Source of the DNA: an uncultured Metabacillus sp.
GTDB lineage: Bacteria; Bacillota; Bacilli; Bacillales; Bacillaceae
Reading direction: 5' to 3'
Assembly (NCBI RefSeq): GCF_947503125.1
Contig: NZ_CANNCR010000036.1
Location: 1-45,423, forward strand
DNA: 45,423 nucleotides
Of the stretch, positions 1 through 45,423 are shown in pieces. A program made the position numbers and the translations under genes. The notes under the pieces are model-generated. The model searched no databases. It was given only the letters and a program-made list of their open reading frames with translations, and had not been told where the DNA came from. Within the stretch, counting starts at the first letter, position 1. Every line of letters starts with the position of its first letter.

Positions 1-44
1 GCTCGAGGTACAAAACTTATTTCATTACGTTTTGTGCCTTGAGC
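1..44 (+). repeat. 16-bp inverted repeat (RNA hairpin) upstream of mtnE
   Basis: Arms 1-16 and 29-44 pair along all 16 positions (two G-U pairs) around a 12-nt loop. No U-tract follows, so it is not an intrinsic terminator. It ends about 10 nt before the mtnE ribosome binding site. Since it starts at the first base of the window, it may be longer. Confidence 0.7.
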
Positions 45-68
45 GAAGCGAAAGGAATGGGTATAAAA

Positions 69-1244
69 ATGAAAAACTATGAACAATCACATCTATTAAA
101 GTCATTGCCAAAACAATTTTTTGCTAGCCTAGTTGCAAAGGTTAACAAAATAGTTGAACAAGGACATGATGTGATCAATTTAGGTCAAGGAAATCCCGAT
201 CAACCCACACCAGATCATATTGTTAAAGCGATGCAGAAAGCGGTTGAAAATCCGGCATACCATAAATATTCGCCTTTCCGGGGGCAGTTGTTCCTAAAAG
301 AGGCGGTTGCAGCCTTTTATAAACGGGAATATGGAGTGGAAATCGAGCCGGAAACAGAGGTGGCCATTCTCTTCGGAGGAAAGGCCGGTCTTGTTGAGGT
401 TCCGCAATGTTTATTAAATCCTGGTGATATTGTACTTGTACCAGACCCGGGCTATCCTGATTATTGGTCAGGTGTTGAGCTTGCGCGAGCAAAAATGGAA
501 ATGATGCCGCTCATTAGTGAAAATCAATTTTTACCTGATTATCATAGCTTGTCGAAGGAAGCGGTGAAACAAGCAAAACTGATGTTTTTAAATTATCCAA
601 ACAATCCAACCGGGGCTACTGCTACAAAGGAATTTTTCGAAGAGACAGTAAAATTTGCGGGAGAGAATGATATTTGTGTTGTTCATGATTTTGCATATGG
701 AGCTATAGGATTTGACGGTAAGCGGCCAATGAGCTTTTTACAAACAAAAGGAGCAAAAGAGGTTGGAATTGAAATCTATACTTTTTCAAAATCCTTTAAT
801 ATGGCAGGGTGGCGGATTGCGTTTGCTGTCGGAAATCCTTCTGTTATCGAGGCGCTCAATCTTTTACAGGATCATCTGTATGTCAGTGTTTTTAGTGCGA
901 TCCAGGAGGCTGCTGCACATGCTTTATTAAGCTCTCAATCATGTGTTGAAGAGTTAAATGTTCTTTATGAATCACGAAGAAATGTTTTTATAGAGGCGTT
1001 GGCAGAAATTGGTTGGGATGTAACGGCTCCAGCCGGTTCTTTCTTTGCTTGGCTGCGAGTGCCAAGTCAGTTTGAATCATCAGAGGCTTTCGCTGATTAT
1101 TTATTAGAGAGGGCGCATGTTGTTGTTGCGCCAGGGATCGGTTTTGGTGAACATGGTGAAGGCTATGTAAGGATTGGTCTTTTAACTTCTGAAGAAAGAC
1201 TGTCGGAAGCTGCTGAGCGAATAAAAGCTTTAAACCTGTTTTAA
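69..1244 (+). CDS. mtnE: MtnE, methylthio-ketobutyrate aminotransferase (methionine salvage)
   Basis: A cytosolic PLP-dependent class I/II aminotransferase of 391 residues. It converts 2-keto-4-methylthiobutyrate to methionine, the last step of methionine salvage. Visible features are the GQGNPDQPTP substrate-loop region near the N terminus, NYPNNPTGA, and the PLP lysine in TFSKSFNMAGWR (about residue 241). ATG at 69 is preferred because the protein then begins MKNYEQSHLL, like B. subtilis MtnE as I recall it, and AAAGGAATGGG lies just upstream. A TTG at 39 would extend it by 10 residues but lies inside the upstream hairpin. The neighbouring mtnWXBD operon supports the assignment over a generic aminotransferase. 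Confidence 0.93.
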   Translation: MKNYEQSHLLKSLPKQFFASLVAKVNKIVEQGHDVINLGQGNPDQPTPDHIVKAMQKAVENPAYHKYSPFRGQLFLKEAVAAFYKREYGVEIEPETEVAILFGGKAGLVEVPQCLLNPGDIVLVPDPGYPDYWSGVELARAKMEMMPLISENQFLPDYHSLSKEAVKQAKLMFLNYPNNPTGATATKEFFEETVKFAGENDICVVHDFAYGAIGFDGKRPMSFLQTKGAKEVGIEIYTFSKSFNMAGWRIAFAVGNPSVIEALNLLQDHLYVSVFSAIQEAAAHALLSSQSCVEELNVLYESRRNVFIEALAEIGWDVTAPAGSFFAWLRVPSQFESSEAFADYLLERAHVVVAPGIGFGEHGEGYVRIGLLTSEERLSEAAERIKALNLF

Positions 1245-1254
1245 AAAATCAGTA

Positions 1255-1283
1255 TTGACAGTTGGAAAGTGTTCTGTCATAAT
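1255..1283 (+). promoter_or_regulatory. Sigma-A promoter of mtnWXBD
   Basis: TTGACA at 1255-1260, a 17-nt spacer and CATAAT at 1278-1283, ending 46 nt before the SAM aptamer. Confidence 0.8.
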
Positions 1284-1329
1284 CCTTAGTAATTTCACAA
1301 AATTTAATGATTATTATGAACGTTTCGTT

Positions 1330-1434
1330 CTTATCAAGAGCAGGTGGAGGGACTAGCCCTATGAAGCCCGGCAACCGACTTAAGATGGATTTAAGCACGG
1401 TGCTAATTCTTGCAGCATTATGCTGATAGATAAG
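1330..1434 (+). promoter_or_regulatory. SAM-I (S-box) riboswitch
   Basis: Recognised from the S-box core: AGAGCAGGTGGAGGGACT, then ATGAAGCCCGGCAACC, then the GGTGCTAATTC block. P1 is formed by CTTATC (1330-1335) and GATAAG (1429-1434). It is followed by a strong terminator hairpin, so SAM binding should stop transcription before mtnW. This is the expected control for a methionine salvage operon. Confidence 0.96.
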
Positions 1435-1460
1435 GAGATATGCTTGTTATTCATGCTTGT

Positions 1461-1504
1461 AACAGCCTCTTCGATATCTATGAGTATCGAAGAGGCTGTT
1501 TTAG
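1461..1504 (+). terminator. Riboswitch expression-platform terminator
   Basis: A perfect 16-bp stem (1461-1476 with 1485-1500), an 8-nt loop and a short T run. It lies about 27 nt downstream of the SAM aptamer. From here to the mtnW start (1505-1639) I see no further element. Confidence 0.9.
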
Positions 1505-1639
1505 TTTGTATACGGCCATAATTGTTCAAGAAATAGGAATTGTTTTAAGAAGCATGCCTTTATAAAAAGTGGTACTATTAGAATGATAAATAAAAAAATT
1601 CAGAAAATCTAAAAGTGTTTTAAGAAAGTAGGGTTTTAA

Positions 1640-2881
1640 GTGAGTGAAGTAATTGCTACTTATCTTGTTCATGATGCTAAAGGAGATTTAAATAAAAAAG
1701 CGGAAGGGATTGCTTTAGGTTTAACAGTCGGGTCCTGGACAGATCTTCCATTGCTTGAGCAGGAACAGTTAAAAGCACATAAAGGTCGAGTATTAGAAGT
1801 CGTGCAACTAGAAAATTGTGAAAATACAAATCACTATTTAGGGAAACGTGTTACGATTGGAAAGCTGAAAATTGCTTATCCTAGTTTAAATTATAGTCAT
1901 GATCTTCCTGCCATTTTAACGACTGTTTTTGGCAAGCTTTCACTAGATGGAGAAGTGAAGTTAATAGATTTAGAATTTTCAGATGAAGTCAAGAAAGCTT
2001 TTCCTGGTCCTAAATTTGGTGTTTCTGGGATTCGCGATTTACTTGGTGTCTATGACAGACCTCTGTTGATGAGTATTTTTAAAGGCGTGATTGGGAGAGA
2101 CCTTACGTATTTGAAGGAGCAGCTAAAACAGCAGGTATTAGGCGGCGTTGATTTAGTCAAGGACGATGAGATCTTGTTTGATAATCCGTTAACACCTTTT
2201 GAAGATAGAATAATCGCAGGTAAAGAGGTGTTGCGAAATGTCTTTGAAGAAACAGGCCACAAGGCATTATATGCAGTCAATTTATCTGGAAAAACATTCG
2301 AATTAAAAGACAAAGCAATGCGTGCGGTTGAGCTTGGGGCGAATGTGTTATTATTCAATGTGTTTGCCTATGGTCTTGATGTGCTGCAAAGTTTGGCTGA
2401 AGATCCTGATATTTCGATTCCAATTATGGCGCATCCAGCTGTAAGCGGAGCTTCAACAGCTTCAAGTCTTTACGGCTTTTCAAGCTCGCTTTTGCTTGGA
2501 AAACTTTTGCGTGTCGCTGGAGCAGATTTTTCTTTATTTCCGTCTCCGTACGGAAGTGTGGCATTGGATCGTGAAGAAGCGTTAGGTATTGCTGCAAATT
2601 GTTTACATGAGGAAACATATAAGCAGTCATTCCCTGTACCTTCTGCCGGCATTCATCCGGGGCTTGTACCACTCTTAATCCATGATTTTGGTAAAGATTC
2701 AGTGATTAATGCAGGCGGCGGAGTTCACGGGCATCCAAACGGAGCAATAGGAGGCGGACGGGCATTTCGTGCGGCAATTGATGCTGTGCTCTCTGGGGTT
2801 TCTTTACATGAAGCGGCAACGGAAAGTGCAGATCTTAATTTTGCCATTGACCTCTGGGGTGCAAAAGAGGTGAGCAAATGA
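1640..2881 (+). CDS. mtnW: MtnW, DK-MTP-1-P enolase (RuBisCO-like protein)
   Basis: A RuBisCO-like protein of 413 residues that enolises 2,3-diketo-5-methylthiopentyl-1-phosphate in methionine salvage. The motif GVDLVKDDE (lysine near residue 174) corresponds to the metal-carbamate lysine region of RuBisCO. The [10 protein letters not shown] phosphate-binding segment near the C terminus is also present. Start is GTG at 1640 with a modest GTAGGG site upstream. The stop overlaps the mtnX start (ATGA), so translation is probably coupled. Length fits MtnW rather than true RuBisCO large subunit (about 475 residues). Confidence 0.95.
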
Positions 2882-3540
2882 TCAACAAAGCAATTATCTG
2901 TGATTTTGATGGAACGATCACGGAAACGGATAACATTATTGCGATCATGAAAAGATTTGCGCCTCCTGAATGGAATGAGCTTAAAGATGATGTTCTTTCA
3001 CAAAGGGTATCTGTAAAAGAAGGTGTAGGCAGCATGTTTAAGCTGCTGCCTTCTTCGTTAAAAAATGAGATTATCGAGTTTATTTTAACTCATGCAAAAC
3101 TTCGTTCAGGGTTTGAAGAGTTTGTCCAATATACGAAAGATAACCATATTCCTCTATACATCGTAAGCGGGGGAATTGACTTTTTTGTTTATCCGCTCCT
3201 TAACGGTTTGGTGGATGAGAAACAAATTTATTGTAACAGAGCGGATTTTTCACAGGAAATGATCCAGATTGAATGGCCGTATAGCTGTGATGAAACTTGT
3301 AAAAATGATTGCGGCTGCTGTAAACCTTCACTTATTAAAAGGTTAACAGATAACGAACAAGGCAAAATAGTCATTGGCGATTCAATAACAGATTTACAAG
3401 CTGCAAAGCTGGCAGATCTCGTGATAGCAAGGGATTTATTATTGGAAAAATCGAAAGACTTACAGCTGCCACATCGACCGTTTACAACCTTTTATGATGT
3501 GATTCAAGTGTTAGATTCCCTTGAGGAGGTGAAAGCATGA
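2878..3540 (+). CDS. mtnX: MtnX, HK-MTPenyl-1-P phosphatase
   Basis: A 220-residue HAD-superfamily phosphatase that dephosphorylates 2-hydroxy-3-keto-5-methylthiopentenyl-1-phosphate. HAD motif I is [11 protein letters not shown] at residues 9-19. A serine motif II is in [10 protein letters not shown], and the acidic motif IV is in [12 protein letters not shown]. Cysteines in [12 protein letters not shown] form a family-typical cluster. It overlaps mtnW by 4 nt upstream and mtnB by 4 nt downstream (ATGA at both), placing it firmly inside the salvage operon. Confidence 0.95.
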
Positions 3541-4166
3541 GCCTATTGGACCAAAGATGGGAAGAACTTGCTGATATAAAAAGAGTGTTAGCTAACCGTG
3601 ATTGGTTTCCTGGTACTAGCGGTAATTTAGCCATAAAGGTTGATGATCACCCCCTCAGCTTTCTTGTAACAGCTAGCGGGAAGGATAAGACGAAGGAAAC
3701 AAAAGAGGATTTCCTGCTTGTAGATGGCCTAGGTCTGCCAGTTGAGAACACTCATTTAAAGCCTTCTGCAGAGACACTGCTTCATGTAGAGGTTTTTAAC
3801 AAAACAAATGCTGGCTGCGGCCTGCATGTTCATACAGTTGACAATAATGTCATTTCTGAACTTTATGGTGACAAAGGATGTATTACGTTTAAAGGGGTAG
3901 AAATCATTAAAGCATATGGATTGTGGGATGAAGATGCTGAATTTACCATCCCAATTATTTATAATCATGCACATATTCCAACCTTAGCCGCTGAATTCAC
4001 GCAATTTGTAAACGAAGATGCTGGCGCTGTTTTAATAAGAAATCATGGAATTACTGTATGGGGAAGAGATGCATTGGAAGCTAAAAAATACTTAGAAGCG
4101 AGTGAATTTTTGTTTTCCTATCATTTAAAGCTGCTCACCTGCAAAAACCTTATGCTGAACAAATAG
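3537..4166 (+). CDS. mtnB: MtnB, methylthioribulose-1-phosphate dehydratase
   Basis: A 209-residue class II aldolase-fold zinc enzyme that dehydrates 5-methylthioribulose-1-phosphate to the diketo compound used by MtnW. Zinc ligands are visible as the two histidines of LHVHTVDN and the later histidine of [23 protein letters not shown] carries the family acidic residue. The pathway order is MtnB, MtnW, MtnX, MtnD, then MtnE, and all five genes are present here. MtnK and MtnA are not in the window and could lie upstream. Confidence 0.95.
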
Positions 4167-4214
4167 TTAATCCTGATTAATATAACATATTATTTAAAAT
4201 GGAGGAGAAGGAAA

Positions 4215-4751
4215 ATGGCAGTGATCAAAGTCAGAAATACAAAAGAAGTGATTGAAGGTCATGACAATGTTTTAAGCTTTTTAGAAAAACAAGGTGTATT
4301 ATATGAACACTGGGATGTAAATAAACTTCCGGCTGCTTTAAAGGATAAGTTTGTTTTAACTGATCAAGAAAAAGAAGAAATCTTGACAACTTACAAAGAA
4401 GAGATTGAAGATTTAGCTGAGAGAAGAGGATATAAAACCTGGGATATTGTTGCATTATCAGATGCTACGCCAAACTTAGAGGACTTGCTCAAAAAATTTG
4501 AACAAGTACATACTCACACAGAAGATGAAGTTCGAGCTATTACTGCCGGACATGGCATTTTTATCATTAAAGGTGATGAAGAAACAGGCTATTTTGATGT
4601 TGAGCTTGAAGCAGGGGATGTCATTTCTGTACCTGAAGGAAATCCACATTTCTTCACATTGATGGACGATCGCCAAGTTGTAGCTGTTCGGCTATTTATT
4701 GAAACAGAAGGATGGGTGGCGCACCCTTATCAAGAAGAAGTTAATAAATAA
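4215..4751 (+). CDS. mtnD: MtnD, acireductone dioxygenase
   Basis: A 178-residue cupin metalloenzyme that oxidises the acireductone to 2-keto-4-methylthiobutyrate plus formate, the substrate for MtnE. The metal-binding cupin motif HTHTEDEVRAITAGHG is clear, with a downstream histidine in EGNPHFFTL. A strong GGAGGAG site lies at 4201-4207. It is separated from mtnB by 48 nt with no terminator, and is the last gene of the operon. Confidence 0.95.
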   Translation: MAVIKVRNTKEVIEGHDNVLSFLEKQGVLYEHWDVNKLPAALKDKFVLTDQEKEEILTTYKEEIEDLAERRGYKTWDIVALSDATPNLEDLLKKFEQVHTHTEDEVRAITAGHGIFIIKGDEETGYFDVELEAGDVISVPEGNPHFFTLMDDRQVVAVRLFIETEGWVAHPYQEEVNK

Positions 4752-4755
4752 TTAT

Positions 4756-4795
4756 AAAAAGCGTAGAGGTGTTGCATAAACTCTACGCTTTTTTC
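4756..4795 (+). terminator. Terminator of the mtn operon
   Basis: AAAAAGCGTAGAG (4756-4768) pairs with CTCTACGCTTTTT (4781-4793). The A-rich and T-rich flanks make it usable from both strands, so it may also end the convergent ABC-F transcript. Confidence 0.92.
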
Positions 4796-4823
4796 TATAG
4801 TGTAGCACGTAGTGATCAATTAG

Positions 4824-6521
4824 TTAGAGACCAAGCTTTTTATTTACTTCACGTTTTCTATTTGTCAGAGCTGTAAATGCAGCATCTAACTCCTTATATT
4901 TATCTGTTTCTGGCGTAAGCAGGCTTAATTCACCAAGAACAGCAGATATTTTGGTATTTATACGCAATAATTCCTCTTCCAATTGCTGTTTGTTTGGGCT
5001 GGCTTTTTGCTGCTGTTTTTTCAATTCGTATTGCTCGAGATTCATTTCTACTCGCTTGATTTTTTGCTCTTCAATAACGAGAAGTTTATCACAGAGCTTA
5101 TTCATAAAATAATAATCATGTGAAACAATGAGGAGTGTTCCGGTAAACTCACTTAATGTTTCTTCTAATTGCTCACGGCTGGCTAAATCTAAATGATTGG
5201 TTGGTTCATCTAATATCAACACGTCATATTCGCTCATTAACATATTGGTCAGTTTAATCCGAGTGCGTTCACCTAAGCTGAGTGTGCCAATTTGTTGCGA
5301 GATTTTATCTGCCTTCATCCCCATATTTGCAAGGATGGTTCTCGCTTGAAACAGCTTATCCTTTGCAGTAATTTGCAATGCTTCAATCCCTGTTTGAGAC
5401 AGAGCCATGTCAGCAACATCTTGGCTTAAGTAAGCGATTTTTAAGGAAGGACTTTTTATTAATTCACCAGACGTTAATGTCTCTTTTTCCAAAAGCATGT
5501 TTAGGAAAGTCGTTTTTCCAGATCCGTTTGGTCCAACGATTCCAATTCGCTCGCTATGATTTACATAAAAATGGCTGTCTTTAAAAAGAAACCTGTCTCC
5601 GAACATTTTAGTAAGATGTTTGGCTTCAACAATTCTCTTTCCTCGTTTTCTATTCGTTTCAAATTGAAAGCGAACCTTTTTCTCTTCTTGAGGCATTTCA
5701 ATTTTATTTTTTTCAAGCTCTTTATTCAATCTCTTCATTTTTGATTTAATTGCTTTATCAATCTTCTTTGCCTTTACGCCATGATATTCTTTAAAGCCTT
5801 CTTGATCTCGCATGGTTCGATGCGCTTTTCCAGACCATTGTTGTAGCTGAGTGATCTGGCTTTCCACATTTGCTTTATATTTTTGTTGAACTTCAAATTG
5901 ATGTAATTGGTCTTCGTAACGTTTTTTCTTTTCCTTATGGTAAGCAGAATAATTACCATTATATTTCGTTAATTTTCCATGGTCTAAGTCAAATATTTTG
6001 GTAACTGTTTTATCCAAGAAAAAACGATCATGTGAAATGATGATGACAGTACCGCGGAAATTTTCAAGCTGGCTAATTAACCAATGGACTCCTTGAAAAT
6101 CAAGATGATTGGTTGGTTCGTCTAAAATGAGAATATCAGGATTTGACGACCAGATTTGCGCTAAGGCAATTTTTAGTTTTTCACCGCCGCTTAAATGATG
6201 AAAACGTTCCTGCTCCCAAGTTTGTATTTTAGTTAATCCTAATTCACTTGCACTTTCAAGAAATTCAGCGGATAAATAGTTGAAATCATTTACAGAATAA
6301 TCAACTGATTGCAGCAGGTATCCTATCCGTAAATCATTGTTTCTTTTTATGTTTCCCTCATCAGGTGCTAAGCTTCCATACAGTATATTTGCCAAGGTTG
6401 TTTTTCCAGCTCCATTAGATCCAACAAGGCCGATTCGCTCACCTTTATAAAGATCAAATGAAAGATCGTTTAATACGATTTTTTCACCAAAAACCTTTTT
6501 TAGATTTCTCACTTGTAACAT
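4824..6521 (-). CDS. ABC-F ATPase, antibiotic-resistance (VmlR/Vga-like) type
   Basis: A soluble protein of 565 residues with two ABC domains and no membrane segments. Walker A motifs are GSNGAGKTT (about residue 36) and GPNGSGKTT (about 330). Signatures are LSGGEKLK and LSLGERTR, and both Walker B sites end in LDEPTNHLD. The linker between the domains is long and basic (RYEDQ...KRLNKELEK), like the ribosome-probing arm of ABC-F proteins. A coiled C-terminal tail follows. Members of this group displace ribosome-targeting drugs such as lincosamides, streptogramin A and pleuromutilins. Housekeeping ABC-F translation factors are the alternative. The attenuator-like leader favours an inducible resistance role, but which drug, if any, cannot be told from sequence. 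Confidence 0.85.
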   Translation of the reverse strand: MLQVRNLKKVFGEKIVLNDLSFDLYKGERIGLVGSNGAGKTTLANILYGSLAPDEGNIKRNNDLRIGYLLQSVDYSVNDFNYLSAEFLESASELGLTKIQTWEQERFHHLSGGEKLKIALAQIWSSNPDILILDEPTNHLDFQGVHWLISQLENFRGTVIIISHDRFFLDKTVTKIFDLDHGKLTKYNGNYSAYHKEKKKRYEDQLHQFEVQQKYKANVESQITQLQQWSGKAHRTMRDQEGFKEYHGVKAKKIDKAIKSKMKRLNKELEKNKIEMPQEEKKVRFQFETNRKRGKRIVEAKHLTKMFGDRFLFKDSHFYVNHSERIGIVGPNGSGKTTFLNMLLEKETLTSGELIKSPSLKIAYLSQDVADMALSQTGIEALQITAKDKLFQARTILANMGMKADKISQQIGTLSLGERTRIKLTNMLMSEYDVLILDEPTNHLDLASREQLEETLSEFTGTLLIVSHDYYFMNKLCDKLLVIEEQKIKRVEMNLEQYELKKQQQKASPNKQQLEEELLRINTKISAVLGELSLLTPETDKYKELDAAFTALTNRKREVNKKLGL

Positions 6522-6527
6522 AAATAT

Positions 6528-6556
6528 AAAAAAACCTCCCTATGAGCCTAGAGAGA
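6528..6556 (-). terminator. Leader terminator overlapping the ABC-F ribosome binding site
   Basis: On the minus strand TCTCTCTA (6549-6556) pairs with TAGGGAGG (6535-6542) around a 6-nt loop, followed directly by seven Ts (6528-6534). The 3' arm contains the GGGAGG ribosome binding site, 13 nt before the ATG. The same hairpin could therefore stop transcription and hide the start site. Confidence 0.7.
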
Positions 6557-6629
6557 TTTGACATGCCAAAATATACATAATGATATAAACAAAAAGTGAC
6601 CAACTATTTATCAATTTTTGCTGTTTCAT
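6540..6629 (-). CDS. Possible 29-residue leader peptide of the ABC-F gene
   Basis: An ATG-initiated minus-strand reading frame of 29 codons beginning MKQQKLINSW and ending ISLGS. Its TAG stop abuts the GGGAGG site of the ABC-F gene, and its last codons cover the arms of both leader hairpins. Drug-stalled ribosomes on such leader ORFs control several resistance ABC-F genes. No good ribosome binding site precedes this ATG, so the reading frame may be fortuitous. Confidence 0.35.
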   Translation of the reverse strand: MKQQKLINSWSLFVYIIMYILACQISLGS

Positions 6630-6670
6630 GTATATGTTGAAGAATGGCAGACTAATCCAATTTCTCTAGG
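6547..6670 (-). promoter_or_regulatory. Candidate antiterminator pairing in the ABC-F leader
   Basis: On the minus strand CCTAGAGAAATT (6659-6670) can pair with AATCTCTCTAGG (6547-6558) at 11 of 12 positions. This uses the same bases as the 5' arm of the terminator hairpin (6549-6556), so the two folds exclude each other. Confidence 0.6.
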
Positions 6671-6768
6671 TTTCGTTATATTTCAAATCATTGAATATAA
6701 TGGCCTAAGAAAAAAGATTAGAACTTCATTGCTTCAACATTCACCCTTTCGATCATTCATATAAAAAT

Positions 6769-6797
6769 AGTATATGAAGAAATAAACAAAAATGCAA
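6769..6797 (-). promoter_or_regulatory. Promoter of the ABC-F leader
   Basis: On the minus strand TTGCAT (6792-6797), a 17-nt spacer and TATACT (6769-6774). It gives a leader of roughly 240 nt before the ABC-F start codon. Confidence 0.65.
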
Positions 6798-6827
6798 TAG
6801 TAGTGAAAATTTTTTACCATTTTTTTC

Positions 6828-7610
6828 TTAATCTATGTCTGTCACTTCTTCTGGATCAAAAATTAATTTTGAAAGTGTTACTGCTTCTGCCTTTTGTTTA
6901 ACCATAGGGATATATTGCTTAAGGACAGAAGCTGTTTTTTCCCCTGCAATTCCAACATGGCCAATGGCAATAATTTCATTATCCATCGCTATTTTATTCA
7001 TTAACAGATTTGCTTGTTTCGTTATATGAGCGATTGTATATTGCTCATCAAAAAAAAGCTCATTTTCTAAATAGGGAACATCGAGTTCCATTGCCAAATC
7101 TGCAACAACACTTTTACCAGTTGTTTTACTATCTAAATAATATAGGCCTCTTTCTTTGCAAACCTCCAAAATGATTCTCATAATACGCCTATCTGCTGTT
7201 ACCTTTGATCCCATATGATTGTTCATTCCTACTGCATGAGGAACAGCATCAATTGCTTTATTCACTCGTTCTCTTATTTCGCCATCTGATAAATCTGTTG
7301 TTATCGCACCAGGTCCCAGCCAGCTTTTTTTACCATGTAACGGCTCCATTGGAAGGTGAACAATCACCTCATGCCCCTTTGCAAAGGCAAGGTTTGCATC
7401 CTTTTCAGTTGTTGAAAGAAAGGGCATGACAGCGACAGTAAGTGGAATAGGTAATGACAATATTTCTTTAGTGCCCTTCATCCCGTTACCAAAGTCATCA
7501 ATGACAATCGCAACATGTTTTTCCTCACGGACTTGTTGATTGTTTGCTGCATGTATTTCTAATGGCATAAATGTTGTGAAAAGGAATCCGAGTAATAGAA
7601 GCATTTTCAT
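6828..7610 (-). CDS. Secreted divergent polysaccharide deacetylase (YibQ-like)
   Basis: A 260-residue protein with an N-terminal signal peptide (MKMLLLLGFLFTTFMPLEIHA). It then has a catalytic fold of the divergent polysaccharide deacetylase family: VAIVIDDFGNG, VIVHLPMEP, MNNHMGSKVTAD and an IAIGHVG segment near the end. The paired aspartates and the HMGS histidine fit a metal-dependent deacetylase acting outside the membrane. The substrate is unknown. Start at 7610 is preferred because AAGGAG then lies 8 nt upstream; the ATG at 7616 would leave only 2 nt. No clear terminator follows, and the ABC-F promoter begins right after its 3' end. Confidence 0.85.
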   Translation of the reverse strand: MKMLLLLGFLFTTFMPLEIHAANNQQVREEKHVAIVIDDFGNGMKGTKEILSLPIPLTVAVMPFLSTTEKDANLAFAKGHEVIVHLPMEPLHGKKSWLGPGAITTDLSDGEIRERVNKAIDAVPHAVGMNNHMGSKVTADRRIMRIILEVCKERGLYYLDSKTTGKSVVADLAMELDVPYLENELFFDEQYTIAHITKQANLLMNKIAMDNEIIAIGHVGIAGEKTASVLKQYIPMVKQKAEAVTLSKLIFDPEEVTDID

Positions 7611-7831
7611 ATACATGTCTCCTTGCTATACCCTGCTTGTACCGCTAAAGGATAATTGGTTTTTGAATAGTCTAACCAGGAATTGAAAAAACATGTCTTT
7701 CTGAATACATTATTTATAATAAGAGTTTAAATTTGGAATGGAATGGGAATAGAGTAACAAGTAAATAAATGAGGATAGTTGAAAAATGTCAAAGTAATGT
7801 GACTAAAAGATTGTCAAAATATGCAAAAGTA

Positions 7832-7873
7832 TTTACAAACTTGGCAAAATCTGTAATACTTACAAAAGTAAGT
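7832..7873 (+). promoter_or_regulatory. Promoter and palindromic operator of the spo0E-like gene
   Basis: TTTACA (7832-7837), a 17-nt spacer and AATACT (7855-7860). A perfect palindrome, ACTTAC-AAAA-GTAAGT (7858-7873), overlaps the -10 and the predicted start of transcription, where a repressor would act. The rest of 7617-7928 shows nothing else recognisable. Confidence 0.55.
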
Positions 7874-7928
7874 AAGTTTTATCCAAAGGATTAAATAAAG
7901 CTTACCTAAATACAAGGAGGGGCTCTCG

Positions 7929-8192
7929 ATGAATCGTGATCGATTAAAAGAAAAGCTTCTTGAAACAATTAACAATAAGAGACAAGAAATGATTGAGACT
8001 GCAAATACAGAGGGCTTAACAAGTGATTCAGCTTTAAAGTGTAGTCAAGATTTGGACAAGCTTTTAAATAAATATCAACTTATTCTTATAGAAGAAAAGG
8101 AAGGTACAATAGATCCATTTTATGAATTTGTCCACACAATGACAAGCTGGACACTAGCGGACAATTATGCTCTTCAGTTCATTGAAAAATAA
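7929..8192 (+). CDS. spo0E: Spo0E-family aspartyl-phosphate phosphatase
   Basis: A small helical protein of 87 residues. It carries the Spo0E-family core: an N-terminal helix with KRQEMIETA, and the signature SQDLDKLLNKYQ at about residues 39-50, whose SxxLD is the catalytic motif. Family members dephosphorylate Spo0A~P and hold back sporulation. The C-terminal tail beyond residue 55 is longer than in the shortest members, as in Spo0E itself. Its place between the mtn genes and mhqR matches spo0E in B. subtilis. The ribosome binding site is strong (AAGGAGG). I infer it is the positional spo0E, but a paralogue cannot be excluded. Confidence 0.8.
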   Translation: MNRDRLKEKLLETINNKRQEMIETANTEGLTSDSALKCSQDLDKLLNKYQLILIEEKEGTIDPFYEFVHTMTSWTLADNYALQFIEK

Positions 8193-8208
8193 GTTGAGTT
8201 TTCAGTGC

Positions 8209-8261
8209 AAAGAGACTGTCGAAATGGGAGGTAAAACCCTTTTAAGACAGTCTCTTTTTTT
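8209..8261 (+). terminator. Terminator of the spo0E-like gene
   Basis: AAGAGACTGTC (8210-8220) pairs with GACAGTCTCTT (8246-8256), followed by a T run to 8261. It lies between convergent genes. Confidence 0.9.
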
Positions 8262-8270
8262 GTCGAATCA

Positions 8271-9002
8271 TTAAAAGCTATTAATTAAAATCACCATAAA
8301 TAAGATCCCGGTGATAAATGAATAGGTTGCATTTCGTTCATTACCATCACCATGGCTTTCAGGAATGAGCTCTTTATAAATAATAAACAGCATCGCACCT
8401 GCTGCAAAGGATAGACCATATGGGACAAGGAAACTTACAATATTGGTTAGATTAAAACCAAGCAGAGATGCGACAATTTCCACCGCTCCTGTTGCTGTGG
8501 AGATTAAAAATGCTTTTGCTTTGCCGATATTCTGGTTAATTAAAAACAAGGCAACTAAAAATCCTTCTGGAGCATTTTGTAATCCAATTGCAAATGCAAT
8601 TAAGTTTCCTGTATCACTTATGTCAGAGGCATAGCTAACCCCAACTGATAATCCTTCAGGCAAATTATGCAAGGTAATCGCTGCGATAATCAGCATTGCC
8701 TTTTCGTCGAATTTAATACCGCTTTTGGTATGCTCTAAATCAATATGTGGAATCGCCTTTTCCAATGTTGTTAAAATAAGCACACCTAAAAATAAACCAA
8801 TCGAAACTTCCAGTATACCGCCATATTTTAATGATTCTGGAATTAACCCAAGCATTGCAGCTGTCATCATAATCCCCGCAGTAAATGCTAGTAAAATATC
8901 ACGCCAACGATGGGTGATCGTGCCTTGTAAGAACAAAATAGGGAGGGCTCCTAATCCTGTAGATAATGCAGATAATATACTACCTAATAAAACGCCAGAC
9001 AT
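8271..9002 (-). CDS. ZIP-family divalent metal transporter
   Basis: An integral membrane protein of 243 residues with about eight hydrophobic segments. The metal-binding motifs of the ZIP family are HNLPEG and QNAPEG in consecutive helices, with ELIPESHGDGNE near the end. It probably imports zinc or another divalent metal. The ATG at 9002 is chosen because AAAGGAG lies 9 nt upstream. The longer frame from 9050 has no ribosome binding site and would begin inside the promoter/operator region. It is not next to other metal genes. Confidence 0.9.
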   Translation of the reverse strand: MSGVLLGSILSALSTGLGALPILFLQGTITHRWRDILLAFTAGIMMTAAMLGLIPESLKYGGILEVSIGLFLGVLILTTLEKAIPHIDLEHTKSGIKFDEKAMLIIAAITLHNLPEGLSVGVSYASDISDTGNLIAFAIGLQNAPEGFLVALFLINQNIGKAKAFLISTATGAVEIVASLLGFNLTNIVSFLVPYGLSFAAGAMLFIIYKELIPESHGDGNERNATYSFITGILFMVILINSF

Positions 9003-9037
9003 ATATGTATGCTCCTTTGAATGATAATACCTTTGCA

Positions 9038-9063
9038 ATAATTCATCCATATGAATTATTATA
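9038..9063 (-). promoter_or_regulatory. -10 box and palindromic operator of the ZIP gene
   Basis: On the minus strand TATAAT at 9058-9063 is overlapped by a perfect palindrome, ATAATTCAT-CCAT-ATGAATTAT (9038-9059). No convincing -35 was seen. It does not match the Zur or MntR consensus as I know them. Confidence 0.5.
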
Positions 9064-9267
9064 GCGCGGAAATATTCAAAATTGAAACAATGTATAAAAT
9101 TCTATGCAAATATAGTGATGAAAATGACATGAATGGTATGGGATTTACACAAAAACTTGGGCAATCTCACCTTTTATTTATAGTCATTTATGTAAATGTA
9201 TAAGATAATGATAGATACCATCTATTATTCATCATAAAAGTTTGCAAACAAAAAAGAATATAAAATA

Positions 9268-9296
9268 TTGACTTGATGGAAATGTTCCTCTATTAT
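9268..9296 (+). promoter_or_regulatory. Promoter of mhqR
   Basis: TTGACT (9268-9273), a 17-nt spacer and TATTAT (9291-9296). Confidence 0.7.
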
Positions 9297-9347
9297 AGAA
9301 ATAAAATTGTTTTGAATTCAAGATAATTATTAAAGGATTGAGTTGAA

Positions 9348-9800
9348 ATGGAAAAATCAAATCAAATTGAAGAATCATTAAAGTTCTTTATCGTTCTTTC
9401 ACGTGCACATCGAGCATTTAACGATGTGGTAAATAAGCATATATCAACATTTAATTTAAACCCTACAGAGTTTGCGGTATTAGAGCTTCTTTATCATAAA
9501 GGTGATCAGCCTTTACAGCAAATAGGAGGGAAAATTTTACTGGCAAGCGGAAGTATTACCTATGTAGTGGATAAATTAGAGCAAAAAGGCTTGCTTGTAC
9601 GAAGAGCGTGCCCAAAAGATCGAAGAGTCACACACGCACAAATTACTGATAAAGGGAAGCAGTTGATCAAAGAAATTTTCCCACCGCATCAAGAAAGGAT
9701 CAATGAAATTGTAAGCGTCCTTTCTGATGAGGAAAAAAAATTGGTCACAGAGCTTCTTAAAAAAGTAGGTTATCATGCAAACGATCTTTTGAACAAGTAG
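9348..9800 (+). CDS. mhqR: MhqR-like MarR-family repressor
   Basis: A 150-residue winged-helix protein of the MarR family. The DNA-binding part runs through LNPTEFAVLELLYHKGDQPLQQIG and GSITYVVDKLEQKGL, with the wing at CPKDRRVTHAQIT. It resembles B. subtilis MhqR, which represses quinone- and catechol-detoxifying dioxygenases and nitroreductases, and it sits at the same place next to motAB. A single cysteine is in the wing region. No MhqR target gene is in the window, so regulation would be in trans. Confidence 0.8.
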   Translation: MEKSNQIEESLKFFIVLSRAHRAFNDVVNKHISTFNLNPTEFAVLELLYHKGDQPLQQIGGKILLASGSITYVVDKLEQKGLLVRRACPKDRRVTHAQITDKGKQLIKEIFPPHQERINEIVSVLSDEEKKLVTELLKKVGYHANDLLNK

Positions 9801-9826
9801 GATTGGTAATGGATTTTCTAAAAAAC

Positions 9827-9914
9827 AAAGGGTCTGCCTTTTAAAAACTTATTATATAGAACCTCAAATACAAGTGGTTCCATATATTGTTTTTAAGGGA
9901 GACCCTTTTTTAAA
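9827..9914. terminator. Long two-tier hairpin, bidirectional terminator (mhqR / motB)
   Basis: The outer stem AAAGGGTCT (9827-9835) pairs with AGACCCTTT (9900-9908). An inner stem forms from TATATAGAACC and GGTTCCATATA. T runs (plus) and A runs (minus) flank it, so both convergent genes can end here. Confidence 0.85.
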
Positions 9915-9928
9915 GGTTATTTATCTCC

Positions 9929-10690
9929 TTATTTTTGTTTATAGGGAAGAATTAATACTTCGACACGTCTATTTTTTTGTCTGCCTTCCTTTGTATCGTT
10001 TGTTGCAACAGGTTTATATTCACCAAAGCCTTTTGCACTAAACGCTTTCGGATCCAGCTTTTCGTTTTCAATTAACAGCTTCATAAAGTTAACGGCCCGC
10101 ATAACACTTAGGTGCCAGTTAGAATCATAATCTGAAGTATTAATAGGAACATTATCAGTATGCCCGCTTACAATAATATTACGGGGTGGATTCATCACAA
10201 GTAGCTCGGAAATTTCCATTGCAAGCTTTTTATCTTTCTCTCGAATTTCAGCTTTACCAGAATCAAAAAAAATATCATTTAATATGGTAATCAACAGGCC
10301 TTCATCGGTAAGGGTTGTTTTTAATTTTGTTTCAAGCATATTTTCTTTAATATAGGCATTAATTTTCTCTTGTACTTCTTTTAGCTTTTCTTGTTCTAAT
10401 TGTTTCTGAGCTTCTTCAGCGGCTTCTTTTGTCAATTGTTTATCTTGAATATTCAGCTGCTCCATTTCATCACTAGTTGTTGGGCTTGGGTAATCCAAAA
10501 CACCTGTTCCACCTGCAAAGGTTGAATTAAAGGCTTTTGCAATTTGCTGGAATTTTTGAGCATCTACAGAGCTCATTGCAAACAAAACAATGAATAAAGC
10601 TAAAACAAGTGTCAATAAATCGGCATAGGGAACAAGCCATGATTCATCCACATGATCTTCATCGTGTTTATGTTTCTTCCTTCTAGCCAT
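9929..10690 (-). CDS. motB: MotB, flagellar motor stator protein
   Basis: A 253-residue stator protein. A single N-terminal membrane helix carries the proton-binding aspartate (Asp24 in PYADLLT). A plug/linker region rich in charged residues follows, then an OmpA-like peptidoglycan-binding domain with GHTDNVPI and NWHLSVMRAVNFM. With MotA it forms the ion channel that drives flagellar rotation. It overlaps the end of motA by 8 nt and has GAAGGAG upstream. Confidence 0.95.
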   Translation of the reverse strand: MARRKKHKHDEDHVDESWLVPYADLLTLVLALFIVLFAMSSVDAQKFQQIAKAFNSTFAGGTGVLDYPSPTTSDEMEQLNIQDKQLTKEAAEEAQKQLEQEKLKEVQEKINAYIKENMLETKLKTTLTDEGLLITILNDIFFDSGKAEIREKDKKLAMEISELLVMNPPRNIIVSGHTDNVPINTSDYDSNWHLSVMRAVNFMKLLIENEKLDPKAFSAKGFGEYKPVATNDTKEGRQKNRRVEVLILPYKQK

Positions 10691-11483
10691 TTACACTCTC
10701 TCCTTCAGTAAGTGCAGTGTTTAATTTCTTTCTTTCATGAACAGGTAGATAAGTAGATAGCTTTTGTTCAATAGCTTTTGGCGCTTGTCCTTCTAAAACA
10801 GAGAGGACACCTTCGATCATCACTTCCTTAACTTTCACTTCTTCCTTGGACTTCCGCTTTAATTTATTCGCAAATGGATGCCAAAGGACATATCCTGTGA
10901 AAATGCCCATCATCGTGGCAACGAACGCCGCACCAATTGCCTTTCCCAGCTCTTCTGTATTATCCATATGTGAAAGGGCGGCAATTAAGCCTACAACAGC
11001 TCCTAGTACGCCAAGAGTTGGCGCGTAAGTACCAGCTTGAGTAAAGATCGCAGCAGATGCTTGGTGACGTTCCTCCATTGCTGCAATTTCTTCACTCATA
11101 ACATCGCGAATAAACTCTGCATTTTGGCCATCAACCGCCATAAGCAAACCATTTTTTAAAAAAGGATCATCGATATCTGTAATCCTTGCTTCTAAAGCAA
11201 GTAATCCTTCTTTACGAGCAACTTGAGCCCAGTCAGAAAACAAAGGAATCAGCTCTTCAATGGTATGAGATTTATTATCTTTGAAAAGAATTCCGAAAAG
11301 CTTGGGGACTTTTTTAATTTCACTAATAGGAAATGCAATTGTAACCGATGCAATAGTTCCTAAAATAATAATTAATAAGGCAGCAGGATTAAGTAAGACA
11401 GCAGGGCTGACACCCTTCATAATCATACCTAATCCAACTGCTATGATAGCCAGAATCAGTCCGATTATTGACGTTTTATCCAT
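10683..11483 (-). CDS. motA: MotA, flagellar motor stator protein
   Basis: A 266-residue membrane protein with four predicted helices (two near the N terminus, two around residues 150-205) and a large cytoplasmic loop that contacts the rotor. The PTLGVLGAVVGLIAAL helix is typical. It is the first gene of motAB. The sigma-D promoter about 40 nt upstream ties it to flagellar expression. The nearby Asp in MotB suggests proton rather than sodium coupling, by resemblance only. Confidence 0.95.
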   Translation of the reverse strand: MDKTSIIGLILAIIAVGLGMIMKGVSPAVLLNPAALLIIILGTIASVTIAFPISEIKKVPKLFGILFKDNKSHTIEELIPLFSDWAQVARKEGLLALEARITDIDDPFLKNGLLMAVDGQNAEFIRDVMSEEIAAMEERHQASAAIFTQAGTYAPTLGVLGAVVGLIAALSHMDNTEELGKAIGAAFVATMMGIFTGYVLWHPFANKLKRKSKEEVKVKEVMIEGVLSVLEGQAPKAIEQKLSTYLPVHERKKLNTALTEGESVNG

Positions 11484-11522
11484 TGTAAATCACCATTTTC
11501 CCTAAAATTTTTCTTATTACTT

Positions 11523-11549
11523 ATATCGGTTATTTTTAATAACTTTTTA
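11523..11549 (-). promoter_or_regulatory. Sigma-D promoter of motAB
   Basis: On the minus strand TAAA (11546-11549), exactly 15 nt, then ACCGATAT (11523-11530). This differs at one base from the sigma-D -10 consensus GCCGATAT. Confidence 0.85.
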
Positions 11550-11626
11550 GTTTTTCTTTTAGCAAAGGGCCTTTTGAAACAAAGTTTACGAAAACAGTTT
11601 TAGCAAAAACTAATGGGATAAAAAAG

Positions 11627-11656
11627 AAAACACGGTACCATTTCACCGTGTTTTAA
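11627..11656 (-). terminator. Terminator of the 52-residue ORF
   Basis: AAAACACGGT and ACCGTGTTTT pair around an 8-nt loop, followed on the minus strand by TTTTCTTTTTTATC. The 5' arm is the end of the small ORF's coding sequence. Confidence 0.85.
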
Positions 11657-11801
11657 AAATAAATGTGATGATTCGTTTTATGAAAGGAGCTTTCTGTATA
11701 TTTTTATCAAACATTCTATAGGTTTGTTCATGTAAGTTCTTTTCAAGCGCATCATTATTTAATTTATATAATTTTTTCAAAGTGTATTCATTAGGATACA
11801 T
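11643..11801 (-). CDS. Small basic protein of 52 residues, unknown
   Basis: An ATG frame with GGGGGAAG just upstream and a terminator hairpin that begins inside its last codons, so it looks like a real monocistronic gene. It starts MYPNEYTLKKLYKLNNDALE and ends in a basic hydrophobic tail (IKRIITFIFKTR). The N-terminal half looks helical and amphipathic. I do not recognise the family. It lies between motA and a small membrane protein on the same strand. Confidence 0.65.
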   Translation of the reverse strand: MYPNEYTLKKLYKLNNDALEKNLHEQTYRMFDKNIQKAPFIKRIITFIFKTR

Positions 11802-11924
11802 CTTACTTCCCCCATTCTTGATGTTGTGCCTTTATCTTAAAGGAAGATTATTCCTTTTTCATCAGGTGAATGGAGGAGGTTTCATTCATATATGTGTCTG
11901 AAAAATTTGAGACTTAAGATGTAC

Positions 11925-12200
11925 TTACAACTTCATTAATAGGTTTGAGATTCCGTAATAATAAAGGGGTAAGAGGGTTACAGCTAGGTGAGCATTGAAA
12001 AAAAGACTGGAATAATAGGTTGATTGATTTTCAAAGGCAATGGAAGAAAGCAAAGCACCGAGCAGACTAGTACTGCAAAATAGAATAATCCCGAACAGAT
12101 CACCCAATCGTTCTTGATAAAGAATAAATCCTAATGAAGATCCATTAAAAATGAGAAAAAGGAAGGAAATTAAGAGTAATAGAGTTGAGTATTTAATCAT
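11925..12200 (-). CDS. Small membrane protein, unknown
   Basis: A 91-residue, very hydrophobic protein with about three membrane helices (roughly residues 4-27, 35-57 and 68-88). The ATG at 12200 has AAAGAGGTG 6 nt upstream; a GTG 9 nt earlier overlaps that site and is less likely. No motif was recognised. It follows the K+ channel gene on the same strand after 83 nt, so the two may be co-transcribed. Confidence 0.6.
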   Translation of the reverse strand: MIKYSTLLLLISFLFLIFNGSSLGFILYQERLGDLFGIILFCSTSLLGALLSSIAFENQSTYYSSLFFNAHLAVTLLPLYYYGISNLLMKL

Positions 12201-12283
12201 CGTTAACACCTCTTTACATATCTATGTATAAAAAGGTTCAACCATGACAAGGAGCAGATGTGCCTGCCCCTCGAAATAATGAA

Positions 12284-13306
12284 TTACGAAATAATCTCAA
12301 GATAAGTAGAATGATTGCAAATAATAAATAATTTAGCATCATGAGGGATGGGGTGATTATGTTGATTAATGATGGATAAGTCATTTCCATTGGAAATAAG
12401 GAGTGCACCTTTAGCAGCCAATGCTTGACTTGCATCTGCATATGTCGTCCATTCATTGTTTTTTGGAATGGAATATAGGTCAAAACCTTGGAGACTTGTC
12501 AACTGCCTAATAATTTCACTTGATCCGTTAAAGAGAATTGAGCGAGCCGCTAAGTTTGCTGCCGTATCGTTAGGGGTTATAAATTCTTCTACATTTGCAT
12601 GAACAAATGCGTTTATATGTTTTGAATCTGATACCTCGCAAATCGTATAAATGTTTCGATGATTCTGTTTTCCAATTCCTTCAATCATTGAAGCAATTAG
12701 CAAAGTACGTCCATCAGCTTGAGAAGCTGTCATTAATCCTTCTGGAGAAAAAATCATGACCGATTTACATTGAAGTAAATTTGCTTGGTGAAGGATATCA
12801 ATATTTGCAGGATTTCCATTTACAAAATCAACCTGTTCATGGAAAATAGGAGTTTTGGACATCTCTTCATCAATAATAACAACTCGTATGTTTTGGAATG
12901 TAGCTAAGAGTTCTTTTAACGTAATTTCAGCCTTTTTTGTCCAGTTGATTAAAATAATATGATCTTCTACAGTAATTTTCAATTTACCTTCCTCCTTCAA
13001 CCTTTTTCGAATGCTCAAAAAATCAATTACCTTTCCAATGAAAATCGTCATAAGTCCAATCCCGACTATATACAAAAACATGGCAAATAATTTCCCGTTG
13101 ACAGTTGTAGGGGAAATATCTCCGTAACCTACAGTGGCAATGGTTGTCATTGTCCACCAAAGACCTTCAAAAGGGGTGGTAAAGGTTTTAGGCTCTAAAA
13201 AATAAATGATGTAGCTGCTGCCAAGAATTAACGATAAAGTAGCGAAAATAAGAATCCAATTATTCATATGAATGATTCTAGTGAAAAATCGTCGAAAAAA
13301 AATCAT
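12284..13306 (-). CDS. Potassium channel with TrkA-N/RCK-type domain (YugO-like)
   Basis: A 340-residue protein with two membrane helices around a pore loop carrying the K+ selectivity filter TVGYGD (about residue 60). A cytoplasmic nucleotide-binding RCK-type domain follows (VEDHIILINW, VVIIDEEM). It resembles B. subtilis YugO, the channel used for electrical signalling in biofilms, and MthK-type channels generally. In the RCK start the usual glycine-rich GxGxxG is changed to LINWTKK, as also seen in distant YugO-like proteins. GAGGAG is upstream. No mstX-like gene precedes it. Confidence 0.85.
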   Translation of the reverse strand: MIFFRRFFTRIIHMNNWILIFATLSLILGSSYIIYFLEPKTFTTPFEGLWWTMTTIATVGYGDISPTTVNGKLFAMFLYIVGIGLMTIFIGKVIDFLSIRKRLKEEGKLKITVEDHIILINWTKKAEITLKELLATFQNIRVVIIDEEMSKTPIFHEQVDFVNGNPANIDILHQANLLQCKSVMIFSPEGLMTASQADGRTLLIASMIEGIGKQNHRNIYTICEVSDSKHINAFVHANVEEFITPNDTAANLAARSILFNGSSEIIRQLTSLQGFDLYSIPKNNEWTTYADASQALAAKGALLISNGNDLSIINQHNHPIPHDAKLFIICNHSTYLEIIS

Positions 13307-13390
13307 CTAAGTTCTCCTCTCTTAAAGGTCAATACGTTTTATAATAAGGAAATTTTACCATATTTCATGTTGTTAATTAGATAAAATATA

Positions 13391-13424
13391 AAAAGAGGCT
13401 GCCTCATCTGAGTGAGACAGCCTT
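13391..13424 (-). terminator. Terminator of clpE
   Basis: On the minus strand AAGGCTGTCTCA pairs with TGAGGCAGCCTCTT around 6 nt, followed by a T run. Confidence 0.9.
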
Positions 13425-13433
13425 ATATTTATT

Positions 13434-15560
13434 TTACTTTTTAACGATAATTTCATCATTTTCAACATCTACGGTTATACTTGTCACATCCCCTTCATCT
13501 AATAGAAGGTCAGTTAGTTTATCCTCAACATGTTCTTGGATGACACGACGAAGCGGCCTTGCACCAAATGTTGGATGGTAGCCTAAAATCGCTAGTTTTT
13601 CTTTCGCTTTATCTGTCACTTTTAAGGTAATGTCTTGTTCTGCTAAAACAGAAGCCAATTCATTAAGCATTAATGTAACAATCTTGTTAAGGTCGTCCTT
13701 TTTAAGCGAAGAGAATTCAATAATATTATCAAAGCGGTTTAAGAATTCAGGCTTGAAGAAAGATCCTAGTGATTGTAAAAGCTGGCTTTCTTCAACTCCA
13801 GTATTTGAGTCCGTTTCGAAGCCTACAGTGATCCGCTTTTCTCCAATCCCTGCATTACTTGTCATAATAATGACGGTGTCCTTGAAACTTACTGTGCGTC
13901 CGCTACTATCAGTGAGACGGCCGTCCTCAAGAATTTGCAGGAACATATGCTGAACATCTGGATGTGCTTTTTCAATTTCATCTAATAAAATGATACTGTA
14001 AGGATTTCGGCGAACCTTTTCGGTTAATTGACCTGCTTCATCATGGCCAACATAACCTGGAGGTGAACCGATGATTTTGGAAACAGAATGTTTCTCCATA
14101 TATTCACTCATGTCAAGACGAATCATAGCATCTTTTGAGCCGAATAACTCTTCAGCCAGTGTTTTAGTTAATTCGGTTTTCCCTACCCCTGTTGGTCCAA
14201 CAAAGAGGAAGGAACCAATTGGTCTTGTTTTAGACTTTAAGCCTGCGCGGCTTCTTCTAATCGCTTTAGCGACTTTTTTGACTGCATCAGCTTGTCCGAT
14301 TACTTTTTCCGATAAACGCTTCTCTAAATTCTTCATTTTTGCTTGTTCATTTTCTTGAAGCTTTCCGACAGGTATGCCTGTTTTCTTTTCAATGATTTCT
14401 TGAATATCCTCAACATCAACTGTCGGTTTTTCGGAATTTGCTTCTTTGTTTAATTGAGCCTCGAGACGGTCTTCTTCATCTCTTAAATTAGCAGCTAATT
14501 CATAGTGTTCATTTTTTGTTGCTTCTTCTTTTTGTTTAGCCAGATGTTTTAAACGTTCTTTTATTTGTTCTTCATTAACGTTTGTAATCGCTAAATTCTT
14601 TTTAGAACCTGCTTCATCTAATAGGTCAATTGCCTTATCAGGTAAGAAGCGATCTTGAATATAGCGATGGGATAAAGTAACACAAGCATTAATTGCTTCC
14701 TCTGAGTATGTTACATGATGATAATTTTCATACTTCTCTTGAAGTCCTTTTAAAATATTTACAGCTTGCTCAAGGGACGGTTCGTTAACCATTACCGGTT
14801 GGAAGCGACGTTCAAGTGCAGCATCCTTTTCAATAGTTCGGTATTCTTTAAGTGTTGTTGCACCAACAACTTGAAGTTCACCACGGGCTAATGCAGGTTT
14901 TAAAATATTGCCTGCATCCATTGAACCTTCTGCAGAACCGGCACCTACAAGCTGATGAATTTCATCAATGAATAAAATGATGTTTTTACGCTGTTGAAGC
15001 TCCTCAATTAGTTTTTTCATGCGCTCTTCAAATTGACCTCTAATACCTGTGCTTGCAACAAGTGAAGCAACATCTAAAAGATATACTTCTTTATTAGCAA
15101 GCTTTGATGGAACAGTGCCATTTGCAATTTTTAAGGCTAGACCTTCAACAACTGCTGTTTTACCAACACCAGGCTCACCGATTAAAACCGGGTTATTTTT
15201 ATTACGGCGATTTAAAATTTCGATAACACGGTCAACTTCTTCATCACGGCCAATGACAGGATCAATTAGTCCGGCACGAGCTGCATTTGTTAAGTTGCGG
15301 CCAAGGTGATCTAATATTCCTCCGCCGCTTCCTTGTGTTTGCGGCTTAGTACTTGTAAATTGTGAAGCTTGGCTTTGTTGTATTCCTTTAAAGAACTCAT
15401 CAAATGGAAATGCTGAGAATCCGCTTGAAAATCCTGTAGGAATTGACTGTTTATAGGTTGAATAGCAATCATGACATAATGTTACTTGTTCTCTTTGACT
15501 ATTAATTTGTACTGTTAAATTGATAGCAGCTTTATTCTTATTACATTTTTCACACATCAT
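13434..15560 (-). CDS. clpE: ClpE, AAA+ unfoldase of the Clp protease
   Basis: A 708-residue HSP100 ATPase that feeds unfolded proteins to ClpP. It has the ClpE-specific N-terminal zinc finger (CEKCNKNKA...CHDC). AAA domain 1 has [13 protein letters not shown], and a UVR-like coiled middle region follows. AAA domain 2 has [12 protein letters not shown], and there is a C-terminal D2 small domain. The zinc finger and lack of an N-terminal Clp repeat separate it from ClpC. CtsR boxes over its promoter fit the class III heat-shock regulon. It lies between motAB and ykvI, as in B. subtilis. Confidence 0.96.
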
Positions 15561-15562
15561 TT

Positions 15563-15625
15563 AAAAAACCCCTTTTCTATAAAGTGAGACTTCTATCAGT
15601 GGGGTTTTTCTGCTTCCCCACTGAT
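15563..15625 (-). promoter_or_regulatory. Competing hairpins in the clpE leader
   Basis: Hairpin A pairs 15595-15604 with 15616-15625 (perfect 10 bp). Hairpin B pairs AAAAACCCC (15601-15609) with GGGGTTTTT (15564-15572) on the minus strand. It is followed by the end of a six-T run two bases before the ATG, and it contains the AAGGGG ribosome binding site. Both need bases 15601-15604, so only one can form. Confidence 0.6.
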
Positions 15626-15806
15626 GGTTAGCAAGACTTATCGGACCTTTACGGAAAGTTATCCCCCACTTATCTTCTTAGCTTCTTTTGAATCTTGAGG
15701 TGGAGGGTTATTGCCCGTTAAGATGGGATAAATTTTTTGTAAAGTTCTTTAAATAAGATGCTTTGATGTTTTTTGACCAATGAGTGATAAAGAAAATGGT
15801 CATTTG

Positions 15807-15854
15807 TTTGACCATCTTTGACTATAGTATACTTTGACCTTTTTTGACTTTCAA
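15807..15854 (-). promoter_or_regulatory. clpE promoter with two CtsR boxes
   Basis: On the minus strand TTGAAA (15849-15854), a 17-nt spacer and TATACT (15826-15831). Two tandem CtsR heptad pairs of the form RGTCAAA-N3-GGTCAAA lie at 15833-15849 (inside the promoter) and 15807-15823 (just downstream). A single extra heptad is at 15772-15778. CtsR would block this promoter until heat or protein stress. The leader from here to the ATG is about 260 nt. Confidence 0.9.
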
Positions 15855-15983
15855 GTGTTTTGCTTTTAAAAAATATATAGGAATTTTTACCATTATAATC
15901 ATAGTTTCAAAGAGAAAAGAATCATCCCAGCTTTTCTTCATATAATGATACAAGCTTTGGTAAACTTTAGTGAGGTGTGTTGG

Positions 15984-17018
15984 ATGAAGAAGAAATCTTG
16001 GGTTTTTTCCTTTCAGGTTGCAGCAGTATATGTCGGGACTGTAGTTGGAGCGGGATTTGCAACAGGGAGGGAAATCGTTGAATTTTTCACGAAATACGGT
16101 GTTTTTGGACTTGCTGGTATTTTGTTAGCCGGATTTCTTTTTATATCTCTTGGGATCAAAATGCTTGTTCTTTCAAAAAGAATAAATGCAGCGTCGTACC
16201 AGGATTTAATGACTTTTTTATTTGGGAGAAAGTTCGGGAGCTTTGTTAATCTTTTTATGCTTATCATTCTATTAGGCTTAACTTCAATTATGTTATCTGG
16301 TGCTGGTGCGATTTTTTATGAGCAGCTTAATCTTCCCGTAAGAATCGGAGTAATCATAACGATTTTGCTTACAATCGGAGTTATGTTTTTTGGTGTAAAC
16401 GGGCTATTCAGCGTAAATATAATTGTTGTTCCGATGTTAATATTATTTAGTACCATACTTGCTGTTCGGTCGTTTTCTATTGAACCTTTTTTTAACATAC
16501 CGAGCGAACCAGCTTCGTCTTTTAAATGGATATTGTCTGCTTTTTCATATGCCGCGTTTAACTTGACAATGTCTGCAGCTGTTCTAGTGCCTTTAGCAAA
16601 TGAGATTCAGGATGAAAAAGTGTTGAAAAGAGGAGGATTTCTTGGCGGACTTATCTTAACGATTATTTTAATCAGCAGCCATCTGGCATTATCTACATTA
16701 CCAAATTTAACTCAATATGAAATACCGATGGCTGAAGCTATGAAAACGACGTTTTATGCCTTTTATTTTATCTACATTGCAGTAATTTATGGAGAAGTTT
16801 TTACATCGGTTATTGGTAACTTATTTGGACTTGAAAAACAGGTTTTATCTTATATTAATCTACCGCGGATGGTCATTGTGATTGCTATTTTAAGTGCTGC
16901 TGCTTTTATTAGTAAGTTTGGTTATAGTTCTTTAATATCGTTATTGTATCCAATTTTCGGCTATATTTGCCTAGGGGTGTTAGCTCTATTAATGTTGAAG
17001 AAGGTCCCAAGAAAATAA
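15984..17018 (+). CDS. ykvI: YkvI, LeuT-fold-like membrane transporter of unknown substrate
   Basis: A 344-residue integral membrane protein with about ten helices. The N-terminal helix carries VGTVVGAGFATGREIVEFF, a glycine-rich unwound-helix motif as in amino-acid transporter folds. The ATG at 15984 is chosen: GAGGTG lies 7 nt upstream and the protein then starts MKKKSWVFS just before the first helix. An ATG at 15945 lacks a site. Its position between clpE and the que operon is that of ykvI in B. subtilis. The substrate is unknown. Confidence 0.85.
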   Translation: MKKKSWVFSFQVAAVYVGTVVGAGFATGREIVEFFTKYGVFGLAGILLAGFLFISLGIKMLVLSKRINAASYQDLMTFLFGRKFGSFVNLFMLIILLGLTSIMLSGAGAIFYEQLNLPVRIGVIITILLTIGVMFFGVNGLFSVNIIVVPMLILFSTILAVRSFSIEPFFNIPSEPASSFKWILSAFSYAAFNLTMSAAVLVPLANEIQDEKVLKRGGFLGGLILTIILISSHLALSTLPNLTQYEIPMAEAMKTTFYAFYFIYIAVIYGEVFTSVIGNLFGLEKQVLSYINLPRMVIVIAILSAAAFISKFGYSSLISLLYPIFGYICLGVLALLMLKKVPRK

Positions 17019-17095
17019 GTTGAATATGATAAAATGGATATATATTAACAATCTCAAAACCACTAAGAATTTTAACCATTGAAAGGAAGAATATA

Positions 17096-17665
17096 TTGAA
17101 CATTTTATGGGATTTTGATGGCACTTTGTTTGATACATACCCTGCATTTACAGAAGTTATGTATGAGATATTAAATGGAAAAATACCAAAGGAAGACATT
17201 TTAAATCAGCTTAAAGTGTCTGTCTCAAATGCCGCTAAGTATTTTAATCTTACAAATGAAAGCATAGTTGAATTTAAAGAGAAGGATAAATCCTTGTCAC
17301 CAGAGCGTAAGAAACCGTTTCCTTTTGTTGAAGAGGTTTTAAAATATTCCAATGTAAATGTTATTATGACACATAAGCCGAGAGAAGAGGTTCAATTTAT
17401 TCTCGATTATTATGGCTGGAATCATTATTTTCGTGAAATTGTAGCCGGCGATGATGGTTTTCCAAGGAAACCTAATTCTACGGCCTATCAGTATTTACAT
17501 GAAAAATACAGTTTGGATTTAGCAATAGGAGATCGTCTTATAGATATTATTCCTGCTAAAGAAGTGGGTTTGTATACTTGCTTGTTTCAAAACCAGGAAA
17601 AAGGCGCTGATTTTTATTTGGATACTTATGAGGATTTTTTTAATATTGTAAAGCTACATACATAA
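17096..17665 (+). CDS. HAD-family phosphatase (phosphoglycolate-phosphatase-like)
   Basis: A 189-residue HAD hydrolase with motif I LWDFDGTLFDTY at the N terminus. Motif II is in VIMTHKPREE, motif III is a lysine in RKPN, and motif IV is LAIGDRLIDI. A small helical cap lies between motifs I and II. TTG start at 17096 follows AAAGGAAG by 6 nt. It lies 77 nt after ykvI and may share its transcript. The substrate cannot be inferred. Confidence 0.8.
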   Translation: MNILWDFDGTLFDTYPAFTEVMYEILNGKIPKEDILNQLKVSVSNAAKYFNLTNESIVEFKEKDKSLSPERKKPFPFVEEVLKYSNVNVIMTHKPREEVQFILDYYGWNHYFREIVAGDDGFPRKPNSTAYQYLHEKYSLDLAIGDRLIDIIPAKEVGLYTCLFQNQEKGADFYLDTYEDFFNIVKLHT

Positions 17666-17836
17666 ACACCATTCGAAATATTGAAAAATTCAAAAAAATA
17701 CTCTTGATTCTAGTTAAAACCTGCCAATTATCGCTTTATCACTCATTTACGGTCATAATAAGCTGTTTTTCAATGGAAAAGGTATTTTTAAACGGTATTT
17801 CACATATTTATTTAAGAAATCAGCTAAGTGTTACGT

Positions 17837-17865
17837 TTGACTGTATAGTTTGATCGTATTATGAT
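17837..17865 (+). promoter_or_regulatory. Candidate promoter of the CNNM transporter gene
   Basis: TTGACT (17837-17842), a 17-nt spacer and TATGAT (17860-17865), giving a leader of roughly 280 nt. Between 17666 and 17836 I see nothing recognisable. Confidence 0.5.
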
Positions 17866-17988
17866 TAATTCAATATATATTGTGGGGTGATAATATGGGG
17901 CAGTGTTAAAATTGAATATACAAACAGCATCCCTTATTTTACTCCAAGCGGACGCTCATATAAATAATTAGAAATTGACTTGGCACTT

Positions 17989-18147
17989 TTGTTTAGCCTT
18001 GAAAGTACATTTTTATGATGAATGGATATGTTTAAACTATTATACCTGAACGTCTAAAGTTAGAGAGCTAAACAAGGAGCCTGTGTTTTTTGATTCTGAT
18101 TTAACACTCAGGAGGTGACTCCTTTTCCGTTTATGACGGAGTAAGGA
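17989..18147 (+). promoter_or_regulatory. Structured 5' leader of the CNNM transporter gene
   Basis: Four nested or serial pairings are visible. TTGTTTAGC (17989-17997) pairs with GCTAAACAA (18067-18075). CCTGTGTT pairs with AACACTCAGG (18080-18112). AGGAG-GTGA-CTCCT spans 18110-18123. TCCTTTTCCGT pairs with ACGGAGTAAGGA (18120-18147). The last hairpin covers the AAGGAAG ribosome binding site and competes with the one before it. I do not recognise a known riboswitch class. Confidence 0.5.
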
Positions 18148-18154
18148 AGCTTAT

Positions 18155-19501
18155 TTGGACATAGTCAATTTGTTGCTTGTTGCAATTTTAATCGCTCTTA
18201 CGGGTTTTTTTGTTGCTTCTGAATTTGCAATCATTAAAATTAGGAGCTCTCGTATTGACCAATTAATTGCAGAAGGAAACAAACAGGCAAATGCTGCAAA
18301 GAAAGTCATTGATAATCTAGATGAATATTTGTCAGCATGCCAATTAGGAATAACGATTACAGCATTGGGCTTAGGGTGGCTTGGTGAACCAACAATTGAA
18401 CATTTGTTAAAACCTTTATTTGAACGTTTTGATCTTCCTAACTCGATCGCTACAGTATTATCCTTTGTCATTGCCTTTTCAACGATTACCTTTTTACATG
18501 TTGTTGTTGGTGAATTAGCACCGAAAACGGTTGCCATTCAAAAGGCAGAAGCAATCAGTTTATGGTTTGCACGACCTTTGATGGGCTTCTATCGTATTAT
18601 GTACCCGTTTATTTGGGCTTTAAACGGATCAGCTCGCTTTATTACAGGAATTTTTGGTTTAAAACCAGTCTCAGAGCATGAGCTAGCACACAGTGAAGAA
18701 GAGTTAAGGATCATTCTTTCTGAAAGCTATAAGAGCGGAGAAATTAATCAGTCTGAATTTAAATATGTTAATAAAATTTTTGAATTTGATAATCGAATTG
18801 CAAAAGAAATCATGGTGCCGCGCACCGAAATTATTTCCTTATCAATTGATGCTCCGATCCAGGAGCAATTAGAAATTATTAAAGATGAAAAATATACCAG
18901 ATATCCAATTGTAGATGGAGACAAGGATCATGTAGTTGGTATGGTTAATATCAAAGAAATATTTACTGATCTCATCCATGTCGATGCCGGGCAGTCTTTT
19001 TCCATTAAAAAGTATATTCGGCCAATTATTCAGGTACCAGAATCGGTTCCTATTCAAGAACTGCTTTTAAAAATGCAAAAGGAAAGAATTCACATGGCGA
19101 TCCTAATTGATGAATACGGTGGAACAGCTGGTCTTGTTACGGTTGAGGACATTTTAGAAGAAATAGTCGGAGAAATTCGTGATGAATTTGATGCCGACGA
19201 GGTTCCGCTTATTCAAAAAATTAGTGATTCGAAATATATTATTGACGGTAAAGTGCTTGTTAGTGAAATAAATGAGCTGCTTGGTATCAATATTGACGAT
19301 ACCGATGTTGATACAATTGGAGGCTGGGTCTTAACCAATCAGTATGAGATCGAAACAGGAGGCATTGTTGAATTTGGTTCCTACAATTTTAAGGTGAAAG
19401 AAATGGAAAATCATCATATCCGTTATCTTGAAATAACGAAGATGCACAAGGAAGCAATGCCAAACCCCGCCTTACTTGAAAAAAATATTGCCACTTCTTA
19501 A
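18155..19501 (+). CDS. CNNM/HlyC-CorC family transporter (DUF21 + CBS pair)
   Basis: A 448-residue membrane protein. An N-terminal DUF21 domain with about four helices (residues 1-190) is followed by a CBS pair ([10 protein letters not shown] through [14 protein letters not shown]). A C-terminal CorC/HlyC transporter-associated domain ([15 protein letters not shown]) comes last. Bacterial members handle Mg2+ efflux (MpfA/YhdP) or related ion transport; the old name 'hemolysin' is misleading. TTG start at 18155 is supported by AAGGAAG upstream. The structured leader suggests metal-linked or other RNA-level control. Confidence 0.85.
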
Positions 19502-19530
19502 AGGACTTACATTTGTAAGTTCTTTTTTTT
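19501..19530 (+). terminator. Terminator of the CNNM transporter gene
   Basis: AAGGACTTAC pairs with GTAAGTTCTT around a 4-nt loop, followed by eight Ts. Confidence 0.88.
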
Positions 19531-19656
19531 AACACTCGCCAGTCGATGAGTTTTCTTAAAGCATAATGGTTCTAGAATGAAAATGCTTCATTAGAAAAAA
19601 TAGATAAGAAGCTAAAGAGCTTCTGTAGTTCACTTAGATGATAAAGGGGTTATCTT

Positions 19657-19782
19657 ATGACACAATCAAAATCACAGCAAGAGCGTCAATGGACTGTTCG
19701 TAAACAATCACAAAATCCTCATGGCAAAGTAAAATCCTTTGATCAGCTTGCAAGTGAAGCGGGAAAAAAAGAAGAGAAATAG
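19657..19782 (+). CDS. 41-residue hydrophilic protein, unknown
   Basis: An ATG frame with AAAGGGG 7 nt upstream and its own terminator. It begins MTQSKSQQERQWTVRKQ and is rich in Q, K and S, probably unfolded, with no membrane segment or cysteine. I believe similar very short proteins occur in other Bacillaceae but cannot name the family with confidence. A palindrome (AGAAGCT-AAAG-AGCTTCT, 19607-19624) lies upstream. Confidence 0.6.
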   Translation: MTQSKSQQERQWTVRKQSQNPHGKVKSFDQLASEAGKKEEK

Positions 19783-19800
19783 TGGAGAAATGGGGTGTCT

Positions 19801-19833
19801 AAGGTGTCTGGACTTTAGACACCTTGTTTTTTA
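19801..19833 (+). terminator. Terminator of the 41-residue ORF
   Basis: AAGGTGTCT (19801-19809) pairs with AGACACCTT (19817-19825), followed by GTTTTTT. Confidence 0.9.
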
Positions 19834-19870
19834 AAGTTTAAGAAAGCATAAAATTCTGTACTTAGTTTTA

Positions 19871-20041
19871 GTGTCTAGCACCAGTCGCCATCGGCGAAGC
19901 ACAGGACGTGCAAATGCAGTTAAGAGATAAGGCCGCCCTAGTTTTTAACTGCTTCTAGGGTCTAGTCAAATAGGAATTGAAGGTAAAGAACACCTTCTAT
20001 TCCTATTCGCCTTATGCTTGCGCTTTAGTTCATGCAAGCAA
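19871..20041 (+). repeat. Interspersed intergenic repeat, copy A
   Basis: Begins GTGTCTAGC and ends in GCTTGCGC...GCAAGCA. It contains three hairpins: GCAGTTAA/TTAACTGC (19916-19952); a 16-bp stem from AATAGGAATTGAAGGT and ACCTTCTATTCCTATT; and TGCTTGC/GCAAGCA. Its two ends and its TCAAATAGGAATTGAA and TTCCTATTCGCCTTATG blocks recur at 42763-42864. Confidence 0.7.
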
Positions 20042-20131
20042 AGTTTTTAATTTACTTCCGTAATTATTTCAAAGTGATTATAATATCATAATGGTATAAT
20101 GATATTTGTAGATGAACCATTTATATGATCA

Positions 20132-20160
20132 TTGCAAAAATGTTACTTTCGTGATATATT
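20132..20160 (+). promoter_or_regulatory. Promoter of queCDEF
   Basis: TTGCAA (20132-20137), a 17-nt spacer and TATATT (20155-20160). Confidence 0.65.
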
Positions 20161-20212
20161 TTTTTAGTTGAAAATTAAAAAGCAAATCCGATTTAGTCTT
20201 TTTAGAATCGGG

Positions 20213-20246
20213 AGAGGTTCTAGCAAAACCCTCTATAAAAAACTAA
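20213..20246 (+). promoter_or_regulatory. PreQ1-I riboswitch
   Basis: AGAGGTTC, then ACCCTCT, then the A-rich tail TATAAAAAACTA: the minimal preQ1 class I pseudoknot aptamer. It precedes the queuosine precursor genes, so preQ1 should switch off its own synthesis. Confidence 0.96.
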
Positions 20247-20287
20247 TAGATCCTTATTGTAGTTTTATTATAGAAAAAAGTGCTAGG

Positions 20288-20318
20288 CACCTCGAATTAA
20301 TTTCGCAGGTGTTTTTTT
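20288..20318 (+). terminator. Terminator of the preQ1 riboswitch
   Basis: CACCT-C-GAA pairs with TTCG-C-AGGTG, followed by seven Ts, 42 nt after the aptamer. Confidence 0.85.
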
Positions 20319-20394
20319 ATATTTTAAGAGTATAAATTGTCAGCAAAGATGAAAGTTCGACGTAGAGGACAATTTTAAGCTTAAAGTATCAGGG

Positions 20395-20438
20395 TAACTA
20401 GGCAATCGCCGGCGCTTTAATGCTTGGCGCTAGTCAAG
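20395..20438 (+). repeat. Possible diverged repeat copy C
   Basis: Shares ATGCTTG-CGCT-AGT-CA with the 3' end of copy A, with small gaps, and an ATCGCCGGCGC block reminiscent of its 5' end. It lies between the riboswitch terminator and queC, inside the que transcript. Confidence 0.35.
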
Positions 20439-20479
20439 TTTTCTTTATTTCTTTATTAAGTAAGAAGGGAACGTTTTAA

Positions 20480-21142
20480 ATGAAACATGAGAAGGCAGTT
20501 GTTGTATTTAGCGGGGGACAAGATAGTACAACATGTCTATTTTGGGCCTTAAAGAAATTTGAAGAGGTTATCGCGGTGACCTTTAATTATAATCAGCGTC
20601 ATAGCTTAGAAATTGAAGTGGCGAAGTCAATTGCAGAAGAGCTTAACGTAAAGCATCATATTTTAGATATGTCTTTATTAAATCAGCTTGCACCAAATGC
20701 ATTAACAAGAGCAGATATTGAGATCGAGCATAGGGATGGAGAGCTGCCGTCCACTTTCGTCCCAGGAAGAAACCTCTTATTCTTATCCTTTGCGACAATT
20801 TTGGCTGATCAAATTGGTGCGAAACATATTGTAACAGGTGTATGTGAAACGGATTTTAGCGGATATCCGGATTGCAGGGACGCATTTGTTAAATCATGTA
20901 ATGTTACATTAAACCTAGCTTTAGATAAGCCGTTTGTTATTCATACTCCATTAATGTGGATTAACAAGGCGGAAACATGGAAGTTAGCAGATGAACTTGG
21001 TGCACTTGACTATGTGCGAAAGAAAACCTTAACCTGTTATAACGGTGTGATTGCTGATGGATGTGGTGAATGTCCGGCATGTAAATTAAGAAAAAAAGGC
21101 TTGGATGATTATTTACTTGAAAAAGGTGCTGATGTCCGATGA
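20480..21142 (+). CDS. queC: QueC, 7-cyano-7-deazaguanine (preQ0) synthase
   Basis: A 220-residue ATP-dependent enzyme that converts 7-carboxy-7-deazaguanine and ammonia to preQ0. The PP-loop [11 protein letters not shown] is at residues 9-19. The zinc site is [13 protein letters not shown] near the C terminus. It is the first gene of queCDEF and overlaps queD by 4 nt (ATGA). Pathway order is QueD, QueE, QueC, QueF. Confidence 0.96.
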
Positions 21143-21582
21143 TTCAACAAATCTATCCTCAAGTACAGCATTCTTATCAATTTGAATTAAATAAAGATAT
21201 GCATATTGCAGCAGCGCATTTTATTCCGCATGAAGATGCAGGAAAATGTCAAAAGGTGCACGGACATACTTATTTTGTTAATATAACGATTGCTGGTGAT
21301 GACCTAGATGACTCCGGCTTTTTAGTGAACTTTGCAAGTTTGAAAAAGCTGATTCATGACCGTTTTGATCATTCGCTCTTAAATGATCATACTGATTTAT
21401 TCTCGGACGAAAATCCGGATTATTTCCCGACAACCGAAGGGGTAGCACGGGCGATTTGGGAAGTGATTCAAAAGGAGCTTGATACAAAACCAAATAAACC
21501 AAAATGTGTTCAAGTTTTTGTCAGGGAGACACCTACAAGCTATGTCGTATTTCGTCCTAAGCTGAAGGAGGAACAACATTGA
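21139..21582 (+). CDS. queD: QueD, 6-carboxytetrahydropterin synthase
   Basis: A 147-residue PTPS-family enzyme acting on dihydroneopterin triphosphate. Zinc ligands are the histidine of AAHFIP and the pair in [12 protein letters not shown], where the preceding cysteine is catalytic. FDHSLLND supplies the catalytic aspartate/histidine region. It overlaps queC and queE by 4 nt each, implying coupled translation. Confidence 0.95.
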
Positions 21583-22307
21583 AAAAAATCCCTGTATTAG
21601 AAATATTTGGCCCAACTATTCAAGGTGAAGGAATGGTGATTGGGCAAAAAACGATGTTTGTTCGTACAGCAGGCTGTGATTATTCATGCAGCTGGTGTGA
21701 TTCGGCCTTTACATGGGATGGCACTGCTAAGGATGAAATCCGTCAAATGACGGCGGATGAAATTTGGGAAGAGTTAGTGGAGCTAGGAGGAGATCGTTTC
21801 TCGCATGTCACGATTTCAGGAGGCAATCCGGCACTATTAACAAATTTACATGAGCTTATTTCATTGTTAAAAGAGAATGGAAAAAAGGTTGCGATTGAAA
21901 CACAAGGCAGTAAATATCAGGATTGGCTGAAGGAAATTGATGATTTGACGATTTCTCCCAAGCCGCCAAGCTCTGGTATGAAAACTGATTTTGCAAAGCT
22001 GGATGAGATTATTCATACATTAATAAATGCAAATAAAAAACAATTTATCAGCCTCAAGGTTGTTGTATTTGATCAAGAAGATTTACGTTTTGCAAAGAAT
22101 ATCCACTTGCGATATCCGGAGATTTCGTTTTATTTACAAGTAGGAAATGAAGATGTTTTCGCATCAGACACAAAACGATTAGTACAGTCTTTATTAGAAA
22201 AATATGAATGGCTAATTGATCAAGTGGTTGCTGATTCTGAATTAAATCATGTTCGTGTGTTGCCTCAATTGCATACATTAGTCTGGGGCAATAAGCGCGG
22301 TGTATAA
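21579..22307 (+). CDS. queE: QueE, 7-carboxy-7-deazaguanine synthase
   Basis: A 242-residue radical SAM enzyme that contracts the pterin ring. The 4Fe-4S cluster motif is CDYSCSWC (C-x3-C-x2-C), followed by DSAFTWDG. SGGNPAL contributes to SAM binding. TTG start at 21579 overlaps the queD stop (TTGA), with GAAGGAGG 7 nt upstream. It works with QueD and QueC. Confidence 0.95.
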   Translation: MKKIPVLEIFGPTIQGEGMVIGQKTMFVRTAGCDYSCSWCDSAFTWDGTAKDEIRQMTADEIWEELVELGGDRFSHVTISGGNPALLTNLHELISLLKENGKKVAIETQGSKYQDWLKEIDDLTISPKPPSSGMKTDFAKLDEIIHTLINANKKQFISLKVVVFDQEDLRFAKNIHLRYPEISFYLQVGNEDVFASDTKRLVQSLLEKYEWLIDQVVADSELNHVRVLPQLHTLVWGNKRGV

Positions 22308-22328
22308 TCGATGAAAAGAGGGAAAGAC

Positions 22329-22826
22329 ATGGCTGGAAGAAAACAAGAAGAGATGAAGGATGTAACACTGCTTGGGAATCAAGGAGTAAAATATCTATTT
22401 GAATATTCACCACAAGTTTTAGAAACCTTTGAAAATAAGCACCCTAATCGTGATTATTTTGTAAAATTTAATTGTCCTGAATTCACATCTTTATGCCCGA
22501 TTACCAATCAACCAGACTTTGCCACAATATATATCAGCTACATTCCTGATATTAAAATGGTTGAAAGCAAATCATTAAAATTATATTTATTTAGTTTTCG
22601 AAACCACGGAGATTTTCATGAGGATTGTATGAACATTATTATGAATGATCTTATAGAGCTAATGGATCCCCGCTATATTGAAGTATGGGGGAAATTTACC
22701 CCACGCGGCGGGATTTCCATTGATCCTTATACAAACTATGGAAAACCAGGAACAAAATACGAGGAAATGGCGGCATACCGCTTAATGAACCATGACTTGT
22801 ATCCTGAAAAAATTGATAATCGTTAA
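22329..22826 (+). CDS. queF: QueF, NADPH-dependent preQ0 reductase
   Basis: A 165-residue T-fold enzyme that reduces the nitrile of preQ0 to preQ1, the ligand of the upstream riboswitch. The catalytic cysteine is in FTSLCP (Cys56) and the aspartate in QPDFAT (Asp63). [20 protein letters not shown] is the family signature. ATG at 22329 is chosen: GAGGGAAAG is correctly spaced and the N terminus then matches B. subtilis QueF. The ATG at 22311 has no site of its own. Confidence 0.95.
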
Positions 22827-22840
22827 GTAATTTCAAGATC

Positions 22841-22906
22841 AAAGGGTCGGCCACCCGCTAACACAGTGATGATCCGTAGTGTTTGCGGGAGGCTGACCCT
22901 TTTTTG
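22841..22906 (+). terminator. Terminator of queCDEF
   Basis: AAAGGGTC pairs with GACCCTTT. Further stem pairs form from CCCGC-AACAC with GTGTT-GCGGG inside, and a T run follows. Confidence 0.9.
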
Positions 22907-22913
22907 TCTTATA

Positions 22914-23102
22914 CTAAGAGAAAGACTCTTTTACAATTTTATAGTTTTTGTGATTGACAACGGTGCGTCTATCAAGATCTAATTCTCTGAAATTTTCCAT
23001 ATACGTTAAGTCAACAATTACGGAATTTTCATTTACCTTTTCAACAACACCTGTTAAACCTTCTTTAAATTCAATAATGCTTCCTACTTTAGCGATCTTC
23101 AT
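22914..23102 (-). CDS. ykvS: YkvS, small DUF2187-like protein
   Basis: A 62-residue protein with a KOW/SH3-like pattern (VGSIIEFKEGLTGVVEKVNENSVIVDLTY), resembling B. subtilis YkvS, which lies on the same side of the que operon. The function is unknown. AAGGAG lies 7 nt before the ATG. It is convergent with queF and monocistronic. Confidence 0.8.
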   Translation of the reverse strand: MKIAKVGSIIEFKEGLTGVVEKVNENSVIVDLTYMENFRELDLDRRTVVNHKNYKIVKESFS

Positions 23103-23520
23103 TGCCTCGCTCCTTTACATATTCTTCGACGATCAGAATCTCTGTATGTCCTACACTAATCAATCTAAGTTATTGCTGCGCCTTGAGCCATAGGCACTTA
23201 CTATTGCTAGAAACCTTCTATTAGCATTATTTAACACTATTTCTCTTTGTAAGTAAAGCCATTCACTCTAATTAAAGGAAAAAACTTTACAGATCATGGA
23301 AGATTACTTAAGAATCGACATTAGTGATTTTGGGCAAAATTGAAAGGAATCAAGGGAAGCATGAACAATCCTATTCACTAGGGATACAAAACAAAACGTT
23401 TCACAGTTGGAAATCTGGCTGCAGGCTTAGGGAAGAGGAATCTATTCGAAAAATTAGACATATAGAACTTCCTTCTAGTAAACTATAGATGAAATTTATA
23501 GGGCAGGTGGAGGTATTACC
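23103..23520. other. Divergent intergenic region, nothing firm
   Basis: A 418-nt stretch between ykvS and the 64-residue ORF. I found no reliable promoter, operator or ORF above 15 codons with a ribosome binding site. A weak GTAAAG/CTTTAC inverted repeat spans roughly 23250-23290. Confidence 0.4.
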
Positions 23521-23715
23521 ATGGATGAACAAACGATTCACGAAATATTAGATAAGCTTAAGGATGGTGAATTACATGAATACCTTGTAACAAAGGACCG
23601 GTTTTTGTCATTTCGAACCGTTCTTGTTAATCGAGAAGATTTTAAACATTTTCGGGGAATTGCTCAACAAGGAGGGAGTGTTATTTACCGTTATTTGCAA
23701 GAGCCGAGAAGTTAG
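23521..23715 (+). CDS. 64-residue cytosolic protein, unknown
   Basis: An ATG frame with GGTGGAGG 7 nt upstream and a terminator after it. It starts MDEQTIHEILDKLKDGELHEYLVTKDRFLSF. It has a predicted helix, then beta strands (RTVLVNREDFKHFRGIA), ending VIYRYLQEPRS. I do not recognise the family. It occupies the place near ykvR/ykvS in B. subtilis but does not look like YkvR. Confidence 0.65.
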   Translation: MDEQTIHEILDKLKDGELHEYLVTKDRFLSFRTVLVNREDFKHFRGIAQQGGSVIYRYLQEPRS

Positions 23716-23739
23716 TTAATCTAACCTCTTCGCTTTTTT
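23704..23739 (+). terminator. Terminator of the 64-residue ORF
   Basis: CGAGAAGTTAG pairs imperfectly with CTAACCTCTTCG around TTAAT, followed by CTTTTTT. Confidence 0.6.
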
Positions 23740-23914
23740 AAAATTTTTCGATACCCTAATGATTCTAGCTTATTTTATGACCGTAGCAGGCCATTAAACT
23801 ATTGGAATCGTTTCCAGAAATTGAGGGGTGTTTTAGATCTTAAAACCTGTTAGTCTAGTTCATGTGCAAGTCCTAAATTTCAAAATAAGGAGATCAGTAG
23901 GAGGATACGAAAAC

Positions 23915-24517
23915 ATGAGAAAGACAATTTTAAAACTTGTTGCTGTTTCAACATTAGCTTTATCGCTTACTGCGATGACAGTACCAAAATCAAAAGCTAA
24001 TGCTGCAACAACACATCAAGTTCAAACAGGTGATACGTTGTGGTTAATTGGAAAAAAGTATGGAGTATCTGTAAAATCGTTAAAATCTGTTAATCAGAAG
24101 TCTTCAGATTTATTATATGCCGGAGAAAAATTAACGATTCCTCAATCGATTACTGCAGAGGAGAAAGACTTATTAGCGCGTCTTGTACATGCGGAAGCAA
24201 AAGGCGAACCATATGCAGGTAAGGTTGCTGTTGCCTCTGTTGTTTTAAATCGAGTTGATAGCTCATTGTTCCCAAATGATATTAAAAGTGTCATTTATCA
24301 AGTTGATCAAGGCTATTATGCTTTTACACCTGTACAAAATGGTACGATTAATCAACCAGCTGACACTGAAGCAAAAGAAGCCGTTCAGGAAGCATTAGCA
24401 TTCCGTGGCATGGGGAATGGTTCATTGTATTTTTACAATCCTGTAACAGCAAAAAGCCCATGGATCACTACACGTGAAGTGACTGTTACAATCGGCAAGC
24501 ATCGATTTGCAAAATAA
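23915..24517 (+). CDS. ykvT: YkvT-like spore/cell-wall hydrolase (LysM + SleB/CwlJ domain)
   Basis: A 200-residue exported protein. A signal peptide (residues 1-30, ending ...KSKANA) is followed by one LysM domain (HQVQTGDTLWLIGKKYGV to LTIPQ). A C-terminal Hydrolase_2 domain follows, starting EEKDLLARLVHAEAKGEPYAGK with the family glutamates, then VAVASVVLNRV. The family cleaves spore cortex or wall peptidoglycan. ATG at 23915 is chosen: TAGGAGG precedes it and the signal peptide then starts properly, whereas the GTG at 23864 would add 17 residues in front of it. Its place before ykvU is that of ykvT. Confidence 0.87.
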   Translation: MRKTILKLVAVSTLALSLTAMTVPKSKANAATTHQVQTGDTLWLIGKKYGVSVKSLKSVNQKSSDLLYAGEKLTIPQSITAEEKDLLARLVHAEAKGEPYAGKVAVASVVLNRVDSSLFPNDIKSVIYQVDQGYYAFTPVQNGTINQPADTEAKEAVQEALAFRGMGNGSLYFYNPVTAKSPWITTREVTVTIGKHRFAK

Positions 24518-24534
24518 ATAGAAAGAATATTAAT

Positions 24535-24592
24535 AAGAGGCTGTCTCTGAAAGGTCCACTTCTTTCGTTTCGAGACGACCTCTTATTTTTTT
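24535..24592 (+). terminator. Terminator of ykvT
   Basis: AAGAGGCTGTCTC pairs with GAGACGACCTCTT (one 2-nt internal mismatch), followed by ATTTTTTT. Confidence 0.88.
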
Positions 24593-24639
24593 GCTGAATA
24601 ATTTACCCTTTAACCTTAATTTAACTTTTCCTCTAATGG

Positions 24640-24669
24640 TGCATAATTCCATTCATTAGTGGCATGATA
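24640..24669 (+). promoter_or_regulatory. Candidate sigma-G promoter of the ger operon
   Basis: TGCATA (24640-24645), a 17-nt spacer and CATGATA (24663-24669). It fits the forespore sigma-G pattern (TGnATA / CATnnTA), as expected for germination receptor genes. If right, the ATG at 24669 lies upstream of transcription. Confidence 0.6.
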
Positions 24670-24746
24670 TGAAAAATAGCAGAACACTAAAAGTGAACAA
24701 AACGAATACTATTCCCAGAGAAAACGAAAAGCGTGTGGTGGATGTC

Positions 24747-26231
24747 ATGAACAATATGAGGTATGAGAATGGGAAAAACAAACCTTCATTAGCTAAAGTG
24801 ATTGCCCGGTTTCGAACTTCATCTGACTTCATTCAATTTGAAGAACGAACAAATCGGCTTGTGTACTGGGTCTCATATATAAGAACATTGGTAGACATGC
24901 AAACTCTCCAAAAATTAATCATGCCTATTCTAAAAAGTGATAGCTGGAATACGTTAGATGAATTAAAAAAAGGGATCCCGATTGAAAACATTATCATAAC
25001 AATTGATACAGATGTTATTAAGGAAAAGCTTCTCGATGGGTATGTATTGATCAGCCTGTCCGAATATGGAATTCCGAGCTTGCTAGTTAAGGCGACCCTT
25101 AACAAGGCCCGTGACGTATCCCTGCCAGAAGTAGAATTTAGTGTTGTTGGTCCTAAAGAAGCATTCGTTGAATCGATTGAGTCCAATATTAACCTTATTC
25201 GTAAAAGAGTGACAAATGATAAGCTTCGAATATTCGAAATGAAAATTGGAGATCTATCGAATACAAAGCTTGCGGTATTATATGTTGAAGGTGTTTGTAA
25301 TGAAGACAACGTCCATACTGTCATACAGCGTATTAAAGATATTCAATTTGACCAAATCAGTGATAGTTCATTCATAACCCAGATGATTTCAGATGATCAT
25401 AATTCCCCTTTTCCACAGCTCTTAGATACTGAACGGCCGGATCGTGTTGCTTCAATCTTAGCAGAAGGGAAAGTAGGAGTTATTGTTGATGGTTCACCAC
25501 ATGTATTAATTGGACCCACAACTCTTGTTGAGTTTTTTTCAGCATTTGATGACTACTTTTATAATTGGCTAACCGCCTCTTTTTTTAGGCTAATCAGACT
25601 CTTTGCCGTTGCATTCTCAATTTTGGTGACACCAGTTTATGTGGCAGCTCTAACCTATCATTATGAGTTAATACCAAGTGATTTATTAAATACATTAATT
25701 TCCTCTCGCAGAGATGTCCCGTTACCGCCAATTTTAGAAGCTATGTTCTTGGAATTGACTATTGAATTATTAAGAGAGGCTGGAGCAAGGTTGCCATCGA
25801 AGGTCGGTCAGACAATCGGTATCGTTGGAGGGATCGTAATCGGGACAGCATCAGTTGAAGCTGGGTTAACAAGTAATATTCTGCTGATAATTGTTGCTTT
25901 ATCTGCACTAGCTTCATTTACGACACCAATTTATGCGATGGGTAATACGATCAGGATGCTTAGGTTTCCATTTTTAATATTAGCACAATGGTTTGGTTTA
26001 GTTGGCATCGTTATTTGTTTTAGTTTTTTAACAACCCATTTATTAAGGCTAACCTCGTTAGGTAGACCTTTTTTAGAACCAATTTATCCTCCTAGATCAA
26101 TTGATATGAAGGATGCCCTTATACGGCTCCCCTTTTCATGGATGTCTAAGCGACCACAGCAATTGCGAACACATAACCCTAAACGCTTTTCAAAAGCAAA
26201 TGCGACAAGGAACAGAGACATCGATGAGTAA
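24747..26231 (+). CDS. GerA-family germination receptor, A subunit
   Basis: An inner-membrane receptor subunit of 494 residues from this start. A large cytosolic N-terminal domain runs to about residue 280. A membrane domain of about five helices follows, with the family motif LTIELLREAGARLPSKVGQTIGIVGG. It ends in a basic tail. The ATG at 24747 is chosen because it lies downstream of the candidate sigma-G promoter and has GGTGG nearby; the ATG at 24669 overlaps the -10. It is the first gene of a three-gene operon. The ligand cannot be told, so I leave gerA/gerB/gerK open. Confidence 0.88.
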   Translation: MNNMRYENGKNKPSLAKVIARFRTSSDFIQFEERTNRLVYWVSYIRTLVDMQTLQKLIMPILKSDSWNTLDELKKGIPIENIIITIDTDVIKEKLLDGYVLISLSEYGIPSLLVKATLNKARDVSLPEVEFSVVGPKEAFVESIESNINLIRKRVTNDKLRIFEMKIGDLSNTKLAVLYVEGVCNEDNVHTVIQRIKDIQFDQISDSSFITQMISDDHNSPFPQLLDTERPDRVASILAEGKVGVIVDGSPHVLIGPTTLVEFFSAFDDYFYNWLTASFFRLIRLFAVAFSILVTPVYVAALTYHYELIPSDLLNTLISSRRDVPLPPILEAMFLELTIELLREAGARLPSKVGQTIGIVGGIVIGTASVEAGLTSNILLIIVALSALASFTTPIYAMGNTIRMLRFPFLILAQWFGLVGIVICFSFLTTHLLRLTSLGRPFLEPIYPPRSIDMKDALIRLPFSWMSKRPQQLRTHNPKRFSKANATRNRDIDE

Positions 26232-26247
26232 CTGAGGTGATGATTCC

Positions 26248-27348
26248 ATGATAAAAATAGCAGAGAGGTTCCAGGTTTCTCATTTTTTAGTGTTTTATTT
26301 AATTCATTCTGTGCAATTTGGAGTTGGTGTATTAGGATTTCAACGGGTTATTGCGGAAGATTCTGGTCGGGATGCATGGATAGCTGTTATTGTGTCTGGA
26401 ATTCTTGTTCATGTTTCATTGTGGATGATTTATCGGATTCTTCAGGAATCAGACGGCAATATAGTTTCCGTTCATCAGGAGCTTTTTGGAAAATGGGTCG
26501 GAGGATTCCTTAGCATTTTTTTATCATTATATTTTATCTTAATGGCGATCACCGTTTTAAGAACCTATGTCGAAATCGTTGAGGTATGGATGTTTCCGGA
26601 TTTAAATGTTTGGGTGTTTTCATTCATTTTTTTATTGTTGGTTTTATATGTAATAAGCGGAGGGTCCCGTGTGGTAGCAGGAATAAGTTTTTTTGGGGTT
26701 GTACTGACGCTCTATTTATTGTTAACCTTCTTATTTCCTCTTCAGTTCTCGGAGATAAAAAATCTACTTCCAATAATGGATCATTCAATTAAAGATATTG
26801 CCATGTCAACAAAGAACATGTCACTGACAATTATCGGTTTTGAAGCGTTGCTTGTTTATTATCCTTTTCTTAAAAATAAAAATAAATCAAAAAAGTGGGC
26901 CCATATGGCCGTTGCTTTTAGTACGTTAACATATACCTTTGTCTGCATTATCACCATCATTTATTTTAGTGAAGAACAGCTCGGGAAAAATGTTTGGGCA
27001 ACGTTAACAATTTGGAAAATTATCGAATTGCCATTTGTTGAGCGTTTTGAATATATCGGTATCGCGAATTGGAGTTTGGTTATTTTGCCTAATGTCTGTT
27101 TAACCATTTGGTCTGCGAGCAGATGTTTAAAGGATGCTTTTTCTATTAAGCAAAAATTCTCGCAAATATTTGTATTAATTCTCGCTTATATTTTTGTAAA
27201 TTTATCAGAAACACGCAGAGAAATAAGCCTTGTTAATGATATTGTCGGTCAAGTTGGGTTTTATATCATATTTGCTTATATTCCAGTCATCTTCTTTCTA
27301 ACGATCATTATCCGAAAAATTCGTAAAGCAAAGGAGAAAAGTAAATGA
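26248..27348 (+). CDS. GerA-family germination receptor, B subunit
   Basis: A 366-residue membrane protein with about ten helices of the amino-acid/polyamine transporter-like fold used by GerAB/GerKB subunits, thought to bind the germinant. It begins MIKIAERFQVSHFLVFY, with ESDGNIVSVHQELFGKWVG in the first loop. It starts 16 nt after the A subunit, with GAGGTGAT 6 nt upstream, and overlaps the C subunit by 4 nt. Confidence 0.9.
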   Translation: MIKIAERFQVSHFLVFYLIHSVQFGVGVLGFQRVIAEDSGRDAWIAVIVSGILVHVSLWMIYRILQESDGNIVSVHQELFGKWVGGFLSIFLSLYFILMAITVLRTYVEIVEVWMFPDLNVWVFSFIFLLLVLYVISGGSRVVAGISFFGVVLTLYLLLTFLFPLQFSEIKNLLPIMDHSIKDIAMSTKNMSLTIIGFEALLVYYPFLKNKNKSKKWAHMAVAFSTLTYTFVCIITIIYFSEEQLGKNVWATLTIWKIIELPFVERFEYIGIANWSLVILPNVCLTIWSASRCLKDAFSIKQKFSQIFVLILAYIFVNLSETRREISLVNDIVGQVGFYIIFAYIPVIFFLTIIIRKIRKAKEKSK

Positions 27349-28412
27349 AAAAAATGTTCCTGCTAATCATTCTCTTTCCGTTGTTTTTAATAGGTTGTGT
27401 AGAACAGGAAATTATTGATGATGTAAACCTTGTTACTGTTACTGGTTTTGATAAAGTGGAAAAAGATAAAATTAGGGGAACAGCAATTATTAATACTTAT
27501 TTAAAAGATCAGCCTGTACAAGATTACCAACTTGTTGAAATTTCGGAACTAAGCAGAGATATCCTTTCAGACATGCAAAAGAAATCACCGGATCCTCTAG
27601 TACTCGGAAAGCTTCAGGTTGTTTTATTTGGTGAAGCCTTATCAAGATCAGGAATAACCGATCTGGTAGATACGCTGCAGCGTGATGCTTCGATTAGCGA
27701 GCGGCTTTTGCTTGCTGTTACACGGGATGAAGCGAAAAGCGTTTTGGAAGCGGACTTTGGCACACAAGGAGCGTCCAGGTTTTTATCAAGTTTAATCCTC
27801 CATAATAATCTTCACCGTGATTTGCCAAGGTCTAATTTGCATTTATTTTTATATCAATATTATTCAAAGGGACAAGATCCATTTTTACCGATTCTTTCAA
27901 AAAAAGGTAAGGATGTTTTAATTGACGGGTTAGCATTATTTGATGATGTTAAGTTGGTTGGAGAAATATCGAATGAAAAATTGCTTTTCTTTAAGATTCT
28001 TGCAGACCAATATTCAAAGGGTTCGTATACATTAAATATCCCTGATTCAAAAGAAAAAGCTGGAATAAGAAGTATTTCATCTTCAAGAAAATTAAATTTA
28101 ATTTCACTCAATCCCCTTAAAGTAGAAATTTCAGCACATGTCGAGGGTTATATAAATGAGTACACGGGGAGAAAAATAACCCAAGAAGTTATTAAGAAGG
28201 CAGAAAAAGCATTTAAGGACGAAATTGAAAAAGAATCATTGGCCCTTATTGACAAATTTAAGGAATTACAGATTGACCCTCTTGGTATTGGAGATGATAT
28301 CCGGTCACAATCAAGAGATTTCGATATTTCAAATTGGAGAGAAGAAATTAAAGATTTAAACGTTGATGTCAAAGCAGATGTTCTTATTTCGGAAACAGGA
28401 GTCATTGATTAG
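27345..28412 (+). CDS. GerA-family germination receptor, C subunit (lipoprotein)
   Basis: A 355-residue lipoprotein. The signal peptide ends in the lipobox LIGC (Cys18), followed by VEQEIIDDVNLVTVTGFDK, typical of GerAC. The three-domain C-subunit body follows. The start overlaps the B subunit stop (ATGA). No clear terminator follows before ykvU. Confidence 0.9.
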   Translation: MKKMFLLIILFPLFLIGCVEQEIIDDVNLVTVTGFDKVEKDKIRGTAIINTYLKDQPVQDYQLVEISELSRDILSDMQKKSPDPLVLGKLQVVLFGEALSRSGITDLVDTLQRDASISERLLLAVTRDEAKSVLEADFGTQGASRFLSSLILHNNLHRDLPRSNLHLFLYQYYSKGQDPFLPILSKKGKDVLIDGLALFDDVKLVGEISNEKLLFFKILADQYSKGSYTLNIPDSKEKAGIRSISSSRKLNLISLNPLKVEISAHVEGYINEYTGRKITQEVIKKAEKAFKDEIEKESLALIDKFKELQIDPLGIGDDIRSQSRDFDISNWREEIKDLNVDVKADVLISETGVID

Positions 28413-28512
28413 CATGGAAAACCATTTTTATTGCTTTTAAATTCAATAATAATTTGATGCCTTGTCTCATATTCTTTAATAGTGGACTAGTTTAAAATGA
28501 GGGGACGACATC

Positions 28513-29838
28513 ATGAATACTTTTGTTAAAGGAACATTATTGCTGGTTATAGCAGCGTTTTTTGGAGAGTGCCTTGAGTTTTTTGTGAATATGATATTGG
28601 CTAGAGAGCTTGGCGAAGAGGGTATGGGATTGTATATGACAATCCTTCCTGTTATTTTCTTCGTTGTCATTATTGCTAGTTTAGAGCTTCCGATTTCCAT
28701 TTCAAAGTTTATTGCTGAGAAGCATCGTGAAACACATTATCATATGCTAAGGCATTCTTTTCATTTAACCCTTTTTCTTACGATTGTTTTTATGTTTGCA
28801 TCAGCGTTGTTATTGCCTTCTATTTCCGTTTTTCAGGAATACCATCCATATGTTAAATGGCTGGTCATCCTAATTATTCCAATTGTCTCATTCTCCTCTT
28901 TTGCAAGAGGCTATTTTATGGGTGTACAGCATATGGGGAAGATCGCATTCTCAAATTTTTTGAAAAAAGCGGTACAGCTTGTCCTCTTATTTTGGGTCTA
29001 TCAAACCTTTAATTTCGAACTAGAGGTAGCGCTGCTCATTGCACTAGGAACTCTTATTGCAAGTGAGCTTCTCGTATGTACATATTTAGTGGCTGCATAT
29101 TTTATTCAGTATCAACTATTACGAAAAGAAACTAATAAGTATATTAATGGAAGGAATGTTAGAAGGGCGCTGTTTTCAGTCTCATTACCAACAACTGGCT
29201 TAAGGCTTTTTCATTCTTTTACACATGCAATTCAGCCTTTTTTAGTTAAAGCTGCGTTAATAAGTGCGGGGTTTACTAGTGTCATGGCAACTGAGCATTA
29301 TGGAATGCTGGCTGGAGTTGCAATGTCAATCGGCTTTTTTCCAGCATTTATCGGACATTCCTTAATGATCATGCTAATTCCTAATGTATCTGAGGCATTT
29401 GCGAATCATGATATGGCAAGGCTTATACGGTTGCTTAAACAGTCAATGATGATTACTGTTATATATGGTACCATTGCTGTTATCGCCATTTATATCTTCG
29501 CAGAACCTTTAACACATTTATTTTTCGAATCCACCTCAGCCTCATTCTATTTAAAATTATTGTGGCCGTATTTTCTATTTCATTTCTTCATCATTCCGAT
29601 GCAGGCTTATTTAATTGGATTAGGTCTTGTTAAGGATGCACTGTACCATACAGTTTGGTCGCATGTAATTTCATTTGGGATGATGTATGTCCTAGGTTCA
29701 TTGGATTTTCTTCATATGAAAGGAATTATAATAGGAATGAATATGGGGGCTGTACTGCTTATGTTGATGCATTATGTCACGATCTGTAAGAAACTGGGGG
29801 TGAGTGTCTATTTTATGAAAAGAAAATTTATTTATTAA
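28513..29838 (+). CDS. ykvU: YkvU, SpoVB/MurJ-like polysaccharide exporter family
   Basis: A 441-residue membrane protein of the MATE/MOP superfamily with about 12-14 helices. It starts MNTFVKGTLLLVIAAFFGECLEF, with the motif RELGEEGMGLYMTILPV shared with SpoVB. Relatives flip lipid-linked sugar precursors for spore cortex or wall. It lies directly before stoA, as in B. subtilis, where both genes are sporulation-linked. The actual substrate is not known. Confidence 0.87.
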   Translation: MNTFVKGTLLLVIAAFFGECLEFFVNMILARELGEEGMGLYMTILPVIFFVVIIASLELPISISKFIAEKHRETHYHMLRHSFHLTLFLTIVFMFASALLLPSISVFQEYHPYVKWLVILIIPIVSFSSFARGYFMGVQHMGKIAFSNFLKKAVQLVLLFWVYQTFNFELEVALLIALGTLIASELLVCTYLVAAYFIQYQLLRKETNKYINGRNVRRALFSVSLPTTGLRLFHSFTHAIQPFLVKAALISAGFTSVMATEHYGMLAGVAMSIGFFPAFIGHSLMIMLIPNVSEAFANHDMARLIRLLKQSMMITVIYGTIAVIAIYIFAEPLTHLFFESTSASFYLKLLWPYFLFHFFIIPMQAYLIGLGLVKDALYHTVWSHVISFGMMYVLGSLDFLHMKGIIIGMNMGAVLLMLMHYVTICKKLGVSVYFMKRKFIY

Positions 29839-29843
29839 AAAAA

Positions 29844-29879
29844 GGGAACGGTGAGCTTTATTGCAACCGTTTTTTTTTG
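29844..29879 (+). terminator. Terminator of ykvU
   Basis: AACGGT pairs with ACCGTT around a 13-nt loop, followed by nine Ts. Confidence 0.85.
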
Positions 29880-29960
29880 TTTAAATTGCATTTCATTTCT
29901 CTATTTTGCAGAAGCTAAAGTTAAACGGTTATATAAATAGTATTAAAAAAGGTGGATATA

Positions 29961-30485
29961 ATGAAAAAAAATCTGATCATCCGCTTCCTTTTAAGTCTGC
30001 TAATTTGTCATTTTTTTATATCAGCTAACGTTGTCAAAGCATCAGAGAGGAAGGTTGTGCTGGAAGGAAAGCAAGCAATAGATTTCACATTAAAGACAGT
30101 TGAAGGGAGGACAGTATCTTTATCAGAATATAAAGGCAAGGTTGTTGTTATAAATTTTTGGACAACTTGGTGTACGTATTGCCAAGAAGAAATGGAAGAA
30201 CTAAATAAATTCAGTGAAGAGATGAAGTCATTTAACGTTGAGCTTTTAAGCGTAAATGTGACATCAGCTGAAGAGAATAAACAAGCGGTTATTCAATTTA
30301 TTAGCCATGCTAACATGCCTTATAGAGTTGGATTAGATGTAAAGGGCGAAGTTTCACAATTGTATAGGATTATCGGAATCCCAACAACCTATATCATAGA
30401 TGAGCAAGGAATTGTTCAAAAAAAAATCTTAGGGCCCGTAACTTCTCCTATTCTTAAAGAAACCATTATACATATAAAAAAATAG
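29961..30485 (+). CDS. stoA: StoA, extracytoplasmic thiol-disulfide oxidoreductase
   Basis: A 174-residue thioredoxin-fold protein with an N-terminal signal anchor (residues 4-25). The active site is WCTYC (Cys71 and Cys74), and the cis-proline is in IGIPTTYI. The ResA/StoA group reduces disulfides outside the membrane; StoA acts in spore cortex synthesis. ATG at 29961 with AGGTGG 5 nt upstream is preferred over the GTG at 29952, which overlaps that site. Position between ykvU and zosA supports StoA over ResA. Confidence 0.87.
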   Translation: MKKNLIIRFLLSLLICHFFISANVVKASERKVVLEGKQAIDFTLKTVEGRTVSLSEYKGKVVVINFWTTWCTYCQEEMEELNKFSEEMKSFNVELLSVNVTSAEENKQAVIQFISHANMPYRVGLDVKGEVSQLYRIIGIPTTYIIDEQGIVQKKILGPVTSPILKETIIHIKK

Positions 30486-30524
30486 AAAAAGCCAGAGGGT
30501 GAAGCTTAACACCTCTGGCTTTTT
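30486..30524 (+). terminator. Terminator of stoA
   Basis: AAAAAGCCAGAGG pairs with CCTCTGGCTTTTT. Confidence 0.93.
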
Positions 30525-30650
30525 GCGTTTGAACCTTTACAAGCTTTAAACGTTATACTAAAGGGTAAAAGAAAAGAAGAGCATTTATGAATTTCTCTTG
30601 AAAAAGAATGAGAAAGGTTATCGTTATCAATAATAATTATTAAATGATAA

Positions 30651-30696
30651 TTATAATAATTATTACTTGAAAATATTACTTTATTATATATAATAA
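30651..30696 (+). promoter_or_regulatory. zosA promoter with PerR-like box and palindrome
   Basis: TTATAAT-A-ATTATTA (30651-30665) matches the PerR box at 14 of 15 positions. It is followed by TTGAAA (30667-30672), a 16-nt spacer and TATAAT (30689-30694). A 16-bp palindrome, TTATTATATATAATAA (30681-30696), covers the -10. B. subtilis zosA is in the PerR peroxide regulon. Confidence 0.65.
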
Positions 30697-30794
30697 TTAA
30701 TATAAGTAAAAATTTTAGGTGGATATTGCTTAATCATGAAGTGTAAGAAAATACGAAAGATAGTTTTATTCTTAGGTTAGAGGGAGTGAGAGAA

Positions 30795-32720
30795 TTGGAA
30801 CTAAATACAGCAAGTAAACTAGCAAATCCTATACAATCGGAACATCATACCTTTTCAAAATGGACTGAACATATTGAACTTATAAATGCCATTATTGCTG
30901 GAGTGCTTATTGGGTTAGGCTGTTTTTTGGAGAGCAACGGAAATCAATCAATTGCGATTCCTTTATTTATTTTGGCATTTGTCATTGGCGGCTATGCTAA
31001 GGCGAAGGAGGGTATTGAGGAAACAATCTCCGAAAAAACACTAAATGTTGAGCTGTTAATGATTTTTGCGGCCATTGGTTCAGCTATTATTGGCTATTGG
31101 ACAGAAGGAGCTATTTTAATCTTTATTTTTGCATTAAGTGGGGCACTTGAGACGTATACGATGAATAAAAGCCAACGGGAAATATCGGCTTTGATGAGTC
31201 TTCAGCCTGAAGAGGCATGGGTGATTGATCATTATGGCAATGAACGAAGGGTTCATATTTCCTCATTGCAAATCGGTGATACGATTCTAGTTAAGCCTGG
31301 TGAACGTGTTCCTGCTGATGGAATTATTTTATCTGGTAAAACTAATATTGACCAATCTGCAATCACTGGTGAATCAATGCCTGTTGAACGTGAGATAAGT
31401 GATGAAGTATTTGCCGGAACTGTCAACGGGAACGGATCTATAACCATAAAGGTAACAAAAAAGAGTACCGAAACAATGTTCCAGAAAATCCTGGATCTCG
31501 TCCAATCGGCTCAATCTGAAAAATCTCCTTCACAGCAATTTATCGAAAAATTTGAAGGAACCTATGTAAAAGCAGTGTTAGCTCTTGTAGCAATTATGAT
31601 GGTGCTTCCTCATTTTGCACTTGGTTGGAGCTGGAATGAAACAATTTATCGTGCACTTGTCTTAATGGTGGTTGCTTCCCCATGTGCTTTAGTTGCCTCC
31701 ATTATGCCGGCTACTTTATCGGCTATCTCAAATGGAGCAAGAAATGGTCTGTTATTTAAAGGCGGCGTACATTTAGAGCAATTGAGTAAAACAAAGGTTG
31801 TTGTATTTGATAAAACAGGTACATTAACTAAAGGGGAACCAACTGTAACAGATATCATCATTACAGATTCTGTTGATCACGATTCATTTTATGAAGCAGT
31901 TTTATCAATTGAAAATCAATCAAATCACCCATTAGCTCGTGCGATCGTTGCAAAAATTCAAAAGGATTTTCCGATGAGTATTGCCAATATGGCATCTGTG
32001 GATGAAAAATCCGGCTTTGGAATAAGTGCCGTTTTACATGATGTTAAATGGAAAATCGGAAAAGCTGATTTTGTTGGCAGAGATCTAGCGGACAGTTTTG
32101 GTGATGGCGTTAGCGGGAAGCTGGCTAAGGAAGGAAAAACAATTGTCTATGTTGTACGTGAAGATCAAATTGTCGGTCTTTTAGCATTAAAAGATACTGT
32201 TAGGGAGGATGCAAAAGTAGCTCTTCAAACCTTACAGAGAAATGGCATAAAAACTGTTATGCTAACAGGTGACAGTCAATCTACAGCAGAAGCAATTTCG
32301 AAAGAATTACAAATTGATTATTTTATTGGAGAGTGCCTTCCTGAAGATAAAGTAAATGAAATTAAGGCTTTAAAAGAAAAATATGGCACTGTAACGATGA
32401 TTGGAGACGGGATTAACGACGCGCCAGCGCTGGCTGTATCTGATGTAGGAATTGCAATGGGCGAAGGAACAGATGTTGCTTTGGAAACCGCGGATATTGT
32501 GCTCATGAAAAATGAATTATCTAAGCTTACGAAGGCTGTTACGTTATCGAAAAAAATGAATCTAATTGTCAAACAAAATATTGTATTTTCGATGTCAGTC
32601 ATTGCGTTTTTAATTTGCTCGAATTTTATTCAAGTACTTGATCTTCCATTAGGTGTAATAGGTCATGAAGGAAGCACAATTCTTGTTATTTTGAATGGTC
32701 TTCGTTTATTAAGAGGGTAA
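30795..32720 (+). CDS. zosA: ZosA, P1B-type zinc-transporting ATPase
   Basis: A 641-residue P-type metal ATPase. The actuator loop is TGESMPVE, and the SPC metal motif is in VVASPCALVAS. The phosphorylated aspartate is in DKTGTLTKG. The nucleotide domain has NHPLARAI, and the hinge is GDGINDAPAL. The last helices carry VIGHEGST. SPC plus HEG and no N-terminal metal-binding domain is the P1B-4 pattern. ZosA imports zinc under peroxide stress. TTG at 30795 with AGGGAG 8 nt upstream fits best; the GTG at 30786 is too near that site. Confidence 0.87.
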   Translation: MELNTASKLANPIQSEHHTFSKWTEHIELINAIIAGVLIGLGCFLESNGNQSIAIPLFILAFVIGGYAKAKEGIEETISEKTLNVELLMIFAAIGSAIIGYWTEGAILIFIFALSGALETYTMNKSQREISALMSLQPEEAWVIDHYGNERRVHISSLQIGDTILVKPGERVPADGIILSGKTNIDQSAITGESMPVEREISDEVFAGTVNGNGSITIKVTKKSTETMFQKILDLVQSAQSEKSPSQQFIEKFEGTYVKAVLALVAIMMVLPHFALGWSWNETIYRALVLMVVASPCALVASIMPATLSAISNGARNGLLFKGGVHLEQLSKTKVVVFDKTGTLTKGEPTVTDIIITDSVDHDSFYEAVLSIENQSNHPLARAIVAKIQKDFPMSIANMASVDEKSGFGISAVLHDVKWKIGKADFVGRDLADSFGDGVSGKLAKEGKTIVYVVREDQIVGLLALKDTVREDAKVALQTLQRNGIKTVMLTGDSQSTAEAISKELQIDYFIGECLPEDKVNEIKALKEKYGTVTMIGDGINDAPALAVSDVGIAMGEGTDVALETADIVLMKNELSKLTKAVTLSKKMNLIVKQNIVFSMSVIAFLICSNFIQVLDLPLGVIGHEGSTILVILNGLRLLRG

Positions 32721-32789
32721 ACAAAAACGTCAGTGCCTTGCTCATGCTCTGTCAATCAATAAGTCAATCATGTTACTATATTAGTTTAT

Positions 32790-32831
32790 TAAAGGGACTG
32801 TTTCATTTTTTGAGACAGTCCCTTTCTTTTT
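32790..32831. terminator. Bidirectional terminator, zosA / small membrane gene
   Basis: AAAGGGACTGTTTC pairs with GAGACAGTCCCTTT, flanked by T- and A-rich sequence, between convergent genes. Confidence 0.88.
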
Positions 32832-32833
32832 AG

Positions 32834-33049
32834 TCAAGTTTCACTAGCTGAAGGAGAAGATGTTTTTTCTTCATCATCAGGTCTTTTGCTAACGATGATA
32901 TAGGAAGTAACAAAGCAACAAAAGCCTATAATCCAACCGAACACTGTACTATAATAATATAGATCAATTAATGACATACCAATTATTGGCGAGAGAACGC
33001 CAATTATGCAAAGAATCGGAACTAGCTGACGTTTTACCCAATGAAGCAC
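32834..33049 (-). CDS. Small two-helix membrane protein, unknown
   Basis: A 71-residue protein with two membrane helices (about residues 8-28 and 35-55) and a short charged, serine-rich tail. GTG at 33049 is preferred because AAGGAG lies 9 nt upstream; the TTG at 33058 abuts that site. No family recognised. Confidence 0.6.
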   Translation of the reverse strand: MLHWVKRQLVPILCIIGVLSPIIGMSLIDLYYYSTVFGWIIGFCCFVTSYIIVSKRPDDEEKTSSPSASET

Positions 33050-33320
33050 GGAAAACAACTCCTTAGCAGGAAGAAAAAATTAAGTAAGATTAAATAAAGA
33101 TAATAAATTTTTTAGAATAAGAGTATAAGCTTCATTCTCGTTTATTTCTTAATCATTATTGTTCGAATATTTGTATGTAGTTATTATACAGGAAAATAAT
33201 TATTTAGAGTACACGAGAATTATTAAAAACTTGTTACAAATGTCAATGATCATGTACCACAGAATCGATCAGGTTTGTTATGATGTTATTATAGTGAAAT
33301 AGCATAGGAGTGAAAGGTGA

Positions 33321-34421
33321 ATGGAAAAACGTTTAATAAAGTTAATGAATTCGCTGCAAGAGCAGGAGATTGACATGTGTTTTATCCACTCTAAAGAAAA
33401 TGTTTTTTATTTAACTAACTTTTATAGTGACCCGCACGAACGATTAATGGGTTTATTTCTTTTTAAAGAAAATGAGCCATTTTTCATCTGCCCGCAAATG
33501 GAAGCAGGGCAAGTGAAGGAAGCAGGATGGAATTACGAGGTTGTGGGCTACGGTGATCATGAAAACCCTTGGGAACGAATACAAGATGTTCTTGATAAAC
33601 GTGATCTCAAATCTATTAAGAAGTTGGCAGTTGAAATAGAAACAATCTCATACAGTAGAGCTGAGAATTTACAGCAAATCATTCAGCCTGAAGAAATCGT
33701 ATCAATTGAACAGATTTTAAACGAACACCGTGTTATAAAGGACGAAAAAGAAGCAGAGATTTTACGGCAGGCAGCAGAATTAGCGGACTATGGAGTCAAA
33801 GTAGGTGTTCATGCACTAAAACAAGGGATATCCGAAATGGAAGTACTTGCTGCGATCGAATATGAATTAAAGAAAAAAGGTATTCGTGAAATGTCCTTTT
33901 CCACGATGGTATTGTTCGGAGAAAAGTCAGGTCAGCCTCATGGGAACCCAGGATTAAAAACGTTAAGTGAAGGAGACTTTGTATTGTTTGATCTAGGTGT
34001 GGTTCTTGATGGATATTGCTCGGATATTACGAGAACGTTTGTATATAAGTCCTATGTTGAAAAACAAAAGCAAATATATGATACTGTTTTGCAAGCACAA
34101 TTAGCAGCTTTACAGGCCAGTAAACCTGGAAAGCGAATCGGCGATTTGGATTTAATTGCAAGAGAAATTATTACAAATGCTGGATATGGTGACTACTTTC
34201 CGCACCGTCTTGGCCATGGCCTAGGTATAAACGTTCATGAATATCCTTCCATGAGTCATACAAATAACGAAGTTTTGAAAGAAGGCATGGTTTTTACTAT
34301 TGAACCAGGAATTTATGTACCAACCGTTGGCGGAGTTAGAATTGAAGATGATGTAATGATTACGAAAGATGGTTTTGAAGTATTAACAAAATTTACGAAA
34401 GAGTTTACTGTGATTAATTAA
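33321..34421 (+). CDS. ykvY: M24B metallopeptidase (Xaa-Pro dipeptidase/aminopeptidase), YkvY-like
   Basis: A 366-residue cytosolic enzyme with a creatinase-like N-terminal domain and a pita-bread catalytic domain. The five metal ligands are visible: the aspartates of FDLGVVLDGYCSDITR, the histidine of HGLGINVHE, and the glutamates of FTIEPGIY and VRIEDDV. It probably cleaves peptides next to proline. It lies after zosA, as ykvY does in B. subtilis. The ribosome binding site overlaps GGAG/AAAGGTGA. Confidence 0.87.
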   Translation: MEKRLIKLMNSLQEQEIDMCFIHSKENVFYLTNFYSDPHERLMGLFLFKENEPFFICPQMEAGQVKEAGWNYEVVGYGDHENPWERIQDVLDKRDLKSIKKLAVEIETISYSRAENLQQIIQPEEIVSIEQILNEHRVIKDEKEAEILRQAAELADYGVKVGVHALKQGISEMEVLAAIEYELKKKGIREMSFSTMVLFGEKSGQPHGNPGLKTLSEGDFVLFDLGVVLDGYCSDITRTFVYKSYVEKQKQIYDTVLQAQLAALQASKPGKRIGDLDLIAREIITNAGYGDYFPHRLGHGLGINVHEYPSMSHTNNEVLKEGMVFTIEPGIYVPTVGGVRIEDDVMITKDGFEVLTKFTKEFTVIN

Positions 34422-34485
34422 ATGTAACATTTGTTCTTAAGCTAAAATAATTACGAGTGAAATTATTCCAGAGGGGAAACGAAAC

Positions 34486-35175
34486 TTGAGAATTTGGATG
34501 ATAGCTGTTATCACCTTATTTTTGACAACTGCCTGTGTATTAAAAGAGAATGGTTCTGATCGAATCTCTGCACATATCACAAGAGTTGTTGACGGCGACA
34601 CTGTTCATGTAACTGTAAATGGGAAAGAGGAGACTGTCAGGCTATTGTTAGTAGATACTCCTGAAACAGTACACCCTACTAAACAAGTCCAACCATTCGG
34701 TCCAGAGGCTAGCAGTTTTGTAAAAAAGTTATTACATGATGCTGATGTAGAATTAGAGCTGGATATTGGTGAACGTGATAAATACGGCAGGTTATTGGCT
34801 TATCTTTATGTTAACGATGAAATGGTCAATCAATTACTTCTCGAAAAAGGTTTAGCAAGAGTTGCCTATGTTTTCGAGCCTAATACAAAATATGTTGATA
34901 AATTTTATAAGATTCAAAAACATGCTATGGCAAAGGGGATTGGTATTTGGAGTATTGAAAATTATGCCACAGATCAAGGCTTTAATGAAGATCCCTCAGC
35001 TGTTCATGCAGAAAATAAGACAGATGAATGTACGATCAAAGGGAATATTAATTCAAAGGGCGAAAAGATTTTCCATACTGAGAATTCCCCTTCCTATAAG
35101 GTAACAAAGCCTGAAAAAATGTTTTGTACAGAAGCTGAAGCCATTGCAGAAGGGTATCGAGCAGTAAACAGATAG
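34486..35175 (+). CDS. Staphylococcal-nuclease-like lipoprotein (thermonuclease)
   Basis: A 229-residue lipoprotein. The signal peptide ends in LTTAC, so it is likely tethered to the outer face of the membrane. An SNase domain follows: RVVDGDTVHV, LLVDTPET, then GERDKYGRLLAYLYV with the catalytic glutamate and arginine. A C-terminal cysteine-containing domain has CTIKGNINSKGEK and FCTEAEAIAEGYR, often seen fused to such nucleases. TTG start at 34486 follows AGAGGGG by 9 nt. Confidence 0.86.
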   Translation: MRIWMIAVITLFLTTACVLKENGSDRISAHITRVVDGDTVHVTVNGKEETVRLLLVDTPETVHPTKQVQPFGPEASSFVKKLLHDADVELELDIGERDKYGRLLAYLYVNDEMVNQLLLEKGLARVAYVFEPNTKYVDKFYKIQKHAMAKGIGIWSIENYATDQGFNEDPSAVHAENKTDECTIKGNINSKGEKIFHTENSPSYKVTKPEKMFCTEAEAIAEGYRAVNR

Positions 35176-35187
35176 TGAAAAATTGAC

Positions 35188-35217
35188 AAAGAGCTGCCTT
35201 ATTAGCAGCTCTTTTTG
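35188..35217 (+). terminator. Terminator of the nuclease gene
   Basis: AAAGAGCTGC pairs with GCAGCTCTTT around 7 nt, followed by TT. Confidence 0.9.
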
Positions 35218-35655
35218 CATCATGTAATTGAAACTGACAAATATTTGATTCGGCAATCCCATCTTTCGTAAACCTATGTAAAATTTGTACATTTTAATGT
35301 GAAGTTTCTTTAGCTCAAGATATAGACAATAGAACATTGACGCATAAACGATATAAGCCCTACCTCTCTTATATCAATACGGCTCCTAGGCCGCGCCAAA
35401 GTAAAGAAGCGTCATGATGTGTTGACCATTCATCCAAGAAGCGCGCTACTTTTTTAATACCCATTTTTCAGATGACAAAACCTTTAGCATAAAAAATATA
35501 CAGTTTGTAAGATCTAGTAAAGCTGACAAAACAGAATACGAATGTCAGCTTGATATTACGAAATGGTTGTTGTTTGGGAGATTTAAGAAGATTAGATTGA
35601 AAGTGAGGGAATAAGGTTTAAACACAAAGTTTAAGTTTAACATGATCTTTGTTTT
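35218..35655. other. Gene-free stretch with inverted repeats
   Basis: No ORF with a ribosome binding site was seen. There are three inverted repeats without T runs. GATATAAG/CTTATATC is near 35350-35375. CGGC/GCCG is near 35382. The perfect 9-bp AAGCTGACA/TGTCAGCTT spans 35520-35551. They may be remnants of a mobile or repeat element. Confidence 0.4.
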
Positions 35656-35871
35656 TTATGAAACGTTTGTTTTTTTACACCACCCTGCAGATAAAATTTG
35701 CTCAATAGAAAAGCTGCGAACTTGGTTTCGTAAGTAACAGTAGGCCAAAACGTTATTGTTGCTGATTTTTTTCACGATGATTTTTCGATGTGAAAACTCT
35801 CCTCCTTTTGAATGGTAAATAATATCGATTGGTAGTTGCTTTTCCAGGCTTAATCTAAAATATTGCTTCAA
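35656..35871 (-). CDS. WYL-like mini-protein, possibly LexA-controlled
   Basis: A 71-residue protein whose core (IDIIYHSKGGEFSHRKIIV ... AYCYLRNQVRSFSIEQIL) resembles part of a WYL domain without the usual DNA-binding domain. TTG start at 35871 with GGAGGTG 7 nt upstream. Two LexA-like boxes flank its promoter, which suggests SOS expression. WYL domains are often ligand-sensing parts of regulators. Whether this free-standing fragment binds nucleic acid or a partner is unknown. Confidence 0.65.
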   Translation of the reverse strand: MKQYFRLSLEKQLPIDIIYHSKGGEFSHRKIIVKKISNNNVLAYCYLRNQVRSFSIEQILSAGWCKKTNVS

Positions 35872-35905
35872 AATAATACACCTCCATCAACATAAAAAGA
35901 ATAAG

Positions 35906-35950
35906 CGAACATACATTCTATTATACGCGATTTCACCGAAAATATGTTCG
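35906..35950 (-). promoter_or_regulatory. Promoter flanked by two LexA-like boxes
   Basis: On the minus strand TATAAT lies between CGAACATATTTTCG (35937-35950, upstream) and AGAATGTATGTTCG (35906-35919, just downstream). Each matches the Bacillus SOS box CGAACRNRYGTTYC at about 12 of 14 positions in one orientation. The -35 is poor. Confidence 0.55.
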
Positions 35951-36098
35951 GTTTTTTATATAAAAGAAAGCAGAAATATTTTCTACTTTCCTTACCTAGT
36001 TTTGCCATATTTTTTCCTCTAAAAACGTATGATGATAAAAAGAAAATTTTTAAAGGATTTATTTATTCAATTATTAACTTTTGAAAGGGGAGAAGGTA

Positions 36099-36377
36099 AT
36101 GACTGAGCAGGAAAAGGTGAAATTAATTCAAGAAATAACAGAGGATATCATTCGTCTTTCTGTTAAAGATCATCAAGAGAAAAGAAGAAGTGAACAGGAA
36201 AAAGCAGTTGAATTACTAGCTAGAGCTTTATATGATTTTTCGGTTATGTACCTATCACCACAGACAAACCATGAAGAAGCCCTTAAAGGGACACTTGCAA
36301 AAGTAAAGATTGCTTATAATACTCTTGAGCGGATCAAAACAACTAAGCTGCATGTTACAAGAATAAATCAAACTTAA
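36099..36377 (+). CDS. 92-residue helical protein, unknown
   Basis: A charged, probably all-helical cytosolic protein. It starts MTEQEKVKLIQEITEDIIRL, with KDHQEKRRSEQEKAVELLARAL in the middle. No motif or membrane segment was seen. ATG at 36099 has GGGGAGAAGG just upstream. The longer TTG frame from 36081 starts before that site and is unlikely. Confidence 0.6.
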   Translation: MTEQEKVKLIQEITEDIIRLSVKDHQEKRRSEQEKAVELLARALYDFSVMYLSPQTNHEEALKGTLAKVKIAYNTLERIKTTKLHVTRINQT

Positions 36378-36477
36378 AAAGTTACCTGGTAAATGATCAG
36401 AGGGGTTGAATTGTTCATAAGGATAGGATGATATAACTAAATAAGAACATATGTTCCAATCTTGTTTCGGTTTATGA

Positions 36478-36483
36478 TACAAT
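36478..36483 (+). promoter_or_regulatory. Extended -10 of the toxin mRNA
   Basis: TATGATACAAT: a TGn extension directly before TACAAT, with no good -35. Start of transcription would be near 36490. Confidence 0.5.
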
Positions 36484-36537
36484 AAGGATACAGTCAAATG
36501 GATCAAACAAGCCCCTAGTGAAGGGGGGTGATGCCTG

Positions 36538-36621
36538 TTGACCATTTATGAAAGCTTAGTCGCTATGTTTAGTTTTGCTTCCTTGATAGTAGCTATATTA
36601 GCCTTTTCACAAAAAAAATAG
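36538..36621 (+). CDS. TxpA/Fst-like type I toxin (holin-like)
   Basis: A 27-residue peptide beginning MTIYESLVAMFSFASLIVAI and ending in FSQKK. It is the pattern of the small membrane toxins of type I systems (TxpA, BsrG/E, Fst, 'putative holin-like toxin'). It has a short N-terminal stretch, one membrane helix with LIVAIL, and a charged lysine tail. The start is TTG at 36538. AAGGGGGGTGA lies upstream and could pair strongly with the ribosome. The ATG at 36531 is out of frame. A predicted antisense RNA overlaps its 3' end. Confidence 0.82.
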   Translation: MTIYESLVAMFSFASLIVAILAFSQKK

Positions 36622-36638
36622 ACCTTGGCCAGGTCTAT
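36611..36638 (-). terminator. Terminator of the antisense RNA
   Basis: On the minus strand ATAGACCT pairs with AGGTCTAT around TGGCC (plus reading), followed by eight Ts. That T run is the complement of the As encoding the toxin's two C-terminal lysines. Confidence 0.8.
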
Positions 36639-36706
36639 AAAACATTATCGTTAGATCCAATTTTGACTGTAGACTGTGGATGCGGCAACATCCACGGTCA
36701 TTACTT
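36612..36706 (-). ncRNA. Predicted antitoxin antisense RNA (RatA/RNAII-like)
   Basis: A predicted RNA of about 95 nt, convergent with the toxin gene. The promoter is an extended -10 (TGC-TATAAT, 36713-36718 on the minus strand). It passes through the hairpin 36672-36699 (GACTGTGGATG with CATCCACGGTC) and ends at the terminator inside the toxin's last codons. It would overlap the toxin mRNA tail and block or degrade it. The ends are estimates. Confidence 0.65.
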
Positions 36707-36775
36707 AAATATATTATAGCATAAAGATAAATATGATACAGCAAACTTCTATGATGAATGCAGGGAACCTTTTTC

Positions 36776-37201
36776 TTATTCAAGATTTAATTTTTTTAAT
36801 AATGGAGAAAAAACATATTCAATATCAAAAAACATGGGATTATTTTCATCATTATAAAGAATAATTTTACCTTCATTCTTTGTTTCGGGAATGTATAACA
36901 ACAGAACCTCACTTACAATATCTTCAAACCATTTGTTTTTAACTTTTATCGATTTTGTAAGCGGAATTTTTATTAAATACCCTTTCTTTGGAATTGGATT
37001 TGCTTGTACGGTTACTCTTTTAATTGATCGTATTGCCTTTTGTATCTCCGCATCTATTTCCTCTGAGCTCTCAATCTCCTTAATGATATTGCTTGTTTCA
37101 ATATCCAAAACCTTAATTTTCAGATTCTCTGCATTGATTTGCTGTTTGTCGAAAATGAAAAAGCAAAGAAATAGCAGCATAATCTTTATTGCTTTTTTCA
37201 T
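36776..37201 (-). CDS. Secreted protein of 141 residues, unknown
   Basis: Has a cleavable-looking signal peptide (MKKAIKIMLLFLCFFIFDKQQINA). A mature part of about 117 residues rich in alternating beta-like segments follows (IKIPLTKSIKVKNKWFEDIVSEVLLLYIPE). No cysteines remain after the signal. GAGGTGA lies 7 nt before the ATG. I do not recognise it. Confidence 0.65.
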   Translation of the reverse strand: MKKAIKIMLLFLCFFIFDKQQINAENLKIKVLDIETSNIIKEIESSEEIDAEIQKAIRSIKRVTVQANPIPKKGYLIKIPLTKSIKVKNKWFEDIVSEVLLLYIPETKNEGKIILYNDENNPMFFDIEYVFSPLLKKLNLE

Positions 37202-37372
37202 AATTTATTCACCTCTAGTTTATCGTTCCCAATTTATTCGATCCTTACAAATAACAATTTTCATTATAGTAAAAAAGCTTGAAGGTAAGTGTTTTTATCA
37301 TGCTTCGGGTTTGGTATCATAAATGTCAAGTGATAATTCCGCTATTTTTTTCTACATAAAGCGACAAATTCA

Positions 37373-37401
37373 TTGACGTTCTTTGTGAACTCTTGTACGA
37401 T
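37373..37401 (+). promoter_or_regulatory. Promoter of glcT
   Basis: TTGACG (37373-37378), a 17-nt spacer and TACGAT (37396-37401). Confidence 0.7.
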
Positions 37402-37435
37402 GAGAAAGATTGAATGAAAAGGAGCTGTGGATTTC

Positions 37436-38275
37436 GTGAAGGAGTCCTTTCAAATAAAAAAAGCATTAAATAATAATGTATTAATTGCCCATCATCATTC
37501 TTTTGGTGAGGTTGTTTTAATTGGTAAGGGAATCGGCTTTGGTAAAAAGAAAGACGACATCCTTGAAGAAAATCGATTTGAAAAAATGTTTGTGTTAACA
37601 AATCAAAAGGAACAGGAACAATATAAAAAGCTATTAACGGATATTGATGAAGATATGCTTGATGTGGTACAGGATGTGATCCGATATATATCCGATCGTG
37701 TTGAGCATCCGTTAAATGAACATATTCATATTGCCTTAACAGATCACATCACGTTTGCGTTAAAGCGTTTACAGCAAGGGATGGATTTAAAAAATCCATT
37801 TTTAATTGAAACGAAATCTCTTTATCCTTTTGAATTTCAGCTTGCAACAGAAGTCATTGAACGCCTTAATAAAAAACTGAATGTCAAGCTGCCCGATGGG
37901 GAAATTGGATTTATAGCTTTACACATTCATAGTTCCATTACAAATAAACCGCTTTCAGAAGTAAACCAATATTCTCAGTTAATTAGCCGCTTAACAGATG
38001 TCATTGAGGATTCATTAAAAATAAAAGTGGATCGGGAAAGTGTGAATTATTTAAGGCTGGTTCGGCATCTTCGGTACACGATTGAAAGAGTTAATACAGG
38101 TGAAACAGTTGCTGAACCCGAAAAATTAGCTTTTTTGTTGAAAAATGAATATCCTCTATGCTACAATACCTCTTGGAAAATGATTAAAGTGATGCAACAG
38201 GCGTTAAAGAAACCAGTCTATGAAGCAGAAGCTGTGTATTTAACCATGCATTTATATCGATTAACAAATAAATGA
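37436..38275 (+). CDS. glcT: GlcT, RNA-binding antiterminator of ptsG
   Basis: A 279-residue BglG-family antiterminator. The N-terminal RNA-binding CAT domain (residues 1-60, IKKALNNNVLIAHHHSFGEVVLIGKGIGFGK by segments) is followed by two PRDs. PRD1 has NEHIHIALTDHI and FIALHIHSS; PRD2 has YLRLVRHLRYTIERV. PRD1 phosphorylation by EII-Glc inactivates it when glucose is absent. GTG at 37436 matches the B. subtilis N terminus. The GTG at 37427 is only 2 nt from AAGGAG. Confidence 0.93.
   Translation: MKESFQIKKALNNNVLIAHHHSFGEVVLIGKGIGFGKKKDDILEENRFEKMFVLTNQKEQEQYKKLLTDIDEDMLDVVQDVIRYISDRVEHPLNEHIHIALTDHITFALKRLQQGMDLKNPFLIETKSLYPFEFQLATEVIERLNKKLNVKLPDGEIGFIALHIHSSITNKPLSEVNQYSQLISRLTDVIEDSLKIKVDRESVNYLRLVRHLRYTIERVNTGETVAEPEKLAFLLKNEYPLCYNTSWKMIKVMQQALKKPVYEAEAVYLTMHLYRLTNK
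38138..38167 (+). promoter_or_regulatory. Possible ptsG promoter inside the end of glcT
   Basis: TTGAAA (38138-38143), an 18-nt spacer with a TGC extension, and TACAAT (38162-38167). It would give a leader that includes the RAT. It may be fortuitous. Confidence 0.35.
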
Positions 38276-38290
38276 AGATACGATGCGTTT

Positions 38291-38400
38291 CACGTGTTAC
38301 TGATTCGATCAGGCATGAGTGAACAAGAAGTGTTTTTATTTGCTATTTTGGGGAAGTATACCTATTAGCGGATAAACCTCTGTTCACCATGCCTTTTTTA
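38291..38400 (+). promoter_or_regulatory. ptsG RAT antiterminator and overlapping terminator
   Basis: The RAT hairpin occupies 38291-38321 (CACGTGTTACTGATTC then GATCAGGCATGAGTG), matching the known B. subtilis ptsG GlcT target. The terminator pairs AGGCATGAGTGAAC (from 38311) with GTTCACCATGCCT (38382-38394), followed by TTTTTT. The two overlap at 38311-38321, so GlcT binding to RAT prevents termination. Confidence 0.94.
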
Positions 38401-38517
38401 TTTGTTTTTACCTTTTTATATCTGTACTAATGTAAACGGTCAAAAAATTTATAAAGCTCTTGTTCAATGGTTTTTAACTGCTAGTTGTCACTAAAAAAGT
38501 AATGGAGGTTAACTATC

Positions 38518-40623
38518 ATGTTTAAAAATGCATTTGGCGTCCTGCAAAAAATTGGACGTGCACTCATGTTGCCGGTTGCTTTATTGCCTGCTGCAGGTCT
38601 TTTATTAGCATTAGGCAATGCTTTGCAAAATGAGACATTAATTGAAATAGCGCCATTTTTAACTAGCGATTGGGTTGTATTAATCGCGAGTGTTATGGAG
38701 AATGCTGGTAATATTGTTTTCTCAAATTTACCGGTATTATTTGCTGTCGGTGTTGCCATCGGTCTTGCTAATGGTGATGGGGTTGCAGGCATTGCTGCAT
38801 TAATTGGATACCTAATCATGAATGTTACGATGAGTAGTATTTTAAAAGGTTTAGGTGTTATGCCGACAGATTCAGCTGCACTAGGAGAATTTTTAGCAGC
38901 TAATAGTGCTGCATATGGGAATGTACTCGGAATTCCTACCTTGCAAACAGGGGTTTTCGGTGGAATAATTGTCGGTGTTTTAGCTTCCTATATGTACAAT
39001 AAGTTCTTTACAATTGAATTGCCGCAATATTTAGGTTTCTTTGCCGGCAAACGATTTGTACCAATAGCAACAGCTGCTTCAGCTGTCGTTCTTGGAATTA
39101 TTATGTATTTCATTTGGCCGCCAATTCAATCAGGCTTAAATGCATTCTCAACAAATTTGTTGGATGCTAATAGAACGTTAGCAGCATTTATTTTTGGGGT
39201 GATCGAACGTTCCCTTATTCCATTTGGGTTACATCACATTTTCTATTCCCCGTTCTGGTTTGAATTTGGTTCATATGTGAACGCTGCAGGCGATACAGTC
39301 CGTGGTGACCAAACGATCTTCTTTAACCAAATTAAAGATGGAGTACAGGATTTAACTGCAGGTACATTTATGACTGGTAAATTCCCATTCATGATGTTCG
39401 GTTTACCTGCTGCTGCATTAGCGATTTATCATGAGTCAAAACCTGAAAATAAAAAAATTGTAGCTGGTTTAATGGGGTCTGCTGCATTAACTTCTTTTTT
39501 AACTGGTATTACAGAACCTCTTGAATTCTCATTCTTGTTTGTCGCACCAGTGTTATTTGGAATTCATGCTATCTTTGCTGGTTTATCCTTTATGACAATG
39601 CATCTATTGGATGTAAAAATCGGGATGACATTCTCAGGGGGATTAATTGACTTTTTGTTATTTGGAGTATTGAACCCGCAAACAAATTGGTGGCTAGTGA
39701 TTCCAGTTGGTTTAGTGCTTGCGGTCATTTACTATTTTGGTTTCCGCTTTGCGATACGCAAATGGAATCTTGCAACACCTGGACGTGAAGCTGCAGATGT
39801 TGAAACAGCTGATGAAGGTGAAACAAAAGGAGCTTCTGATGATTTGCCAGTCCAAATTTTACAATCATTAGGTGGACAAGAGAATATCAAACATCTTGAT
39901 GCATGTATCACACGTTTACGTGTAACAGTTAATGACGCAAAAGAAGTTGATAAAAACCGTTTGAAAAAGCTTGGAGCTTCAGGAGTATTAGAAGTTGGAA
40001 ACAATATTCAAGCCATTTTTGGACCTAAGTCAGATAATCTAAAAACACAAATTCAGGATGTTATGGCCGGTAAAAAGCCAAGAGCAACAAAAACACACTC
40101 TCAAACTCAAGAAGTTCAAGAACAAGTAGAAGATGTAGTGGCAGATGGCTTGAAAAATGATGTGGCAGATGAAACATTCGTATCTCCACTTACAGGTGAA
40201 TTGAAAGACATTACCGAAGTTCCTGACCAAGTATTTTCAGGCAAAATGATGGGAGACGGGTTTGCTATTTTACCTGATAATGGAACTGTTGTATCACCAG
40301 TTAATGGTAAAATCTTAAATGTTTTCCCAACCAAACATGCGATTGGTATTCAGTCTGACGGAGGAAAAGAAATTTTAATTCACTTCGGTATAGATACAGT
40401 TAACCTTAAAGGTGAAGGCTTTGAAGCATTTGTTCAAGAAGGTGACATTGTTGAACAAGGACAAAAATTACTTGAAGTTGACCTTGACTATGTGAAACAA
40501 CATGCACCTACAACAATGACACCAATTGTGTTTACCAACTTAAAAGAAGGTCAATCCATTAAATTACAAACTAAAGGCAAGGTAAGTGCAAAGGATGATA
40601 ATATCATTTCGATTGAAGATTAA
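38518..40623 (+). CDS. ptsG: PtsG, glucose-specific EIICBA of the PTS
   Basis: A 701-residue membrane permease that imports and phosphorylates glucose. The EIIC membrane domain (about residues 1-420) includes [16 protein letters not shown] has the phosphocysteine Cys463 in [14 protein letters not shown]-rich linker follows, then EIIA with the phosphohistidine His622 in [10 protein letters not shown]. The domain order C-B-A matches B. subtilis PtsG. GGAGG is 9 nt upstream. Confidence 0.96.
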
Positions 40624-40654
40624 TTTGAATTTTCAATAAGATAAAACTTGTTTT

Positions 40655-40683
40655 TTGATTTGGGACTGATAAAATAGTATTTT
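40655..40683 (+). promoter_or_regulatory. Candidate ptsHI promoter
   Basis: TTGATT (40655-40660), a 17-nt spacer and TATTTT (40678-40683). It would allow ptsHI expression independent of glucose-induced antitermination. Confidence 0.5.
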
Positions 40684-40718
40684 GTAGAATAATGTAACTA
40701 AAAGGAGATTGATGAAAA

Positions 40719-40985
40719 ATGGCAGAAAAAACATTTACAGTAACAGCAGAAACAGGAATTCACGCACGTCCAGCAACAGTTTTAGTACAAACAGCTAGTA
40801 AATATGATGCAGATGTTAACTTAGAATATAACGGCAAAACAGTTAATCTAAAATCAATCATGGGTGTTATGTCTTTAGGAATTCCTCAAGGATCTCAAAT
40901 TAAGATCACTGCAGCTGGTTCAGATGCAGACGATGCAATTGCTGGCATCGAAGAAACACTGAAAAAAGAAGGGCTTGGCGAATAA
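40719..40985 (+). CDS. ptsH: HPr, phosphocarrier protein
   Basis: An 88-residue PTS carrier. His15 in [10 protein letters not shown] takes phosphate from enzyme I. Ser46 in [11 protein letters not shown] is the HPr kinase site used in CcpA-mediated catabolite repression. AAAGGAG is upstream. The stop shares one base with the ptsI start (TAATG). Confidence 0.97.
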
Positions 40986-42706
40986 TGAGTGCAAACCTAA
41001 AAGGGATTGGAGCTTCTGCTGGTATTGCAATTGCAAAAGCATACCGCCTGGAGGAACCAGAACTTAAGATCGAAAAGATAGAAGTCACAGATAAAGAAGC
41101 TGAAAAGCAACGATTTGAACAAGCGATTAGTCAATCAAAAGCTGAGCTTGAAAAAATTAAAGAACATGCAAATCGTGAACTAGGCGCGGATAAAGCAGAA
41201 ATCTTTGCTGCTCATTTACTCGTCTTAAGCGACCCGGAGCTGCTTAACCCTGTTGAGGACAAGATTAGCACTGAGGGTGTAAATGCTGAATTTGCAATGA
41301 AAGAAACAGCTGATATGTTTGTTTCAATGTTTGAAGCTATGGATAACGAATACATGAAAGAGCGTGCTGCTGATATTCGTGATGTGACGAAACGTGTTAT
41401 CGCACATTTACTAGGCGTTCAAATTCCAAATCCAAGCTTAATTTCTGAAGAAGTAGTGATTATTGCTGAAGACTTGACACCTTCTGATACTGCACAATTA
41501 AATCGTCAATACGTAAAAGGATTTACCACTGATATTGGAGGTCGTACTTCACATTCAGCTATCATGGCTCGCTCAATGGAAATTCCAGCGGTCGTAGGTA
41601 CGAAACAAGCAACCTCTTCTATTGAAAATGGTGTAATGGTCATTGTTGACGGACTTGATGGAGATGTCATTATCGATCCCGCGCCAGAAGTCATTGCTCA
41701 ATACGAAGAGAAAAAAGCAAAATATGAAGCACAAAAAGCAGAGTGGGCAAAGCTTGTTAATGAGCCAACCCTATCTAAAGATGGAATGCATGTAGAATTA
41801 GCTGCTAATATTGGTACACCTGAGGATGTAAAAGGTGTAGTAGAAAATGGCGGAGAGGCTGTCGGCCTTTATCGTACAGAGTTCCTTTACATGGGCAGAG
41901 ACCAACTTCCAACAGAGGACGAGCAATTTGATGCTTATAAAACAGTTCTAGAAAGAATGGAAGGAAAGCCGGTCGTTGTTCGTACACTAGACATTGGCGG
42001 TGACAAGGAGCTTCCGTACTTAAATCTTCCTAAAGAAATGAATCCATTCTTAGGCTTCAGAGCGATTCGTTTATGTTTAGAAGAGCAGGATATTTTCCGT
42101 ACACAATTGCGTGCATTATTACGTGCAAGCAGTTACGGAAATCTAAAAATAATGTTTCCAATGATTGCTACAGTTTCTGAATTTAGAGAAGCAAAAGCGA
42201 TTCTTTTAGAAGAAAAAGAAAAGCTAGTTGCAAATGGTGTGCAAATATCTGATTCAATTGAAATTGGTATGATGGTTGAAATTCCATCAACAGCAGTAAT
42301 GGCAGATCAATTTGCAAAAGAGGTTGACTTCTTTAGCATTGGAACAAATGATTTAATTCAATACACAATGGCTGCAGACCGTATGAATGAACGTGTATCA
42401 TACTTATATCAACCATATAATCCAGCGATTCTTCGCTTAATTTCAATGGTGATCGATGCTGCTCATAAGGAAGGAAAATGGGCTGGCATGTGTGGGGAAA
42501 TGGCAGGAGATCCAGTTGCCATCCCATTATTACTTGGTCTAGGACTAGATGAGTTCTCTATGAGTGCTACATCCATCCTTCCGGCACGTTCACAAATTAA
42601 AGATCTTTCTAAAGCAGAAGCACAAAGCTTTAAAGAGAAAGTGTTAGCAATGACAACAACCGAAGAAGTTGTTGCATTTGTAAAAGAAACCTTTAAAATT
42701 TCATAA
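40985..42706 (+). CDS. ptsI: Enzyme I of the PTS
   Basis: A 573-residue cytosolic PEP-protein phosphotransferase that phosphorylates HPr. The active histidine His190 is in [15 protein letters not shown]. The C-terminal TIM barrel has the PEP-binding motifs [22 protein letters not shown] and CGEMAGDP. It is coupled to ptsH by a 1-nt overlap. Confidence 0.97.
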
Positions 42707-42715
42707 TGAATCTTT

Positions 42716-42743
42716 TAGGACAGGTATTATACCTGTCCTTTTT
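42716..42743 (+). terminator. Terminator of ptsHI
   Basis: AGGACAGGT pairs with ACCTGTCCT around ATTAT, followed by TTTTT. Confidence 0.93.
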
Positions 42744-42762
42744 AACGATTTATTTCTTTTTT

Positions 42763-42864
42763 GTGTCCAGATTCATGTGCCATCGGCTAAATGGTCTATT
42801 CAAATAGAAATTGAATGTAATTCCTATTCGCCTTATGATTGTGCCTTGCTCTTTTCTTATGTTC
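42763..42864 (+). repeat. Interspersed intergenic repeat, copy B
   Basis: Begins GTGTCCAG and shares GCCATCGGC with copy A. It also has TCAAATAGAAATTGAA (15 of 16) and a 24-nt block around TTCCTATTCGCCTTATG (22 of 24). Its central hairpin is shorter than in copy A. It lies between the ptsI terminator and splA. Confidence 0.7.
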
Positions 42865-42924
42865 AAATTTTTTTCAATTGGACAACCTATTCTAGAATGA
42901 ACTAATTTTGAAGGGAAGGTCCAA

Positions 42925-43167
42925 ATGGAACATAATCATTTTCAAATCGGGGAAGAGGTTTATGTGATCTATCGAAACCCGCATGCAGTAAATGTAGCAA
43001 ATATCGAAAAAGCAGAAGTTGTGAGGCATCCAAAAAATCCGAATGAGCTGGCTTTGTTTCTTTATGATGCATACCATCCATTAGAAGAGGAAGATGCTGT
43101 ATTCTCAAGTTATGCTGAAGCAGAAAAGCTTTATAATCAATTATTTGATTATCAGCAATATGATTAA
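42925..43167 (+). CDS. splA: SplA, TRAP-like regulator of splB
   Basis: An 80-residue protein resembling B. subtilis SplA, a small TRAP-related negative regulator of spore photoproduct lyase. It begins MEHNHFQIGEEVYVIYRNPHA, a beta-rich pattern, with an acidic C terminus. GGGAAGG lies upstream. It immediately precedes splB, with a hairpin between. Confidence 0.87.
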   Translation: MEHNHFQIGEEVYVIYRNPHAVNVANIEKAEVVRHPKNPNELALFLYDAYHPLEEEDAVFSSYAEAEKLYNQLFDYQQYD

Positions 43168-43188
43168 TTTGAAATTTCTTACTGATTA

Positions 43189-43239
43189 ATAAAAAAGAGA
43201 TATGGAAAGGTTAATCACATAATATGTCTTTCTTTTTTA
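43189..43239 (+). promoter_or_regulatory. Hairpin between splA and splB, possible attenuator
   Basis: AAAAAAGAGA pairs with TCTTTCTTTTTT (one 2-nt bulge), leaving a loop of about 26 nt. The six-T run directly precedes the AGGAG site of splB. It could be a weak terminator or attenuator acting on splB. Confidence 0.4.
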
Positions 43240-43249
43240 GGAGATGGTA

Positions 43250-44281
43250 GTGTTGATAAAACCTTTTGTTCCACAATTAGTTTATATCGAACCGAGAGCA
43301 CTAGAGTATCCTCGTGGAGTTGAATTGAAACAAAAGTTTGAAGAAATGGGGTTGGAGATTAGGGAAACAACTTCCCATAATCAAGTGCGAAATATACCTG
43401 GTAATAATCATCTTCAGCAATACCGGTCAGCAAAATCTACTTTAGTCATTGGTGTTAGAAAAACACTTGAATTTGACAGCTCAAAGCCTTCTGCAGAATA
43501 TGCTATTCCTCTCGCTACAGGATGTATGGGCCACTGTCATTATTGTTATTTGCAAACGACAATGGGCAGTAAGCCTTATATACGGACTTATGTTAATGTA
43601 GATGAGATTCTTGACCAAGCACAAAAGTATATGGAAGAGCGTAGTCCGCAAATGACCCGTTTCGAAGCTTCATGTACGTCAGATATTGTCGGAATTGATC
43701 ATTTAACACATTCATTAAAGGCAGCGATTGAATTTTTCGGTCAAACGGATATGGGAAGGCTGCGCTTTGTAACTAAATTTCATCATGTTGATCATCTATT
43801 AGATGCAAAACATAATGGAAAAACCAGGTTTCGTTTCAGTATAAACGCCGATTATGTGATTAAAAATTTTGAACCGGGTACTTCTCCATTAGAGCAGAGA
43901 ATTGAGGCAGCTGTAAAGGTGGCGAAAGCAGGTTATCCGTTAGGGTTTATTGTTGCACCAATTTATATACACGAAAATTGGCAGGAAGGCTACAAGACAT
44001 TATTTGAAAAGCTCAATGCCCATCTTCCAGCAGATGTTCGCGATGATATCACCTTTGAAATGATCCAGCATAGATTTACAAAACCAGCAAAACGTGTGAT
44101 TCAAAAAAACTATCCGAAAACAAAGTTGGAGTTAAATGAAGAAGAAAGAAGATACAAATGGGGAAGATATGGAATAGGGAAATACATCTATCCAAAGGAT
44201 CAGGAACAAGAACTCCGTGAAACACTTGAAGGCTATGTCGATGATTATTTTCCAAATGGTAAGGTTGAATATTTCACATAA
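43250..44281 (+). CDS. splB: SplB, spore photoproduct lyase
   Basis: A 343-residue radical SAM enzyme that reverses the thymine spore photoproduct during germination. The cluster motif CMGHCHYC gives Cys92, Cys96 and Cys99. Cys142 in EASCTSDIVG is the position of the catalytic cysteine. Nearly the whole chain follows B. subtilis SplB. GTG at 43250 is chosen because AGGAG then lies 6 nt upstream and the numbering is within one residue of B. subtilis; the ATG at 43244 abuts that site. Confidence 0.96.
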   Translation: MLIKPFVPQLVYIEPRALEYPRGVELKQKFEEMGLEIRETTSHNQVRNIPGNNHLQQYRSAKSTLVIGVRKTLEFDSSKPSAEYAIPLATGCMGHCHYCYLQTTMGSKPYIRTYVNVDEILDQAQKYMEERSPQMTRFEASCTSDIVGIDHLTHSLKAAIEFFGQTDMGRLRFVTKFHHVDHLLDAKHNGKTRFRFSINADYVIKNFEPGTSPLEQRIEAAVKVAKAGYPLGFIVAPIYIHENWQEGYKTLFEKLNAHLPADVRDDITFEMIQHRFTKPAKRVIQKNYPKTKLELNEEERRYKWGRYGIGKYIYPKDQEQELRETLEGYVDDYFPNGKVEYFT

Positions 44282-44310
44282 TATGGCATCAGTAGTTTTT
44301 ACTCAAGACG

Positions 44311-44340
44311 GTCCTCACAAAGAATGTGGGGACTTGTCCT
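44311..44340 (+). terminator. Probable terminator of splAB
   Basis: GTCCTCAC (44311-44318) pairs with GTGGGGAC (44326-44333), followed by a T-rich but interrupted tail. A second inverted repeat, GCATTTGT/ACAAATGC (44375-44411), follows with no T run. The rest of the gap up to 44553 shows nothing else. Confidence 0.55.
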
Positions 44341-44553
44341 TCTTCTTAAATTCCCCTCTAAATAACTTACAAAAGCATTTGTATCCAAACCATAACTTTT
44401 TGAACAAATGCCTCAATTAACTTGTTCTGACTATTCGAATGATAGCTGGGCATGTTCTTTCAACACTATATTCAAGTTTTCAGGATTCTTTAGTTAAAGC
44501 TTTATAAAGGAAATGGTAAAATAAACGTATCTTTACATAAGGGGTGTTTAACA

Positions 44554-45339
44554 ATGCAGTTAGAGTATCAGGGGAAAAGTGCATTAATTATTGCTTCAAG
44601 TCAAGGACTTGGAAAGGCAATCGCGAAAAAGCTTGCAGAACAAGGTGTAAATGTAATGATCTCCAGCCGTGATGAAGAAAAATTGAAACAGGTAAAAAAT
44701 GAGCTTGAGCGCACGGCAAAAGGAAAAATTCAATATAAAGCATGTGATATAAAGAATAAGGAAGACATTAAACTACTTGTTGAGACAACAGTTTCTGAAT
44801 TAGGTTCGATTGATTTACTTGTTAATAACGCCGGCGGTCCGCCTGCTGGAACGTTTGAGGAAATGACAGATGATGATTGGCAGCATTCCTTTGAATTAAA
44901 TCTATTAAGCTATATTCGCATTACTAGAGAGGTATTACCGTATATGAAGAAAAATGGCGGGAAAATCGTGAATATTGCATCATCCTCTGTTAAAGAACCT
45001 ATCCCAGGACTTATTTTATCAAATACCTTTCGGACAGGCATTGTTGGCTTAACGAAAACACTTGCAACTGAGTTTGCACCATATCATATCCTGATTAACA
45101 CAGTTGCACCTGGTCGAATCGCAACAGATCGTGTTGCCTTTTTAGATGAAAAAGCAGCCGAAAAGCAAGGAGTATCAAGAGATGTCATTGAAGAAAAAAT
45201 AAAAAACGCGATTCCGTTAGGACGCTATGGTGAACCTGAGGAATTTGCCAATTATGTTGCCTTCCTATTATCTGACGCAAATAGCTATATGACAGGGCAA
45301 ACACTTTTAATAGATGGCGGACTGATTAAATCAATTTAA
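44554..45339 (+). CDS. SDR-family oxidoreductase lacking the YxxxK pair
   Basis: A 261-residue Rossmann-fold protein of the short-chain dehydrogenase/reductase family. The cofactor loop is changed to ASSQGLGKAIA, SSRDEEKL suggests NADP(H), and NNAGGPPAG is the structural motif. The serine of IASSSV is present. Where YxxxK is expected the sequence reads LSNTFRTG, so the tyrosine is replaced by serine and the lysine by arginine. The start has AAGGGGTG upstream. It may use a different mechanism or bind without classical catalysis. The substrate is unknown. Confidence 0.82.
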   Translation: MQLEYQGKSALIIASSQGLGKAIAKKLAEQGVNVMISSRDEEKLKQVKNELERTAKGKIQYKACDIKNKEDIKLLVETTVSELGSIDLLVNNAGGPPAGTFEEMTDDDWQHSFELNLLSYIRITREVLPYMKKNGGKIVNIASSSVKEPIPGLILSNTFRTGIVGLTKTLATEFAPYHILINTVAPGRIATDRVAFLDEKAAEKQGVSRDVIEEKIKNAIPLGRYGEPEEFANYVAFLLSDANSYMTGQTLLIDGGLIKSI

Positions 45340-45423
45340 AAAAAGTAGGTAGTGTCAAAAGTTCTATGAAAAAACAACGTTTTAGTTTTAATTAACACCG
45401 AAGTGAACTTGTTGACCGCCGCA

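Follow-up and report, generated by a model that had tools for sequence, protein, structure and literature searches.

The window (the whole 45,423-nt stretch of DNA analysed, contig NZ_CANNCR010000036.1 of an uncultured Metabacillus sp.) carries on its minus strand a gene for an ABC-F ribosome-protection protein, and the leader in front of that gene raises a question in two parts: is the gene switched on by a drug-stalled ribosome and, if so, which reading frame does that ribosome read? The first-pass annotation answered with a 29-codon frame that ends at the gene's Shine-Dalgarno (SD) site; our analysis leads to another frame and to a three-way RNA switch, the parts of which are collected in Table 1.

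Table 1. Features of the leader and its gene in the window (the last row gives positions within loci L210 and L211)
Feature	Coordinates	Strand	Remark
ABC-F ribosome-protection gene, VmlR2-like	4824-6521	minus	NCBIfam and solved-protein comparison
-35-like TTGCAT	6792-6797	minus	17 nt before the -10; TTG-CA in 14 of 17 aligned genus leaders
-10-like TATACT	6769-6774	minus	These 14 leaders all read CATATA(A/C)T
SD-like GAAAGGGTG of the uORF	6742-6750	minus	GAAAGG-type, in alignment A1 (37 leaders) the uORF ATG follows after about 14-17 nt
Overlapping ATG TTG AAG CAA TGA (MLKQ, stop)	6726-6740	minus	Its final ATGA overlaps the uORF start; may be an accessory ORF
Regulatory uORF ATG AAG TTC TAA (Met-Lys-Phe-stop, MKF)	6718-6729	minus	Near the leader 5' end
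Region 1, uORF stop region, anti-antiterminator 5' arm	6704-6721	minus	Fold and arm-swap test
Region 2, ACCTAGAGAAATTGGATTAG	6652-6671	minus	Pairs with region 1 or region 3
Hairpin, then TTGTTT (6592-6587)	6584-6625	minus	Candidate NusG pause hairpin, compare vmlR SL-2
29-codon ORF of the first-pass annotation	6540-6629	minus	Judged a chance reading frame
Region 3, AAATCTCTCTAGG	6547-6559	minus	Terminator 5' arm and antiterminator 3' arm
Region 4, TAGGGAGG and seven Ts	6528-6542	minus	Terminator 3' arm, which is the gene's SD (6540-6535)
RF02452-type leaders	L210 1317-1534; L211 1317-1534, 2306-2517		After cfr (decayed); before lsa(B) (intact)

The gene product scores 490 bits against NCBIfam NF000355 (ribo_prot_ABC_F, cutoff 380). 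The nearest solved protein is PDB entry 8buu (671 bits), with 6ha8, which we take to be VmlR from Bacillus subtilis, second at 416 bits; both entries carry the label ExpZ. The first of them is VmlR2 (PMC10201436), and by protein comparison the gene is assigned to the VmlR2 group of the ARE ABC-F proteins, for which resistance to lincosamides, pleuromutilins and streptogramin A would be expected. The same genome holds, on a different contig, a second ABC-F gene that is 52% identical and has its own leader of this class, scoring 62.9 bits. The start of the window gene (6528-6519) is unusual: where most orthologs have ATG directly past the U-run, the window and L025 read ATA and L026 reads ATT. 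A further ATG follows two codons downstream in the window; in L026, the open stretch ahead of the match contains no ATG, GTG, TTG, CTG or ATA. These three genes possibly use rare start codons. Elsewhere in the window, Rfam matches a SAM riboswitch (1328-1436, plus strand, 81 bits) and BsrC (35338-35421, plus strand, 47 bits against a cutoff of 38).

Most of the elements that the first-pass annotation saw in the leader are there, and relatives of the genus keep them. A promoter had been placed upstream of the gene; the TTGCAT/TATACT pair, at a distance of about 250 nt, is shared by 14 of the 17 genus leaders, the window included, with differing hexamers in L034 and L035 and an alignment that does not reach that far in L023. 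Its position would put the transcript start near 6765. The terminator that was said to share its bases with an antiterminator is present as a hairpin at 6559-6532, with seven Ts and a folding energy of -11.5 kcal/mol, and at least seven Ts stand directly before the start position in 15 of the 16 relatives. GGGAGG is indeed buried in its 3' arm and is retained in 14 of these 16, the exceptions being GGGGGG in L033 and AGAGAGG in the terminator of L023, a leader with a second, separate hairpin ahead of the gene start. Two layouts are in fact found within the one genus, the fused terminator and SD of the window versus a separate SD-hiding hairpin in L023, L040 and L002. The reported antiterminator pairing of 11 of 12 bases joins 6670-6659 to 6559-6547, arms more than 100 nt apart; it amounts to 7 to 10 of 12 in relatives, counted in the 13 of 16 whose arms were placed correctly by script (in L020-L022 the script misplaced them, and region 2 there reads like that of the window), and is weak, at 7 to 8 of 12, in L029, L032, L033 and L035. 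The leader fold beats all 200 shuffles (z -3.9). Chance alone would give a simple terminator scan about 1.7 such sites in 3 kb, so that the evidence lies in the conservation.

Conservation within the leader peaks elsewhere, near its 5' end, in a block made up of GAAAGG, a spacer of about 14-17 nt and then ATG, two codons and TAA. This short upstream reading frame (uORF), together with its pairing to the antiterminator arm, was absent from the first-pass account. Its ATG occurs in 37 of 37 aligned leaders and its stop in 36 of 37, all of them leaders located via the protein: 17 genus orthologs including the window, 4 paralogs, 13 family relatives and L010-L012, with L009-L012 proving useful among the 11 relatives that a contig search gave. 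The second and third codons differ between leaders (MKF, MIY, MDN, MWN, MWI, MWL, MKQ, MIQ and MKL). A uORF of two to three codons is likewise found in 80 of 81 diverse leaders, although the profile that found most of them itself includes the uORF block; two reverse-strand matches in alignment A3 are not counted among these 81. A set of 82 loci had been picked for spread among the matches listed. The distance from SD to ATG is long in the window, and similarly long in vmlR-type leaders; for the B. subtilis vmlR uORF, the SD has been proved by mutation (PMC9226507). That uORF is MIN, with variants MDN, MDK and MRK (PMC9226507), and the published consensus of the VmlR2 uORF is MK[L/Q] (PMC10201436); MKQ and MKL both occur among the relatives of the window, and the uORF variants found here agree, as sequences, with those published for VmlR2 and vmlR. 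The sensing frame is most probably this three-codon MKF near the 5' end rather than the 29-codon ORF.

The arrangement of the arms is what would allow so short a frame to control the gene. Region 3 pairs with either region 2 or region 4, giving a trp-like scheme of 1:2, 2:3 and 3:4 helices, and the unbound leader RNA folds as 1:2 with 3:4. We compared the stability of each helix built from cognate arms with that of arms swapped between leaders. Cognate arms were better in all three cases: -19.3 versus -14.5 kcal/mol for 1:2, -13.4 versus -10.9 for 2:3 and -15.1 versus -10.4 for 3:4. The cognate mean was reached in 0 of 2000 permutations, also when permuting inside terminator types, kinship being ignored throughout. 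This test used 78 of the 81 leaders, three having been dropped for want of a uORF, a GGAT arm or a terminator pick; poor terminator picks (e.g., L034, L127, L128 and L166) were kept in the 81-leader analysis. Terminator arms fall into a CCTCTCTAGG-like type (window), a TAATCCTTCC-like type (vmlR type) and a CCTATCCAGA-like type (Vat and MFS type), and region 2 shifts in step with them. The covariation of the stems that the first-pass annotation had proposed looking for shows as co-change of the arms in the swap test, with kinship ignored, but not as a consensus: RNAalifold returned no consensus pair on either A1 (37 leaders) or A3 (diverse leaders), a result that speaks against the scheme. RNAalifold folds one structure per alignment, though, and the failure may arise because the helices are mutually exclusive and the alignments gappy. 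With no RNAalifold pairs to use, the leader profile R1 was built from sequence only, on the 37 leaders.

Partition-function tests, in which a ribosome on the uORF was modelled by masking the bases up to its edge, give the same switch. In window RNA that ends with region 3, the antiterminator has a probability of 0.000 in the absence of a ribosome; this rises to 0.989 once codon 1 occupies the P site and to 0.999 for codon 2 or 3. Of 76 leaders (the 78 of the arm-swap set minus 2 with a weak terminator pick), 1 has five or more expected 2:3 pairs when no ribosome is modelled, as against 71 with a footprint on codon 1; if no more than the stretch up to the uORF ATG is taken away, 28 of 76 get there. 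The other five of the 76 stay below that number under masking, among them L149 and L163 with a value of zero. When the entire window leader is folded at equilibrium, the terminator's probability is 0.97, 0.53 or 0.16 with the ribosome on codon 1, 2 or 3. The terminator is thus still the favored structure at equilibrium when codon 1 is occupied, and the switch has to be kinetic, set by the order of co-transcriptional folding. RNA polymerase pausing has been shown for the vmlR leader (PMC9226507), and the window fold has a hairpin at 6625-6584 with a TTGTTT that fits the TTNTTT motif of NusG-type pausing; by analogy with vmlR (PMC9226507), it is a candidate for that role.

Sequence parts, conservation, co-change of arms and modelled switching are thus all observed for this leader, and it is highly probable that it acts as a ribosome-controlled attenuator of the vmlR type. 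The sequence of events would be as follows. Transcription would start near 6765. Without drug, ribosomes would finish the MKF frame at once, region 1 would pair with region 2, and region 3 would be free for region 4, such that RNA polymerase would stop at the U-run before the ABC-F start codon. A lincosamide, pleuromutilin or streptogramin A, acting at the peptidyl-transferase center at or just after initiation, would hold the ribosome on the uORF, where it would cover region 1 and break the anti-antiterminator; region 2 would then pair with region 3 and exclude the terminator, and region 4 with its GGGAGG would be freed, turning on both transcription and translation of the ABC-F gene. For the window leader we infer the drug, the stalling, the termination and the induction, its drug sensing being suggested by homology and modelling.

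Which frame would hold the ribosome is the point at which this reading departs from the first-pass annotation, for which the sensor was the 29-codon frame, its last codons making up the terminator arm, and a ribosome stalled in the leader would block that arm or release the antiterminator. The frame does exist: it is uninterrupted, spans region 3 and closes at the GGGAGG site, and an open frame of some kind, 28-30 codons long, runs through the terminator arm in 5 of 16 relatives, though from other starts and with other peptides. The proposed conservation among relatives fails, in that an ATG aligned to its start occurs in none of the 16 (the block is poorly conserved) and in 2 of 16 the frame is interrupted by a stop before the gene; a sense ORF as long or longer turns up in 505 of 1000 shuffled leaders; no SD-like stretch was found ahead of it in the window sequence; and the conserved parts of the leader are accounted for by the MKF uORF. 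With an unconserved start, differing peptides, no SD and a length expected by chance, the 29-codon ORF was rejected, and we consider it very improbable as the sensor. The more general proposal, that a drug-stalled ribosome chooses between a mutually exclusive terminator and antiterminator, survives as the best explanation, with a different ORF most probably acting and with the ribosome over region 1 rather than the terminator arm. A second contender for the sensor is the overlapping MLKQ frame, or its TTG-start form MKQ, in which case MKF would be read via termination-reinitiation at the ATGA. Its distance to the SD is more usual than that of MKF, 13 of the 17 genus leaders, the window among them, carry it as MLKQ, MLIQ or MLRQ with a terminal ATGA over the uORF start, and many vmlR-type leaders also hold an overlapping frame (MMGGR and a stop, and similar). 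However, a 1-nt deletion breaks it in L030, L029 and L032 have no MLKQ-type start and L035 lacks it; a frame of this type is impossible in the MW-type leaders, which read ATGTGG; and the vmlR toeprint is reported at the ATG of the tripeptide (PMC9226507). We regard MLKQ as a weak rival, unlikely to be the sensor.

Two further alternatives would do away with drug sensing or with action in cis. One is a plain constitutive intrinsic terminator, or an RNA-stability element, and it is true that the terminator is stable by itself. A plain terminator would leave the conserved uORF, the three co-changing helices, the homology to vmlR and the resistance genes behind most leaders without explanation, and we think that there is very little chance of its being the whole story. 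The other alternative comes from the Rfam family RF02452 (ncr1575), which is typed "Gene; sRNA": taken at its word, the label would make this a trans-acting small RNA. Against this, in 16 of 17 genus orthologs including the window (L023 being the exception) the leader immediately precedes its gene and is in line with it, the U-run falling at the gene start, and an ABC-F gene is present at 94 of 112 leader loci; a trans-acting role strikes us as even less credible than a plain terminator.

If the leader is a sensor, what else does it serve? Within the order, 195 of 397 genomes, from 69 of 136 genera, have an R1 match, as do 51 of 398 genomes of a class draw that overlaps the order draw. We examined 112 R1 loci: the 29 best, 40 weaker ones picked for spread among the matches listed, 23 (L129-L154, with 3 of 26 left out as repeats of earlier places) and 20 from the class search. 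An ABC-F gene was counted as present, in 94 loci, when tblastn gave a match at any point of the retrieved sequence. The best subfamily model for the ABC-F protein is Vga in L095, L096, L103, L107 and L113 and Lsa in L181 and L203, always below the subfamily cutoff, and L181 is truncated by the end of its locus. Other genes are also found behind the leader: the lincosamide nucleotidyltransferase Lnu(G) in 1 of the 112 loci (607 bits, cutoff 525), the streptogramin acetyltransferase Vat in 3 (325, 351 and 338 bits, cutoff 300), a short-chain dehydrogenase/reductase (SDR) in 2 (398 and 392 bits, cutoff 366) and, in 7, one recurrent kind of MFS protein of the generic family 2A0121, below cutoff. 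The SDR loci, L092 and L094, match the PRK12859 model and come from two genomes of one genus; the recurrent MFS protein (L153, L156, L160, L162, L165, L167 and L171) has no specific NCBIfam name and is a candidate drug exporter. In L174 there is a Tet-like MFS protein, below all cutoffs, and in L105 a DHA2 efflux MFS protein (309 bits, cutoff 230) that is nearest to Lmr(B) yet below the Lmr(B) cutoff. The fused terminator of L105, an MKQ leader, runs into a stub reading MLLKKKKKLL and a stop, with the MFS gene further on, and the ABC-F gene looks to have been replaced behind its leader. Decay is seen as well. In L172 a Vat-like piece is broken, and its leader also lacks the uORF stop; in L068 the gene behind the leader is gone (uORF at 1521 of the reversed locus), and in L116 a decayed stretch follows the leader and then another gene, both of these orphan leaders keeping uORF and arm with ABC-F lost or decayed. 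Homologous leaders, then, precede VmlR, VmlR2, Vga-like and Lsa-like ABC-F genes and genes for Lnu(G), Vat, MFS and SDR proteins. We found no report of this leader before lnu, vat or the MFS genes in the open-access literature searched, and the breadth of the leader, including its place before enzymes and transporters, is the part that we have not seen reported there.

The leader is also carried on plasmids. It precedes lnu(G) on an Enterococcus faecalis plasmid (L205, 139 bits) and on an Exiguobacterium plasmid (L212, 140 bits), and among 159 plasmid records with any match to the stretch carrying the L146 leader, 41 have at least 80% of it. In Staphylococcus aureus pGMI17-006, a copy with an intact uORF, MIY and a stop, precedes lsa(B) (110 bits), and another copy follows cfr, as it does in Escherichia coli pSCEC2, between IS256 copies (111 bits). 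In the copies after cfr no short uORF was found in the expected place, and they look decayed. The L210 and L211 leaders were found by RF02452 and not by R1 on the right strand. No leader match was obtained for plasmid vga(A) (L208) or for the lnu(G) of an E. coli plasmid (L206), and no R1 match for vat on a Priestia plasmid (L209), which lies after a virginiamycin B lyase gene. The staphylococcal plasmid vga(C) (L207) has a weak leader-like match at 465-569 (R1 4.6 bits, E 0.33), which keeps ATG AAA TAC TAA TCC TAT and GGAT.

For the window, the attenuator offers an explanation of how the drug itself could switch on a silent chromosomal resistance gene, and it corrects the sensing reading frame. 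The wider leader set matters more than the window alone. We lean, with moderate confidence, towards one transferable, homologous attenuator, a sensor for drugs of the peptidyl-transferase center, placed before unrelated resistance genes across Bacilli and also on plasmids. If that is true, the 2A0121-like MFS and SDR genes are candidate unrecognised determinants, and the Rfam ncr1575 "sRNA" is this leader. Were one leader family to serve chemically different mechanisms against the same drugs, the leader could be used to find unnamed inducible resistance genes, and inducibility at sub-inhibitory drug levels could be predicted for all of its members, those on Enterococcus and Staphylococcus plasmids included.

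How does the window leader relate to those already described? R1 also detects leaders of the form GAAGGGATGATGGGTGGNCG-ATGATTAACTAATCTTATTT, the vmlR type with uORF MIN, and the one MIN-type leader tested, L100, precedes a gene nearest to 6ha8 (802 bits versus 412 for 8buu). The consensus of RF02452 contains AUGAUUAACUAA, the vmlR uORF published in PMC9226507. RF02452 scores 153.5 bits on the L100 leader and 139.6 bits on the Lnu(G) leader, both far above its cutoff, and on these grounds we regard RF02452 as the vmlR leader family. Against the window leader, a permissive search matched RF02452 over its full length (1-212 of 212) at 49.3 bits (E about 1e-6); this is below the gathering score of 60, the Rfam search at gathering threshold returned nothing at the window leader, and it is therefore not filed as a member. 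On 14 other loci, the permissive search reached E 0.05 in 6, none over the cutoff. Among 299 genomes of the class, 44 have a match to RF02452, 30 above the cutoff; of the 30 loci from that search, 29 have an ABC-F gene and 1 is the Lnu(G) locus again (a tblastn count that does not depend on strand; uORF readings at L189, L190, L191 and L193 are disregarded), and among 14 named control genomes the match is in B. subtilis only. Rfam types the family "Gene; sRNA", yet the matches examined are mostly cis leaders of resistance genes. From these sequence matches, the window leader is regarded as a diverged homologue of the RF02452/vmlR leader family.

The vmlR attenuator has been proved experimentally in B. 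subtilis (Takada 2022, PMC9226507), and the window leader resembles it. Both have a 3-codon uORF near the 5' end, an anti-antiterminator, an antiterminator and an intrinsic terminator, and a second layer that hides the SD of the gene, and the same drug class would be expected for the window. In the window we find the short uORF with its SD near the leader 5' end and the overlapping anti-antiterminator, antiterminator and terminator, though without an RNAalifold consensus; the SD is hidden in the read-through RNA by another layout, the terminator arm being the SD. A separate SD hairpin after the terminator, which the window lacks and L023 has, was not treated as defining. In vmlR, the terminator (SL-3) and the SD hairpin (SL-4) are separate, whereas in the window one hairpin does both; the U-run of the window comes directly before the gene start, and the terminator arms and uORF sequence differ (PMC9226507). 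Neobacillus vireti VmlR2 (Obana 2023, PMC10201436) is the nearest solved protein, with the uORF consensus MK[L/Q] versus MKF in the window; a dissection of its leader structure was not found in the accessible part of PMC10201436. The other known systems are likened by description. On short uORFs of the ABC-F genes are5sc and tiaA, lincosamide, streptogramin A and pleuromutilin drugs stall the ribosome at the start codon (PMC12421871), but these belong to another ABC-F class and have other uORFs. In Clostridioides difficile cplR, the uORF is a tripeptide, MR[I/M], and the protein is ARE1, in which it differs from the window; as in the window, the terminator stem hides the SD of the gene and ends at the start codon, combining transcription and translation attenuation (PMC10201436). 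The window leader is a further homologue of a known attenuator, with terminator and SD hairpin fused as in cplR.
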